Assembly (NCBI GenBank): GCA_014649555.1 | Contig: BMTG01000026.1 | Span: 1 to 48,275, forward strand | DNA: 48,275 bases | Direction: 5' to 3' | Source of the DNA: Streptomyces globisporus | GTDB lineage: Bacteria > Actinomycetota > Actinomycetes > Streptomycetales > Streptomycetaceae | Shown: piece by piece, positions 1-48,275 of the stretch | Position numbering within the stretch: the first letter of the stretch is position 1 | Layout: each line of letters opens with the position of its first letter | Translations under genes and position numbers: made by a program | The notes under the pieces: model-generated | Databases searched by the model: none | What the model was told of the DNA's origin: nothing | The model's input: the letters and a program-made list of their open reading frames with translations, nothing else

Positions 1-115
1 TGTGTATTTCAAAAGGAACCGCGTCCCAGCATGATGCTGGAGACGGGGTATCAACATATCTGGCGTTGACTTTTGGCACGCTGTTGAGTTCTCAAGGAAC
101 GGACGCTTCCTTCGG
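1..115 (-). ncRNA. 5' leader of an rRNA operon (16S gene off the left edge)
   Basis: Read on the minus strand, this stretch has the conserved Streptomyces rRNA leader: the palindromic TTGAGAACTCAA element, then ACAGCGTGCC, CAACGCCAGATATGTTGAT, a GC-rich hairpin and GGTTCCTTTTGAAATA. In known rrn operons this segment precedes the 16S gene and takes part in antitermination and RNase III processing. The 16S gene should start a little beyond the left edge. Identification rests on recognising the leader; no mature rRNA is inside the window. Confidence 0.85.
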
Positions 116-179
116 TCCCGTATCACCGGGGCCCTCCGGGCGCTTCCCTTCGTTTTTCTTCTTTGTCTTGCTGTCTTGC

Positions 180-320
180 GTTTCCGACTCTATCAGACTC
201 TTTCGCGTCCGATTCCCGGTCGAAGCGGGTTTCGCATTTCGCTTCCAGGTAATTCGCTTTCGCGCTTTCCCTTTCGGCGGGTCCGACTCTATCAGGCCTT
301 TTCCGTCCCCTTGACCACGG
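180..320 (-). promoter_or_regulatory. Tandem rRNA operon promoters
   Basis: Two copies of an identical 14-bp core (plus strand TCCGACTCTATCAG) lie at 183-196 and 282-295. On the minus strand each reads CTGATAGAGTCGGA, with -10 hexamer TAGAGT at 187-192 and 286-291. This is the usual core of Streptomyces rrn promoters. The -35 regions are weak (GTCAAG-like at 310-315, GGAATC-like at 211-216), which is also common for these promoters. Expected starts are near 180 and 279, both feeding the leftward leader. Confidence 0.8.
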
Positions 321-330
321 CCTGCGGGCA

Positions 331-595
331 TGCCGAAGGAAAGGTCATGGTTAGGATCTGGGCTTGAAAGTCGCCGCCGACCCCCGACTCAAAGTCGCGT
401 TGGGGTCAGGCAGGAGTACGACAGTACAGGTCACCGGGGACCGAGGCAAATCGTTTCTGGTGCACCCCTAGGTCCGCCAAGCGGTAGGTCTCGGGCGGAA
501 CCGGGACTTCATATGACTTACTCTGCTGAGCAGTACGCCGTCCCCCATCAGTCGCGGCGGCGACACCCGAATCTCCACCCCCTGGGAGGCTCCCC
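331..595. other. Intergenic region upstream of crr
   Basis: About 265 bp between the rRNA promoters and crr. It must hold the crr promoter, but no convincing -35/-10 pair stands out. There is a perfect 8-bp palindrome GGTGCACC at 459-466 and a GGTC-N6-GACC pair at 429-442. Neither has the spacing of a DasR site (TGGTCTAGACCA). A ribosome-binding sequence GGGAGG sits about 7 nt before the crr ATG. The short ORFs here look like non-coding frames. Confidence 0.5.
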
Positions 596-1045
596 ATGAC
601 CAACGTGACGTCCCCTCTTGCTGGACGCGCCATCGGACTCACCGCGGTTCCCGACCCGGTCTTCTCCGGCGCGATGGTCGGTCCCGGCACCGCCATCGAC
701 CCTGTACGTGAGCCCTCCGAGGCCGTGTCCCCGGTCGACGGCATCGTCGTCTCCCTCCACCCCCACGCGTTCGTCGTCGTCGACGCCGACGGGCACGGGG
801 TCCTGACGCACCTCGGTATCGACACCGTCCAGCTCAACGGCGAGGGCTTCGAGCTTCTCGTGAACAAGGGGGACACCGTGACCCGGGGCCAGGGCATCGT
901 GCGCTGGGACCCGGTCGCCGTCGAGGCCGCCGGCAAGTCACCCATCTGCCCGATCGTGGCCCTGGAGGCCACCGCCGAGTCGCTCTCCGATGTCCGTGAG
1001 GACGGGGACGTGAAGATCGGCGACACGCTGTTCGGCTGGCAGTAG
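596..1045 (+). CDS. crr: PTS glucose-type EIIA component (Crr)
   Basis: 149-residue cytoplasmic phosphocarrier of the sugar phosphotransferase system. It passes phosphate from HPr to a membrane IIB/IIC permease. The EIIA-Glc core is complete: SPVDG near residues 45-49, His57 in HPHAF (the auxiliary histidine position) and the phosphorylated His72 in THLGIDTV. Length is normal for the family. The ATG follows GGGAGG at good spacing. ptsI starts 76 bp downstream on the same strand, so the two are probably co-transcribed; HPr and IIBC are not in this window. In streptomycetes this module serves N-acetylglucosamine uptake and is controlled by DasR. That regulation is family knowledge, since no clear site was seen here. 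Confidence 0.95.
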   Translation: MTNVTSPLAGRAIGLTAVPDPVFSGAMVGPGTAIDPVREPSEAVSPVDGIVVSLHPHAFVVVDADGHGVLTHLGIDTVQLNGEGFELLVNKGDTVTRGQGIVRWDPVAVEAAGKSPICPIVALEATAESLSDVREDGDVKIGDTLFGWQ

Positions 1046-1121
1046 CGCCTCGGGCGCAGTCACCAGCCAGTTGCACAACCACCGCGGTGACTCGGTCACC
1101 GCACAACCGGAGACGGGTGAA

Positions 1122-2792
1122 ATGGAGACAACGCTGCGAGGCGTCGGCGTGAGCCACGGTGTGGCCATCGGCGAGGTTCGGCACATGGGTACGGCGGTGC
1201 TGGAGCCGCCCGCCAAATCGATTCCCGCCGAGGAGGCCGAGCGCGAACAGGGGCGTGCCCGGCAGGCGGTGGAAGCCGTGGCGGCCGATCTGGTCGCGCG
1301 CGGCAATCTGGCCGGTGGCGAGGCACAGCACGTGCTCGAGGCGCAGGCCATGATGGCGCAGGACCCCGAGCTGATGTCCGATGTCGATCGGCGTATCGCC
1401 GTGGGCAGCACCGCCGAGCGTGCCGTGTACGACGCGTTCGCCGCGTACCGTGCGCTGCTCGCCAATGCCGGGGAGTACCTGGCGGGGCGGGTCGCCGACC
1501 TCGACGACGTACGGAACCGGATCGTGGCGCGACTGCTCGGTGTGCCGATGCCCGGTGTGCCGGACAGCGACGAGCCGTACGTCCTCATCGCGCGGGACCT
1601 GGCGCCGGCCGATACCGCGCTCCTCGACCCGACGCTGGTGCTCGGCTTCGTCACCGAGGAGGGCGGGCCGACCAGCCACAGCGCGATCCTGGCGCGGGCG
1701 CTCGGCGTTCCGGCCGTGGTGGCGCTGCCCGGCGCCGGTGAGCTGGCCGAGGGCACGGTCATCGCGGTGGACGGCAGCACGGGTGAGATCTTCGTCGATC
1801 CGAGTGCGGAGAAGCGCGCCGAGATGGAGGCCGCCGCTGCCGCGCGTAAGGCTGCGCTGTCCGCCTCGACGGGACCGGGTGCCACGTCGGACGGGCACAA
1901 GGTGCCGCTGCTCGCCAATGTAGGCGGTCCGGGCGATGTGCCCGCGGCGGTCGAGGCCGGGGCCGAGGGTGTCGGTCTTTTCCGCACCGAGTTCCTGTTC
2001 CTGGACGACAGCAAGCAGGCTCCTTCCGAGGAGAAGCAGGTCGCGGCCTACCGTGCGGTGCTGGAGGCGTTCCCCGAGGGGCGCGTCGTCGTGCGCGTGC
2101 TGGACGCCGGCGCCGACAAGCCGCTGGACTTCCTGACCCCGGCCGACGAGCCGAACCCGGCGCTCGGCGTCCGTGGGCTGCGGAGCCTGCTGGACCACCC
2201 CGAGGTGCTGCGTACCCAGCTGACCGCGCTGGCAAAGGCCGTCGAGGGGCTGCCGGTGTACCTGGAGGTCATGGCCCCCATGGTGGCCGACCGCATCGAC
2301 GCCAAGGCGTTCGCCGACGCGTGCCGTGAGGCCGGGCTGCAGGCGAAGTTCGGCGCGATGGTGGAGATTCCGTCCGCCGCTCTGCGGGCGCGGTCGATCC
2401 TCCAGGAGGTGGAGTTCCTGTCGCTGGGCACCAACGACCTGGCGCAGTACACCTTCGCGGCGGACCGTCAGGTGGGCGCGGTGTCGCGGCTCCAGGACCC
2501 GTGGCAGCCCGCGCTCCTGGATCTCGTGGCGCTGTCCGCCGAGGCCGCTCGTGCCGAGGGCAAGAGCTGCGGTGTCTGCGGGGAGGCCGCCGCCGATCCG
2601 CTGCTGGCGTGTGTGCTGACGGGTCTGGGTGTCACCTCGCTCTCCATGGGTGCGGCGTCCATTCCTTATGTGCGGGCCACGCTGGCCAAGTACACGCTGG
2701 CGCAGTGCGAGCGGGCGGCGAACGCCGCTCGGTCGGCCGACTCGGCCGACGAGGCGCGCAGCGCTGCGCAGGCCGTGCTCTCGGGCGAGTAG
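1122..2792 (+). CDS. ptsI: PTS Enzyme I (phosphoenolpyruvate-protein phosphotransferase)
   Basis: 556-residue cytoplasmic enzyme that takes phosphate from PEP and hands it to HPr, the first step of the PTS. An N-terminal HPr-binding helical domain (about 5-130) is followed by the swivelling phosphohistidine domain with GGPTSHSAI, whose His186 is the phosphorylated residue. The C-terminal PEP-binding barrel (about 250-535) carries GVGLFRTEFLF, the EIPSAAL segment, LGTNDLAQYTFAADR and the CGVCGE cysteine loop. The ATG at 1122 (METTLRG) was chosen over one at 1071 because GGAGA precedes it by 8 nt and the extra 17 residues do not look like Enzyme I. It lies behind crr and ends at a strong hairpin. 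Confidence 0.95.
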   Translation: METTLRGVGVSHGVAIGEVRHMGTAVLEPPAKSIPAEEAEREQGRARQAVEAVAADLVARGNLAGGEAQHVLEAQAMMAQDPELMSDVDRRIAVGSTAERAVYDAFAAYRALLANAGEYLAGRVADLDDVRNRIVARLLGVPMPGVPDSDEPYVLIARDLAPADTALLDPTLVLGFVTEEGGPTSHSAILARALGVPAVVALPGAGELAEGTVIAVDGSTGEIFVDPSAEKRAEMEAAAAARKAALSASTGPGATSDGHKVPLLANVGGPGDVPAAVEAGAEGVGLFRTEFLFLDDSKQAPSEEKQVAAYRAVLEAFPEGRVVVRVLDAGADKPLDFLTPADEPNPALGVRGLRSLLDHPEVLRTQLTALAKAVEGLPVYLEVMAPMVADRIDAKAFADACREAGLQAKFGAMVEIPSAALRARSILQEVEFLSLGTNDLAQYTFAADRQVGAVSRLQDPWQPALLDLVALSAEAARAEGKSCGVCGEAAADPLLACVLTGLGVTSLSMGAASIPYVRATLAKYTLAQCERAANAARSADSADEARSAAQAVLSGE

Positions 2793-2823
2793 GCGAGTGG
2801 ACGAGTAGCACAGCAAGGGTTCC

Positions 2824-2867
2824 GGGGAGGGGCCTCCCGCCGTTGGCGGGAGGCCCCTCCCCCTTTT
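2824..2867 (+). terminator. Intrinsic terminator of crr-ptsI
   Basis: Perfect 18-bp stem (2824-2841 with 2845-2862) and a 3-nt GTT loop, followed by C and then TTTT at 2864-2867. It starts 31 bp after the ptsI stop. It also abuts the stop codon of the convergent gene at 2869, so it may act in both directions, but only the plus strand has a U tract. Confidence 0.9.
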
Positions 2868-2868
2868 G

Positions 2869-3840
2869 TCAGTGGTGGGTTTCCGGGGGCTCGGCTCCGA
2901 TGTCGAATCCCGCGCAGTACTCGACGCCCGATTCCGGGGAGACGGGCTCTCCGGTGTCCGCGTCCGTGCAGTAGGCGTTGAAAACCTCGCCGGCGGTGAG
3001 CGGGGCGAGGCCGCCGTGGGCCAGGCGCCAGCCGTGGACGCGGTCCGGGCTGTCGGGGGCGCTGGTGCGCAGGACCACGCCCCCGCGTGATTCCAGGGCG
3101 ACGGCCACCGCGAGGACGGTGGCGAACTCGGCGCCCTCCGCGCTGTCGAGGCGGGCCGGTCCTGTGCTGTCGCGGTGGGTGTGGAGGACGGCCAGGAGCT
3201 GGTCGTTGTCCGTCGGGACGCTGCACACCAGGTGGTGGGTGCCCGGTCCCGCCGTTTCCAGCAGCCGCATCAGGAGGTGCGAGGCCCGGTCGAAGGCCGC
3301 GCGTCCGATGTCCTGGCCGCAGTCGGCGCAGGTGCCGAGGTCGGCGAGGAGGAGGGTGGCGTACTCCCAGGTGGCCTGGCGGACCGCGCGGGAGACGAGG
3401 ACGGGGATGAGGTCGTCGATGCCCTGGCCGGTGTAGGCGACCGTGGCTCCGGCGGCGGCGATCTCCGCGGTGAAGCGGCTGCGGCTGGCCCCTGTGTCGG
3501 CGTCGAGGCCCGACTCGGTGCAGAACTCCCCGTAGTCCTCCGGGTCGAAGAGGGCGACGGTGGTGTGCACGCCCTGGGCCGTGAGCGCCTTGAGCAGGGC
3601 CTCGACCTGTTGCAGGTAGACGGTGTGGTCGTCGAAGGGGAAGGTGCTGTAGCGGCGCATGGCCGCGAAGTCCTGGGCGTCGACGAGGAGGCCGACGGTA
3701 CTGGGTGCTTCGCGGCGCAGCGTGCGTCGCAGGGTGGTGGTGTGCGGGGTGCCGTGCCTCCTGCCGTGCTTCTTGCGGTGTGCCGCCTTGAGCGTCATCT
3801 TGTGCTGGGCGTTCTGCTTGGTGTTGTCGGTCTGCGCCAT
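2869..3840 (-). CDS. Conserved hypothetical protein, basic N-terminus, CxxC motif
   Basis: 323-residue protein of unknown function. The first ~40 residues are strongly basic (HRKKHGRRHGTPH). The rest looks like an alpha/beta domain: VGLLVDAQDF near residue 50, TTVALFDPEDYGEF, GIDDLIPVLVSRAVRQATWEY, and LGTCADCGQDIGRAAFDR, where CADC could be half of a metal site. No transmembrane segment or signal peptide was seen. The ATG at 3840 follows GGGGGA at short spacing; the longer GTG start at 3873 has no ribosome-binding site. It lies 63 bp behind the acetoacetyl-CoA synthetase on the same strand and may be co-transcribed. I do not recognise the family; the aspartate-rich first strand is only loosely like NYN/PIN folds. 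Confidence 0.8.
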   Translation of the reverse strand: MAQTDNTKQNAQHKMTLKAAHRKKHGRRHGTPHTTTLRRTLRREAPSTVGLLVDAQDFAAMRRYSTFPFDDHTVYLQQVEALLKALTAQGVHTTVALFDPEDYGEFCTESGLDADTGASRSRFTAEIAAAGATVAYTGQGIDDLIPVLVSRAVRQATWEYATLLLADLGTCADCGQDIGRAAFDRASHLLMRLLETAGPGTHHLVCSVPTDNDQLLAVLHTHRDSTGPARLDSAEGAEFATVLAVAVALESRGGVVLRTSAPDSPDRVHGWRLAHGGLAPLTAGEVFNAYCTDADTGEPVSPESGVEYCAGFDIGAEPPETHH

Positions 3841-3903
3841 GTGTCCCCCTGTGCGCGGTGCATCCTTGCTCACTCAGCGTAATCAGAGGGACTGACAGTG
3901 GCG

Positions 3904-5883
3904 TTACGCGCGGCGCTTCTCCGCCAGGTCGGCGTAGAAGTGGAGGAGGTCGAGGTTGTCGACGGAGCCCGGGTTGACCGCCTTGGCGAGCTCGGTGCCC
4001 TGGAGCAGGCGCTTGACCGGAACCTCGATGCGCTTGCCGGTGAGGGTGTGCGGGATGGCGGGGACCTCGATGACCTCGTCCGGGACGTGGCGCGGGGAGA
4101 GGTTGTCGCGGATGATCTGCTTGATCGCCGCGCGCAGCTCGTCGTCGAGGGTGGCGCCTTCGGTGAGGTGGACGAAGAGCGGCATCCAGTAGCCGCCGTC
4201 GGGTTCTTCGAGGCCGATGACGAGGGATTCGCGGATCTCGGGGAGCCGTTCGACGGCTTCGTAGATGTCGGCGGAGCCCATGCGGACGCCCTGGCGGTTC
4301 AGGGTGGAGTCGGAACGGCCGTGGATGATCACCGAGCCGTGGTCGGTGATGGTGATCCAGTCGCCGTGCCGCCAGACGCCGGGGTACATGTCGAAGTAAC
4401 TGTCGTGGTAGCGGCTGCCGTCGGGGTCGTTCCAGAAGCGGATCGGCATGGACGGCAGCGGGTTGGTGACGACCAGTTCGCCGACCTCGTTGATCAGGGG
4501 CTTGCCCGCCGGGTCCCAGGACTGGAGGTCGGTGCCCAGGCAGGGGGCCTGGAGTTCGCCGATGTGGACCGGGAGGGTGGGGACGGCGCCGGCGAAGCAG
4601 GAACAGACGTCGGTGCCGCCGCTGACTGAGGCGATCCAGAGGTCTTCGGCGACCTCGTCGTGGAGCCAGCGGAAGCCGTCGGGCGGGAGCGGGGAGCCGG
4701 TGGTGGCGACGCACTGGACGCGGGAGAGGTCGAAGTCGCGGCCCGGGTGGATGTCGGCCTTGCGGCAGGCCATGACGTAGGCGGCGGAGGTGCCGTAGAG
4801 GGTGGCACCGGTCTGTTCGGCGACCCGCCACTGGGCGCTGACGTCCGGATAGCCGGGGCTGCCGTCGTACAGGACGACGGTGGTGCCGGTGAGGAGGCCG
4901 GAGACGAGGAAGTTCCACATCATCCAGCCGGTGGAGGTGTACCAGAAGAAGCGGTCCTCGGGGCCGAGGTCGCAGTGGAGGCCGAGCTGCTTGAAGTGTT
5001 CGAGCAGGATGCCGCCCTGGGACTGGACGATGGCCTTGGGCAGGCCGGTGGTGCCGGAGGAGTAGAGGACCCAGAGCGGGTGGTCGAAGGGGACCTGCTC
5101 GAAGACCGGTTCGGTGTCGGCGGAGGTGAGGGCGGCCCAGGCGAGGGCGCCTTCGGGGGCGTCGGTGCCGAGCAGCGGGATGTGCACGACGGCGCGCAGG
5201 GTGGGCAGTTCGCGGCGCAGCTCGGCGACGGTCTCCGTGCGGTCGTGTTCCTTGCCGCCGTAGCGGTAGCCGTCGACGGTGAACAGGACGACGGGTTCGA
5301 TCTGCTGGAAGCGGTCGAGGACGCTACGGGCTCCGAAGTCGGGGGCGCAGGAGGTCCAGACGCCGCCGACGGCCGCGGTGGCGAGGAAGGCGACGACGGC
5401 CTGGGGGATGTTGGGGAGGTAGCCGCTGACGCGGTCGCCGGAGGTGACGCCGAGGGCGCGGAGTTCGGCGGCCAGGGCGCCGACCTGGCGGCGGAGTTCG
5501 GCCCAGCTGATGGGGACCTGGGTGTGGGTCTCGTCGACGTACAGGAGGGCCGGGGTGTCGGCGCGAGCCGGGTTCTCTGCGGTGCGCAGGGCGTGTTCGG
5601 CGTAGTTGAGGGTGGCGCCGGGGAACCAGGTGGCGCCGGGCATCGCGCGGTCGCCGAGGACGCTCTCGTACGGGGTGGAGAAGCGGATGTCGAACCACTC
5701 GGCCACGGCCTGCCAGAAGGTGTCGAGCTCGTCGACGGACCAGCGGTGCAGGGCGGCGTACCCGCCGTCGGCCGGGGCGCCGTACCGGGTCGCGGCCCAG
5801 TTCTGGAAGCGGGTGACGGCCGCGGCCTCGATGCGGTCGGGGCCGGGCTGCCAGAGCGGGGCGTCGGGCGTGGCTGCGGTCAT
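3904..5883 (-). CDS. Acetoacetyl-CoA synthetase
   Basis: 659-residue adenylate-forming ligase that activates acetoacetate (or a similar short acid) to its CoA ester with ATP. The acyl-CoA synthetase motifs are in place: LYSSGTTGLPKAIVQ near residue 270, WYTSTGWMMWN near 320, HGRSDSTLNRQGVRMG near 540, and LTGKRIEVPVK with the adenylation lysine near 615. The N-terminal FQNWAATRYG...W region and WFPGATLNYAEHAL are typical of acetoacetyl-CoA rather than acetyl-CoA synthetases. The ATG at 5883 has GGAGC upstream; the longer upstream frame is proline/arginine-rich shadow sequence. It is divergent from the GH31 gene. The product could feed ketone bodies or leucine breakdown products into acetoacetyl-CoA. 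Confidence 0.93.
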   Translation of the reverse strand: MTAATPDAPLWQPGPDRIEAAAVTRFQNWAATRYGAPADGGYAALHRWSVDELDTFWQAVAEWFDIRFSTPYESVLGDRAMPGATWFPGATLNYAEHALRTAENPARADTPALLYVDETHTQVPISWAELRRQVGALAAELRALGVTSGDRVSGYLPNIPQAVVAFLATAAVGGVWTSCAPDFGARSVLDRFQQIEPVVLFTVDGYRYGGKEHDRTETVAELRRELPTLRAVVHIPLLGTDAPEGALAWAALTSADTEPVFEQVPFDHPLWVLYSSGTTGLPKAIVQSQGGILLEHFKQLGLHCDLGPEDRFFWYTSTGWMMWNFLVSGLLTGTTVVLYDGSPGYPDVSAQWRVAEQTGATLYGTSAAYVMACRKADIHPGRDFDLSRVQCVATTGSPLPPDGFRWLHDEVAEDLWIASVSGGTDVCSCFAGAVPTLPVHIGELQAPCLGTDLQSWDPAGKPLINEVGELVVTNPLPSMPIRFWNDPDGSRYHDSYFDMYPGVWRHGDWITITDHGSVIIHGRSDSTLNRQGVRMGSADIYEAVERLPEIRESLVIGLEEPDGGYWMPLFVHLTEGATLDDELRAAIKQIIRDNLSPRHVPDEVIEVPAIPHTLTGKRIEVPVKRLLQGTELAKAVNPGSVDNLDLLHFYADLAEKRRA

Positions 5884-6100
5884 GAGGGCTGCTCCCTGGC
5901 TGTACGGGTACGCGGGGTGGGCGTCGGCGCGCACGGGCTGGGGTGTGCGCGTGAGCGGCTGACACGGACGATGCCATGTGATCGTCTTCGGCACCAGGGT
6001 GGCCCCGCCCCCGGGGATGCCGGGGAGCGGTGGCCGACATGGGTGAACGGGAGTTGAACGGAAGGTTCTGCCGGTCGGGCGGGGTGGCAGGGTGTGCGCC
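5884..6100. other. Divergent intergenic region, synthetase / GH31
   Basis: Roughly 215 bp that must contain promoters for both flanking genes. I see no convincing -35/-10 pair. There is a short direct repeat (TGAACGG at 6043-6049 and 6054-6060) close to the GH31 start, of unknown meaning. Confidence 0.4.
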
Positions 6101-8464
6101 ATGGACGGTCGTGACCTGGTGCGTCGGGTGAGGTTGGTCGGTTCGGTGCGGGGGCTGCGCACGGTGCGTTCGGCCTGGCGGCGCAGGGCCGCGGATGCGG
6201 CGGCGCTGCCGGCGCGCGGGGCGGAGCGGGCCCGGGTGCCCGGTGCGGCGGCGGGTGCGGAGCCGGGTCCCGGCGGGGGTGTGGTGCGGTTCGCCCGTTC
6301 GGAGCTGCGCATCCGTGTGTCGGTGGGCGGCGCGGTGTTCTGGGCGTGGGACGGGGCGGAACCGCTGCCGTCGTACGCGGTGGCGGGCGAGGCTCCCGCC
6401 CCGGACGAGCGGGCGGTGCTGGAGCCGGGCAAGGACGGCGGCTGGCAGGTGGTCGCGGAGCGGCTGACGGTGGTGGTGTCGCGGACCGGGGCGGTGGAGC
6501 TGCGGACGCCGGGCGGGGTGCTGTTGCGGCGTGAGCTGCCGCCGCGCTGGTGGGAGCCGGTGGGCGGCGGTCCGGTGCGGTGGGTGCAGCGCTCGGAGGT
6601 GCCGGCGGACGCGCGGTTCTTCGGGCTCGGCGGGCGTGCGGGCGGGCCCCGGTTGCGGGACGGGGTGTACGGGCTGTGGAACACCGATCCCGGCGGGCGT
6701 TTCGGTCCCGGGGCCGATCCGCTCTATCTGACGATGCCGGTGCAGATGGTGGTGTCGGACGCGGGGACGCATCTGGCGTTCCACGACAACTCCTGGGCGG
6801 GGCGGGTCGTGCTGCGGGAGGGCGAGGAGGGCGCCGGTTCGGGGCATGACCGGCCGGGCGCCTGCGAGGTGCGGATGGAGGGCGGGCCGCTGCGCTGCTG
6901 GGTGGTGGTGGGGACGCCGGCCCGGGTGCTCCAGGGGTGGACGGCGCTGACGGGCGCGCCGGCGCTGCCGCCGTCCTGGGCGCTGGGGCCGCAGCACGCC
7001 CGGTGGGGGTTCGGCAGCCAGGAGGAGGTGCGGCGGGTCGTCGACGGGTACCGGGAGCGGGGGCTGCCGCTGTCGGTGCTGCATCTGGACATCGACCACT
7101 ACGAGGGGCACCGGGTGTTCACGGTGGACCGGGAGCGGTTCCCCGATCTGCCCGCGCTGGCGAAGGAGCTGCGCGGGGACGGGGTGCGGCTGGTGTCGAT
7201 CGTGGATCCGGCGGTGAAGGCGGAGCCGGGCGACGCGGTGTTCGACGCGGGCCGGGAGGTCGGTGAGCGCGGTGCGTACGTCCGGGACGCGCGGGGCCGG
7301 GTGGTGGTCGGGGAGGTGTGGCCGGGGGCCTGTGTCTATCCGGACTTCACCGATCCGGTTGTGCGGGATTGGTGGGGATCTCTGTACGAGGAGCGGCTTG
7401 CGCAGGGCTTCTCGGGGATCTGGCACGACATGAACGAGCCGGTCTCCTTCGCGGCGTTCGGGGATCCGTCGCTGCCGCGTTCGGCCCGGCATGTCCTGGA
7501 GGGCGCCGGGGGCGATCATCGCGAGGCGCACAACGTGTACGCGCTCGCGATGGCGCGGGCCGGGTACGAGGGGCTGCTGCGGCTGCGCCCCGAGGAGCGG
7601 CCGTTCCTCTTCTCCCGGTCGGGCTGGGCGGGGATGCAGAGGTACGGGGGCACCTGGTCCGGTGATGTGACGACGGGGTGGCCGGGGCTGCGGGCGTCGT
7701 TGTCGCTGGTGCTGGGGCTCGGTCTGTGCGGGGTGCCGTACTCGGGTCCGGACGTGGGTGGGTTCGACGGGTTCCCGTCGCCCGAGCTGTATCTGCGGTG
7801 GTTCCAGCTGGGGGCGTATCTGCCGTTGTTCCGTACGCACTCGGCGATCGACGCGGGTCGGCGGGAGCCGTGGGAGTTCGGGCCCGAGGTGCTGGAGCAC
7901 GCGCGGACGGCGCTGGTGGAGCGCGAGCGGCTGCACCCGTACTTCGTGTCGCTGTCGCAGGTGGCGCGGCTGACGGGTGCGCCCTATGTGCGGCCGGTGT
8001 GGTGGGGTGCGCCGGGCGACCGGGCGCTGCGGGAGTGCGAGGACGCGTTCCTGCTGGGCGATGCGCTGCTGGTGGCTCCGGTGCTGGAGCCGGGGGTGCG
8101 GCGGCGGGCGGTGCGGCTGCCGAGGGGGCGGTGGTACGACACGGTGACCGGTCGGGCGTACGAGGGCCCGGGCCAGGTGCTGGTGGACGCCCCGCTGTCG
8201 GGGGTGCCGGTGCTGGCGCGGGCGGGCGCGGTGATTCCGGTGCGGGGTGCGGACGGCGAACCGGAACTGGAGGTGTGGGCGCCCGCGCCGGGGCGTACGG
8301 GCGGGGGCCTGGTGGTGCGGGACGCGGGTGACGGGTGGGCCGAGGCTGAGGTCGAGCGGTACGCGACGCGCTGGGAGGGCGGCCGCGTGGTGGTGGAGCG
8401 GGGCGGTGGGGAGGGTGAGATCGACTGCCGGGTGCGGGTGCGGGGAGTGGCGGACGCCCCGTAG
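6101..8464 (+). CDS. GH31 family alpha-glucosidase/alpha-xylosidase-type glycosidase
   Basis: 787-residue retaining glycoside hydrolase of family 31. An N-terminal beta-sandwich (about 60-270) precedes the TIM barrel, with LHLDIDHYEGHRVFTVD near 330 and GIWHDMNEP, whose Asp443 is the expected nucleophile. FSRSGWAGMQRYGGTWSGDVTTGW follows, with Asp522 the expected acid/base. GVPYSGPDVGGF and FRTHS follow, then C-terminal beta domains. There is no signal peptide, so it is probably cytoplasmic and acts on imported oligosaccharides or storage glucans. ATG 6101 is chosen because GGCAGGG precedes it; GTG 6092 is an alternative. The first 50 residues are basic and poorly conserved-looking. Exact substrate cannot be read from sequence. 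Confidence 0.9.
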   Translation: MDGRDLVRRVRLVGSVRGLRTVRSAWRRRAADAAALPARGAERARVPGAAAGAEPGPGGGVVRFARSELRIRVSVGGAVFWAWDGAEPLPSYAVAGEAPAPDERAVLEPGKDGGWQVVAERLTVVVSRTGAVELRTPGGVLLRRELPPRWWEPVGGGPVRWVQRSEVPADARFFGLGGRAGGPRLRDGVYGLWNTDPGGRFGPGADPLYLTMPVQMVVSDAGTHLAFHDNSWAGRVVLREGEEGAGSGHDRPGACEVRMEGGPLRCWVVVGTPARVLQGWTALTGAPALPPSWALGPQHARWGFGSQEEVRRVVDGYRERGLPLSVLHLDIDHYEGHRVFTVDRERFPDLPALAKELRGDGVRLVSIVDPAVKAEPGDAVFDAGREVGERGAYVRDARGRVVVGEVWPGACVYPDFTDPVVRDWWGSLYEERLAQGFSGIWHDMNEPVSFAAFGDPSLPRSARHVLEGAGGDHREAHNVYALAMARAGYEGLLRLRPEERPFLFSRSGWAGMQRYGGTWSGDVTTGWPGLRASLSLVLGLGLCGVPYSGPDVGGFDGFPSPELYLRWFQLGAYLPLFRTHSAIDAGRREPWEFGPEVLEHARTALVERERLHPYFVSLSQVARLTGAPYVRPVWWGAPGDRALRECEDAFLLGDALLVAPVLEPGVRRRAVRLPRGRWYDTVTGRAYEGPGQVLVDAPLSGVPVLARAGAVIPVRGADGEPELEVWAPAPGRTGGGLVVRDAGDGWAEAEVERYATRWEGGRVVVERGGGEGEIDCRVRVRGVADAP

Positions 8465-8508
8465 GCGGTTCCCGGGGGCCTGGGACGGGCGTCTGTACGC
8501 GTCGGGCG

Positions 8509-8539
8509 GGGCGCCGGAGTCTTTCCCGGCCCGGCGCCC
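8509..8539. terminator. Hairpin between convergent GH31 and Nudix genes
   Basis: A 9-bp perfect stem (8509-8517 with 8531-8539) and a 13-nt loop sit between the GH31 stop and the Nudix stop, directly abutting the latter. There is no U tract, which is common for streptomycete terminators. Confidence 0.55.
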
Positions 8540-9109
8540 TCAGCCGTAGCGGCCCGCGAACCAGGCGTCGGCGGCTTCCGCGTGCAGCGGGAAGGCCAGA
8601 GGGCGTGGGCCGTACAGGATCTCGTAGCCCGATGTCTCGTCGGTCGGGGCCGACGGCGGGAGGCTCGCGAGGGGGCGGGGCGGGAGGAGGCCGAAGACCA
8701 GGAGGTGGCCGGCCGTGTCGCTGAGGACGTCGGCGAGCCGGACGTCCCGGGCGACGGCCTCGATGCCGGTCTCCTCGCGGAGTTCGCGGGCCACCGCCGT
8801 ACGCCAGTCCTCGGCGTGGTCGATGAATCCGCCGGGCAGGGCCGCGCCGCCCTTCTGCGGCTCGATGGTGCGGGTGATGACGACGAGTCCGGTGGCGGTC
8901 GGGCCGTCGACCGGGAGCAGGGCCACCGCGACCGGTAGCGGGTTGCGGTAGGCCGTGGTTCCGCAGTGCGTGCAGGTGCGGGGCCAGGCGTCGGCGGACG
9001 CGAGGGCGGTGTACGGGGCGCCGCAGGTGCCGCAGTGGGAGTCCCGTACGTACCGGGGCGGCGGCTGCTGCGGGGCGGTCGGGGAAGGGCGGTTGCCGGG
9101 TTCGGACAC
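8540..9109 (-). CDS. Nudix hydrolase with N-terminal zinc ribbon
   Basis: 189-residue Nudix-family pyrophosphohydrolase. A zinc ribbon (CGTCGAPYT...CTHCGTTAYRNP, about residues 25-50) precedes the Nudix fold. The Nudix box is complete: G-x5-E-x7-REL-x-EE-x-GI is seen in GGFIDHAEDW...RELREETGIEA, near residues 95-120. The zinc ribbon plus Nudix arrangement recalls NudC-like and ADP-ribose pyrophosphatase-like enzymes; the substrate is not determinable. GTG 9109 is chosen: TACAGT (9116-9121) lies 6 nt upstream, as expected of a leaderless mRNA, and no Shine-Dalgarno sequence is present. A longer start would overlap the divergent dipeptidase gene. Confidence 0.85.
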   Translation of the reverse strand: MSEPGNRPSPTAPQQPPPRYVRDSHCGTCGAPYTALASADAWPRTCTHCGTTAYRNPLPVAVALLPVDGPTATGLVVITRTIEPQKGGAALPGGFIDHAEDWRTAVARELREETGIEAVARDVRLADVLSDTAGHLLVFGLLPPRPLASLPPSAPTDETSGYEILYGPRPLAFPLHAEAADAWFAGRYG

Positions 9110-9170
9110 GGGCGGACTGTATCGGACGGGTTCTTCCGCGCGAGCCGCCCAGCTGGTAGACGGTGTGCCC

Positions 9171-9977
9171 ATGACAGGAATGCGTACCGCTCTGCGTGCC
9201 CTGGCCGTCACGGCCGCCGCCCTCCTCGCCGCCACCGCCCTCTCCCCCACCGCGCAGGCGCGTCCCGAACCGCGAGCGCCCGAGGGGTTCGTGGCGCTGC
9301 GCTCGGTGGATCCGACGATCATCCAGGAGATGCGTTACACCACGGCGCACACCTTCATGGGTGAGCGGGTGGACGGGTACCGGCAGCCGGTGTGCATCCT
9401 GACGCGGCCCGCCGCGCGGGCCCTGCACCTGGCGCAGAAGCGGCTGTTGCGTCAGGGGTATGCGCTGAAGGTGTACGACTGCTACCGGCCGCAGCGGGCC
9501 GTGGACCACTTCGTGCGGTGGGCGAAGGATCTCGACGACCAGTCGATGAAGGGCGAGTTCTATCCGCTGGTCGACAAGTCGCGGCTGTTCGAGGACGGTT
9601 ACATCGCTGAGAAGTCCGGGCACAGCCGGGGCAGCACGGTGGACCTGAGCCTGGTCAAGCTGCCGGCCCTGCCGTCCAGGCCGTACCGTCCGGGTGAGCG
9701 GCTGACCCCCTGCTTCGCACCGAAGGACGAGCGGTTCCCCGACAACTCGGTGGACATGGGCACGGGTTACGACTGCTTCGACACCCTCTCGCACACCGAC
9801 GATCCCCGGATCCAGGGTGCTCAGCGCGCCAACCGGCAGTTCCTGAAGGGGACGTTGACCGAGGTGGGGTTCGTGAACCTGCCGGAGGAGTGGTGGCACT
9901 TCACCTTCAAGCCCGAGCTGTTCCCGGACACCTACTTCGACTTCCCGGTTGATCGCAGGTCGGTGGGCAGGCGCTGA
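9171..9977 (+). CDS. Secreted D-alanyl-D-alanine dipeptidase (VanX/M15D family)
   Basis: 268-residue zinc peptidase predicted to cleave D-Ala-D-Ala outside the cytoplasm. A signal peptide (positive MTGMRTALR, hydrophobic core, cleavage near A30 in TAQA) leads to the mature domain. The M15 zinc ligands are visible: SGHSRGSTVDLSL gives His151 and Asp158, and EWWHF gives Glu240 and His243. VYDCYRPQRA is the usual substrate-side segment. Unlike cytoplasmic VanX of resistance clusters, this one is secreted and has no vanH/vanA neighbours, so a role in peptidoglycan recycling is more likely than glycopeptide resistance. The start is only modestly supported by its ribosome-binding site. Confidence 0.9.
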   Translation: MTGMRTALRALAVTAAALLAATALSPTAQARPEPRAPEGFVALRSVDPTIIQEMRYTTAHTFMGERVDGYRQPVCILTRPAARALHLAQKRLLRQGYALKVYDCYRPQRAVDHFVRWAKDLDDQSMKGEFYPLVDKSRLFEDGYIAEKSGHSRGSTVDLSLVKLPALPSRPYRPGERLTPCFAPKDERFPDNSVDMGTGYDCFDTLSHTDDPRIQGAQRANRQFLKGTLTEVGFVNLPEEWWHFTFKPELFPDTYFDFPVDRRSVGRR

Positions 9978-10084
9978 ACAGAGCGGGCGACCGGGACCAC
10001 CCCCGTGGGCTCCGGCCGCCCGTTCTTCATCTCGGACGCGAAAGGGGCGTGTTCGGTTGCCGATCGGGCGGCTACGGTGCCCGT

Positions 10085-10450
10085 ATGTCACAGCAGACGT
10101 TCGATACGTACGAGGAATTCTGGCCGTACTACGTCGCGATGCACTCCCGGGCCGCCACCCGGTGGGTCCATCTGACCGGCACTCTGACCGGGCTCGCGCT
10201 GACCGCGTACGGGCTCGCGCGGGGCCGGAAACGGTATCTGGCGGCCCTGCCGCTGATCGGGTACGGCACGGCGTGGCCCGCGCACTTCCTGATCGAGAAG
10301 AACAACCCGGCCACGTTCGGGCATCCGGTGTGGTCGCTGCGCGGGGACGCGCAGATGATCCGGACGATGCTCGCGGGCCGGGACGCGGAGCTGGCGGAGA
10401 CCGCGGCGAAGTGGCTGGCCGAGCACGGGGAGGCCAGCAAGGGCGGCTGA
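10085..10450 (+). CDS. Mpo1-like (DUF962) membrane protein
   Basis: 121-residue protein of the DUF962/Mpo1-like family, whose yeast member is a dioxygenase in phytosphingosine alpha-oxidation. Visible features are EFWPYYVAMHSRAATRWVHLTGT at the N-terminus with conserved His residues, two hydrophobic stretches (about 27-45 and 50-68), and the family signature NPATFGHPVWSLRGD. The bacterial role is unknown. TACGGT (10073-10078) ends 6 nt before the ATG and no Shine-Dalgarno is present, so a leaderless transcript is likely. Confidence 0.82.
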   Translation: MSQQTFDTYEEFWPYYVAMHSRAATRWVHLTGTLTGLALTAYGLARGRKRYLAALPLIGYGTAWPAHFLIEKNNPATFGHPVWSLRGDAQMIRTMLAGRDAELAETAAKWLAEHGEASKGG

Positions 10451-10534
10451 GGCCCTGGGGCCGGACCTCTCGCCGGGCGACGTCGCCCGTGGCACACTTC
10501 TGACGTTCCGTCAGATCCAGTGCCGGGAGGGACT

Positions 10535-11002
10535 TTGTCGCGCACGCGTACACCCGTGGTGGCCGGTTGGTTCACCGAGGACGCCGCGGAGGAGGATTTC
10601 CGGCTGCTGGGCACCCGATGCTCCGGCTGCCGGACGGTCCACTTCCCCCGGGAGGACGGCCACTGCCGCAACCCGCACTGCTCCGGCGGCGAGTTGGAGG
10701 AGACACCGCTGTCGAAGCGGGGCACGGTGTGGTCCTGCACCGACGGGCGCTACCGGCCGCCTCCCCCGTATGTCAGCGACCCCGATGCCCCCTGGGCTCC
10801 GTACACCCTGGTCGCCGTCGAACTGGCCGCCGAGCGCATGGTGGTGCTGGGGCAGGCAGCCCCCGGAGTGGGCGTGGCCGATCTCCCCGTGGGCTCGGAG
10901 GTGGAGGTGGTGCCGGGCGTCCTGGACGAGGACCGGGCGACGGGCACCGTGCACACGACCTGGCACTGGCGGCCGGTCGCGGCGGGCGGGGACGCCTCAT
11001 GA
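10535..11002 (+). CDS. DUF35 zinc-ribbon/OB-fold acyl-CoA-associated protein
   Basis: 155-residue DUF35 protein. A rubredoxin-like zinc ribbon (CSGCRTVHFPRED...CRNPHC, about residues 30-52) precedes an OB-fold (GTVWSCTDGRYRPPPPY onward). In characterised systems DUF35 proteins form obligate complexes with thiolase-like enzymes, for example in steroid side-chain degradation (Ltp2 with a DUF35 partner) and benzylsuccinate degradation (BbsA/BbsB). The stop TGA overlaps the start of the following thiolase (ATGA at 10999-11002), which supports a stoichiometric partnership. TTG 10535 sits just behind GGGAGGG, though the spacing is short; GTG 10520 is the alternative. Confidence 0.85.
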   Translation: MSRTRTPVVAGWFTEDAAEEDFRLLGTRCSGCRTVHFPREDGHCRNPHCSGGELEETPLSKRGTVWSCTDGRYRPPPPYVSDPDAPWAPYTLVAVELAAERMVVLGQAAPGVGVADLPVGSEVEVVPGVLDEDRATGTVHTTWHWRPVAAGGDAS

Positions 11003-12189
11003 GCGGCGATGTGGCGGTCCTCGGGGCCGGGATGCACCCGTGGGGCAAGTGGGGGCGCGGCTTCGTCTCGTACGGGCGGATCGCCGCGCACGCCGCGCTC
11101 GCGGACGCGGGCATCGGCTGGCCCGAGGTCCGGTCGGTGGTCGGCGCGCAGACGGTGCGCGGGGGCTATCCGGGGTACGTGGCGGGGGCGACGTTCGCCC
11201 GGGCGCTCGGGTGGCAGGGGGCGCGGGTGGCGTCCGTGTACGCCGCGTGCGCTTCCGGGGCGCAGGCCATCGACACGGCGCGGGCGCAGATCCTGGCGGG
11301 TCTGGCGGACGTGGTGCTGGTGGTGGGGGCCGACGCGGCGCCCAAGGGGTTCTTCGCCCCGGCGGGCGGGGAGCGGCCGGACGATCCGGACTGGCTGCGC
11401 TTCCGGGTGCTCGGGGCGACGAACCCGGCGTACTTCGGGCTCTACGCCCGCCGCCGCATGGCCCTGTACGGGGACACCCCGGAGGACTTCGCGCTGATCA
11501 AGGTGAAGAACGCGGCGGCCGGGGCGCTCAACGAGTACGCCCGCTACCGCACTGTGGTGACGGCCGAGGAGGTCGCCGCCTCCGCGATGGTCGCCGATCC
11601 GCTGCGGCTGCTGGACATCTGCGCCACGTCCGACGGGGCGGCCGCGCTGGTGCTGTGCAGCATGGAGTTCGCCCGGCGGCGCGGGGTGCGTGACCCGGTG
11701 CGGATCCGGGCCGTCTCCACCGTGACGCCGACCTTCCCGAGGACCGTCCTGGACCTGCCGGACATCGGCACGGACTCGGCGGTGGCCGTGGACCCGTCGC
11801 CCGAGAGCTTCCGGGCCTCGATCGCGCGGACCGCGTACGAGGAGGCGGGGATCGGGCCGGAGGATCTCTCGCTGGCCGAGGTCTACGACCTCTCCACGGC
11901 ACTGGAGTTGGAGTGGTACGAGGACATCGGGCTGTGCGGCCCGGGCGAGGGGGTGAAGCTCCTGCGTTCAGGAGCTACCGGGCCGGGCGGCCGGGTTCCG
12001 GTGAACGCGAGCGGCGGTCTGGCCTCGTTCGGCGAGGCGGTCCCCGCCCAGGCCATCGCGCAAGTCTGCGAGCTGACCAAGCAGTTGCGGGGGCAGGCCG
12101 GGCAGCGGCAGGTGCCGGGCGCACGGGCCGGCATCACGGCGAACCAGGGACTGTTCGGGCACGGTTCGGCGGTGGTCGTGGTCCGTTGA
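10999..12189 (+). CDS. Thiolase-like protein (SCP-x/lipid-transfer type)
   Basis: 396-residue thiolase-superfamily protein, translationally coupled to the DUF35 gene. The N-terminal nucleophile region is present as VYAACASGAQA (Cys84). Two other canonical features are replaced: where biosynthetic thiolases have the GHP histidine motif, this reads SGGLASFGEAVPAQAI, and the C-terminal CxG cysteine motif reads NQGLFGHGSAVVVV. This pattern is usual for SCP-x/Ltp-type thiolases and aldolases, which work with DUF35 partners on branched or steroid-derived acyl-CoA. The substrate is unknown; no steroid-degradation genes are visible nearby. Confidence 0.88.
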   Translation: MSGDVAVLGAGMHPWGKWGRGFVSYGRIAAHAALADAGIGWPEVRSVVGAQTVRGGYPGYVAGATFARALGWQGARVASVYAACASGAQAIDTARAQILAGLADVVLVVGADAAPKGFFAPAGGERPDDPDWLRFRVLGATNPAYFGLYARRRMALYGDTPEDFALIKVKNAAAGALNEYARYRTVVTAEEVAASAMVADPLRLLDICATSDGAAALVLCSMEFARRRGVRDPVRIRAVSTVTPTFPRTVLDLPDIGTDSAVAVDPSPESFRASIARTAYEEAGIGPEDLSLAEVYDLSTALELEWYEDIGLCGPGEGVKLLRSGATGPGGRVPVNASGGLASFGEAVPAQAIAQVCELTKQLRGQAGQRQVPGARAGITANQGLFGHGSAVVVVR

Positions 12190-12256
12190 GAGGGCGGGAC
12201 CGAATTCCCGCTGCGACCTCTGGGATGCCTGCTGGACAAGGCCTCCTCGTGACCTG

Positions 12257-12643
12257 TCACCGGAGCCGCAGGGCGCCAGGAGCGCGATCCTCGAAGATTT
12301 CGACCAGCCAGTCGAAGACCGTGGCTCCGCGTTCCTCCGTTGCAGCGGCAAGGTCGGCGCTGACTGAGAGGCGGTTCGTGGGGTGACAGCGTGCCGGCCG
12401 GATCTCCAGTTGGCGGGCTGTCTCCGGATAACCGAGATGCCGGAGAGACACCTGGTGGTCGCGCCACTCGATCACGTAGTCATCGTCGTCGGGCGTTCCG
12501 AAGCCACCGCTGAGGCAGTCGGCGAAGGCGTCGAGGTTTCGGCCGAAGTAGCCCCCGGGGCCATTGATCGCTTCACCGGTGACTCGTCAGAAGTCTTCGA
12601 GCGTTCTGATCTGCCTGCCGTCCAGCACCTATGTCGGTGTCAC
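12257..12643 (-). pseudogene. Barstar-family protein, inactivated by two in-frame stops
   Basis: From GTG 12643 to the stop at 12257 there are 129 codons in one uninterrupted frame, apart from TAG at codon 5 (12629-12631) and TGA at codon 19 (12587-12589). The readable protein is barstar-like: VLDGRQIRTLEDF, then RVTGEAINGPGGYFGRNLDAF, ADCLSGGFGTP, VIEWRDH, LGYPETARQLE, and TVFDWLVEIFED near the end. Barstar relatives inhibit barnase-type ribonucleases in the cytoplasm. No frameshift is needed, so loss appears to be by point changes. The GTG overlaps the TGA of an upstream frame ending AAELYVSSEP, which may be a relic of a coupled partner gene. Confidence 0.8.
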
Positions 12644-12958
12644 GGTTCGGAGGATACGTACAGCTCCGCGGCTGCGCCCCCTCGATTCCGGCTGCCTCCG
12701 CCCGGTCTGGAAACAAGTTCAAGGAGATCGACGTCGGCTTCGGCCGTGCGGCGGGCGATGACGTCCGGGGTTGAGATGCTCTGACCGACACATGGGGCCA
12801 GGACGCTTGACGACCCAGGTTTTCCCTGCGCTTGACTTGACTGCACGTCACCGCAGCAGAACACTCGGGACCCGGCGCGCCGGGCGACGTGCGGCTCGTA
12901 CCCCTGTCGGCGGGGGTACGGGCCGTACGCGTACCGGGACCGGGCCCGCTCCGCAGGC
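12644..12958. other. Intergenic region with no identifiable gene
   Basis: About 315 bp between the barstar relic and the conservon. Several frames are open on both strands but none resembles a protein I recognise. The minus frame ending at 12640 could hold remains of a toxin partner for the barstar, but its sequence is too degenerate to say. The plus frame just before 12777 (KFKEIDVGFGR) is also unidentified. Confidence 0.4.
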
Positions 12959-13567
12959 TCAGGTGGCGACGGGTTCGCGGTCCCGTGCCGCGCGCTCCAG
13001 GGCGTGCTCCACGACCGCGACCAGGACGTCGCGCACGGAGGACCGGTCGCGTGCGTCGCAGACGAGCAGCGGGACCTCGGGGTCGAGGTCGAGGGCGGCC
13101 CGTACGGTCTCGGTGGGGAACCGGTCGGCGCCCTCGAAGGTGTTGACCGCGACCGTGAACGGGATCCGCCGGCGCTCGAAGTAGTCGACCGCGGCGAAGC
13201 AGTCCTCAAGACGCCGGGTGTCGGCGAGGACGACGGCGCCCAGGGAGCCCTGGGCCAGCTCGTCCCAGAGGAACCAGAAGCGGTCCTGGCCCGGGGTGCC
13301 GAACAGGTAGAGGACCAGGTCCTCCCGCAGCGTGATCCGGCCGAAGTCCATCGCGACCGTGGTGGTCGTCTTGGACTCGATCCCCGCCAGATCGTCGACC
13401 GGGCGGCCCGCCTCGCTGAGGCGTTCCTCCGTGCGCAGCGGTCTGATCTCGCTGACCGCGCCCACCGCGGTCGTCTTGCCGACGCCGAACCCTCCCGCCA
13501 CCAGGATCTTCAGGGTGACGGGCTCGACGGGCCGCTGCTTGACGCGGCTAGAGCGCCCGAAGGCCAT
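12959..13567 (-). CDS. cvnD: Conservon small GTPase-like protein CvnD
   Basis: 202-residue Ras-like ATP/GTP-binding protein, the last member of the four-gene conservon. The P-loop GGFGVGKT is at about 25-32. ESKTTTTVAMDFG is the switch I-like region, LFGTPGQDRFWFLW the G3-like region (lacking the usual Asp), and VNTFEGAD the G4-like region. Conservon proteins form a membrane-proximal complex reminiscent of eukaryotic GPCR signalling, with CvnD as nucleotide switch; in S. coelicolor several conservons affect development and antibiotics. The start overlaps cvnC by 20 nt, so expression is coupled. Confidence 0.93.
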   Translation of the reverse strand: MAFGRSSRVKQRPVEPVTLKILVAGGFGVGKTTAVGAVSEIRPLRTEERLSEAGRPVDDLAGIESKTTTTVAMDFGRITLREDLVLYLFGTPGQDRFWFLWDELAQGSLGAVVLADTRRLEDCFAAVDYFERRRIPFTVAVNTFEGADRFPTETVRAALDLDPEVPLLVCDARDRSSVRDVLVAVVEHALERAARDREPVAT

Positions 13568-14000
13568 TGATTACCTCGCGAAGAATGTTCACGTCCGGCA
13601 GCTCGGCCGGTGGAACGGGACGGGTGACGTGCACCAGCTCGTCCTCGACGAGATCGCCGACGAGGACCCGTACCACCCCTACGGGGAGGTCGAGTTCGGC
13701 GGCGAGCTCGGCGATAGACTGGGGCCTGTCGCTGCAGAGTTCGACGATCGCCACGTGTTCGGGGGCGAGCGTCTGGTCCCGGCCGGGGTCGTCCGCGGCC
13801 GGTTCCGGCACGACGAGCGCGATCAGGTCGAGGCGGTGACGCGAGGCGCTGCTGGTCCGCCCCCGGGTCATCGCGTACGGCCGGACCACCGGTCCCGCGT
13901 CCGCGTCGTACCACCGGGAGGCCTGGGGGTCGACGGTACCGTCCGGGGATCCGGGACCGGTGCCCCGGGGGGAGTCAGCGCTCATGCCCGCCACGCTCAC
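13548..14000 (-). CDS. cvnC: Conservon DUF742 protein CvnC
   Basis: 150-residue DUF742 protein. A disordered N-terminus leads to VVRPYAMTRGRT, then a winged-helix-like segment (HVAIVELCSDRPQSIAELAAELDLPVGVVRVLVGDL), and ends in LPDVNILREVINGLRAL, all typical of CvnC. Its biochemical role is uncertain, but CvnC is thought to bridge the roadblock protein and the GTPase. The GTG start overlaps the cvnB stop (GTGA at 13997-14000), and the end overlaps cvnD. Confidence 0.93.
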   Translation of the reverse strand: MSVAGMSADSPRGTGPGSPDGTVDPQASRWYDADAGPVVRPYAMTRGRTSSASRHRLDLIALVVPEPAADDPGRDQTLAPEHVAIVELCSDRPQSIAELAAELDLPVGVVRVLVGDLVEDELVHVTRPVPPAELPDVNILREVINGLRAL

Positions 14001-14440
14001 CCTCCGGCGGGCATTCCGGTCGTCCGTGGGGCGTTGGCCAGGTGGGCCCCCACGCGCTTGACCATCAGCGTCATCTCGTACGCGACCTGGCCCACGTCGG
14101 AGTCGGCGTCGGCCAGCACGGCGAGACAGCTGCCGTCGCCGGCCGCCGTGACGAAGAGGAACGCCTCGTCCAGTTCGACGACGGTCTGGCGCACCCGGCC
14201 CGCGTCGAAGTGGTGGCCGACGCCCTTGGCGAGGCTGTGGAACCCGGAGGCGACGGCGGCGAGATGCTCACTGTCCTCGCGGGTCAGGTCCGCCGAGGCG
14301 CCGGTGGCGAGTCCGTCGCTGGAGAGCACCAGCGCCTTGCGGATGCTGGCGACGCGCTGGACGAGTTCGTCGAGCAGCCAGTTCAGTTCGCCCGAGCCGT
14401 GGCGGGCGGGGTTGTGTGCTGCGGCGTTCGGTGCGGTCAT
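13997..14440 (-). CDS. cvnB: Conservon roadblock/LC7 protein CvnB
   Basis: 147-residue roadblock/LC7-domain protein. LNWLLDELVQRVASIRKALVLSSDGL starts the fold, with the usual HFDAGRVRQTVVELDEAFLFVTAAGDGSCLAVLAD beta-sheet and VAYEMTLMVKRVGAHL helix. Such proteins act as GTPase-activating or scaffolding partners of CvnD-like GTPases. The ATG overlaps the TGA of cvnA (ATGA at 14437-14440), showing tight coupling to the sensor protein. Confidence 0.93.
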   Translation of the reverse strand: MTAPNAAAHNPARHGSGELNWLLDELVQRVASIRKALVLSSDGLATGASADLTREDSEHLAAVASGFHSLAKGVGHHFDAGRVRQTVVELDEAFLFVTAAGDGSCLAVLADADSDVGQVAYEMTLMVKRVGAHLANAPRTTGMPAGG

Positions 14441-17400
14441 CGACCGTCCCCTCCCGGAGTGGTTCCTGGTGCTGTGCCACCGGGGTCGCCGGTGTTCGCG
14501 GTGTCCTCGGTGGATTCGGCGGTTTCGGTGTTCGTGGTGGACGCGGCGTTCCCGGTCGTCCCGGTGTTCGCTGCGTTCTCGGTGGTCTCGGCGTTCTCCC
14601 GGCGGCCGCGCTGCCAGCCCCGCTGGAGCGAGGCCATACGGTTGCGGACCTCGTCCGCGTCGCGATCGGCGTCGTCGAACGTGTCCACGGGCGCCCGCTG
14701 CACCGTGCGCTCCGCGGAGTCCTCACGGAGCTGGCGGGCGAGGCTGGCCTGCCGGACCCGCCGGGGCAGCCCGCCGATGGTGTCGGGCGCCGGTGGGGCG
14801 GCCGTCACCGGGGCCTCCTCGCGCCCGGACCCCGGCGCGCGGGGAGGCTCGGGTGCGTGCGACGGCTCGGTCGAGCGGGATGATCCGGTCGAGCGGGACG
14901 GCCCGGTGGTGCGGGACGGCCCGGTGGCGCGGGAGGCATCCGGCGTACGGGAGGCGTCAGATGTGCGCGCGGCGTCCGGCGTACGGGAGGCGTCAGATGT
15001 GCGCGCGGCGTCCGGCGTACGGGAGGCGTCAGATGTACGGGAGATGCCTGGTGCTCCGCGGTGGGCGGCGGCTCGCACGGTCCAGGGGGCGTCGGCGGTA
15101 CGGGGCCCGTCGGCCTCCTCGGGGGCGCGGTCCGCGGTGTGCGGGACCGGTCCTGTGGCCTTCGCGGGAGGCGTGGTCGCGTCGTCGTCCGCCGCGTCGA
15201 CCCGGCGGCCCCGGTCGGTGACCAGCGTCGGCGGGGTGCGGCGGGGCAGCGGTACGGGCCCGGCGGGGCGCATCGGGCGGACCTCCGCCGTGGGCTCGTC
15301 GCCGTGGTCGCGGGCCTGCTGGTGCTGGTCGGTGTCCCGGCGCCGGCGGCCGCCGGGCTTGTCGCCGCGGGGCTCGCGGTCGCCGTCGCGGCGCACGTCC
15401 CGGGCGCGGAAGATGCCGCCGCGCTCGCTCTCGGTGTCCTCCAGATCGGACACACCGTCCAGGACGGGTCCGAGGGCCGGGTCCAGGGCCGGGTCAGGTG
15501 AGCGGTCCAGGGGGTCGCCGGCGAAGTCCAGCCTGCCGACCGGGGCTTCCAGCTCGACCGGCCCGTCGAGGACGCCCGGCCCGGTGAGCCCGGTGGGCAC
15601 CGGCGACAGAACCGCGGACCTGCCGTTGACGCGGCGCTCCCCGCCCTGGGCCGCGCCCGGCGCGCCCGGCGCCGGCTCGGGGTTCCGGCCGCTGCCGATG
15701 GCGCGCTCGGCCCGGCGGTCCAGGCGGAACCCGGTGCCGTGGGTGTCGGGGGCGTCGGTGAGCAGGGCCGCCGGGATGAACACGACTGCGGTGGTGCCTC
15801 CGTACGGCGATTTCTGGAGGGAGACCCGGACGTTCTGGCGCTGAGCGAGCCGGCTGACGACGAAGAGGCCCAGCCGGTCGGTGTCGGAGAGCTCGAAGTC
15901 GGGCGTCTCGGCGAGTCGCAGGTTGGCGTCGAGGAGGACCTCGGGGGCCATACCGAGACCGCGGTCGTGGATCTCCAGCGTGAAGCCGTTGGAGACGCGT
16001 TCACCGTGCACCTGGACCGCGGTGTGCGGGGGTGAGAAGACGGTGGCATTCTCCAGGAGTTCGGCGATCAGGTGGGTGAGGTCGGCCACGGCGGGTCCGC
16101 CCACGCCGATCCGGGCCAGGCGGCGGACCTCGATGCGTTCGTAGTCCTCGACCTCGGCGACGGCGGCCCGCACCACGTCCATCAGCTGGATGGGCTTGCG
16201 CCACTGGCGGGAGGGGGCGGCGCCGGAGAGGATCACGAGTCCTTCGGCGTGCCGCCGCATGCGGGTGGTGAGGTGGTCGAGGCGGAACAGGTCGGCCAGT
16301 TCGTCGCTGTTCTCGGTGCGGCGCTCCATCGCGTCCAGCAGGGTGAGCTGGCGGTGCAGGAGGACCTGGTTGCGGCGGGCGAGGTTGACGAAGACCTCGG
16401 AGACACCGCGCCGCATGTCCGCCTGCTTGACCGCGGCCTCGACGGCGGCCCGCTGGAGGGTGTTGAGCGCCTGGCCGACCTGGCCGATCTCGTCGGGTTC
16501 GTAACTGAGATGCGGGGCCTCGGTCTCGACGTCGACCTGTTCGCCCGCGGCGAGTCGGCGCATCACGCTCGGCAGCCGGACGCCGGAGACCTCGTGGGCG
16601 TCCTTGCGCAGCCGGGAGAGGTCGCGGACGAGTTCACGGCCGATGCGGACGGAGACGAAGATCGAGACGATCAGGGCGAGGAAGCCGAGGATCCCGGCGA
16701 TCCCGGCCTGGGCGAGGACCCGGTAGGCGGCCGGTTCGGCGCGGTCCTGGAAACGGTTGCCCATCTCCGTGGAGTCGCCCGCCAGCCGGTCGAGGACGGG
16801 CACGGCCGCCTCGTCCCAGCGGTCGGCGTCGACGGCGCCGGGGCGCTTCGTCGGCCCGGCGCCGATCAGGGCGTCCTCGGCGGTGCGCAGCGGTTCGGTG
16901 TCGGGGCTGCCCCAGAACTGCTCGACGCGGCGGCGTTCGTCGGCGGGGAGGTTCTCCAGGCTGACCTCGTAGAGCAGCTCGCGCTGCGCCACGAGGCCGG
17001 ATATCCGGCGCAGTTCGGCGGTGGTGAAGCGGCCGGCGATGAGGCCGGAGGCGATGAGCGCGTCCTCGCGCGAGAGCATCTCCCGGGCCCGGGAGATCCC
17101 GACCAGGGCCCGCATCTGCTTGTCCATCGAGACGTTCTGCAGGGTGTGGAGCCCGTTGAGGAAGCGGTACGAGGGGTCGACGAGGCCGTTGTAGAAGTCC
17201 AGCGCCTTGGCTCGGCTGATGGTGCGCTTCTCGACCGATTCGCGCAGGGCCTCCAGTCCGTCGACGGCGCTCAGGATCGCGTCCAGTCGGCTGCTGTCGG
17301 CGGCGCTCAGCGAGTCCCGGACGTCCTGCTCCCGGGCGTTCTCCCTGACCTGGCTCACGATGCGGTCGGTGGCGGCGCGTTGGCCCATGAGGACGGGGAG

Positions 17401-17643
17401 CGCGTCGGAGGCACGGGGGTCGGCGAGGAAGACCAGGGTCTGCCGTCGCTCGTCCTGGACGGCGCGGACGGCGTCCTCCAGCGGTTCGCTCACCTTCTCC
17501 ACGATGGATCCGGCGCTCATCAGTTCGTCGGCCTGGCGGCCGGTGATGTAGGTGGCGAAGACCCAGAGGCCCGTGAGGGAGACGAGCGGCACCAGCAGCA
17601 ACGCCACGATCTTCCTGCGGATGGACTTCCCGCGAAAGCGCAT
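14437..17643 (-). CDS. cvnA: Conservon sensor histidine kinase-like protein CvnA
   Basis: 1,068-residue membrane sensor heading the conservon. TM1 (about 12-33) and TM2 (about 310-335) flank an extracytoplasmic nitrate/nitrite-sensing (NIT)-type domain with DERRQTLVFLADPRASD. A HAMP segment follows, then helical SEVFVNLARRNQVLLHRQL and an HATPase domain with N-box ELLENATVF near 530 and DRGLGMAPE near 560. No canonical phospho-acceptor H-box is evident, as usual for CvnA. The last ~450 residues are low-complexity, rich in R, S, T, P and D, and contain a 12-residue tandem repeat. ATG 17643 follows GGGGGAGG. The tail is long for this family, which is worth checking. Confidence 0.92.
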   Translation of the reverse strand: MRFRGKSIRRKIVALLLVPLVSLTGLWVFATYITGRQADELMSAGSIVEKVSEPLEDAVRAVQDERRQTLVFLADPRASDALPVLMGQRAATDRIVSQVRENAREQDVRDSLSAADSSRLDAILSAVDGLEALRESVEKRTISRAKALDFYNGLVDPSYRFLNGLHTLQNVSMDKQMRALVGISRAREMLSREDALIASGLIAGRFTTAELRRISGLVAQRELLYEVSLENLPADERRRVEQFWGSPDTEPLRTAEDALIGAGPTKRPGAVDADRWDEAAVPVLDRLAGDSTEMGNRFQDRAEPAAYRVLAQAGIAGILGFLALIVSIFVSVRIGRELVRDLSRLRKDAHEVSGVRLPSVMRRLAAGEQVDVETEAPHLSYEPDEIGQVGQALNTLQRAAVEAAVKQADMRRGVSEVFVNLARRNQVLLHRQLTLLDAMERRTENSDELADLFRLDHLTTRMRRHAEGLVILSGAAPSRQWRKPIQLMDVVRAAVAEVEDYERIEVRRLARIGVGGPAVADLTHLIAELLENATVFSPPHTAVQVHGERVSNGFTLEIHDRGLGMAPEVLLDANLRLAETPDFELSDTDRLGLFVVSRLAQRQNVRVSLQKSPYGGTTAVVFIPAALLTDAPDTHGTGFRLDRRAERAIGSGRNPEPAPGAPGAAQGGERRVNGRSAVLSPVPTGLTGPGVLDGPVELEAPVGRLDFAGDPLDRSPDPALDPALGPVLDGVSDLEDTESERGGIFRARDVRRDGDREPRGDKPGGRRRRDTDQHQQARDHGDEPTAEVRPMRPAGPVPLPRRTPPTLVTDRGRRVDAADDDATTPPAKATGPVPHTADRAPEEADGPRTADAPWTVRAAAHRGAPGISRTSDASRTPDAARTSDASRTPDAARTSDASRTPDASRATGPSRTTGPSRSTGSSRSTEPSHAPEPPRAPGSGREEAPVTAAPPAPDTIGGLPRRVRQASLARQLREDSAERTVQRAPVDTFDDADRDADEVRNRMASLQRGWQRGRRENAETTENAANTGTTGNAASTTNTETAESTEDTANTGDPGGTAPGTTPGGDGR
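14936..15043. repeat. Three 36-bp tandem repeats inside cvnA
   Basis: Units at 14936-14971, 14972-15007 and 15008-15043. The first two differ at one position near the 5' end; the third matches its first 29 nt and then diverges. Being a multiple of three, the array encodes in-frame copies of a 12-residue unit, read as DASRTPDAARTS, in the disordered tail (about residues 867-903). Degenerate shorter repeats (SRTTGP, SRSTG) continue beside it. Confidence 0.9.
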
Positions 17644-18099
17644 GGCCTCCCCCAGATCGGCCCCGCACGGCGGCTGCGGGGATCGCCCCCGCGCGGTGGC
17701 TGCGCGGGTTGTCTTCTCCGTCAATAAACGGCGCGAGCCTACTACTGACACAGAGACAACTCGAAGACACGTCCGGATGATTTTCAGCCGTCCACCCTGG
17801 AGTTGATCATGAGTTGTCCCGGTTTTCCCGGAGATGAAATTCGCGAAAGCGACAGAGGGCACCGGCCGGACTCCTCAGCACCGGCACGTATCAGTTGGCT
17901 GGAATTCTTCGCTCCGTGACCTTCTGTGCCCTGCGCGTGCTTTTTCAGGGGAATCTTCGGGACGGGTGGTTCGTCCATATGTACGGGGTAGGCGCACGGT
18001 GGGGTCGTGCGCGGCAGGACGGACGTGTTGCGCCCGCGTAGAACCGGCGCAAGCCGGGCAGCCACCCTGAAGTCGGACAGTGGCGGGGAGTTGAAGACC
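17644..18099. promoter_or_regulatory. Divergent control region upstream of cvnA
   Basis: A 456-bp, relatively AT-rich gap between cvnA and the rightward small membrane-protein gene. GAGTTG is repeated 11 bp apart (17800-17805 and 17811-17816). GACAACTC at 17755-17762 is the exact inverse of GAGTTGTC at 17811-17818. TTCGCGAA, a perfect palindrome, lies near 17838. These look like regulator-binding sites, but no specific regulator can be named and no clear promoter hexamers were assigned. Confidence 0.45.
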
Positions 18100-18570
18100 T
18101 TGAGTACGCAGGAACGCGGGGGCGCCGGAGCGCCGGCTGCCGCGCGGACGGAAGCCGCGGAGGGGGCACGGGTCCCGCGGCAGTTGTGGGTGGAGGAGCC
18201 GGCCTCGAAGCGGCGGATGCCCGATGCGGTGCGGACGGCCGCCGTGCGCGCCGTTCTGATCATGTCGGTGACGATCATCCAGGCGATGGTCGCCTTTCTG
18301 AGCACGTTGGCCGGCTCCTGGCTGGCCTTCCCGATGGTGCTCAGCAGTGTGGCAAGCACGGTGGTCGCCACCTGGGCGGTGCTCGACGTCTGGGTCACCC
18401 GGCAGGTGTGGAACCAGCGCAACGGCGTGGTGTCGGTGCCGAGCAGCACGGCCCGCCAGATACGCCGTGAGCGGCGCCGGTCCCGCCGGGCCGAGCGGGC
18501 GGCCGAGCGGGACGGCACGGGTGGTGGCATAGACGGCCGCCGGAGCACCGGCGGCCTCTCCCGCGCCTGA
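18100..18570 (+). CDS. Small two-TM membrane protein of unknown function
   Basis: 156-residue protein. A disordered alanine/glutamate-rich N-terminus (about 1-45) is followed by two hydrophobic segments (AVLIMSVTIIQAMVAFLSTLAG and WLAFPMVLSSVASTVVATWAVLDVWV, about 50-105) and a very basic tail (RRERRRSRRAERAAERD), which should lie in the cytoplasm and could contact nucleic acid or acidic lipid. TTG 18100 is chosen because GGGGAG lies 9 nt upstream. It is divergent from cvnA and convergent with the SMC-like gene. No family is recognised. Confidence 0.72.
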   Translation: MSTQERGGAGAPAAARTEAAEGARVPRQLWVEEPASKRRMPDAVRTAAVRAVLIMSVTIIQAMVAFLSTLAGSWLAFPMVLSSVASTVVATWAVLDVWVTRQVWNQRNGVVSVPSSTARQIRRERRRSRRAERAAERDGTGGGIDGRRSTGGLSRA

Positions 18571-18603
18571 CGGGCGCCGCCTCCGCCACCGCCGGAACGA
18601 CCC

Positions 18604-18620
18604 CCGGGCCGTGGGCCCGG
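18604..18620. terminator. GC-rich hairpin between convergent genes
   Basis: Perfect 7-bp stem (18604-18610 with 18614-18620) and a GTG loop, set between the small membrane-protein gene and the stop of the SMC-like gene. The surrounding 80 bp are almost entirely G and C, with further overlapping pairing possible. There is no U tract. Confidence 0.45.
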
Positions 18621-18652
18621 CGGGCCGCCGTCGGCCGCTCCCGGCCCGGCGG

Positions 18653-21600
18653 TTACGCCTCGGGCTCCGGGGCGGCCGGAGGCTCGGTCGTGGTCGGCGG
18701 GGTCGCCGGGGGCCCGGCGGCGGTCTGCTCGTTCCGCTTGAACATCCGGGTCGCCGTGATCTCGCCGTGGACCGTCTCACCCTCCGGGTCCTGCTGCGGC
18801 AGCCCGGGCCGCAGATGCTCCTCCACGCTGATGTACTTCAGCCCGGCCCTCAGGTCGGCGTCGTTGCGCAGCCGGATGACGAGGGGGAATTCGGCGAGCG
18901 CGGTCGTGTCGAACAGGCCTGTCGTGTAGAGGAGTTGGACGCCCAGCGCGTCCGACACGGCACGCTGGAGCTCCAGCAGATAGGTGGCGTTGGCGCGGCC
19001 GATCGGGTTGTCGAGGAACAGGGTGCCCGCGTGCCGGTGGCGGTCGCGGCCCCGGTCGTTGCTGCGCAGGGCCGCCATCGTGCAGTAAAGGGCGATGGCG
19101 GCGGTGAGCAGCTGACCGCCGGAGAAGACGTCGCCCATCTGCCCGACCGGGACGCGCTCGGCGCGCAGCACGGCGTCCGGCTTCAGGATCTCCACCGCGA
19201 TGCCCTTGGGCCGCAGGGCCGCCTCGACGCCCCGCAGCAGCAGGGACATGCCGTCCCGGCGCAGATCGGAGTTCTTCCTGAGGGCGGCGCTGGTGGCCTC
19301 GTCGATGACCTCGCCGAGGCGTTCGGTGAGGGTGGCCTGGTCGGGTTCCTCGAAGCGGATGCGGAGGAACTCCTGCCCCGACCACTCCCCCAGTCCTTCG
19401 GGGAGCTGGGAGAGCCGCTGGGCGGAGCGCAGGGTGGTGAGCGCCGACTCGACGAGTCCGCGCAGCCGGTCCACGATCGAGTCGCGGTTGCGCTCGAGCT
19501 GGACCAGTTCGTCGGTGAGGACCCGCAGCCGGGGGGCGAAGGCGTCGGCCCACTTCTGGGCGTGCTCGGGCAGCGCGGAGGCGGGCAGTTCGCGGATCTG
19601 CTGGCGGGCGGGGGTGCGGACCTGTTCGTAGCGGGTGGAGTTGGCGTGCCGGACGAGGATGTCGCTCGCTTCCCTCACGGCGCTCTCGGCGGCCGAGAGG
19701 TCGGCGTTGCAGCCCCGCAGGGAGCGGCGGGACTCGGCGGCGGACTGCCGGGCCTCCTCCAGGCTGCCGGGGTACGGGTCGGGGTCCTCGGTGCCCTCCT
19801 CGGCGCCGTGGTCGCGCAGGAGGTCCCGCAGGAGGGCCGCGGTCTCGTCGAAGCCGCCGGCGGAGTCCCCGGCGGTGCGGTGGGCGTGCAGCAACTCGCT
19901 GTGGGCGGCGCGGGCGGTGTCCAGGGTGGCGGTGGCGTCGGCCAGTTCGGCGTTGGCGGTACGCAGGAGGGCCTGGGCCCCTTCGGCGTCGGCCGGGACC
20001 AGGTCGTCCGGCAGCTCGGTGTGGTGGGGACGTTCGTCGTCGGGGGCGAGCCGTTCGGCCTCGCCGCGCAGCCGGCCCAGGTGCTCGCTGGCGGTGGAGG
20101 CGCGGGTCTCCAGGAGCTGGACGTGTGCTTCGGCGCGGGCGGCGGCGGCCTGGCGGGACGGTCCGTCGGCTCCGTCGGTGCCTTCCAGGAGCTGGGCGGC
20201 GCGGGTGCGGACCTTGTTGGTGAGGCGGTCCAGCTCGGCCAGGGCGGCGCTCTCGTCGCTCTCGGCGCGGGCCTGTTCGGCGCGCAGGTCGGCGCCGACG
20301 CCGACCTTCTCGTACAGCTGGGACGCGGCCCGGTAGGCCTCGCGTAGGGTGGGCAGGGCGGTGCGGGCCTTCGACTCGTCCTCCTCGGGGAGGACTTCGG
20401 GGACGCCGGCGATCTCGGCGCGCTCGGCCCGCAGGGCGCGGGCGGTGCGACGGGCGTCGTCCCCGGCGCGCTGGGCGGCGCGGCGGTCCTCGTCGGCGGC
20501 GCGGGCGAGGTCGAGGCAGACGGCGGCGCGGGCCTCGGACTCGGCGGCCTCGTCGACCAGTTCGCGCAGGCGGGCCTGCCAGCCGGAGCGCTCGCGGAGC
20601 CGGTGGGCGAGTCCCGCGAGGGCGTCGGCGGCGCGGCGGGCGCGCTGGGCGGCCTCCTGGCGCTCGTCGCGGACCCGGGCGGTGTCGGCGGCGGCCTCGT
20701 CGGCCTCGGCGCGGGCGGTGCGGGCCTCGGCGAGGACGGCTTCGGCGCTCTCGACGGCCGTACGGGCGGTGGCGGCGGCCTCGGCCAGTTCGGCGAGCAT
20801 GCCGGGCGGGCAGTCGGCGCGCCACGAGCCGATGCGGGACGCGAGGGCACGGTCGCCGGAGAGGCGGGCAGCCAGCGTCCTGATGTCCTCGTCGCGGGCG
20901 GCGGCACGGCTGCGCAGCGCGTGGCGCTCCTCGTCGGCGGCGTGTTCGTCGTGCATGGCCGGGTTCGGCGGGACGAGGAAGACGCCGTCGCTCGCGGACT
21001 CGGAGCCGGTGCCGGGAGCCGGGACGGGGGCCAGGAGGGCGGCGGCGGTGCCGACGGCCACGGCCGAACGGGGCAGCAGAGCGGCGCCGGCGAGGACTTC
21101 ACGGGCGCGGGTGTGGGCGTCGGGGTCGGTGATGACGACGCCGTCGACGAGTTCGGGGCGGGCGGCGAGGACCGCGGCGTGGTCGGCCGGGTCGACGGCC
21201 TGCGCGAGGTAGCGCCAGCCGGGCAGGGCGGGGATGCCGTGCTCGCCGAGGTATTCGACGGTGGCCAGCACGTCGGGGCCGGGCGGCAGCAGCCCGCCCT
21301 CGCCGAGCGCGCCGAGGATGCGGGCGTCGTCGGCGGCGGCGGTGCGCAGGTCGAAGAGGCGGCGTTCGGCGGCGGCGACGGACTGGTCGAGGAGCTCGCG
21401 CAGCTCGTCGGCGCTGCGGTCGAACTCCTCGGCGGTCAGGGGCTGCTGGGCGGTGGGCTGGTCGGCGAGGGCGACGGCGCGGTCGGCGGCCGGTTCGGCG
21501 GCGGGGGCCGTGCCGTCGTCGCCGTTCCCCGGGCCGGTGCGTGCCGTGGCGCCCTGGGCGGATCCTGACGTCTCGTCGGCGGCTTCCCGGCGGGGGTGCG

Positions 21601-23458
21601 GGACGCCGGTGCCCGAGGGCAGGCCGAGGAGGTCCGCGAGGCGGGGGTCGGCGGCGATCGACGCGGCGGCCAGGTACTCGTCCTCGTAAGCCCGCTCCGC
21701 GGCCTTGGCGCCGTCGGCGGCGCGGGCGGCGGCCAGTTCGGCGCGGCTCTCGGCGGCGGCCGCCTCGCGGGCGGTGCCGGCGGCGGAGCGGGCTGCTTCG
21801 CGGGCGGTGTCCCACGCGGCGACGGCGGACTGTTCGGCGTCGCTGGCGGCGAGGGCCGCGCGGGCGGGGTCGGCGTCGGGAGCGGTGTCGTCGAGCCAGC
21901 CGGCCCGGACGGCCTCGGCGGTCTCCTGGCCGACCTCGGCGAGGCGCTGGCGCAGATGTCCGGCCTCGCTGCGGGCGCGCTGGGCCTCGGTGGCGGCGAC
22001 CGTCGCGTCGCGGTGGGCGCGTTCGCCGGTGGCCTGGAGGGTGTCGGAGCGCTCCTCCTCCTCGTTGGCGAGGCGTTCGCCCTCCTCGGCGGCCTTGTGC
22101 AGGGCGCGGACGAGGTCGGTGGCGGCGGCGGAGCGGGCGGCGAGGGCGGGGGCGGCGTCGCGTTCGGCCTCGCGGATGGCGGCGGCGACCCTGGCCGAGC
22201 GGTCGGCGGCGGCGCGGTGGCGCAGGACGGCTTCGGCGGCCTGCCAGGCGGCGTGCAGGGTGCGGGCCTCGACCAGCTCCTTGCGTCCGGCGGCGGCGTT
22301 CTTCTCGGCCGCGGTCAGGGCCAGTGAGGCGTGCCGGTAGGCCAGTTCGGCGGCGATCAGGGCGCGGCGGCCCCGGGTGGACTCGGCTTCGGTGACGGTG
22401 TGGGCGGCGGCGGTGACCCGCTCGGCCAGCTCGGCGGTGCGGCCGCGCTCCTCGGCGGCGCGGGCGGAGAGGCGGCGGGCCAGGGTGCGGGTGCGCCGTT
22501 CGGCCCCGGCGTGGATGTCGCGGGCCCGGGTGCGGGTGTCGGTGGCCTCGACGATCCGGCCGAGGAGGTCGACGGAGCCCGCGGTGAAGTCGCGTTCGGC
22601 GGTCAGCTCGGCGCGGCGGCCCAGTTTGTTGCCGAAGCCGCTGACCAGGTCGGCGAGGCCGTCGGTGTCGCGGGTGTCGGTGACGGCGCGGAGCAGGAGG
22701 TCGGTGAAGTCGGAGTCCTTCTTCACCGCGAAGAGGCCGGCGGCCTCGCCCTCGTCGGCGTTCATCTCGCGCTGGTAGCGGAAGAGTTCGGGGTCGAGGC
22801 CGAGGTCACCGAGGTGTTCGTTCCAGCGGTCGTGGATCTCTTCCCAGTGCACGTCGAGGTGCGCGTAGAACTTGCCCGCGTCCGTCAGCGCGTCGCGGAA
22901 GCCCTTCATGGTGCGCCGCCTGCCTCGGGCGCCGGAGACGCCTTCGGCGGGGCGGCCCACGGCGGATGCCTCGGCGACGGGCAGGCTGTCCAGGCTGAGC
23001 CCGGGTCCTGGGCGGAACGAATACCAGGCCTCGGCGAACTTGCGCGGATCGTTGGAGACCTGGCGGCCCCGCCATTCGCTGACCTTGCCGACGACGACGC
23101 ACTCACCGGTGAGGGTGTGCTGCCACTCCAGGGCGACGTGCCCGCAGTCGTCGGCGAGGAGGAACTTGCGCAGCACGCCGGAGCTGGCCCCGCCGAGGGT
23201 GTTGCGGTGGCCGGGGAGCATCACCGAGAAGATCAGCTTGAGCAGGACGGACTTGCCGCCGCCGTTCTCCAGGAAGAGGACGCCCGCGGGCGCGGGGCGG
23301 CGGGGCGGTCCGACCGGCTCGTCCTCGAAGAACTCCGCCTGGGCGGGCGCGGGGTTGGGGACGGGTGCGCCGACGCCGCGCAGGTCGAGGACGGTGTCGG
23401 CGTAGCGCGCACCGGCAGGCCCGATGGAGTAGAGGCGGACCCGGGACAACTCGTACAT
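18653..23458 (-). CDS. Large SMC-like coiled-coil ATPase (MksB/MukB/JetC-like)
   Basis: 1,601-residue protein with SMC architecture. The N-terminal head carries a P-loop LENGGGKS (63-70; the usual first Gly is Leu63). Long Ala/Glu/Arg-rich coiled coils lie at about 300-600 and 885-1340. Between them, at about 605-860, is a globular hinge-like domain containing GEHGIPALPGWRYLA and VDGVVITDPD. The C-terminal head has FSGGQ (ABC signature, Ser1446-Gln1449) and Walker B TLFLDNPIG with Asp1483 followed by Asn1484, where SMC proteins have the catalytic Glu. It is the third gene of an operon with kleisin-like and winged-helix-like genes. The set resembles MukBEF, MksBEF and Wadjet JetABC, which extrude DNA loops. 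The ATG at 23458 (MYELSRVRLY) starts the head strand. Confidence 0.85.
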   Translation of the reverse strand: MYELSRVRLYSIGPAGARYADTVLDLRGVGAPVPNPAPAQAEFFEDEPVGPPRRPAPAGVLFLENGGGKSVLLKLIFSVMLPGHRNTLGGASSGVLRKFLLADDCGHVALEWQHTLTGECVVVGKVSEWRGRQVSNDPRKFAEAWYSFRPGPGLSLDSLPVAEASAVGRPAEGVSGARGRRRTMKGFRDALTDAGKFYAHLDVHWEEIHDRWNEHLGDLGLDPELFRYQREMNADEGEAAGLFAVKKDSDFTDLLLRAVTDTRDTDGLADLVSGFGNKLGRRAELTAERDFTAGSVDLLGRIVEATDTRTRARDIHAGAERRTRTLARRLSARAAEERGRTAELAERVTAAAHTVTEAESTRGRRALIAAELAYRHASLALTAAEKNAAAGRKELVEARTLHAAWQAAEAVLRHRAAADRSARVAAAIREAERDAAPALAARSAAATDLVRALHKAAEEGERLANEEEERSDTLQATGERAHRDATVAATEAQRARSEAGHLRQRLAEVGQETAEAVRAGWLDDTAPDADPARAALAASDAEQSAVAAWDTAREAARSAAGTAREAAAAESRAELAAARAADGAKAAERAYEDEYLAAASIAADPRLADLLGLPSGTGVPHPRREAADETSGSAQGATARTGPGNGDDGTAPAAEPAADRAVALADQPTAQQPLTAEEFDRSADELRELLDQSVAAAERRLFDLRTAAADDARILGALGEGGLLPPGPDVLATVEYLGEHGIPALPGWRYLAQAVDPADHAAVLAARPELVDGVVITDPDAHTRAREVLAGAALLPRSAVAVGTAAALLAPVPAPGTGSESASDGVFLVPPNPAMHDEHAADEERHALRSRAAARDEDIRTLAARLSGDRALASRIGSWRADCPPGMLAELAEAAATARTAVESAEAVLAEARTARAEADEAAADTARVRDERQEAAQRARRAADALAGLAHRLRERSGWQARLRELVDEAAESEARAAVCLDLARAADEDRRAAQRAGDDARRTARALRAERAEIAGVPEVLPEEDESKARTALPTLREAYRAASQLYEKVGVGADLRAEQARAESDESAALAELDRLTNKVRTRAAQLLEGTDGADGPSRQAAAARAEAHVQLLETRASTASEHLGRLRGEAERLAPDDERPHHTELPDDLVPADAEGAQALLRTANAELADATATLDTARAAHSELLHAHRTAGDSAGGFDETAALLRDLLRDHGAEEGTEDPDPYPGSLEEARQSAAESRRSLRGCNADLSAAESAVREASDILVRHANSTRYEQVRTPARQQIRELPASALPEHAQKWADAFAPRLRVLTDELVQLERNRDSIVDRLRGLVESALTTLRSAQRLSQLPEGLGEWSGQEFLRIRFEEPDQATLTERLGEVIDEATSAALRKNSDLRRDGMSLLLRGVEAALRPKGIAVEILKPDAVLRAERVPVGQMGDVFSGGQLLTAAIALYCTMAALRSNDRGRDRHRHAGTLFLDNPIGRANATYLLELQRAVSDALGVQLLYTTGLFDTTALAEFPLVIRLRNDADLRAGLKYISVEEHLRPGLPQQDPEGETVHGEITATRMFKRNEQTAAGPPATPPTTTEPPAAPEPEA

Positions 23459-23525
23459 GGCGGCGGACTCTCGTCGTTCGGTGAGCGGGGGTGGAGCGGC
23501 GGGGGGGTGTGCGTGTCGGTCGGGG

Positions 23526-24536
23526 TCAGGAGTGGAAGGGCAGGCCCGCGTCGGCGGCCAGCTCCACACTGTCGGGGTCGGGGGGCGGCAGCAGGGTGGC
23601 GGAGCCGTCGGTGACGAGGACGACGCCGAGCTCCAGCAGTTCCGCCATGGCGGCGCTGCCCGCGAGGTCACGGACCTGGAGTTGGTAGCGGGCGGTGGTG
23701 CGGTAGGCGCCGCCCGCGTCGTCGCCGGTGCGCTGGAGGAAGCCGGAGTCGGTGAGGAAGGCGACGGCCTTGCCGATGATGCCGGTGGTGGATCCGGCGA
23801 GCCGGCGGGCGTCCTTGGTGGCGCCGGTGGCGCTGCGGCGGGCGTAGATCCGCCAGCCGGCTTCGAGCCCGGGGGCGTCGCTGACGGGGTCCGTGTTGTC
23901 GCCCTGTTCCTCGGCGCGCTCCTCCAGCCGACGGCAGGCCTGGCGTACGAAGGCGTCGACGCCGTTGACCGTGATGCGGCCGATGTACGCGTCGTCGGCG
24001 AGGTCCTCGGGGCGGGGGAAGGCGAGGGCGGCGACGGCGAGGTGGGCGAGGCCGTGCAGGAAGCGGTCTGCGGCGTCGGAGGAGGCGCGGCGGGCGTAGT
24101 CGCCCATGCGGACGGCGAAGACGGAGTCCTCGCCCGCTGTGACGGCCATCCCGGCGCGCGGGGAGACCTCCAGGACGATGAGACCGAGGCCGGTGGCGAC
24201 GGCGTCGGCGAGCCGGGCGAAGGCGCTCTCCTCCCGGTAGCGCCGCAGGAGGTCGGCGTATTCGGCGTCGCGGGCGGGCAGCAGCTTGGGCTGGAGCCCG
24301 AAGGAGACGAGCCGGGCGGCGTCGGCGGCGTCGGCCGGGGTGACGGGGGTCTGTCCGGCCGGAGTGACGGCAGTCTGTCCGGCCGGCTCGGCGGTGTGCA
24401 AAGAGCTGGTGTGCGGAGAGCTGTGCGCGGAGTCGGGCCCGTACGGCGTGGAGGGAGCCCCGTACGTCGTGGCGGGGCCGGCGTGCGCGGAGGGCTCGGT
24501 CCACGCGTCGGGGTGCTCGGCGTCGTGGTCGCTCAC
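23526..24536 (-). CDS. Winged-helix SMC accessory protein (MksE/JetB-like)
   Basis: 336-residue protein. A disordered Pro/Ala/Thr-rich N-terminus (about 1-70) is followed by YADLLRRYREESAFARLADAV and GLGLIVLEVSPRAGMAV, resembling the first winged helix of JetB/MksE proteins. Further helical sequence follows (GRITVNGVDAFVRQACRRLEE), then a second winged-helix-like region (TTGIIGKAVAFLTDSGFLQ...YRTTARYQLQVRDLA). In MukBEF and Wadjet this subunit binds the kleisin and DNA. GTG 24536 has GAGGAG 8 nt upstream. It lies 97 bp after the kleisin-like gene and 67 bp before the SMC-like gene, in the order A-B-C of Wadjet. Assignment is by pattern and context. Confidence 0.78.
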   Translation of the reverse strand: MSDHDAEHPDAWTEPSAHAGPATTYGAPSTPYGPDSAHSSPHTSSLHTAEPAGQTAVTPAGQTPVTPADAADAARLVSFGLQPKLLPARDAEYADLLRRYREESAFARLADAVATGLGLIVLEVSPRAGMAVTAGEDSVFAVRMGDYARRASSDAADRFLHGLAHLAVAALAFPRPEDLADDAYIGRITVNGVDAFVRQACRRLEERAEEQGDNTDPVSDAPGLEAGWRIYARRSATGATKDARRLAGSTTGIIGKAVAFLTDSGFLQRTGDDAGGAYRTTARYQLQVRDLAGSAAMAELLELGVVLVTDGSATLLPPPDPDSVELAADAGLPFHS

Positions 24537-24633
24537 GGCTGGGACTCCTCGGTACGGAAAGGGTGGTGCGGGTGGGGGGAGCGGGCGGCGGGGCCGGCCT
24601 CGACGGGAGAGGCGGCGGAGGGCGCGGGGCCGG

Positions 24634-26163
24634 TCACGAGGCCTCCTGGCGGTCGGCGGCCATCCCGACGGCGTCCAGCAGCGCGGTGCCCACGATGAGG
24701 TCGGCACCGCCGAACTCCGGGTCGTCCAGCTCCGCACCGTCGTCCACGGCGAAGAGCAGGCGCCGCTCGCCCTGGCGGTAGGCGGTGCCGACGGGCGGGC
24801 TGGCGGCGTGGACGGCGAGCAGGGCGACCAGGTACGGCAGGTCGGTGTCGCCGGTGCGGCGGGCCTCGGCGAGCAGTCCGGAGAGCCGGCGCGGGGCGTC
24901 GTGCTCCAGGTCGAGCAGGGTCATGGCGCGGGCGAGCTGCTCCTCGCTGAACCGGCTGTCGTCGGGGGTGGCGATCAGATCGGGCTCGGGCATCTCCGCG
25001 CCCAGGTGCTCGCGCTCCAGCGGCGGGGTGAGCAGCAGGTCGACCAGGTCCCCGATCCGTACGGAGGTGGGGGTGCGCAGTCCGGTGCCGTGGGCGAAGA
25101 AGGCGTCGGTGGCCCGGGTGGACTGCTCGACGGGGAGCGGGAGGAGCGGGGCGAGGAGCTGCCCGTACAGATCGAGGCCCGCGTGGGGGGCGGGCGGTGC
25201 GAAGGCCTGGCGGTCCTGTTCGGCGCGGAAGAGGGGACCCGCCTCCAGCAGCCGGGACTGGAGCTGGGTGTGGCGGCGGATGCAGTCCTTGACGATGTCG
25301 ACGAGCTCGGCGGCCCGGCGCTTGTGCTCGGGGTCCTCGGCCTCGTCGCGGGCCTTGCGGATGTTGGTGAGGATCGCGTTCTCGTGGCGGTAGCGGTCGG
25401 CCACGTGGTCGAGGGCCTCGGCGATCATGTCCGGGACGGTGTGGAGCCAGTCGACGGCGCGGACGTTGCGCCGGGTGGCCTCCAGGGTGCGGCGCAGGGT
25501 CTCGGCATACTGCACGGTGCGGTAGCGGGCCTGTTCGGCGGCGAGCTGGGCGTCGGCGAGACGGCCCCGGCTGATGAGGACCTCCAGCTTGACCTCGGCG
25601 GCGATCTGGGCACTGGTGACATCGGTGTCCAGCGCGCCGACGAGGACGTTGACCGCTTCGTCGGTGGCGCGGAGGTAGACCGTGCCGCCGTAGCCGGGGA
25701 CCTCTTCGATGAGCTTGAAGTCGTAGTCGCGGCGGACGTAGACCCCGTCGGTGTTGAAGGTGCCGTAGACCGCGCGGAAGCCCCGGTCGACGCTGCCGAC
25801 GTTGATCAGGTTCTCCAGGACCCAGCGGGCGACCCGTTCGTGTTCGGCGACGGGGCGGTCGGGGGCCTGGGCGGCGATGCGGGGCAGCAGCCTGGCCACT
25901 ATCTGGTCGTGGTCGGCACCGGTGTCGAAGTCCATGTTGAGCGTGACGTGGTCGATCGCGGCGAGGGCGACCTCCGCCATGGCGTACACCGTGTACTCGC
26001 CGGCCAGATTCGCCTTGCGGACGTCCAGGTCGTGCAGCGGAGCCGTGCACGCGAGGGCGCGCAGCCGCCGCGAGAGCCCCTCGTCGGCGGCGGGCCCCGG
26101 GGCAGGCCGCGGCCCCGCGCTGAGCTGCGGCGCAGCGGTGTCCGTGTTGGCAGGCGAAGTCAC
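24634..26163 (-). CDS. Kleisin-like SMC partner (MksF/JetA-like)
   Basis: 509-residue, mainly helical protein. After an extended N-terminus comes VYAMAEVALAAIDHVTLNMDFD and a winged-helix-like region. YGTFNTDGVYVRRDYDFKLIEE and TVYLRATDEAVNVLVGALDTD follow, then a long helix, IAAEVKLEVLISRGRLADAQLAAEQ, with further coiled coil to about residue 310. This layout matches JetA/MksF, the kleisins that clamp the two SMC heads. It is the first gene of the operon. GTG 26163 is chosen because TAATCT lies 7 nt upstream with TCGACC 18 bp further out, suggesting leaderless transcription. The operon starts 72 bp behind the 5-oxoprolinase gene. Confidence 0.78.
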   Translation of the reverse strand: MTSPANTDTAAPQLSAGPRPAPGPAADEGLSRRLRALACTAPLHDLDVRKANLAGEYTVYAMAEVALAAIDHVTLNMDFDTGADHDQIVARLLPRIAAQAPDRPVAEHERVARWVLENLINVGSVDRGFRAVYGTFNTDGVYVRRDYDFKLIEEVPGYGGTVYLRATDEAVNVLVGALDTDVTSAQIAAEVKLEVLISRGRLADAQLAAEQARYRTVQYAETLRRTLEATRRNVRAVDWLHTVPDMIAEALDHVADRYRHENAILTNIRKARDEAEDPEHKRRAAELVDIVKDCIRRHTQLQSRLLEAGPLFRAEQDRQAFAPPAPHAGLDLYGQLLAPLLPLPVEQSTRATDAFFAHGTGLRTPTSVRIGDLVDLLLTPPLEREHLGAEMPEPDLIATPDDSRFSEEQLARAMTLLDLEHDAPRRLSGLLAEARRTGDTDLPYLVALLAVHAASPPVGTAYRQGERRLLFAVDDGAELDDPEFGGADLIVGTALLDAVGMAADRQEAS

Positions 26164-26170
26164 GTGGGAC

Positions 26171-26200
26171 AGATTAGGTCCTCGCACTGACAACGGTCGA
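26171..26200 (-). promoter_or_regulatory. Candidate leaderless promoter of the SMC-like operon
   Basis: On the minus strand, TCGACC (26195-26200), an 18-bp spacer and TAATCT (26171-26176) are followed 7 nt later by the GTG start. The -10 is close to consensus, and no Shine-Dalgarno is present at proper spacing. Confidence 0.5.
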
Positions 26201-26235
26201 AACGGCGTTTATGCGACCGGTGTCGTACGGGAAGG

Positions 26236-29862
<3,627 letters not shown>

Positions 29863-29920
29863 GGCGCCATTCTGTGCCCGCGCCCATGACCTCGCAGGGG
29901 CGGAGGTCCTGGCGGGGCTC

Positions 29921-30493
29921 TCAGTCCGGGAAGAGCGCGGCCAGCCGGGGCAGCCGCCTGCGGTTCGCCTCCTCGTCCTCGGCGTCCCAGCTCTCGCCCT
30001 CCGGTGCCGCCGGGCGTATCCGCTCGCGCAGCGCCGCCTCCACCGCCGCGTCGAGCGAGTCGGTCTCGCCCCGGACGCGCCGGTAGGCCTCGGTCACCGG
30101 GACGCTCAGCGACTCGTATCCGATCCAGCCGCGCTCGCCTCGGCTCATCCGGACCACCACCGGCACGTCGGCCAGGGAGTCGGGATCGGCCACCGCCCGG
30201 CTGAAGGTCTCCCGCCCGAGCAGGGCCAGCCCGTCGCGGAAGTCCATGAAGCCGTCGTCGCCGCAGCCGCCCTCGATGAGGTAGGCGGCGTTCCAGAGGG
30301 GCCACCGATAGGCGGAATCGGTCACCGTGACCGCCGTGACGGCGAACGCCGTTATCCGTTCTGGCTCCAGGGCGGCGAGCACGTCCGTCAGCGCGCCCGG
30401 CAGCGGATCGTCGGGGGCGTCCCGGTCGTCCGCCGGGTCCCCGACGACGTCACGAGCCCGTTCGACGAGCCCCCACCACTCGTTGCTGTCCAT
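29921..30493 (-). CDS. DUF4240 domain protein
   Basis: 190-residue soluble protein. [14 protein letters not shown] at the start, then [36 protein letters not shown] in the middle, are characteristic of DUF4240, a family of unknown function scattered through actinobacteria and often near HEAT- or ankyrin-repeat genes, as here. ATG 30493 has no Shine-Dalgarno; TAGGCT (30501-30506) ends 7 nt upstream, and a hairpin lies directly behind it. Confidence 0.8.
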
Positions 30494-30506
30494 GGTGAAA
30501 AGCCTA

Positions 30507-30535
30507 GGAGGAGGGTCTGACAACGACCCTCCTCC
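30507..30535 (-). terminator. Hairpin between HEAT-repeat and DUF4240 genes
   Basis: Perfect 11-bp stem (30507-30517 with 30525-30535), 7-nt loop. On the minus strand it starts 20 nt after the HEAT-protein stop and is followed by TAGGCTTTT. It looks like a terminator squeezed between two tandem genes, only 13 nt before the next ATG. Confidence 0.7.
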
Positions 30536-30555
30536 GGCATCCTTGAGCTCCGGCC

Positions 30556-31974
30556 TCAGACGGCCGACGCGTCCGGCCCGATCCGGCTGCGCACCGCCGT
30601 CTGGACCTCGGCCTCCTCGGCCGGGTCGGCGGCGAGGCGGCGCAGGCGTTCGGCGACGCGGATGTCACCGGTCTCGGCGTGCAGGGCGGCCACCTCGCGG
30701 GTGGTCTCCTCGCAGTCCCAGAGGCACTCCACCGCGAATCCGGTCGCGAAGGACGGGTCGGTGGCGGCCAGGGCGCGGGCGGCCCTGCCCCGCAGGTGCG
30801 AGGAGGACGTCTCGCGGTACACGTGGCGCAGGACGGGGGCCGCGCAGGCGATGCCGAGGCGGCCGGCTCCGTCGACGAGGGTCCACAGCCGGGGGGCGTC
30901 GGGTCCGTCGCCGCGTACGGCCTCCCGGAGCGCGCCGAGGACTTGGGGAGCGTCCTGGGCGGTGCCTCGGCAGGCGAGCACTCCGGCGGCGGAGGCGCCG
31001 AGTGCGTCGGGGCGGTGGGCCCAGCGCCTGGCCCGCCCGACGGCGGCGTCGCCGGTCATCCGCTCGAAGGCGGCGATGGCCGTGTGGGCGACGGTGCGGG
31101 AGGGGCTGACGGCGGCGGCCTCGATGAGGTCGAGGACGACGGGTTCGCCGGCTTCCGCGAGGTAGTGCAGGGCGGCGCAGCGGGCGCCTTCGGGGCCGCT
31201 GCGGGCGGCCTCGACGATCTGGGGAAGGTCGTCGGGTCCGGCGACGGCGGTGAGGCAGCGGGCCGCGGGGACGTGCAGTTCGCTGCCGCGTTCCAGGGCC
31301 TGCTGGGCCCAGTCGAAGACGGCCTGGACGCTCCAGCCGGGGCGGGGACCCCCGGGGCGCATCTGGCGCTGCCATCGGTCGAACGAGCCCTGTTCACCGG
31401 CGGCCCGGACGCGGGCGCCGACCGCTTCGCGCGGGTCGTCGGCCCACAGGCGCCAGGGGCGCGGCTCGAAAGAGTCGCGTACGGCGGCGGCGAGGTCGGC
31501 CGCGCCCTGGTCGGTGGCCGGGAAGCGGGCGAGGACGGGCAGCGCGAGGGAGCGCAGGCCGGCGTCGTCGTCGCGCAGGGCCAGCTCGTCCAGGGCCCAG
31601 GTCCAGTTGGCGCCGGTCGTCGCGTAGCGGCGGAGGAGGGCCAGGGCGTCGTCGCGTCCGTAGGAGGCGAGGTGGCCGAGGACGGAGAGCGCCAGACCGG
31701 TGCGGGAGTCGTCGGTATCGATGGGGTCGTCGGGATCGGCGAGGTGCCGCTCGATCTCCTCGATACCGCCGTCGAGGTCGAGGTAGAGGCGCGCGTAGTA
31801 GAGGGAGCGGTTCTCCAGCTGCCAGTCGTGGCGGGGGTCGCTCACGACGCAGTGGTTGAGGGCCGCGAGGGCCTCGGGGCGTGGTGCGGCGAGCGCGTGG
31901 AGCGTGCCGTCGCCGCGGCCCCTCTGCAGCAGACCGAGCAGGGTGCCGCTCGGCGCTATGAACGGATCGAACAT
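30556..31974 (-). CDS. HEAT-repeat protein
   Basis: 472-residue soluble alpha-solenoid protein. Repeated helical pairs of HEAT/PBS-lyase type run throughout: LALSVLGHLASYGRDDALALLRRYA, ELALRDDDAGLRSLALPVLARF, LPQIVEAARSGPEGARCAALHYLAEAG and LRGRAARALAATDPSFATGFAVECLWDC. Such proteins mediate protein-protein contacts, and no catalytic motif is present. ATG 31974 has GTGAGG 9 nt upstream. Function is unknown; neighbours are DUF4240 and ankyrin-repeat proteins. Confidence 0.85.
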   Translation of the reverse strand: MFDPFIAPSGTLLGLLQRGRGDGTLHALAAPRPEALAALNHCVVSDPRHDWQLENRSLYYARLYLDLDGGIEEIERHLADPDDPIDTDDSRTGLALSVLGHLASYGRDDALALLRRYATTGANWTWALDELALRDDDAGLRSLALPVLARFPATDQGAADLAAAVRDSFEPRPWRLWADDPREAVGARVRAAGEQGSFDRWQRQMRPGGPRPGWSVQAVFDWAQQALERGSELHVPAARCLTAVAGPDDLPQIVEAARSGPEGARCAALHYLAEAGEPVVLDLIEAAAVSPSRTVAHTAIAAFERMTGDAAVGRARRWAHRPDALGASAAGVLACRGTAQDAPQVLGALREAVRGDGPDAPRLWTLVDGAGRLGIACAAPVLRHVYRETSSSHLRGRAARALAATDPSFATGFAVECLWDCEETTREVAALHAETGDIRVAERLRRLAADPAEEAEVQTAVRSRIGPDASAV

Positions 31975-32154
31975 GGGAGAAAGCCTCACATCAAGCTGTC
32001 GACGCAACCGGGACTGTGCAGTGCCCCGTGCCTCTCGGCACGCGGGGGTGTCCGGGGGACACCGTTACGCCGCGCAGTGACATGATCGGCCGACCGCCGT
32101 CTTTCGCCTGGTGTAGAGCATCTTCCTCTGCCTCTCGTCGGTGGCCCTGAGCGG

Positions 32155-32211
32155 GCCCGCGACGTCATGATGACCCAGCCATTTCGCCACCGCGACCACA
32201 TTTACGACGGA
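32155..32211 (-). pseudogene. Possible tyrosine-recombinase C-terminal scrap
   Basis: A minus-strand frame in the 290-bp gap between the HEAT and ankyrin genes reads SVVNVVAVAKWLGHHDVAG. The V-x-V-V-A-x-x-L/W-L-GH block is the hallmark just before the catalytic tyrosine of phage-type integrases. The flanking sequence does not continue as an integrase and no Tyr context is kept. It could be chance in a short frame. The rest of 31975-32263 shows nothing recognisable. Confidence 0.3.
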
Positions 32212-32263
32212 CCGGTCAGCGAAGCCCACGGCGGACGCGCCCAGCGGCGCCCCCGCCGGCGTC

Positions 32264-32656
32264 TCACCGCGCACCGAAGCGTTCCAGCAGGTCGGACTTG
32301 CCGAACATCCGAGCCGTGTCCAGCGCGGACGGTGTTCCGGCGGCCGGGTCGGCGCCTGCGGCGAGCAGGGCGTCGATGACGGCGTCCTCGCCCTTGAAGA
32401 CGGCTCCGGCCAGCGGGGTCTGGCCCCGGTCGTTGGCCCGGTCCGGGTCGGCCTCGCGGGCGACGAGGGCGGCGACCGTGGCGGCGTGCCCGTGGTAGGC
32501 GGCGAGCATCAGCAGCGTGTCGCCCCGGTCGTTGGTGAGGTTGGCGGGGACTCCGGCCTCGACGTACGCGGTGAGGGCCTCGGTGTCGCCGGTGCGGGCC
32601 AGGTCGAAGACCTTGGTCGCCAGCTCGACCACCTCGGGATCGGGGGTTTCGCTCAT
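32264..32656 (-). CDS. Ankyrin-repeat protein
   Basis: 130-residue protein built of about three ankyrin repeats: TNDRGDTLLMLAAYHGHAATVAALVAREADPDRA, NDRGQTPLAGAVFKGEDAVIDALLAAGADP and TPSALDTARMFGKSDLLERFG, preceded by a capping helix (VVELATKVFDLARTGDTEAL). It is likely a cytoplasmic protein-binding adaptor, and single small ankyrin proteins of this size are common in Streptomyces. ATG 32656 is chosen as the natural start of the fold; a GTG at 32689 would add 11 residues. The ribosome-binding site is poor. Confidence 0.87.
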   Translation of the reverse strand: MSETPDPEVVELATKVFDLARTGDTEALTAYVEAGVPANLTNDRGDTLLMLAAYHGHAATVAALVAREADPDRANDRGQTPLAGAVFKGEDAVIDALLAAGADPAAGTPSALDTARMFGKSDLLERFGAR

Positions 32657-32987
32657 CGGGACGGGCCGCCTTCCTTCGACTGCTGCCACGGCTGCTCACC
32701 GCCGTGGTTGACCTGGTGGGGAGTACGGCGGGGGACCGTACGAGTGAATCGACAGGGTACTGCTCCCGGGCCGACATGACCCGGCCCGGATACGGCAAGG
32801 GATCACCGCGGCTGATCCCTGCCCGGCACGGACCGGGTGATGCCGCTCCCCGGGGGCCGACTTCTGTGAGCCAGTCAAGTGAAAGCGCGGGATATTCACT
32901 CGATTGCACCTTTTGTCGTATAGATACTTCCCGTGATCCTGGAAGGACTCATGGTGACTGTCCCCTTCAACCAGGAGAGAACCGCTC
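32657..32987. promoter_or_regulatory. Divergent region with promoter for the 64-residue membrane protein
   Basis: A 331-bp gap. Near its right end is a locally AT-rich stretch with TATAGA (32919-32924) and a weak TTCACT 18 bp upstream, a plausible rightward promoter. GGAGAG precedes the next ATG. A plus-strand frame at 32704-32991 is open but does not look coding. Confidence 0.4.
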
Positions 32988-33182
32988 ATGATCCTTTCCA
33001 TCTCGGGCGTGGTACTGCTCGCCATCATCGTCTTCCTGTTCTTCAAGAAGGACGGGCTCAAGGCATCCCACGCCATCGTCTGTGCCCTGTTCGGCTTCTA
33101 CCTGGCCGGCACCGCCATCGCACCGAGCATCACGGCGGGCGGGGCGAGCCTCGCCGGCCTGCTGGGCGGGATCAAGTTCTGA
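32988..33182 (+). CDS. Small two-TM membrane protein
   Basis: 64-residue hydrophobic protein: TM1 ISGVVLLAIIVFLFF, a short basic loop (KKDGLKASH), TM2 AIVCALFGFYLAGTAIA, then a Gly/Ala-rich end. GGAGAG lies 10 nt before the ATG. It sits 37 bp upstream of the FtsK-like gene and is probably co-transcribed. It resembles the tiny Spd-type membrane proteins that accompany FtsK/TraB-like genes on actinomycete conjugative elements, but the match is by size and context only. Confidence 0.8.
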   Translation: MILSISGVVLLAIIVFLFFKKDGLKASHAIVCALFGFYLAGTAIAPSITAGGASLAGLLGGIKF

Positions 33183-33219
33183 CGCTCCGCAACCGCTCCC
33201 ACCCCTTCAGGAGACCGAC

Positions 33220-34890
33220 GTGGCCCGGCGACCACTCCCCCGCATTCTGAGCAGCGGCAGCGCTTCGATCACTCGCAGCAGAGAGATCGCGCGCACGGCC
33301 GCCGACAGTGCCACCGATGTCCTCCATCCGCTGATCACGGTGGTCCGCGGACTGCGGCTGCTGGCCGTGTCAGGCCGGCAGAAGTGGGTCGCCACTCCCA
33401 AGGAACGGCGTGGTCCCAAGCTGTTCCTGGGCGCGGCCTGCGTGCTGGTGGTGGCGCTCGTCCCGTACGGGCCGATCCTGGCCCTGATCACGGTGATGGG
33501 CGCTGCCGCGTGGAAGGGGCGGGAGCGGACCCCTGTGCGGACCGGGCCCGACGAGTCGGAGACCGCGCGCCTGCGGTCGCTGTACGAGGCGCTCGTGCCG
33601 TACTTCTCCACGGCCGACGACCCCGATCCGCTCTTCGCCCACGGCGGCGACTGGACGAAGGCCTTCGACGGGTACGCCTTCGACCAGAACGGGCGGCTCA
33701 CCAGCCTCCGGATCTCCTACCCCGCGTACTTCATGGACGGCGAGGCAGCCGCCCGGTCCCGGATCGAGCAGCTGCTCCACACCAAGTCCGGCCGGGGCCG
33801 CGAGTACCGCTTCGGCTGGGACGAGGAGGCCAACCGCCTCGTCATGACCGTGCTGGACGCCCTCCCCACGACGATCGCCGCCCAGCGCTTCGTCGCCGCG
33901 CCCGGCGAGACGGTCCTCGGCTTCACCGACCCGGACTCCGTCTCACGCACCGTCCCCGTGCGCGACGGCGGCACCACGGTGGACGCCTCGCCGGTCGTCT
34001 GGCGGACCGGCGGCCGCTCCACCGAACCGCATCTGCTGGCCGTCGGACAGCCCGGCGGCGGCACCACGACCCTGGTCCGCTCGATCGCCCTGCAGGCCCT
34101 CCAGAACGGTGACGTGATCATCGTCGACGGCGGCGGGAGCGGTGAGTACGCCGCTCTCACCGGCCGGAACGGCGTCCTCGCCGTGGAGTCCGGCCTCGGC
34201 GGCGCGCTGGCCACCCTGGAGTGGGCGGCGCACGAGACGGAGCGCCGCCTGATCACCGCCAATCTGGCCCGCCAGAGCGGCCGCCCGGCGCCGGACGACA
34301 TCCGCCGCCCGCTGTGGATCCTGCTGGACCGCCCCGGTGTCCTCGGCCATCTCGCGGCAGCCGACGGCAGGTCCGACCCGCAGGAGCTGCTGCGGATCCC
34401 GCTGCGGCACGGCCGGGCGGCGCAGGTCACCGTCGTGCTGGCCGAGCAGTTCGACGCGCTGGACACCCTCACGGAGACCGTCCGGACCCATACCCGCGCC
34501 CGCGCCGTCCTCGGGCCGGCCTCCCCCGAGCAGATCGAGGCCGTCCTCGGCGCCGTACCGCACACCACTCCCCCGCCCGAGGTCCCCGCGGGCCGCGGCT
34601 ACGTCCGGCTCGGCGCGGGCCCGGTCCTGCGGCTCCAGGTGCCCGCCACCCCGGACCCGTACGACGACGCCACCAGCGACGCGCACCGGCAGGCGGTGCT
34701 CGACCTGCTGCCCGGCCGGGGCGAGGCGACGGAGGCGGCGCCCGTGCCGGAGCCGGCCGAGGAGGGCCCGGCGACGGCACCGGTGCCCGTGGCCGCGGAA
34801 ACGGCGCCCGTTCCGGTGGAGGCGATGGTCACCGAGGCCCGGCCGTCCGAGCCGCTGGCGAAGGCGCAGCCGGCGGGCGCCGAGAGCTGA
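33220..34890 (+). CDS. FtsK/SpoIIIE-like membrane protein with degenerate P-loop
   Basis: 556-residue protein. An N-terminal region with one or two TM segments (LFLGAACVLVVALVPYGPILALITVMGAAAW, about 68-98) leads to an accessory domain and then an FtsK-like ATPase domain. The P-loop reads GQPGGGTTT (276-284), with Thr282 where the essential Lys should be. IIVDGGGSGEY and WILLDRPGVLGHL follow, the latter a Walker B-like strand. The C-terminal 80 residues are Ala/Pro/Glu-rich and disordered. GTG 33220 follows AGGAG at 6 nt. The domain is whole and uninterrupted, so this looks like a maintained non-canonical ATPase fold rather than a decayed gene. Confidence 0.8.
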   Translation: MARRPLPRILSSGSASITRSREIARTAADSATDVLHPLITVVRGLRLLAVSGRQKWVATPKERRGPKLFLGAACVLVVALVPYGPILALITVMGAAAWKGRERTPVRTGPDESETARLRSLYEALVPYFSTADDPDPLFAHGGDWTKAFDGYAFDQNGRLTSLRISYPAYFMDGEAAARSRIEQLLHTKSGRGREYRFGWDEEANRLVMTVLDALPTTIAAQRFVAAPGETVLGFTDPDSVSRTVPVRDGGTTVDASPVVWRTGGRSTEPHLLAVGQPGGGTTTLVRSIALQALQNGDVIIVDGGGSGEYAALTGRNGVLAVESGLGGALATLEWAAHETERRLITANLARQSGRPAPDDIRRPLWILLDRPGVLGHLAAADGRSDPQELLRIPLRHGRAAQVTVVLAEQFDALDTLTETVRTHTRARAVLGPASPEQIEAVLGAVPHTTPPPEVPAGRGYVRLGAGPVLRLQVPATPDPYDDATSDAHRQAVLDLLPGRGEATEAAPVPEPAEEGPATAPVPVAAETAPVPVEAMVTEARPSEPLAKAQPAGAES

Positions 34891-34910
34891 TCGGGCGCAC
34901 GCGAAGAGCA

Positions 34911-34954
34911 CGGCGGGCGGGGAACGGGCCTGATGGCCCGTTCCCCGCCCGCCG
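34911..34954. terminator. Bidirectional terminator, FtsK-like / MocR
   Basis: Perfect 20-bp stem (34911-34930 with 34935-34954) with a TGAT loop, placed between the FtsK-like stop and the convergent MocR stop. There is no U tract, as in many streptomycete terminators. Confidence 0.85.
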
Positions 34955-34968
34955 CCGTCATGCCGGCC

Positions 34969-36468
34969 TCAGGCCACGAAGGAGCGCGGGGTGTCGGCCC
35001 CGGCGCCCGCCCCGGAGCGCACCAGGTCCACCGCCGCGGCCAGGCGTACGGCCGCCTCGTCGGCGACCGGCCCGCTCACCGTGAACGGCAGCCGTACGTA
35101 CCCCTCGAAGGCGCCGTCGACCCCGAAGCGGGGGCCCGACGGCACGCGGACGCCGACGCGTTCACCCGCCACGGCCAGCCGCGACCCGGAGATGCCGCCG
35201 GTGCGCACCCACAGCGTCAGCCCGCCGCGCGGCACGGTGTACTCCCAGTCCGGCAGCTCCCGGCGCACCGCCGCGACCAGGGCGTCCCGGTTCTCCCGCG
35301 CCTGGCTCCGCCGGACCTCGACGGCCTGTTCCCAGCCGCCGGTGCCCATGAGCCAGTTGATCGCGAGCTGTTCCAGGACGGGCGTACCCATGTCGGCGTA
35401 GGCACGGGCGGCGACCAGGCTGCGGATGACGTCCGGGGCCGCGCGCACCCAGCCGATGCGCATGCCGGCCCAGAAGGCCTTGCTGGCCGATCCGACGGTC
35501 AGGACCGTGCTGCCAGCCGGGTCGAAGGCGCAGACCCGGCGCGGCATGGCGATGTCGGCGTCCAGGCGGAGTTCGTTCATGGTCTCGTCGACGACCAGGA
35601 CCGTTCCGGCGGACCGGGCCGCCTCCACCAGGTCGCGGCGCTGCTGCTCGTCGGCGAGCGCGCCGGTGGGGTTGTGGAAGTCGGCGACCACATAGGCGAG
35701 CCGGGGCGCGGCGTCCCGGAGCACCTGGCGCCAGCGGTTCATGTCCCAGCCGCCGAGCCCTTCCTGCATCGCGACCGGGACGAGGCGGGCGCCCGTCTCG
35801 CGCATCAGCTGGAGGATGTTGGCGTAACTGGGGGACTCGACCGCGATCCGCTCCCCGCGACCGGCGAAGAGGTGGCAGATCGCGTCGATGGCGCCCATCG
35901 CACCGGTGGTGACCATGATCTGTTCGGGCATGGTCGGAATGCCGAGGGCGGTGTAGCGGTCGGCGATCATCTGGCGCAGGGCGGGCAGTCCGGCCGGGTA
36001 GTCGCCGTGCGTGTGGGCGTACGGCGGCAGTTCCTCCAACGCCCCCTGGACCGCCCGCGTCAGCCAGGGCTCGGGCGCGGGCAGGGCCGCGCAGCCCAGG
36101 TCGATCATCGAGCCGAGCGACTCCGGGGGCAGTGGTTCGAGGCCGCGGGCGGGCAGCGGATTGCCGGCCGGCACGGCGGTCCAGCTGCCCGCGCCGCGCC
36201 GGGACTCCAGGAAGCCTTCGGCGCGCAGGGCCTCGTAAGCGGCGGCGACGGTCGTACGGCTCACCGACAGGGCGAGGGCCAGTTCGCGTTCGGCGGGAAG
36301 CCGGGCGGCGACCGGAACGCGGCCTTCCAGGACGAGCAGCCGTACGCCGTCGGCGAGCGCGCGGTAGGCGGGCGGCTTGCGGCCGCCAGGGCCGGTGGGC
36401 CGGGCCTGTTGCGACCGGAGCTGCCGGGCGAGCTGGGCCGCTCCCACCGTCGATGTCCACTGCGCCAT
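34969..36468 (-). CDS. MocR-type GntR/aminotransferase transcription factor
   Basis: 499-residue MocR-family regulator. An N-terminal GntR winged helix (about 30-100; LPAERELALALSVSRTTVAAAYEALRAEGFL) is joined to a fold-type I aminotransferase domain with DFHNPTGAL, VDETMNEL and the PLP lysine Lys330 in VGSASKAFWAGMRIGW. Such proteins sense PLP or an amino-compound adduct. It is divergent from a YczE-like membrane gene, a pairing also seen in Bacillus (YcxD/YczE) and typical of a local regulator-target unit. ATG 36468 has GGTGG about 10 nt upstream. Confidence 0.92.
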   Translation of the reverse strand: MAQWTSTVGAAQLARQLRSQQARPTGPGGRKPPAYRALADGVRLLVLEGRVPVAARLPAERELALALSVSRTTVAAAYEALRAEGFLESRRGAGSWTAVPAGNPLPARGLEPLPPESLGSMIDLGCAALPAPEPWLTRAVQGALEELPPYAHTHGDYPAGLPALRQMIADRYTALGIPTMPEQIMVTTGAMGAIDAICHLFAGRGERIAVESPSYANILQLMRETGARLVPVAMQEGLGGWDMNRWRQVLRDAAPRLAYVVADFHNPTGALADEQQRRDLVEAARSAGTVLVVDETMNELRLDADIAMPRRVCAFDPAGSTVLTVGSASKAFWAGMRIGWVRAAPDVIRSLVAARAYADMGTPVLEQLAINWLMGTGGWEQAVEVRRSQARENRDALVAAVRRELPDWEYTVPRGGLTLWVRTGGISGSRLAVAGERVGVRVPSGPRFGVDGAFEGYVRLPFTVSGPVADEAAVRLAAAVDLVRSGAGAGADTPRSFVA

Positions 36469-36494
36469 CGAAATCAGTCCACCTTCCTCGAATT

Positions 36495-36511
36495 GGCCAT
36501 AGTTGATGGCC
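36495..36511. promoter_or_regulatory. Inverted repeat between MocR gene and yczE-like gene
   Basis: GGCCAT-AGTTG-ATGGCC, a perfect 6+5+6 inverted repeat, lies 26 bp before the MocR start and about 60 bp before the divergent membrane-protein start. The position is right for an operator used by the MocR protein on both genes. Confidence 0.5.
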
Positions 36512-36570
36512 GATCCCCTGCCACAGAGTGACATGAAGCAGTCCACCACCACTACATCAGGGGGCGCAAC

Positions 36571-37290
36571 GTGGCCAGGACCACCGACCGGAGCACCACT
36601 CATCTGACCCGGCGGCTGGTCCAGCTGTACGTCGGTCTGGCGCTGTACGGGGCGAGCTCGGCACTCCTGGTGCGCGCGGGGCTGGGTCTGGAGCCGTGGG
36701 GGGTGCTGCACCAGGGCCTCGCGGAGCTGACCGGGATCTCGATCGGTGTGGTGTCGATCATCGTGGGCGCTGTGGTGCTGCTGCTGTGGATCCCACTGCG
36801 CCAGCGGCCGGGGCTCGGCACCGTCTCGAACGTCTTCGTGGTCGGTCTGGCGATGGACGGGACGCTCGCGGTGGTCGGCGACCTCGACGCACTCGGCGTC
36901 CGCATCCCGGTGATGGTGCTCGGCATCGTCCTCAACGGTGTGGCGACCGGGCTGTACATCGCGGCCCGGTTCGGCCCCGGCCCCCGGGACGGTCTGATGA
37001 CCGGGCTGAATCAGATCACCGGCCGCTCGATCCGGCTGGTCCGTACGGCGATCGAGGTGGCGGTCGTGGTGACCGGCTTCCTGCTGGGCGGCTCGCTGGG
37101 GGCGGGCACGGTGCTGTACGCGCTGGCCATCGGCCCGCTGGCCCAGCTCTTCCTCCGGCTGTTCGCGCTCCCCGAGCCCTCCGCCCCGGCTGTCGTCGTC
37201 CCCTCGGGCGAGCCGTCCACCCCCGCGCCGGCCGCCGGTTCCGGGCCCGTTGCCGCTCCGACGTCCGGGCAGGCCATACTGCCGCAGTGA
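36571..37290 (+). CDS. YczE/YitT-type integral membrane protein
   Basis: 239-residue membrane protein of the YczE/YyaS group with about five TM segments. LYVGLALYGASSALLVRAGLGLEPWGVLHQGLAE is the N-terminal signature, and FGPGPRDGLMTGL lies between TM segments at about residue 130. A Pro/Ala-rich tail of ~40 residues follows. Function is unknown, though members are often controlled by a neighbouring MocR regulator and may export or import a small metabolite. GTG 36571 has GGGGCG upstream. The stop overlaps the next start (GTGA at 37287-37290). Confidence 0.88.
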   Translation: MARTTDRSTTHLTRRLVQLYVGLALYGASSALLVRAGLGLEPWGVLHQGLAELTGISIGVVSIIVGAVVLLLWIPLRQRPGLGTVSNVFVVGLAMDGTLAVVGDLDALGVRIPVMVLGIVLNGVATGLYIAARFGPGPRDGLMTGLNQITGRSIRLVRTAIEVAVVVTGFLLGGSLGAGTVLYALAIGPLAQLFLRLFALPEPSAPAVVVPSGEPSTPAPAAGSGPVAAPTSGQAILPQ

Positions 37291-38048
37291 CGCCGAGCCA
37301 CCCCTACCTGGGCCACCCGACGCCGATCGCCTTCGCCCATCGCGGCGGGGCGGCGGACGGCGTGGAGAACACCGTGACCGCCTTCCGCCGGGCGTCGGAC
37401 GCGGGCTACCGCTACTTCGAGACCGATGTCCACACCACGGCGGACGGCCGGCTGGTCGCCTTCCACGACGCGACGCTGGACCGGGTCACCGACGCCCGGG
37501 GCCGGATCGCCGAACTCCCCTGGAGCGAGGTGAGCCGGGCCCGGGTCGGGGGAAGCGAACCGCTCCCGCTCTTCGAGGAGCTGCTGGAGGAGTTCCCCGA
37601 GGCTCGCTGGAACGTGGACCTGAAGGCCGAATCGGCGCTGGAGCCGCTGCTCGGACTGATCCGCCGGACCGATGCCTGGGACCGGATCTGTGTCGGCTCG
37701 TTCTCGGAGGCGCGGGTGGCCCGCGCACAGCGCCTGGCGGGCCCCCGGCTGGCCACGTCGTACGGGATCCGGGGCGTCCTGGCGCTGCGCCTGCGTTCGT
37801 ACGGGATCCCGGCGCCGCTGCGGGCGGGTGCGGTGTGCGCCCAGGTCCCCGAGCGGCAGGGCCCCGTACCGGTGGTGGACGCCCGCTTCGTCCGCACCGC
37901 GCACGCGCTGGGGCTCCAGGTGCACGTCTGGACGGTGAACGAACCGGAGCGGATGGCGGCGCTCCTGGACCTGGGCGTGGATGGCATCATGACCGATCAC
38001 ATCGAGACGCTGCGTACGGTGCTGAGCGAGCGGGGGGCCTGGTCCTGA
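37287..38048 (+). CDS. Glycerophosphodiester phosphodiesterase
   Basis: 253-residue GDPD-family hydrolase that cleaves glycerophosphodiesters to glycerol-3-phosphate and an alcohol. Catalytic features are His18-Arg19 in AHRGG, Glu27-Asn28 in VENT, Glu45 and Asp47 in FETDVH, and His60 in AFHDATLDR. VDLKAE follows in the barrel, and HVWTVNEPERM and GVDGIMTDH close it. No signal peptide, so it is cytoplasmic. It is translationally coupled to the YczE-like gene by a GTGA overlap and followed 46 bp later by a transporter gene. Confidence 0.92.
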   Translation: MTPSHPYLGHPTPIAFAHRGGAADGVENTVTAFRRASDAGYRYFETDVHTTADGRLVAFHDATLDRVTDARGRIAELPWSEVSRARVGGSEPLPLFEELLEEFPEARWNVDLKAESALEPLLGLIRRTDAWDRICVGSFSEARVARAQRLAGPRLATSYGIRGVLALRLRSYGIPAPLRAGAVCAQVPERQGPVPVVDARFVRTAHALGLQVHVWTVNEPERMAALLDLGVDGIMTDHIETLRTVLSERGAWS

Positions 38049-38094
38049 CGCCCGGTCCGTCCACGTCCACCGGGGACGAGCGAGGGGACGCGGG

Positions 38095-39468
38095 ATGAGC
38101 ACGGGGACAGCGGGGAAGGCCGATCCGCCGGGGCAGCCGCCGGACGGCACGACGGCCGCCGCCCGCAAGCGCGAGCAGCAGGGCTGGTACTTCTACGACT
38201 TCGCGTGCTCCGTCTACTCCACCAGCGTGCTGACCGTCTTCCTCGGTCCCTATCTGACGTCGATCGCCAAGGCCGCGGCGGACCCGGACGGCTTCGTGCA
38301 CCCGCTGGGCATACCCGTGCGCGCGGGCTCGTTGTTCGCGTACTCCGTGTCGGCGTCCATCGTGGTGGCCGTGATCCTGATGCCGATCGTGGGCGCGGCT
38401 GCGGACCGTACGGGGCGCAAGAAGCCGCTGCTGGCGGCGGCCGCGTACACCGGGGCGGCGGCCACGGCCGGGATGTTCTTCCTGGACGGCCACCGCTATC
38501 TGCTGGGCGCGTTCCTGCTGATCGTGGCGAACGCGTCGATCTCCGTGTCGATGGTTCTGTACAACGCCTACCTGCCGCAGATCTCCGAGCCGGAGGAGCG
38601 CGACGCGGTCTCCTCGCGCGGCTGGGCCTTCGGCTACACCTCGGGTGCCCTCGTCCTGGTCCTCAACCTGATCCTGTACACCGGTCACGACTCCTTCGGC
38701 CTCGCGGAGTCCGACGCGGTGCGGATCTGTCTGGCCTCGGCCGGTGTGTGGTGGGGCGCGTTCACCCTCGTACCGCTGCGCCGGCTGCGCGACCGCCGGG
38801 TGCGGCCGGACGGCGAGGGGGCGGTCGGCTCCGGCTGGAAGCAGCTGCGGGCCACCCTGCGCGACATGCGGCGCCACCCGCTCACGCTCTCGTTCCTGTT
38901 GGCCTACCTCGTCTACAACGACGGGATCCAGACGGTTATCTCGCAGGCCTCGCTGTACGGCTCCGAGGAGCTGGGCCTGGACCAGACGACGCTGATCGTC
39001 GCGGTGCTCCTGGTGCAGATCCTGGCGGTGGCTGGGGCGCTCGGCATGGGGCGGCTCGCCCGGACGTACGGCGCGAAGCGCACGATTCTGGGATCGCTGA
39101 TCGTGTGGACCCTGATCCTGCTCTCCGCCTATCTGCTGCCCGCCGACGCGCCGGCGTTCTTCTTCGTCCTGGCGGCGGCGATCGGGCTGGTGCTGGGCGG
39201 CAGCCAGGCCTTGTCCCGGTCGCTGTTCTCGCATCTGGTGCCGCGCGGCAAGGAGGCGGAGTACTTCTCCGCGTACGAGATGAGCGACCGCGGACTCAGC
39301 TGGCTGGGGCCCCTGGTGTTCGGTCTGGCGTACCAGCTGACCGGCAGCTACCGGGACGCGATCATCTCGCTGGTGGCGTTCTTCGCCCTCGGCGCGGTGC
39401 TGCTCGCGCGGGTTCCGGTGAGGCGTGCGGTGGAGGCCGCGGGAAACCCCGTGCCGGAACGGATTTAG
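38095..39468 (+). CDS. MFS transporter, Atg22/UMF1 family
   Basis: 457-residue membrane protein with about 11-12 TM segments. WYFYDFACSVYSTSVLTVFLGPYL at the N-terminus, PIVGAAADRTGRKKPLL after the second TM, SISVSMVLYNAYLPQI, RGWAFGYTSGALVLVLNL and LAYLVYNDGIQTVISQASLYG are typical of the UMF1/Atg22-like branch of the major facilitator superfamily, whose yeast member exports amino acids from the vacuole. The bacterial substrate is unknown. ATG 38095 follows GAGGGG at 8 nt. It may be co-expressed with the glycerophosphodiesterase. Confidence 0.9.
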   Translation: MSTGTAGKADPPGQPPDGTTAAARKREQQGWYFYDFACSVYSTSVLTVFLGPYLTSIAKAAADPDGFVHPLGIPVRAGSLFAYSVSASIVVAVILMPIVGAAADRTGRKKPLLAAAAYTGAAATAGMFFLDGHRYLLGAFLLIVANASISVSMVLYNAYLPQISEPEERDAVSSRGWAFGYTSGALVLVLNLILYTGHDSFGLAESDAVRICLASAGVWWGAFTLVPLRRLRDRRVRPDGEGAVGSGWKQLRATLRDMRRHPLTLSFLLAYLVYNDGIQTVISQASLYGSEELGLDQTTLIVAVLLVQILAVAGALGMGRLARTYGAKRTILGSLIVWTLILLSAYLLPADAPAFFFVLAAAIGLVLGGSQALSRSLFSHLVPRGKEAEYFSAYEMSDRGLSWLGPLVFGLAYQLTGSYRDAIISLVAFFALGAVLLARVPVRRAVEAAGNPVPERI

Positions 39469-39644
39469 ACGTTGAAGTCAAAGGCCGGTAGTATACGTCT
39501 TTGGCCTGCCCGGAGGACCGTTACTGCCAGTGGAAACGGCTCATCCGTTGAGTGACAACATCCACCAGAGGTGACGAACCGGGCATGGGCGGGTACTCAA
39601 CCCAGATAAAGCAGCGGCACGACGGGCGACGCATGACCCGCAAC

Positions 39645-39671
39645 GGGAATCTTTACCGCCGACCGGACGTT
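39645..39671 (+). promoter_or_regulatory. Sigma-R promoter of rbpA
   Basis: GGGAAT (39645-39650), an 18-bp spacer and GTT (39669-39671) match the Streptomyces sigma-R consensus GGAAT-N18-GTT exactly. It lies 63 bp before the rbpA ATG. Sigma-R drives the thiol-oxidation response, and rbpA is a known member in S. coelicolor. A second AT-rich stretch with TAGTAT (39489-39494) further upstream may hold a housekeeping promoter. Confidence 0.88.
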
Positions 39672-39733
39672 GACCGGATGACGACGACAGCGACATTTTG
39701 TCCTGTGGGCGACAAGCCCGGGAGGCACGATTC

Positions 39734-40108
39734 ATGAGTGAGCGAGCTCTCCGCGGCACGCGACTTGTGGTTACCAGCTACGAGACGGACCGCGGCATCG
39801 ATCTGGCCCCGCGCCAGGCGGTGGAGTACGCATGCCAGAACGGACATCGATTTGAGATGCCGTTCTCGGTAGAAGCAGAGATTCCGCCGGAGTGGGAGTG
39901 CAAGGCGTGCGGCGCCCAGGCACTCCTGGTGGACGGGGACGGCCCCGAAGAGAAGAAGGGCAAGCCGGCGCGCACGCACTGGGACATGCTCATGGAGCGG
40001 CGCACCCGCGAGGAGCTGGAAGAGGTGCTGGCCGAGAGACTGGCGGTTCTCCGTTCCGGAGCCATGAACATCGCCGTGCACCCGCGGGACAGCAGGAAGT
40101 CTGCCTGA
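39734..40108 (+). CDS. rbpA: RNA polymerase-binding protein RbpA
   Basis: 124-residue actinobacterial transcription factor that binds the principal sigma factor and RNA polymerase and stabilises open complexes. An N-terminal tail (MSERALRGTRLVVTSYE) precedes the core with zinc-type ligands in CQNGH and CKACG. A basic linker (EEKKGKPARTHWDMLMERR) and the C-terminal sigma-interaction helix RTREELEEVLAERLAVLRSG follow. Length is exactly that of the family. ATG 39734 has GGGAGG 9 nt upstream; the upstream in-frame codons are not part of RbpA. It is controlled by the sigma-R promoter and ends at a long hairpin. Confidence 0.97.
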   Translation: MSERALRGTRLVVTSYETDRGIDLAPRQAVEYACQNGHRFEMPFSVEAEIPPEWECKACGAQALLVDGDGPEEKKGKPARTHWDMLMERRTREELEEVLAERLAVLRSGAMNIAVHPRDSRKSA

Positions 40109-40138
40109 CCGCGTAGCACCGCACAGCAGCACAGCACC

Positions 40139-40187
40139 AAGAGCCGCGGGCCGTGACACAGAACGTGTGTCACGGCCCGCGGCTCTT
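40139..40187. terminator. Bidirectional terminator, rbpA / fxsA
   Basis: Perfect 22-bp stem (40139-40160 with 40166-40187) and a 5-nt loop, located 30 bp after rbpA and 14 bp after the convergent fxsA stop. Arms end in AAGAGCC/GGCTCTT, giving a short U-rich edge on either strand. Confidence 0.9.
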
Positions 40188-40201
40188 GTGCGTCCGCGCC
40201 C

Positions 40202-40810
40202 TCAGGGCGTGAGGGGCGGGCGAGGCCCCTGGGGGTCGTCGTCGGGCCCGCCGGACGCCCGGGGGCCGTCCTCGCGGATGACCTCGCCCTGGACGACCTT
40301 TCCGTCCGGGCGGTGCATCCGGGCCTGCTGGAACGCGTCCCCCAGGCTGCCGGGCGTCGCTGCCCGCATCCGGCGTTCCAGCGAGCGCTCCGCGTAACGG
40401 CTGATCATGGTGCGCACCGGCGGGACCAGCAGAAGCAGTCCGGCCGCGTCCGAGATCAGTCCGGGGATCAGGAGCAGCAGCCCGCCCAGCATCAGCAGTC
40501 CGTTGCCCCGGGTGCCCTTGCCGCCCGCGGGGGCCGCCGGCGGCGTGGCGGGAGCGCCGGGCTGCCCCGGCATCTGCTGGAGGGTCTCGGTGAGGTTCTT
40601 GAAGGCGCGCCGGCCGGCGCTCTTGATGACCACGGCGCCGAGCACGGCTCCGGCCACCAGGATCAGCAGGACCGTGAGGCCGCCCGCGGCCGAGGCGACC
40701 AGGGTCAGGAGCCAGATCTCCAGGACCAGCCAGGCGGCCAGGGCAAGCGGCAGGAATCTACGGGCGCGCGAGCGCCGGGGACGGGTCGGGGGCGGAGTGC
40801 CGGTCGTCAT
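40202..40810 (-). CDS. fxsA: FxsA family membrane protein
   Basis: 202-residue FxsA-like protein. TM1 and TM2 (ALAAWLVLEIWLLTLVASAAGGLTVLLILVAGAVLGAVVIKSAG, about 23-66) and TM3 (LLMLGGLLLLIPGLISDAAGLLLLVPPVR, about 105-132) match the family, with the LIPGLISDAAGLLLL signature. The C-terminal tail is cytoplasmic and charged. E. coli FxsA suppresses F-exclusion of phage T7 when overproduced; its normal role is unknown. It is convergent with rbpA and lies downstream of the mannosyltransferase gene on the same strand. Confidence 0.92.
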   Translation of the reverse strand: MTTGTPPPTRPRRSRARRFLPLALAAWLVLEIWLLTLVASAAGGLTVLLILVAGAVLGAVVIKSAGRRAFKNLTETLQQMPGQPGAPATPPAAPAGGKGTRGNGLLMLGGLLLLIPGLISDAAGLLLLVPPVRTMISRYAERSLERRMRAATPGSLGDAFQQARMHRPDGKVVQGEVIREDGPRASGGPDDDPQGPRPPLTP

Positions 40811-40930
40811 GCCCCCAGTGTGCCCGTACCGGCGTGCAAGCGGCGTAAGGGGGCGATCATGAAGCGGACCGGTCAGGCGGGCAACCGGGCGCGGGTCCCG
40901 GCGCCGCCCTCGGTCGCGGGCCCCGGGGTG

Positions 40931-41698
40931 TCAGAGGGGCTTGCGGCCCAGGACCTTGTTCGCGCGGGAGGTGATGCCCCAGCCGGTGACCCGCCAGAGC
41001 GCCTCGACGAGGATGTCCCGGCTCATCTTCGAGTCGCCGATCTCCCGGTCGACGAAGGTGATGGGGACCTCGACCACGTGATAGCCCGCCTCGACCGCGC
41101 GGCGGGCGAGGTCCACCTGGAAGCAGTAGCCCTGCGAGGCGACCTCGCCGAGCCCCAGGCCGTTCAGCGTCTCGGTGCGGAAGGCGCGGTAGCCGCCGGT
41201 GACGTCCCGGACGGAGAGGCCGAGGGCGAGCCGGGAGTAGAGGCTGCCGCCGCGCGAGATGACCTCGCGGCTCTTGGGCCAGTTGACCACCCGGCCGCCC
41301 GGCACCCAGCGGGAGCCCAGGACCAGGTCGGCGCCCTTGAGCGCGGTGAGCAGCCGGGGCAGCTCCTCGGGCTGGTGGGAGCCGTCGGCGTCCATCTCGA
41401 CGAGGACGCCGTAGCCGTGCTCGGAGCCCCAGGCGAAGCCCGCGAGGTAGGCGGCACCGAGCCCCTCCTTGCCCTTGCGGTGCAGGACGTGGACCTGGTC
41501 GTCGGCCGCCGCGATCTCGTCGGCCGCCTTGCCGGTGCCGTCGGGGCTGTTGTCGTCGGCCACCAGGATGTCGGCGTCCGGGACGGCGGTGCGCACCCGG
41601 TCGACGATCGGCTTGATGTTCTCGACCTCGTTGTAGGTCGGAATGATCACCAGAACCTTGCCGAGCGGGCCGAACTGCCTCTGACCGCCGTCGTTCAC
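40931..41698 (-). CDS. Polyprenol monophosphomannose synthase (Dpm/Ppm1)
   Basis: 255-residue GT2 glycosyltransferase that moves mannose from GDP-mannose to polyprenyl phosphate, supplying donor for protein O-mannosylation and lipoglycans. VLVIIPTYNEVENI starts the fold. ADDNSPDGTG, the DAD metal motif at residues 103-105 in EMDADGSHQPEE, GSRWVPGG and VPITFVDREIGDSKM are all present. There is no membrane anchor, as expected for the streptomycete form, whose acyltransferase partner is separate. In S. coelicolor this enzyme is needed for glycosylation of the phage phiC31 receptor. GTG 41698 follows AAGGGGC. Confidence 0.93.
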   Translation of the reverse strand: MNDGGQRQFGPLGKVLVIIPTYNEVENIKPIVDRVRTAVPDADILVADDNSPDGTGKAADEIAAADDQVHVLHRKGKEGLGAAYLAGFAWGSEHGYGVLVEMDADGSHQPEELPRLLTALKGADLVLGSRWVPGGRVVNWPKSREVISRGGSLYSRLALGLSVRDVTGGYRAFRTETLNGLGLGEVASQGYCFQVDLARRAVEAGYHVVEVPITFVDREIGDSKMSRDILVEALWRVTGWGITSRANKVLGRKPL

Positions 41699-42179
41699 TA
41701 CTGCCCCTTAGAGTCCGAACACAGGGGGACACCATATCCAGCGCACCGGCCGGAAGGTCGCGCCCCCACGGGAACTGCGGATCGGGGCCCGGCGCCCTTC
41801 GGGCCGACCTGGGACCCGCTGGCTGCGGGTCGACCGAAAGCCGTTGTCTACTGAACGTCCGGGCCCCACCCGGATCCCACCCTCCGCCGGCTGAATCCTT
41901 CCCTCGCCCCCGAGGCGCGGGCGCTGAACCTGGCTGTCAGCGGTGGTGCGCCGGTGCGGCACACCGCCTCATGACCCAGCGGCGTTCGACGACTGCGTGG
42001 AGGTTTAACCGGTCGGACGTCCTGTGGTGGACCCGGCCGAACCTACCGGCCCGTGGGCGCTTTCTGTCAACACCTGTGCGACCTGCGACTTTTTCCGAAA
42101 TGGCCTGGTCAGTACTGAAGGGGCGCAGGTCGCGGACCGGTGATCGGGCCATCGATCGGCGGTACGAAATGTCCCGACG
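41699..42179. other. 481-bp intergenic region upstream of the mannose synthase gene
   Basis: No convincing gene is seen; short frames on both strands have no family signature. A perfect 10-bp inverted repeat (42078-42087 with 42124-42133) encloses a 36-nt AT-richer loop and lies 47-102 bp beyond the amidohydrolase stop, so it may be its terminator or a structured RNA. TATGGT near 41732 on the minus strand is a weak candidate -10 for the mannose synthase gene. Confidence 0.45.
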
Positions 42180-43826
42180 TCACTCGTTCGGTCGCACGTA
42201 GACCGTTTGTCCGAGGACCACGGTCCGCAGGCAGACGGGCAGGTCGGCGCCGGGCGTCAGGTCCGGCAGGCCGGGTGTGCCGGACCGGGGGTCGGTGGAC
42301 CAGCGGGCGACCCGGTCGTCGGGGGCCTGGACCAGCAGTTCGGCGGTCCGCCAGACGGCGTAGTCGGCCGGGGCACCGGGCACCAGGAGGCCCGCGTCGT
42401 CACGGCCGATGGCGCGCCAGCCGCCCCGGGTGTGGGCGGTGAACCCGGCGCGGACCGAGACGCGGTGCTCCGGGGTGCGGTGGTGAGCGGCGGCCCGCAC
42501 GGTGCCCCAGGGGTCGAGCGGGGTGACGGGGCTGTCGGAGCCGAAGGCGAGAGGCACTCCGGCGCGCAGCAGCGCGGCGTACGGGTTGAGGGAGGCGGCC
42601 CGCTCCGCGCCGAGGCGTTCGGCGTACATCCCGTCCGGGCCGCCCCAGGCGGCGTCGAAGGCGGGCTGGACGGAGGCGGTGAGACCCAGTTCGGCGAAGG
42701 CGGCGATCGTCTCGGGGGTGAGCATCTCGGCGTGTTCGACGCGGTGCCGGGCGGCCCGGATCCGGTCGAGACCGAGCGTCCCGGCGGCGGCCCTGACCCC
42801 GTCCACCACGGCGGTGACCGCTGCGTCGCCGATCGCGTGGAAGCCCGCCTGGAGGCCCGCCTCGGTGCAGGCGGTGACATGGGCGGCGATCCGGGCGGCG
42901 TCCAGGTGAGCGGTGCCGGTGTGCGGGGCGTCCGTGTAGGGCTGGTGGAGGCAGGCGGTGTGCGAGCCGAGGGAGCCGTCGACGAACAGGTCTCCGGCCG
43001 CGCCGATCGCGCCGAGTTCGCGGATGCGACGGGCGTCCTTCTCGTCCGCGATCTCCTCGGCCCAGAGGCCGAAGACGCGCGGTCCGGGACGCTCGGCGGC
43101 CAGCGCGAGGAGGGCGGTGAAGTCCTCCTCGTCGGAGATCTCGGGCCCGCCGCACTCGTGGACGCTGCCGATGCCGAGGGAGGCGGCGTGGTCGAGGGCG
43201 GCGCGCTGGGCGGCGGCGCGCTGGGCGACCGGGAGCGCGTTGTGGGCGGCGGCCCGCACCGCGTGGTGGGCGTCGCCGGTCAGCGGGCCGTCCGGGTGAT
43301 ACCCGCTCATGGCGGTCACGCCGGGGACCAGGTCCAGCAGGGCCGTCGTGACGACCGCGGAGTGCACGTCGATCCGCGGCAGGTAGAGGGCCCGGCCGCC
43401 GGCCGCCTCGTCGAGCTCGGCGCGCGAGGGGTGCCGCCGCTCCGGCCAGCGGGCGGCATCCCAGCCGTGTCCGAGCAGGACGTCCCCGGAGGCGCGGCCG
43501 TCACCGAACGCCCGGACGAGGCCGAGTGCCTCGGACAGGGTGCGGGCGCCCGAGAGGTCGAGCCCGGTCAGGGCCAGTCCGGTGGCGGTGGTGTGCACAT
43601 GGGCGTCGGTGAACGCCGGGGTGACCAGGGCACCTTCGAGGTCGACCACCTCGTCGACGCCGCTCGCGAAAGCGTCGGCGGCCCCCTCGGACCCGACCCA
43701 GGCGACATGCCCGCGTTCGACGACCATCGCGGTGGCGAACGGGTCGGCGGGGCTGTGGACGTCTCCGCCGCGCAACAGGACGGTGCGGTGGTCGGGGGTG
43801 CTCTGGGGGGCGGTGCTCTGGCTCAT
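42180..43826 (-). CDS. Amidohydrolase 3 family metal-dependent hydrolase
   Basis: 548-residue YtcJ-like amidohydrolase. TPAFTDAHVHT gives the metal-binding His76 and His78 at the start of the barrel. GHGWDAARWPERRHPSR, LVDGSLG-type sequence (FVDGSLGSHTACLHQPY), HAIGDAAV (metal His), HRVEHAEML and FGSDSPVTPLDPW follow in the usual order. Substrates of this family are amides or imines and cannot be predicted here. It appears cytoplasmic, with no signal peptide. The ATG lacks a clear ribosome-binding site. It lies 91 bp behind the Lrp-type regulator on the same strand. Confidence 0.9.
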   Translation of the reverse strand: MSQSTAPQSTPDHRTVLLRGGDVHSPADPFATAMVVERGHVAWVGSEGAADAFASGVDEVVDLEGALVTPAFTDAHVHTTATGLALTGLDLSGARTLSEALGLVRAFGDGRASGDVLLGHGWDAARWPERRHPSRAELDEAAGGRALYLPRIDVHSAVVTTALLDLVPGVTAMSGYHPDGPLTGDAHHAVRAAAHNALPVAQRAAAQRAALDHAASLGIGSVHECGGPEISDEEDFTALLALAAERPGPRVFGLWAEEIADEKDARRIRELGAIGAAGDLFVDGSLGSHTACLHQPYTDAPHTGTAHLDAARIAAHVTACTEAGLQAGFHAIGDAAVTAVVDGVRAAAGTLGLDRIRAARHRVEHAEMLTPETIAAFAELGLTASVQPAFDAAWGGPDGMYAERLGAERAASLNPYAALLRAGVPLAFGSDSPVTPLDPWGTVRAAAHHRTPEHRVSVRAGFTAHTRGGWRAIGRDDAGLLVPGAPADYAVWRTAELLVQAPDDRVARWSTDPRSGTPGLPDLTPGADLPVCLRTVVLGQTVYVRPNE

Positions 43827-43917
43827 GGGACCAGTCTCGCGCCTGACGGCGGCCGCCCGGACCGCGGCCCCCTCCGGAGGGACGGGATCCCGGACCCGGA
43901 CCCGGGGCTCCGCGGCT

Positions 43918-44358
43918 TCAGATCCGCGGGGGCCGGGCCTCGTACGGGGTGGAGAGGACGACGGTGGTCCGGGTGGAGACGCCGGCGAGTGTACGGATCC
44001 GGGTGAGCAGGTGTTCCAGCTCCAGCGGGGTCGCCACCCGCACCTTGAGGATGTAGTTCTCGTCCCCGGCGACGCTGTGGCAGGCCTCCAGTTCGGGCAC
44101 CCCGGCGAGCCGTTCGGCGATGTCGTCGGGGGCGCTCGGGTCGAACGGCTTCACCGAGATGAACGCGGTGAGGGGCAGCCCGACGGCCTCGGGGTCGACG
44201 ACCGCGGCATAGCCGCGGATCACCCCGCGCTGCTCCAGCCTGCGGACGCGCTGATGAACCGCCGAGGTGGACAGGCCCGTGGCCTTGCCCAGGTCGGTGT
44301 AGCTCATCCGCCCGTCCTTGACGAGCAACTCAACGATCTGACGGTCCAGCTCCTCCAT
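43918..44358 (-). CDS. Lrp/AsnC family transcriptional regulator
   Basis: 146-residue regulator. An N-terminal helix-turn-helix (MEELDRQIVELLVKDGRMSYTDLGKATGLSTSAVHQRVRRLEQRGVIRG) is followed by the RAM ligand-binding domain with GLPLTAFISVK, VPELEACHSVAGDENYILKVRV and TRIRTLAGVSTRTTVVLST. Such proteins form octamers and respond to amino acids. It may control the downstream amidohydrolase or itself. TAGGTT ends 7 nt before ATG 44358, suggesting a leaderless transcript. Confidence 0.92.
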   Translation of the reverse strand: MEELDRQIVELLVKDGRMSYTDLGKATGLSTSAVHQRVRRLEQRGVIRGYAAVVDPEAVGLPLTAFISVKPFDPSAPDDIAERLAGVPELEACHSVAGDENYILKVRVATPLELEHLLTRIRTLAGVSTRTTVVLSTPYEARPPRI

Positions 44359-44560
44359 GCGGATCAACCTATGGCCCCGGGCACCGCTCGGCACAGTCGC
44401 GCGGGTCACGGAACGGCACCTGCGGGCGGCATGTGACGAACGCCACAGGTTCGCGGGTCGGTAGCGGGCCGCCTCGCGATTACCGGCCACGCGGGGCGGG
44501 AAGTGCTTGCTGTGGCCGAGGCCGTGTCGCCTTGTCGGCCCACCCGAGGGGGGAATTTCC

Positions 44561-44956
44561 ATGCAGAGCCTGAAGCTCACCGAACGTACCGAACCGGAGC
44601 CTGTCGATCCGGACGACGACGGTTTCGACGCTTACGACATGTTCGAGATGGTCCGGGTGATCTGCCCGGACTGCGCCCAGCCCATCGCGCTGCTGGCCGA
44701 CGAGGACGTCCTGCCGGAGCACGCGCGGTGCCCCACGCCGTGGAACCCCTTCGTGCTCACCGTCTGCGCCGGGACCGGCCGCGGCGCGGGCGAGGCCCGG
44801 CCCGCGGACGAGACGCTGGAGCTCCAGGAGCAGGAGGCCGGGCTGCTGCTGACGCTCCCCCAGGGCCTCGACTGGCGGATGCAGCCCTTCTCGCACGCCG
44901 GAGGCCCCGGCTCCCGCCCGCTGCGCGTGCCGCGGATGCGGCGCGAGGCCGCCTGA
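44561..44956 (+). CDS. Small conserved hypothetical protein with CPDC motif
   Basis: 131-residue acidic protein of unknown function. The N-terminus is rich in Glu/Asp (TEPEPVDPDDDGFDAYDMFEMV). VICPDCAQPIALLADEDVLPEHARCPT follows, which looks like a single small metal-binding knuckle plus a third cysteine. The C-terminus is basic. GAGGGGGG precedes ATG 44561. It is divergent from the Lrp-type gene across a 202-bp gap in which no other gene was seen. Confidence 0.78.
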   Translation: MQSLKLTERTEPEPVDPDDDGFDAYDMFEMVRVICPDCAQPIALLADEDVLPEHARCPTPWNPFVLTVCAGTGRGAGEARPADETLELQEQEAGLLLTLPQGLDWRMQPFSHAGGPGSRPLRVPRMRREAA

Positions 44957-45117
44957 CCCGCACCCGTACGCCCGGCCCAGCACCACGACGGCCCGCCGCC
45001 GTGGTGCCCGCGGCTCCCCCGACTCCCCGCCCGCAGGCCCGGTTCGTGGGCCCCCGCGAACGAGCGCTCGAATCGGCGGGGCAGTGACCCCGGCCCGCCC
45101 CGCGACGTTGGCCCCGT

Positions 45118-45423
45118 ATGACCACGCTGCAATCACCAGTCGGTTCGGGTCGCCGCCGGCTCGCCCCACCCGCCCCCGAAGAATCGGTTCCGCAGCCGGG
45201 AAAACCCGCACAGCCGCTGCCCCGCTCCACGGGGAACCCGCCCATGGGCGCCCCTGCGGATCCACCGATCTACAGCGCTCTGCTCAGACAGTGGGAGAGC
45301 GCCGGCAGAACCGTGCCGGGGCGCCGCGACCCGGAGTGGACCCAGGCCGCGGCCCTGCCCGCGTGGTCGGAGGGAACGCTGCGGTTCAGCGCGTCTCGGG
45401 ACCCGCGAGGTGGCGTGCGATGA
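45118..45423 (+). CDS. Small hypothetical protein
   Basis: 101-residue protein with a Pro-rich N-terminal half and a more ordered end: PPIYSALLRQWESAGRTVPGRRDPEWTQAAALP resembles short streptomycete proteins of unknown function. There is no Shine-Dalgarno before ATG 45118. It converges with the acyl-CoA dehydrogenase gene and overlaps its last 38 bp, which lowers confidence slightly. Confidence 0.6.
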   Translation: MTTLQSPVGSGRRRLAPPAPEESVPQPGKPAQPLPRSTGNPPMGAPADPPIYSALLRQWESAGRTVPGRRDPEWTQAAALPAWSEGTLRFSASRDPRGGVR

Positions 45424-46558
45424 CCATGCGCTGAATCTGATTGGTGCCCTCCACGATCTGCAGCACCTTCGCCTCGCGCATCAGCCGTTCGACCGGGAAG
45501 TCGAGCGTGTAGCCGTATCCGCCGAGCACCTGGACGGCGTCGGTGGTCACCCGCATGGCCGCGTCCGTGCAGAACAGCTTCGCCATGGCGGCCTGCCGGG
45601 AGAAGGGCTCCCCCGCGTCCCGCAGCCGTGCCGCCTCCAGATACAGCGCCCGCCCGGCCTCAATCTGGGTGGCCATGTCGGCGAGCATGAACCGCAGCCC
45701 CTGGAAGTCCGCGATGGGGCGGCCGAACTGGCGCCGGTCGGTGGCGTAGCGGACGGCCTCGTCCAGAGCGGCCTGGGCGACCCCGATGGCACACGCGGCG
45801 ATGCCGAGCCGCCCGGAGTCGAGGGCGGACAGGGCGATGGCGAAGCCCTGGCCCTCCTCCCCGATGCGCCGGTCGTCGCCGACCCGTACGGCGTCGAAGT
45901 GGAGCTGGGCGGTGGGCGAGCCCTTCATCCCCATCTTCTTCTCGGGGAGGGCGGCGGTCAGTCCCTCGGCGTCGCCGGGGACGAGGAAGGCCGTGATGCC
46001 ACGGGCGCCCTCGACGCCGGTCCTGGCCAGCACCGTGCAGAAGTCCGCGACGCCGCCGTGGGTGATCCACGCCTTGGTCCCGGTGATGACCCAGTCGTCC
46101 CCGTCCCGTACGGCCTTGGTGCGCAGGGAGGCCGCGTCGGAGCCGGAGGCGGGCTCGGAGAGGCAGTAGGCACCCAGCAGGCCGCCGGAGAGCATCGCCG
46201 GGAGGTGCGCGGCCCGCTGCTCGTCGGTGCCGTATCCGGCGAGTGCGTGGCAGGCGAGGGAGTGGACGCTGACGCCGAGTCCCACGGTGAGCCGGGCGGC
46301 GGCCAGTTCCTCCAGGACCTGGAGGTAGACCTCGTAGGGCTGGTCACCGCCGCCGTGGTCGGAGCCGTACGGGAGTCCGAGGAGTCCGGACTCGGACAGG
46401 AGGGTGAAGACCTCGCGGGGGAAGACACCCGCTTCCTCCTCCTCGGCCGCCCGGGGAGCGATCTCCTTGGACACGATGTCGCGGACGAGCGCGACGAGCT
46501 GCCGGGACTCCTCGGTGGGCAGACGGCGTTCCACCGGCTGCGGGGCACGGTCGGACAT
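45386..46558 (-). CDS. Acyl-CoA dehydrogenase
   Basis: 390-residue flavoprotein of the acyl-CoA dehydrogenase family, catalysing alpha,beta-desaturation of an acyl-CoA. GAYCLSEPASGSDAASL (FAD/substrate loop), WITHGG, GFAIALSALDSGRLGIAACAIGVAQAALD, RRQFGRPIADFQ and QVLGGYGYTLDFPVERLMREAKVLQIVEGTNQIQR are all in order. Glu370 in VEGTNQIQR is the catalytic base expected of short-chain and related enzymes. Substrate length is not readable. ATG 46558 follows GGAGGAGAG at 8 nt. It is divergent from the chitinase gene. Confidence 0.94.
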   Translation of the reverse strand: MSDRAPQPVERRLPTEESRQLVALVRDIVSKEIAPRAAEEEEAGVFPREVFTLLSESGLLGLPYGSDHGGGDQPYEVYLQVLEELAAARLTVGLGVSVHSLACHALAGYGTDEQRAAHLPAMLSGGLLGAYCLSEPASGSDAASLRTKAVRDGDDWVITGTKAWITHGGVADFCTVLARTGVEGARGITAFLVPGDAEGLTAALPEKKMGMKGSPTAQLHFDAVRVGDDRRIGEEGQGFAIALSALDSGRLGIAACAIGVAQAALDEAVRYATDRRQFGRPIADFQGLRFMLADMATQIEAGRALYLEAARLRDAGEPFSRQAAMAKLFCTDAAMRVTTDAVQVLGGYGYTLDFPVERLMREAKVLQIVEGTNQIQRMVIARHLAGPETR

Positions 46559-46720
46559 GACGGCGCTCTCCTCCCTGTCGGGCGTTGCGGCGGTCGCGCG
46601 CTCGGGGTGGGAGAGGCGCCGCCGGGTGATCTCCCGGAGATGGTCCCGGGAAAAACAGACTGCGCAGCCGATCCTGCCCTCCCGGGTCACGGTGGCGCGG
46701 TCATCGGCTGTGGCGGGTTG

Positions 46721-46749
46721 AGTATGCCCGATCGGGCGCCTTCCGTCAC
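46721..46749 (-). promoter_or_regulatory. Candidate promoter and operator of the acyl-CoA dehydrogenase gene
   Basis: On the minus strand GTGACG (46744-46749), a 17-bp spacer and CATACT (46721-46726) form a fair promoter. The perfect 12-bp palindrome GCCCGATCGGGC (46726-46737) fills the spacer next to the -10, where a repressor would block RNA polymerase. The resulting 5' leader would be about 155 nt, longer than usual. Confidence 0.4.
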
Positions 46750-46800
46750 GGGGCAAAGGGCAGGTCGGAAGCGTGAAGAGGGCGGAAACGATCAGCGAAT

Positions 46801-46842
46801 TGGTCCGAACCATTGACCCAACTGGTCTAGTCCTTCTACGGT
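46801..46842 (+). promoter_or_regulatory. Chitinase promoter with DasR-type direct repeats
   Basis: TGGTCCGAACCA (46801-46812) and TGGTCTAGTCCT (46823-46834) are two 12-bp repeats 22 bp apart, flanking and overlapping -35 TTGACC (46813-46818). An 18-bp spacer leads to TACGGT (46837-46842). This is the known layout of Streptomyces chitinase promoters, where the repeats mediate chitin induction and glucose repression. Each repeat resembles the DasR site TGGTCTAGACCA. Confidence 0.85.
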
Positions 46843-46941
46843 TCCCCCCAACGCTAACCGCGTTCATGTCAAACCGGGCGCACCTGCCCGGAGTTCGGCC
46901 AGCACCCCCCACGCACCAGCCCTCCCCCACGAGGAGCCACG

Positions 46942-48216
<1,275 letters not shown>

Positions 48217-48275
48217 CGACCTCGTGCATGGTTGGCGGTAGCGCGTCGAGACCTTGATCGTTGATCATGGTCCGT

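Follow-up and report, generated by a model that had tools for sequence, protein, structure and literature searches.

The operon at positions 18653-26163 of a Streptomyces globisporus contig raises the question of what a Wadjet-like SMC complex might do when the gene for the JetD nuclease is missing. In the window, i.e., the whole stretch of 48,275 nucleotides that was analysed, it comprises three leftward genes, whose products are JetA (kleisin), JetB (KITE-like) and JetC (SMC ATPase):

24634..26163, minus strand, jetA-like gene: kleisin (JetA3/MukF-like), 509 aa, GTG start
23526..24536, minus strand, jetB-like gene: KITE-like winged-helix subunit, 336 aa, GTG start preceded by GAGGAG
18653..23458, minus strand, jetC-like gene: type III SMC ATPase, 1,601 aa, ATG start

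Reading frames and gene order confirm the preliminary description of this DNA, which had reported three leftward genes in Wadjet order. Its statement that no JetD gene lies in the window also holds, as a type III JetD HMM searched against the six-frame ORFs (≥60 aa) of the window yielded nothing at E ≤ 1. JetC contains Walker A (ENGGGKS), signature (FSGGQ) and Walker B (LFLDNPIG) motifs, and all three strings were present in 79 of 80 Streptomycetaceae loci with a whole operon.

Searches with PADLOC profiles gave scores far above chance for JetC (JetC3, PDLC00588; 1,399 bits) and JetA (JetA3; 627 bits). At E ≤ 10, both proteins matched type III families only, and no membership of JetA1 or JetC1 was found. 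The window JetB had no PADLOC match at E ≤ 10; of the JetB proteins of two complete systems, one likewise had none and the other reached only E 0.017, and a JetB from a nuclease-less Frankia operon matched JetB3 with E 0.0021. JetB is, however, homologous to the JetB proteins of nine complete systems (L061-L069; 31-51% identity over 231-261 aa). Judged by these comparisons, the three genes are relatives of type III Wadjet (JetA3/JetC3) and not of MksFEB/type I systems, and the MksFEB/type I label proposed earlier was not borne out. The likeness to type III extends to gene order, the JetC signature and a Walker B motif in which Asp is followed by Asn. In contrast to type III Wadjet, the operon lacks JetD, is near-core and mostly syntenic rather than accessory, and encodes a JetB extended at its N-terminus.

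Relationships to chromosomal SMC complexes were also considered. None of the at least 32 matches to PF02463 (SMC_N) in the genome lay at the operon locus (150 of 201 candidates scored), and the JetC protein had no Pfam match. PDB sequence searches yielded no SMC, kleisin or KITE match, and the solved MukB, MukF and MukE chains showed no sequence match to the operon proteins at the limits used. Predicted models, of low confidence (pLDDT 47 for JetB and 53 for JetA), resemble MukF in the case of the kleisin and, weakly, MukE in the case of the KITE protein; a Foldseek search of the JetB model against the PDB gave no match at E ≤ 0.001. parS, searched with up to three mismatches, gave no match. 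The operon coexists with a separate canonical SMC match elsewhere in the genome. Together with this match, the MukF- and MukE-like models would fit a constitutive second condensin, a chromosome organizer of the MksBEF/MukBEF kind beside SMC-ScpAB. A precedent for this exists in the MksBEF complex of Pseudomonas aeruginosa, an SMC-kleisin-KITE set without nuclease, which likely arose through loss of JetD (PMC10586767). Set beside the published description of MksBEF, the present operon belongs to type III families and is preceded by a RecA-NDp promoter (see below). As the distribution and the promoter of the operon argue against it, a constitutive condensin appears improbable.

The absence of JetD is not confined to the window. 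Since the Pfam family JetD_C (PF09983) overlooks some type III JetD proteins (for example, it has no match in genome G007, which carries JetD at L065 15693-16883), a new profile was built from 15 type III JetD proteins and its results were pooled with those of PF09983. PF09664 had no match anywhere in the S. globisporus genome, a null result that is uninformative because the controls also gave no match. Among 115 loci with a JetC C-terminus, 98 had no JetD HMM match, and the 17 with JetD are accessory copies. None of 92 nuclease-less loci with at least 3 kb beyond JetC had a match (some of these loci represent the same genome twice). JetD is thus not linked to the operon in close relatives, a linkage that the preliminary description had regarded as evidence against its view. 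A JetD-like match was found in 23 of 150 Streptomyces genomes with the two profiles, and 124 of the 147 JetA-bearing genomes had none; the earlier proposal that the operon uses a nuclease encoded elsewhere is accordingly unsupported for most species, while a nuclease of a non-JetD family may act with JetABC. Strong type III JetD matches were present in 12 genomes, S. globisporus included, all with at least two JetA matches. In S. globisporus, this JetD resides in a separate complete JetABCD operon.

A nuclease-free defence would be one explanation for these data. JetABC would then still recognise small circular invaders by DNA extrusion and either silence or compact them in a Smc5/6-like manner or pass them to an effector in trans, with a damage promoter arming it upon the arrival of foreign or broken DNA. 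The JetD-bearing relatives speak for it, being complete JetABCD systems both in S. globisporus and on a Rhodococcus linear plasmid. Against it stands the near-ubiquity of the operon at a mostly fixed chromosomal site; accessory copies, in contrast, are patchy (15 of 150 Streptomyces genomes have more than one JetA match). In addition, suppression of plasmid transformation in Bacillus subtilis requires all four subunits (PMC10586767). Overall, we consider such a defence unlikely.

Conservation was assessed across the genus and the family. A JetA match was found in 147 of 150 Streptomyces genomes (three lack it), so that the operon is near-universal in this sample and not strictly universal; within Streptomycetaceae, 79 of the 81 genomes examined have an orthologue at ≥74% identity. 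Where at least 6.5 kb follows JetA (81 loci), 80 loci contain JetB and both JetC heads. Two flanking ORFs were followed:

18007..18570, plus strand: convergent neighbour adjoining jetC, small membrane-protein-like ORF (membrane character from sequence)
30556..32007, minus strand: syntenic upstream gene, TTG ORF with weak HEAT-repeat similarity

Among named Streptomycetaceae loci with sufficient flank, the former, which has no Pfam or NCBIfam match, recurs in 36 of 54; the latter scores 23.5 bits against HEAT_2, under the curated cut-off of 27.7, and recurs in 52 of 57. The operon is flanked by a conservon-type (cvn) cluster (12959-17862) and an oxoprolinase/hydantoinase gene, and not by the classical housekeeping genes described before. 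Median dN/dS was 0.115 for JetA, 0.138 for JetB and 0.19 for JetC, with 0.224 and 0.375 for two neighbours, values which indicate that the operon is under purifying selection. A decaying remnant of Wadjet after JetD loss, to which the missing JetD and the broken operon of genome G012 (JetA shortened, JetB and JetC missing after it) could point, is highly improbable because the operon is conserved, with low dN/dS, JetC motifs intact in nearly all whole loci and near-universal retention. Most columns that are conserved among nuclease-bearing systems are retained in both nuclease-less groups (Streptomycetaceae and Frankiaceae), namely 74 of 82 in JetA, 32 of 34 in JetB, 48 of 54 in the JetC N-head and 57 of 64 in the C-head. 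Residues marking a lost JetD interface were sought among these columns, and almost none were lost; this retention of the defence machine would also suit a nuclease-free defence.

Outside Streptomycetaceae, orthologue-level matches were found in none of 15 same-order genomes from two other families; two of these 15 hold copies at 33-44% and are probably filamentous Catenulisporaceae. Frankiaceae carry a nuclease-less relative, with a patchy distribution (any match in 19 of 35 genomes); the JetD profile matched 12 of these 35 genomes, four at ≥240 bits and one at 133 bits. Both distributions speak against a constitutive condensin. The rationale offered previously, chromosome organization in multigenomic hyphae, is weakened since none of the 15 same-order genomes match while Frankiaceae partly share the operon. 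In a JetA tree (56 rows), the two nuclease-less groups were joined (SH-aLRT 88). A combined tree of JetA, JetB and the JetC heads, from which four distant rows and six others were left out (thinning; one contig-cut), placed five nuclease-bearing systems beside Frankiaceae (96/89). The latter topology would imply two losses of JetD, or one loss and one regain; a single nuclease-less clade was not rejected by the AU test (p 0.265).

Upstream of jetA, a promoter of the DNA-damage type was found, a feature that the preliminary description did not mention:

26171..26193, minus strand: RecA-NDp/PafBC-type promoter, TTGTCAGTG-N8-TAATCT, exact, ending 7 nt ahead of the GTG start of jetA, a leaderless geometry

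The consensus scored, tTGTCRgtg-N8-TAnnnT, was taken from PMC5656591 and PMC6789036. The promoter is the sole match in the window at ≤1 mismatch (0.03 expected). The S. globisporus genome contains 24 exact sites and none for a reversed-pattern control, and all 41 genomes of a genus survey contained 11-44 sites (control 0-1). In S. globisporus, the exact motif is common to jetA, recA, uvrB and ruvC, as in the PafBC (RecA-NDp) regulon of actinobacteria; further genes behind exact sites encode a DEAD helicase, an HhH-GPD protein and a beta clamp, and 13 of 20 ORFs scanned there were not recognisable as repair proteins. Among 163 distinct core upstream regions, which stem from related species and are not independent, 161 have the motif with no more than 3 mismatches among its 12 letters (4 to 7 in control stretches), and in 151 of these 161 it keeps a constant distance of 7 nt to the first start codon of jetA that is in frame. 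Only 57 of the 163 match exactly; 75 deviate at 2-3 of 12 letters, frequently with TGTCAGAC replacing TGTCAGTG, and some species may therefore respond less or differently. A conserved promoter of a stress-inducible type argues against a constitutive condensin. The motif was not found upstream of the Frankiaceae copies, so the link to damage is not general to nuclease-less JetABC. Nine of 18 nuclease-bearing systems also have it upstream with ≤2 mismatches (460-nt stretches), and it is therefore not repair-specific; it could mark damage-inducible defence, which favours the defence explanation, and the damage wiring may predate or postdate the loss of JetD.

JetB differs at its N-terminus by an extension of ~63 aa that is mostly missing in nuclease-bearing systems. 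Among 118 core loci, which are not independent, 100 have a Shine-Dalgarno-like start (18 do not), and 96 of these 100 starts lie more than 6 codons ahead of the conserved edge (four do not); any start codon within 6 codons of the edge was found in 30 of 118. In nuclease-bearing systems, 17 of 18 JetB starts lie within 6 codons of this edge and one at 15. By analogy with type I, the extension may sit where the nuclease would dock. The gain of such an extension counts against a nuclease-free defence.

We regard it as marginally probable that the operon represents an anti-plasmid SMC machine which lost its nuclease and was domesticated into an SMC complex induced by DNA damage. The sequence itself shows which genes are present, their ancestry and conservation, that JetD is absent, that the motifs are intact, and the promoter motif with its geometry. 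A type III Wadjet anti-plasmid ancestor would have lost JetD and become chromosomally fixed as a near-core Streptomycetaceae operon. With a RecA-NDp promoter before jetA, PafBC should switch the operon on upon DNA damage, and a leaderless jetABC transcript would begin at this promoter. The intact ATPase would power SMC-type entrapment or loop extrusion on the damaged DNA of the host, and broken or stalled molecules would be compacted or tethered during repair; since the effector is gone, an encounter with circular or damaged DNA would no longer lead to cleavage. What we infer here is that the operon is induced, where its transcript starts, that the complex assembles, which DNA it acts on and that it serves repair. 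Smc5/6 is linked to DNA damage. A functional analogy, which is not a homology claim, can be drawn to this complex, also linked to extrachromosomal circular DNA (PMC10586767). It is conceivable, if somewhat doubtful, that the damage-induced complex of Streptomycetaceae is functionally a bacterial counterpart to Smc5/6, extruding or clamping damaged DNA of its own cell, with the JetB extension at the presumed docking place of the nuclease.

In the literature searched, partly available as excerpts, no Wadjet-like SMC operon was reported in a PafBC regulon, and no title on JetC/MukBEF-like proteins in Frankia or Streptomycetaceae or on orphan or incomplete Wadjet was found among those listed. New here is the PafBC/RecA-NDp-type promoter before a nuclease-less JetABC; the known precedent for nuclease loss is MksBEF. 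According to an initial search in a S. venezuelae LexA study, the M. smegmatis PafBC motif seemed not to be conserved there (PMC9380542); the data presented here point to a RecA-NDp-type regulon in Streptomyces, a question left open by that negative search. A review of Wadjet lists as open points, in its section 7, the action of JetABC on the chromosome and the conversion between defence SMC complexes and condensins (PMC10586767). Streptomyces offers a natural experiment for both, with a near-core nuclease-less JetABC and, in some genomes, a complete JetABCD as well, and the promoter of the core operon would predict when the core JetABC is made. Taken together, the sequence data suggest that an immune machine may have been converted into one that deals with damaged DNA of the host.

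The preliminary description stated that the JetD nuclease is missing from the window, and a search of the window with a profile built from type III JetD proteins, which yielded no match, supports this. The possibility, also raised there, that JetD is linked to the operon in close relatives was not borne out: among 115 loci containing the JetC C-terminus (some Frankia genomes are included twice), the profile detected JetD in 17 and did not detect it in 98, of which 92 comprise at least 3 kb downstream. Among 150 Streptomyces genomes, the same profile gave strong matches in 12 and weak ones in three, while Pfam JetD_C matched in 19. With both profiles pooled, JetD-like matches were found in 23 of the 150 genomes and not found in 124 of the 147 JetA-bearing ones. 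At least two JetA matches were present in all 12 genomes with a strong type III JetD match vs. three of the remaining 138. In one Frankia genome (G381), the following feature is possibly a remnant:

G381, contig C82, 12060–12584: partial JetD match, on a contig separate from that genome's JetABC

Since JetD, a defining part of Wadjet, was searched for and not found, the jetABC operon is not a Wadjet system but derived from one. Nuclease loss, as in the window operon, is already known from MksBEF (PMC10586767), and jetABC is therefore not a wholly new kind of system. That the operon constitutes a defence working without a nuclease appears rather unlikely.

Across Streptomyces, the trio is near-core. 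JetA matched in 147 of 150 genomes (weakly in G121), and JetB and both JetC heads, i.e., the whole JetABC, were found in 80 of 81 core-type loci with at least 6.5 kb after JetA (99 core-type loci examined). One genome, G012, has lost the operon, as its core JetA is shortened (locus L073, 4990–6330) and JetB and JetC are missing from the following 11 kb. For Streptomycetaceae, 80 of 81 genomes contained a JetA match, 79 of them at 74% identity or more; the exceptions are G158, with a 26% copy only, and G216, with no match. No orthologue-level match was found in 15 same-order genomes outside this family, two of which contain copies of 33–44% identity. In the class sample at least 44 of 296 genomes matched (28 from the own genus, 15 from a single other family, plus one marginal match), and distant copies may be missed because at most five candidates were scored per genome. 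The other family is, by its named records, Frankiaceae, with matches in 19 of 35 genomes. JetA identity of the JetD-bearing copies is 26–61%, and JetD may have been lost once or twice.

Among named loci of Streptomycetaceae, 52 of 57 have the HEAT-like gene upstream and 36 of 54 the small ORF in convergent orientation; the conservon kinase is present in 31 of 50, the oxoprolinase in 13 of 60. None of the four was found near Frankia loci with enough flank (four to eight loci), and the chromosomal place is therefore common to Streptomycetaceae only. Two of these neighbors are:

30556–32007, reverse strand: weak HEAT-repeat protein, syntenic with jetABC
18007–18570, forward strand: small conserved ORF, convergent with jetC; product membrane-protein-like, no family match

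In eukaryotes, kleisins have HEAT proteins as partners, which makes the HEAT-like neighbor a loose lead.

Median dN/dS values, computed against 11 to 15 relatives, were 0.115 for JetA, 0.138 for the conserved part of JetB and 0.19 for JetC, with 0.224 for the neighboring oxoprolinase and 0.375 for the conservon kinase. Nearly all columns conserved in nuclease-bearing systems are retained in nuclease-less ones. The Walker B motif of JetC reads LDNP (window about 18650–19000), with Asn in the nuclease-bearing and nuclease-less type III proteins compared; ABC ATPases usually carry the catalytic Glu at this position. The JetB start is one difference that tracks nuclease loss: in 17 of 18 nuclease-bearing loci it is located within six codons of the conserved edge, whereas 96 of the 100 core loci whose start is recognizable have it further upstream (18 more core loci have none). 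For type I Wadjet, the JetD contacts described include a motif at the JetB N-terminus (PMC10586767, section 7), and for C. glutamicum the reported nuclease contact is the kleisin (PMC10123090).

On the reverse strand, the region 5′ of jetA reads TTGTCAGTG-CGAGGACC-TAATCT-GTCCCAC-GTG, an exact match to the consensus tTGTCRgtg-8 nt-TannnT (PMC5656591) of the LexA/RecA-independent DNA-damage promoter (RecA-NDp); in mycobacteria, PafBC acts via this promoter (PMC6789036). The site is the sole match in the window with no more than one mismatch (0.03 such matches expected). Among 163 distinct core upstream regions, mismatches numbered 0, 1, 2, 3, and 5 of 12 in 57, 29, 39, 36, and 2, respectively. 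The best match is located 3–40 nt ahead of the reference start in 155 of the regions, and all control stretches, taken from further upstream, had 4–7 mismatches. The first in-frame ATG/GTG follows exactly 7 nt past the motif in 151 of 161 core regions, a spacing from which we infer a probable leaderless-transcript geometry. The motif was not found ahead of Frankia copies. That the operon encodes a second condensin produced constitutively is considered rather unlikely.

Genome-wide, the window's own genome contains 24 exact sites and none of the reversed pattern, and all 41 Streptomyces genomes sampled (the own and 40 further) contain 11–44 motif sites each vs. 0–1 control sites. The PafBC/RecA-NDp motif is plainly present in all of them, although an initial search published for S. 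venezuelae had pointed to a lack of conservation (PMC9380542). Of the 24 sites, two lie ahead of the two jetA genes, one lacks an ORF by the rule used and another two are followed by the same gene. The other 20 ORFs, picked automatically and some probably not the actual genes, comprise seven repair/replication-like ones (UvrB, a RecD2-type HHH protein, RuvC, a DEAD helicase, RecA, an HhH-GPD protein and a beta clamp), five of other families and eight without a match. The clamp is possibly a second, damage-inducible one:

Locus L285, 1569–2687, forward strand: beta-clamp protein of DNA polymerase III, encoded behind a RecA-NDp site

As judged from sequence, the JetABC motor parts are constrained, the nuclease has disappeared from the locus and, in most cases, from the genome as well, and the promoter belongs to the damage type. 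In the most economical account, JetABC is a putative domesticated SMC complex: DNA damage would lead to JetABC production from this promoter, and the complex would then act on the DNA of the host itself.

According to a survey of defence systems in actinobacteria, 42% of Actinobacteria carry Wadjet, a count that may or may not include the jetABC operon, and in Streptomyces it often lies towards the chromosome ends; the main text of the survey does not mention JetD (PMC10482375). No link between Wadjet and PafBC was found in the literature covered. The window's own genome is among the 12 with a strong type III JetD match and contains a separate system:

Contig C3, about 384,249–392,140 (locus L061, 2253–10144): complete type III JetABCD

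An exact RecA-NDp promoter precedes it (C3:384170–384192), and the motif lies at up to two mismatches ahead of nine of 18 nuclease-bearing systems, this one included. With JetABCD behind such a promoter, Streptomyces may possess an anti-plasmid defence that is induced by damage.
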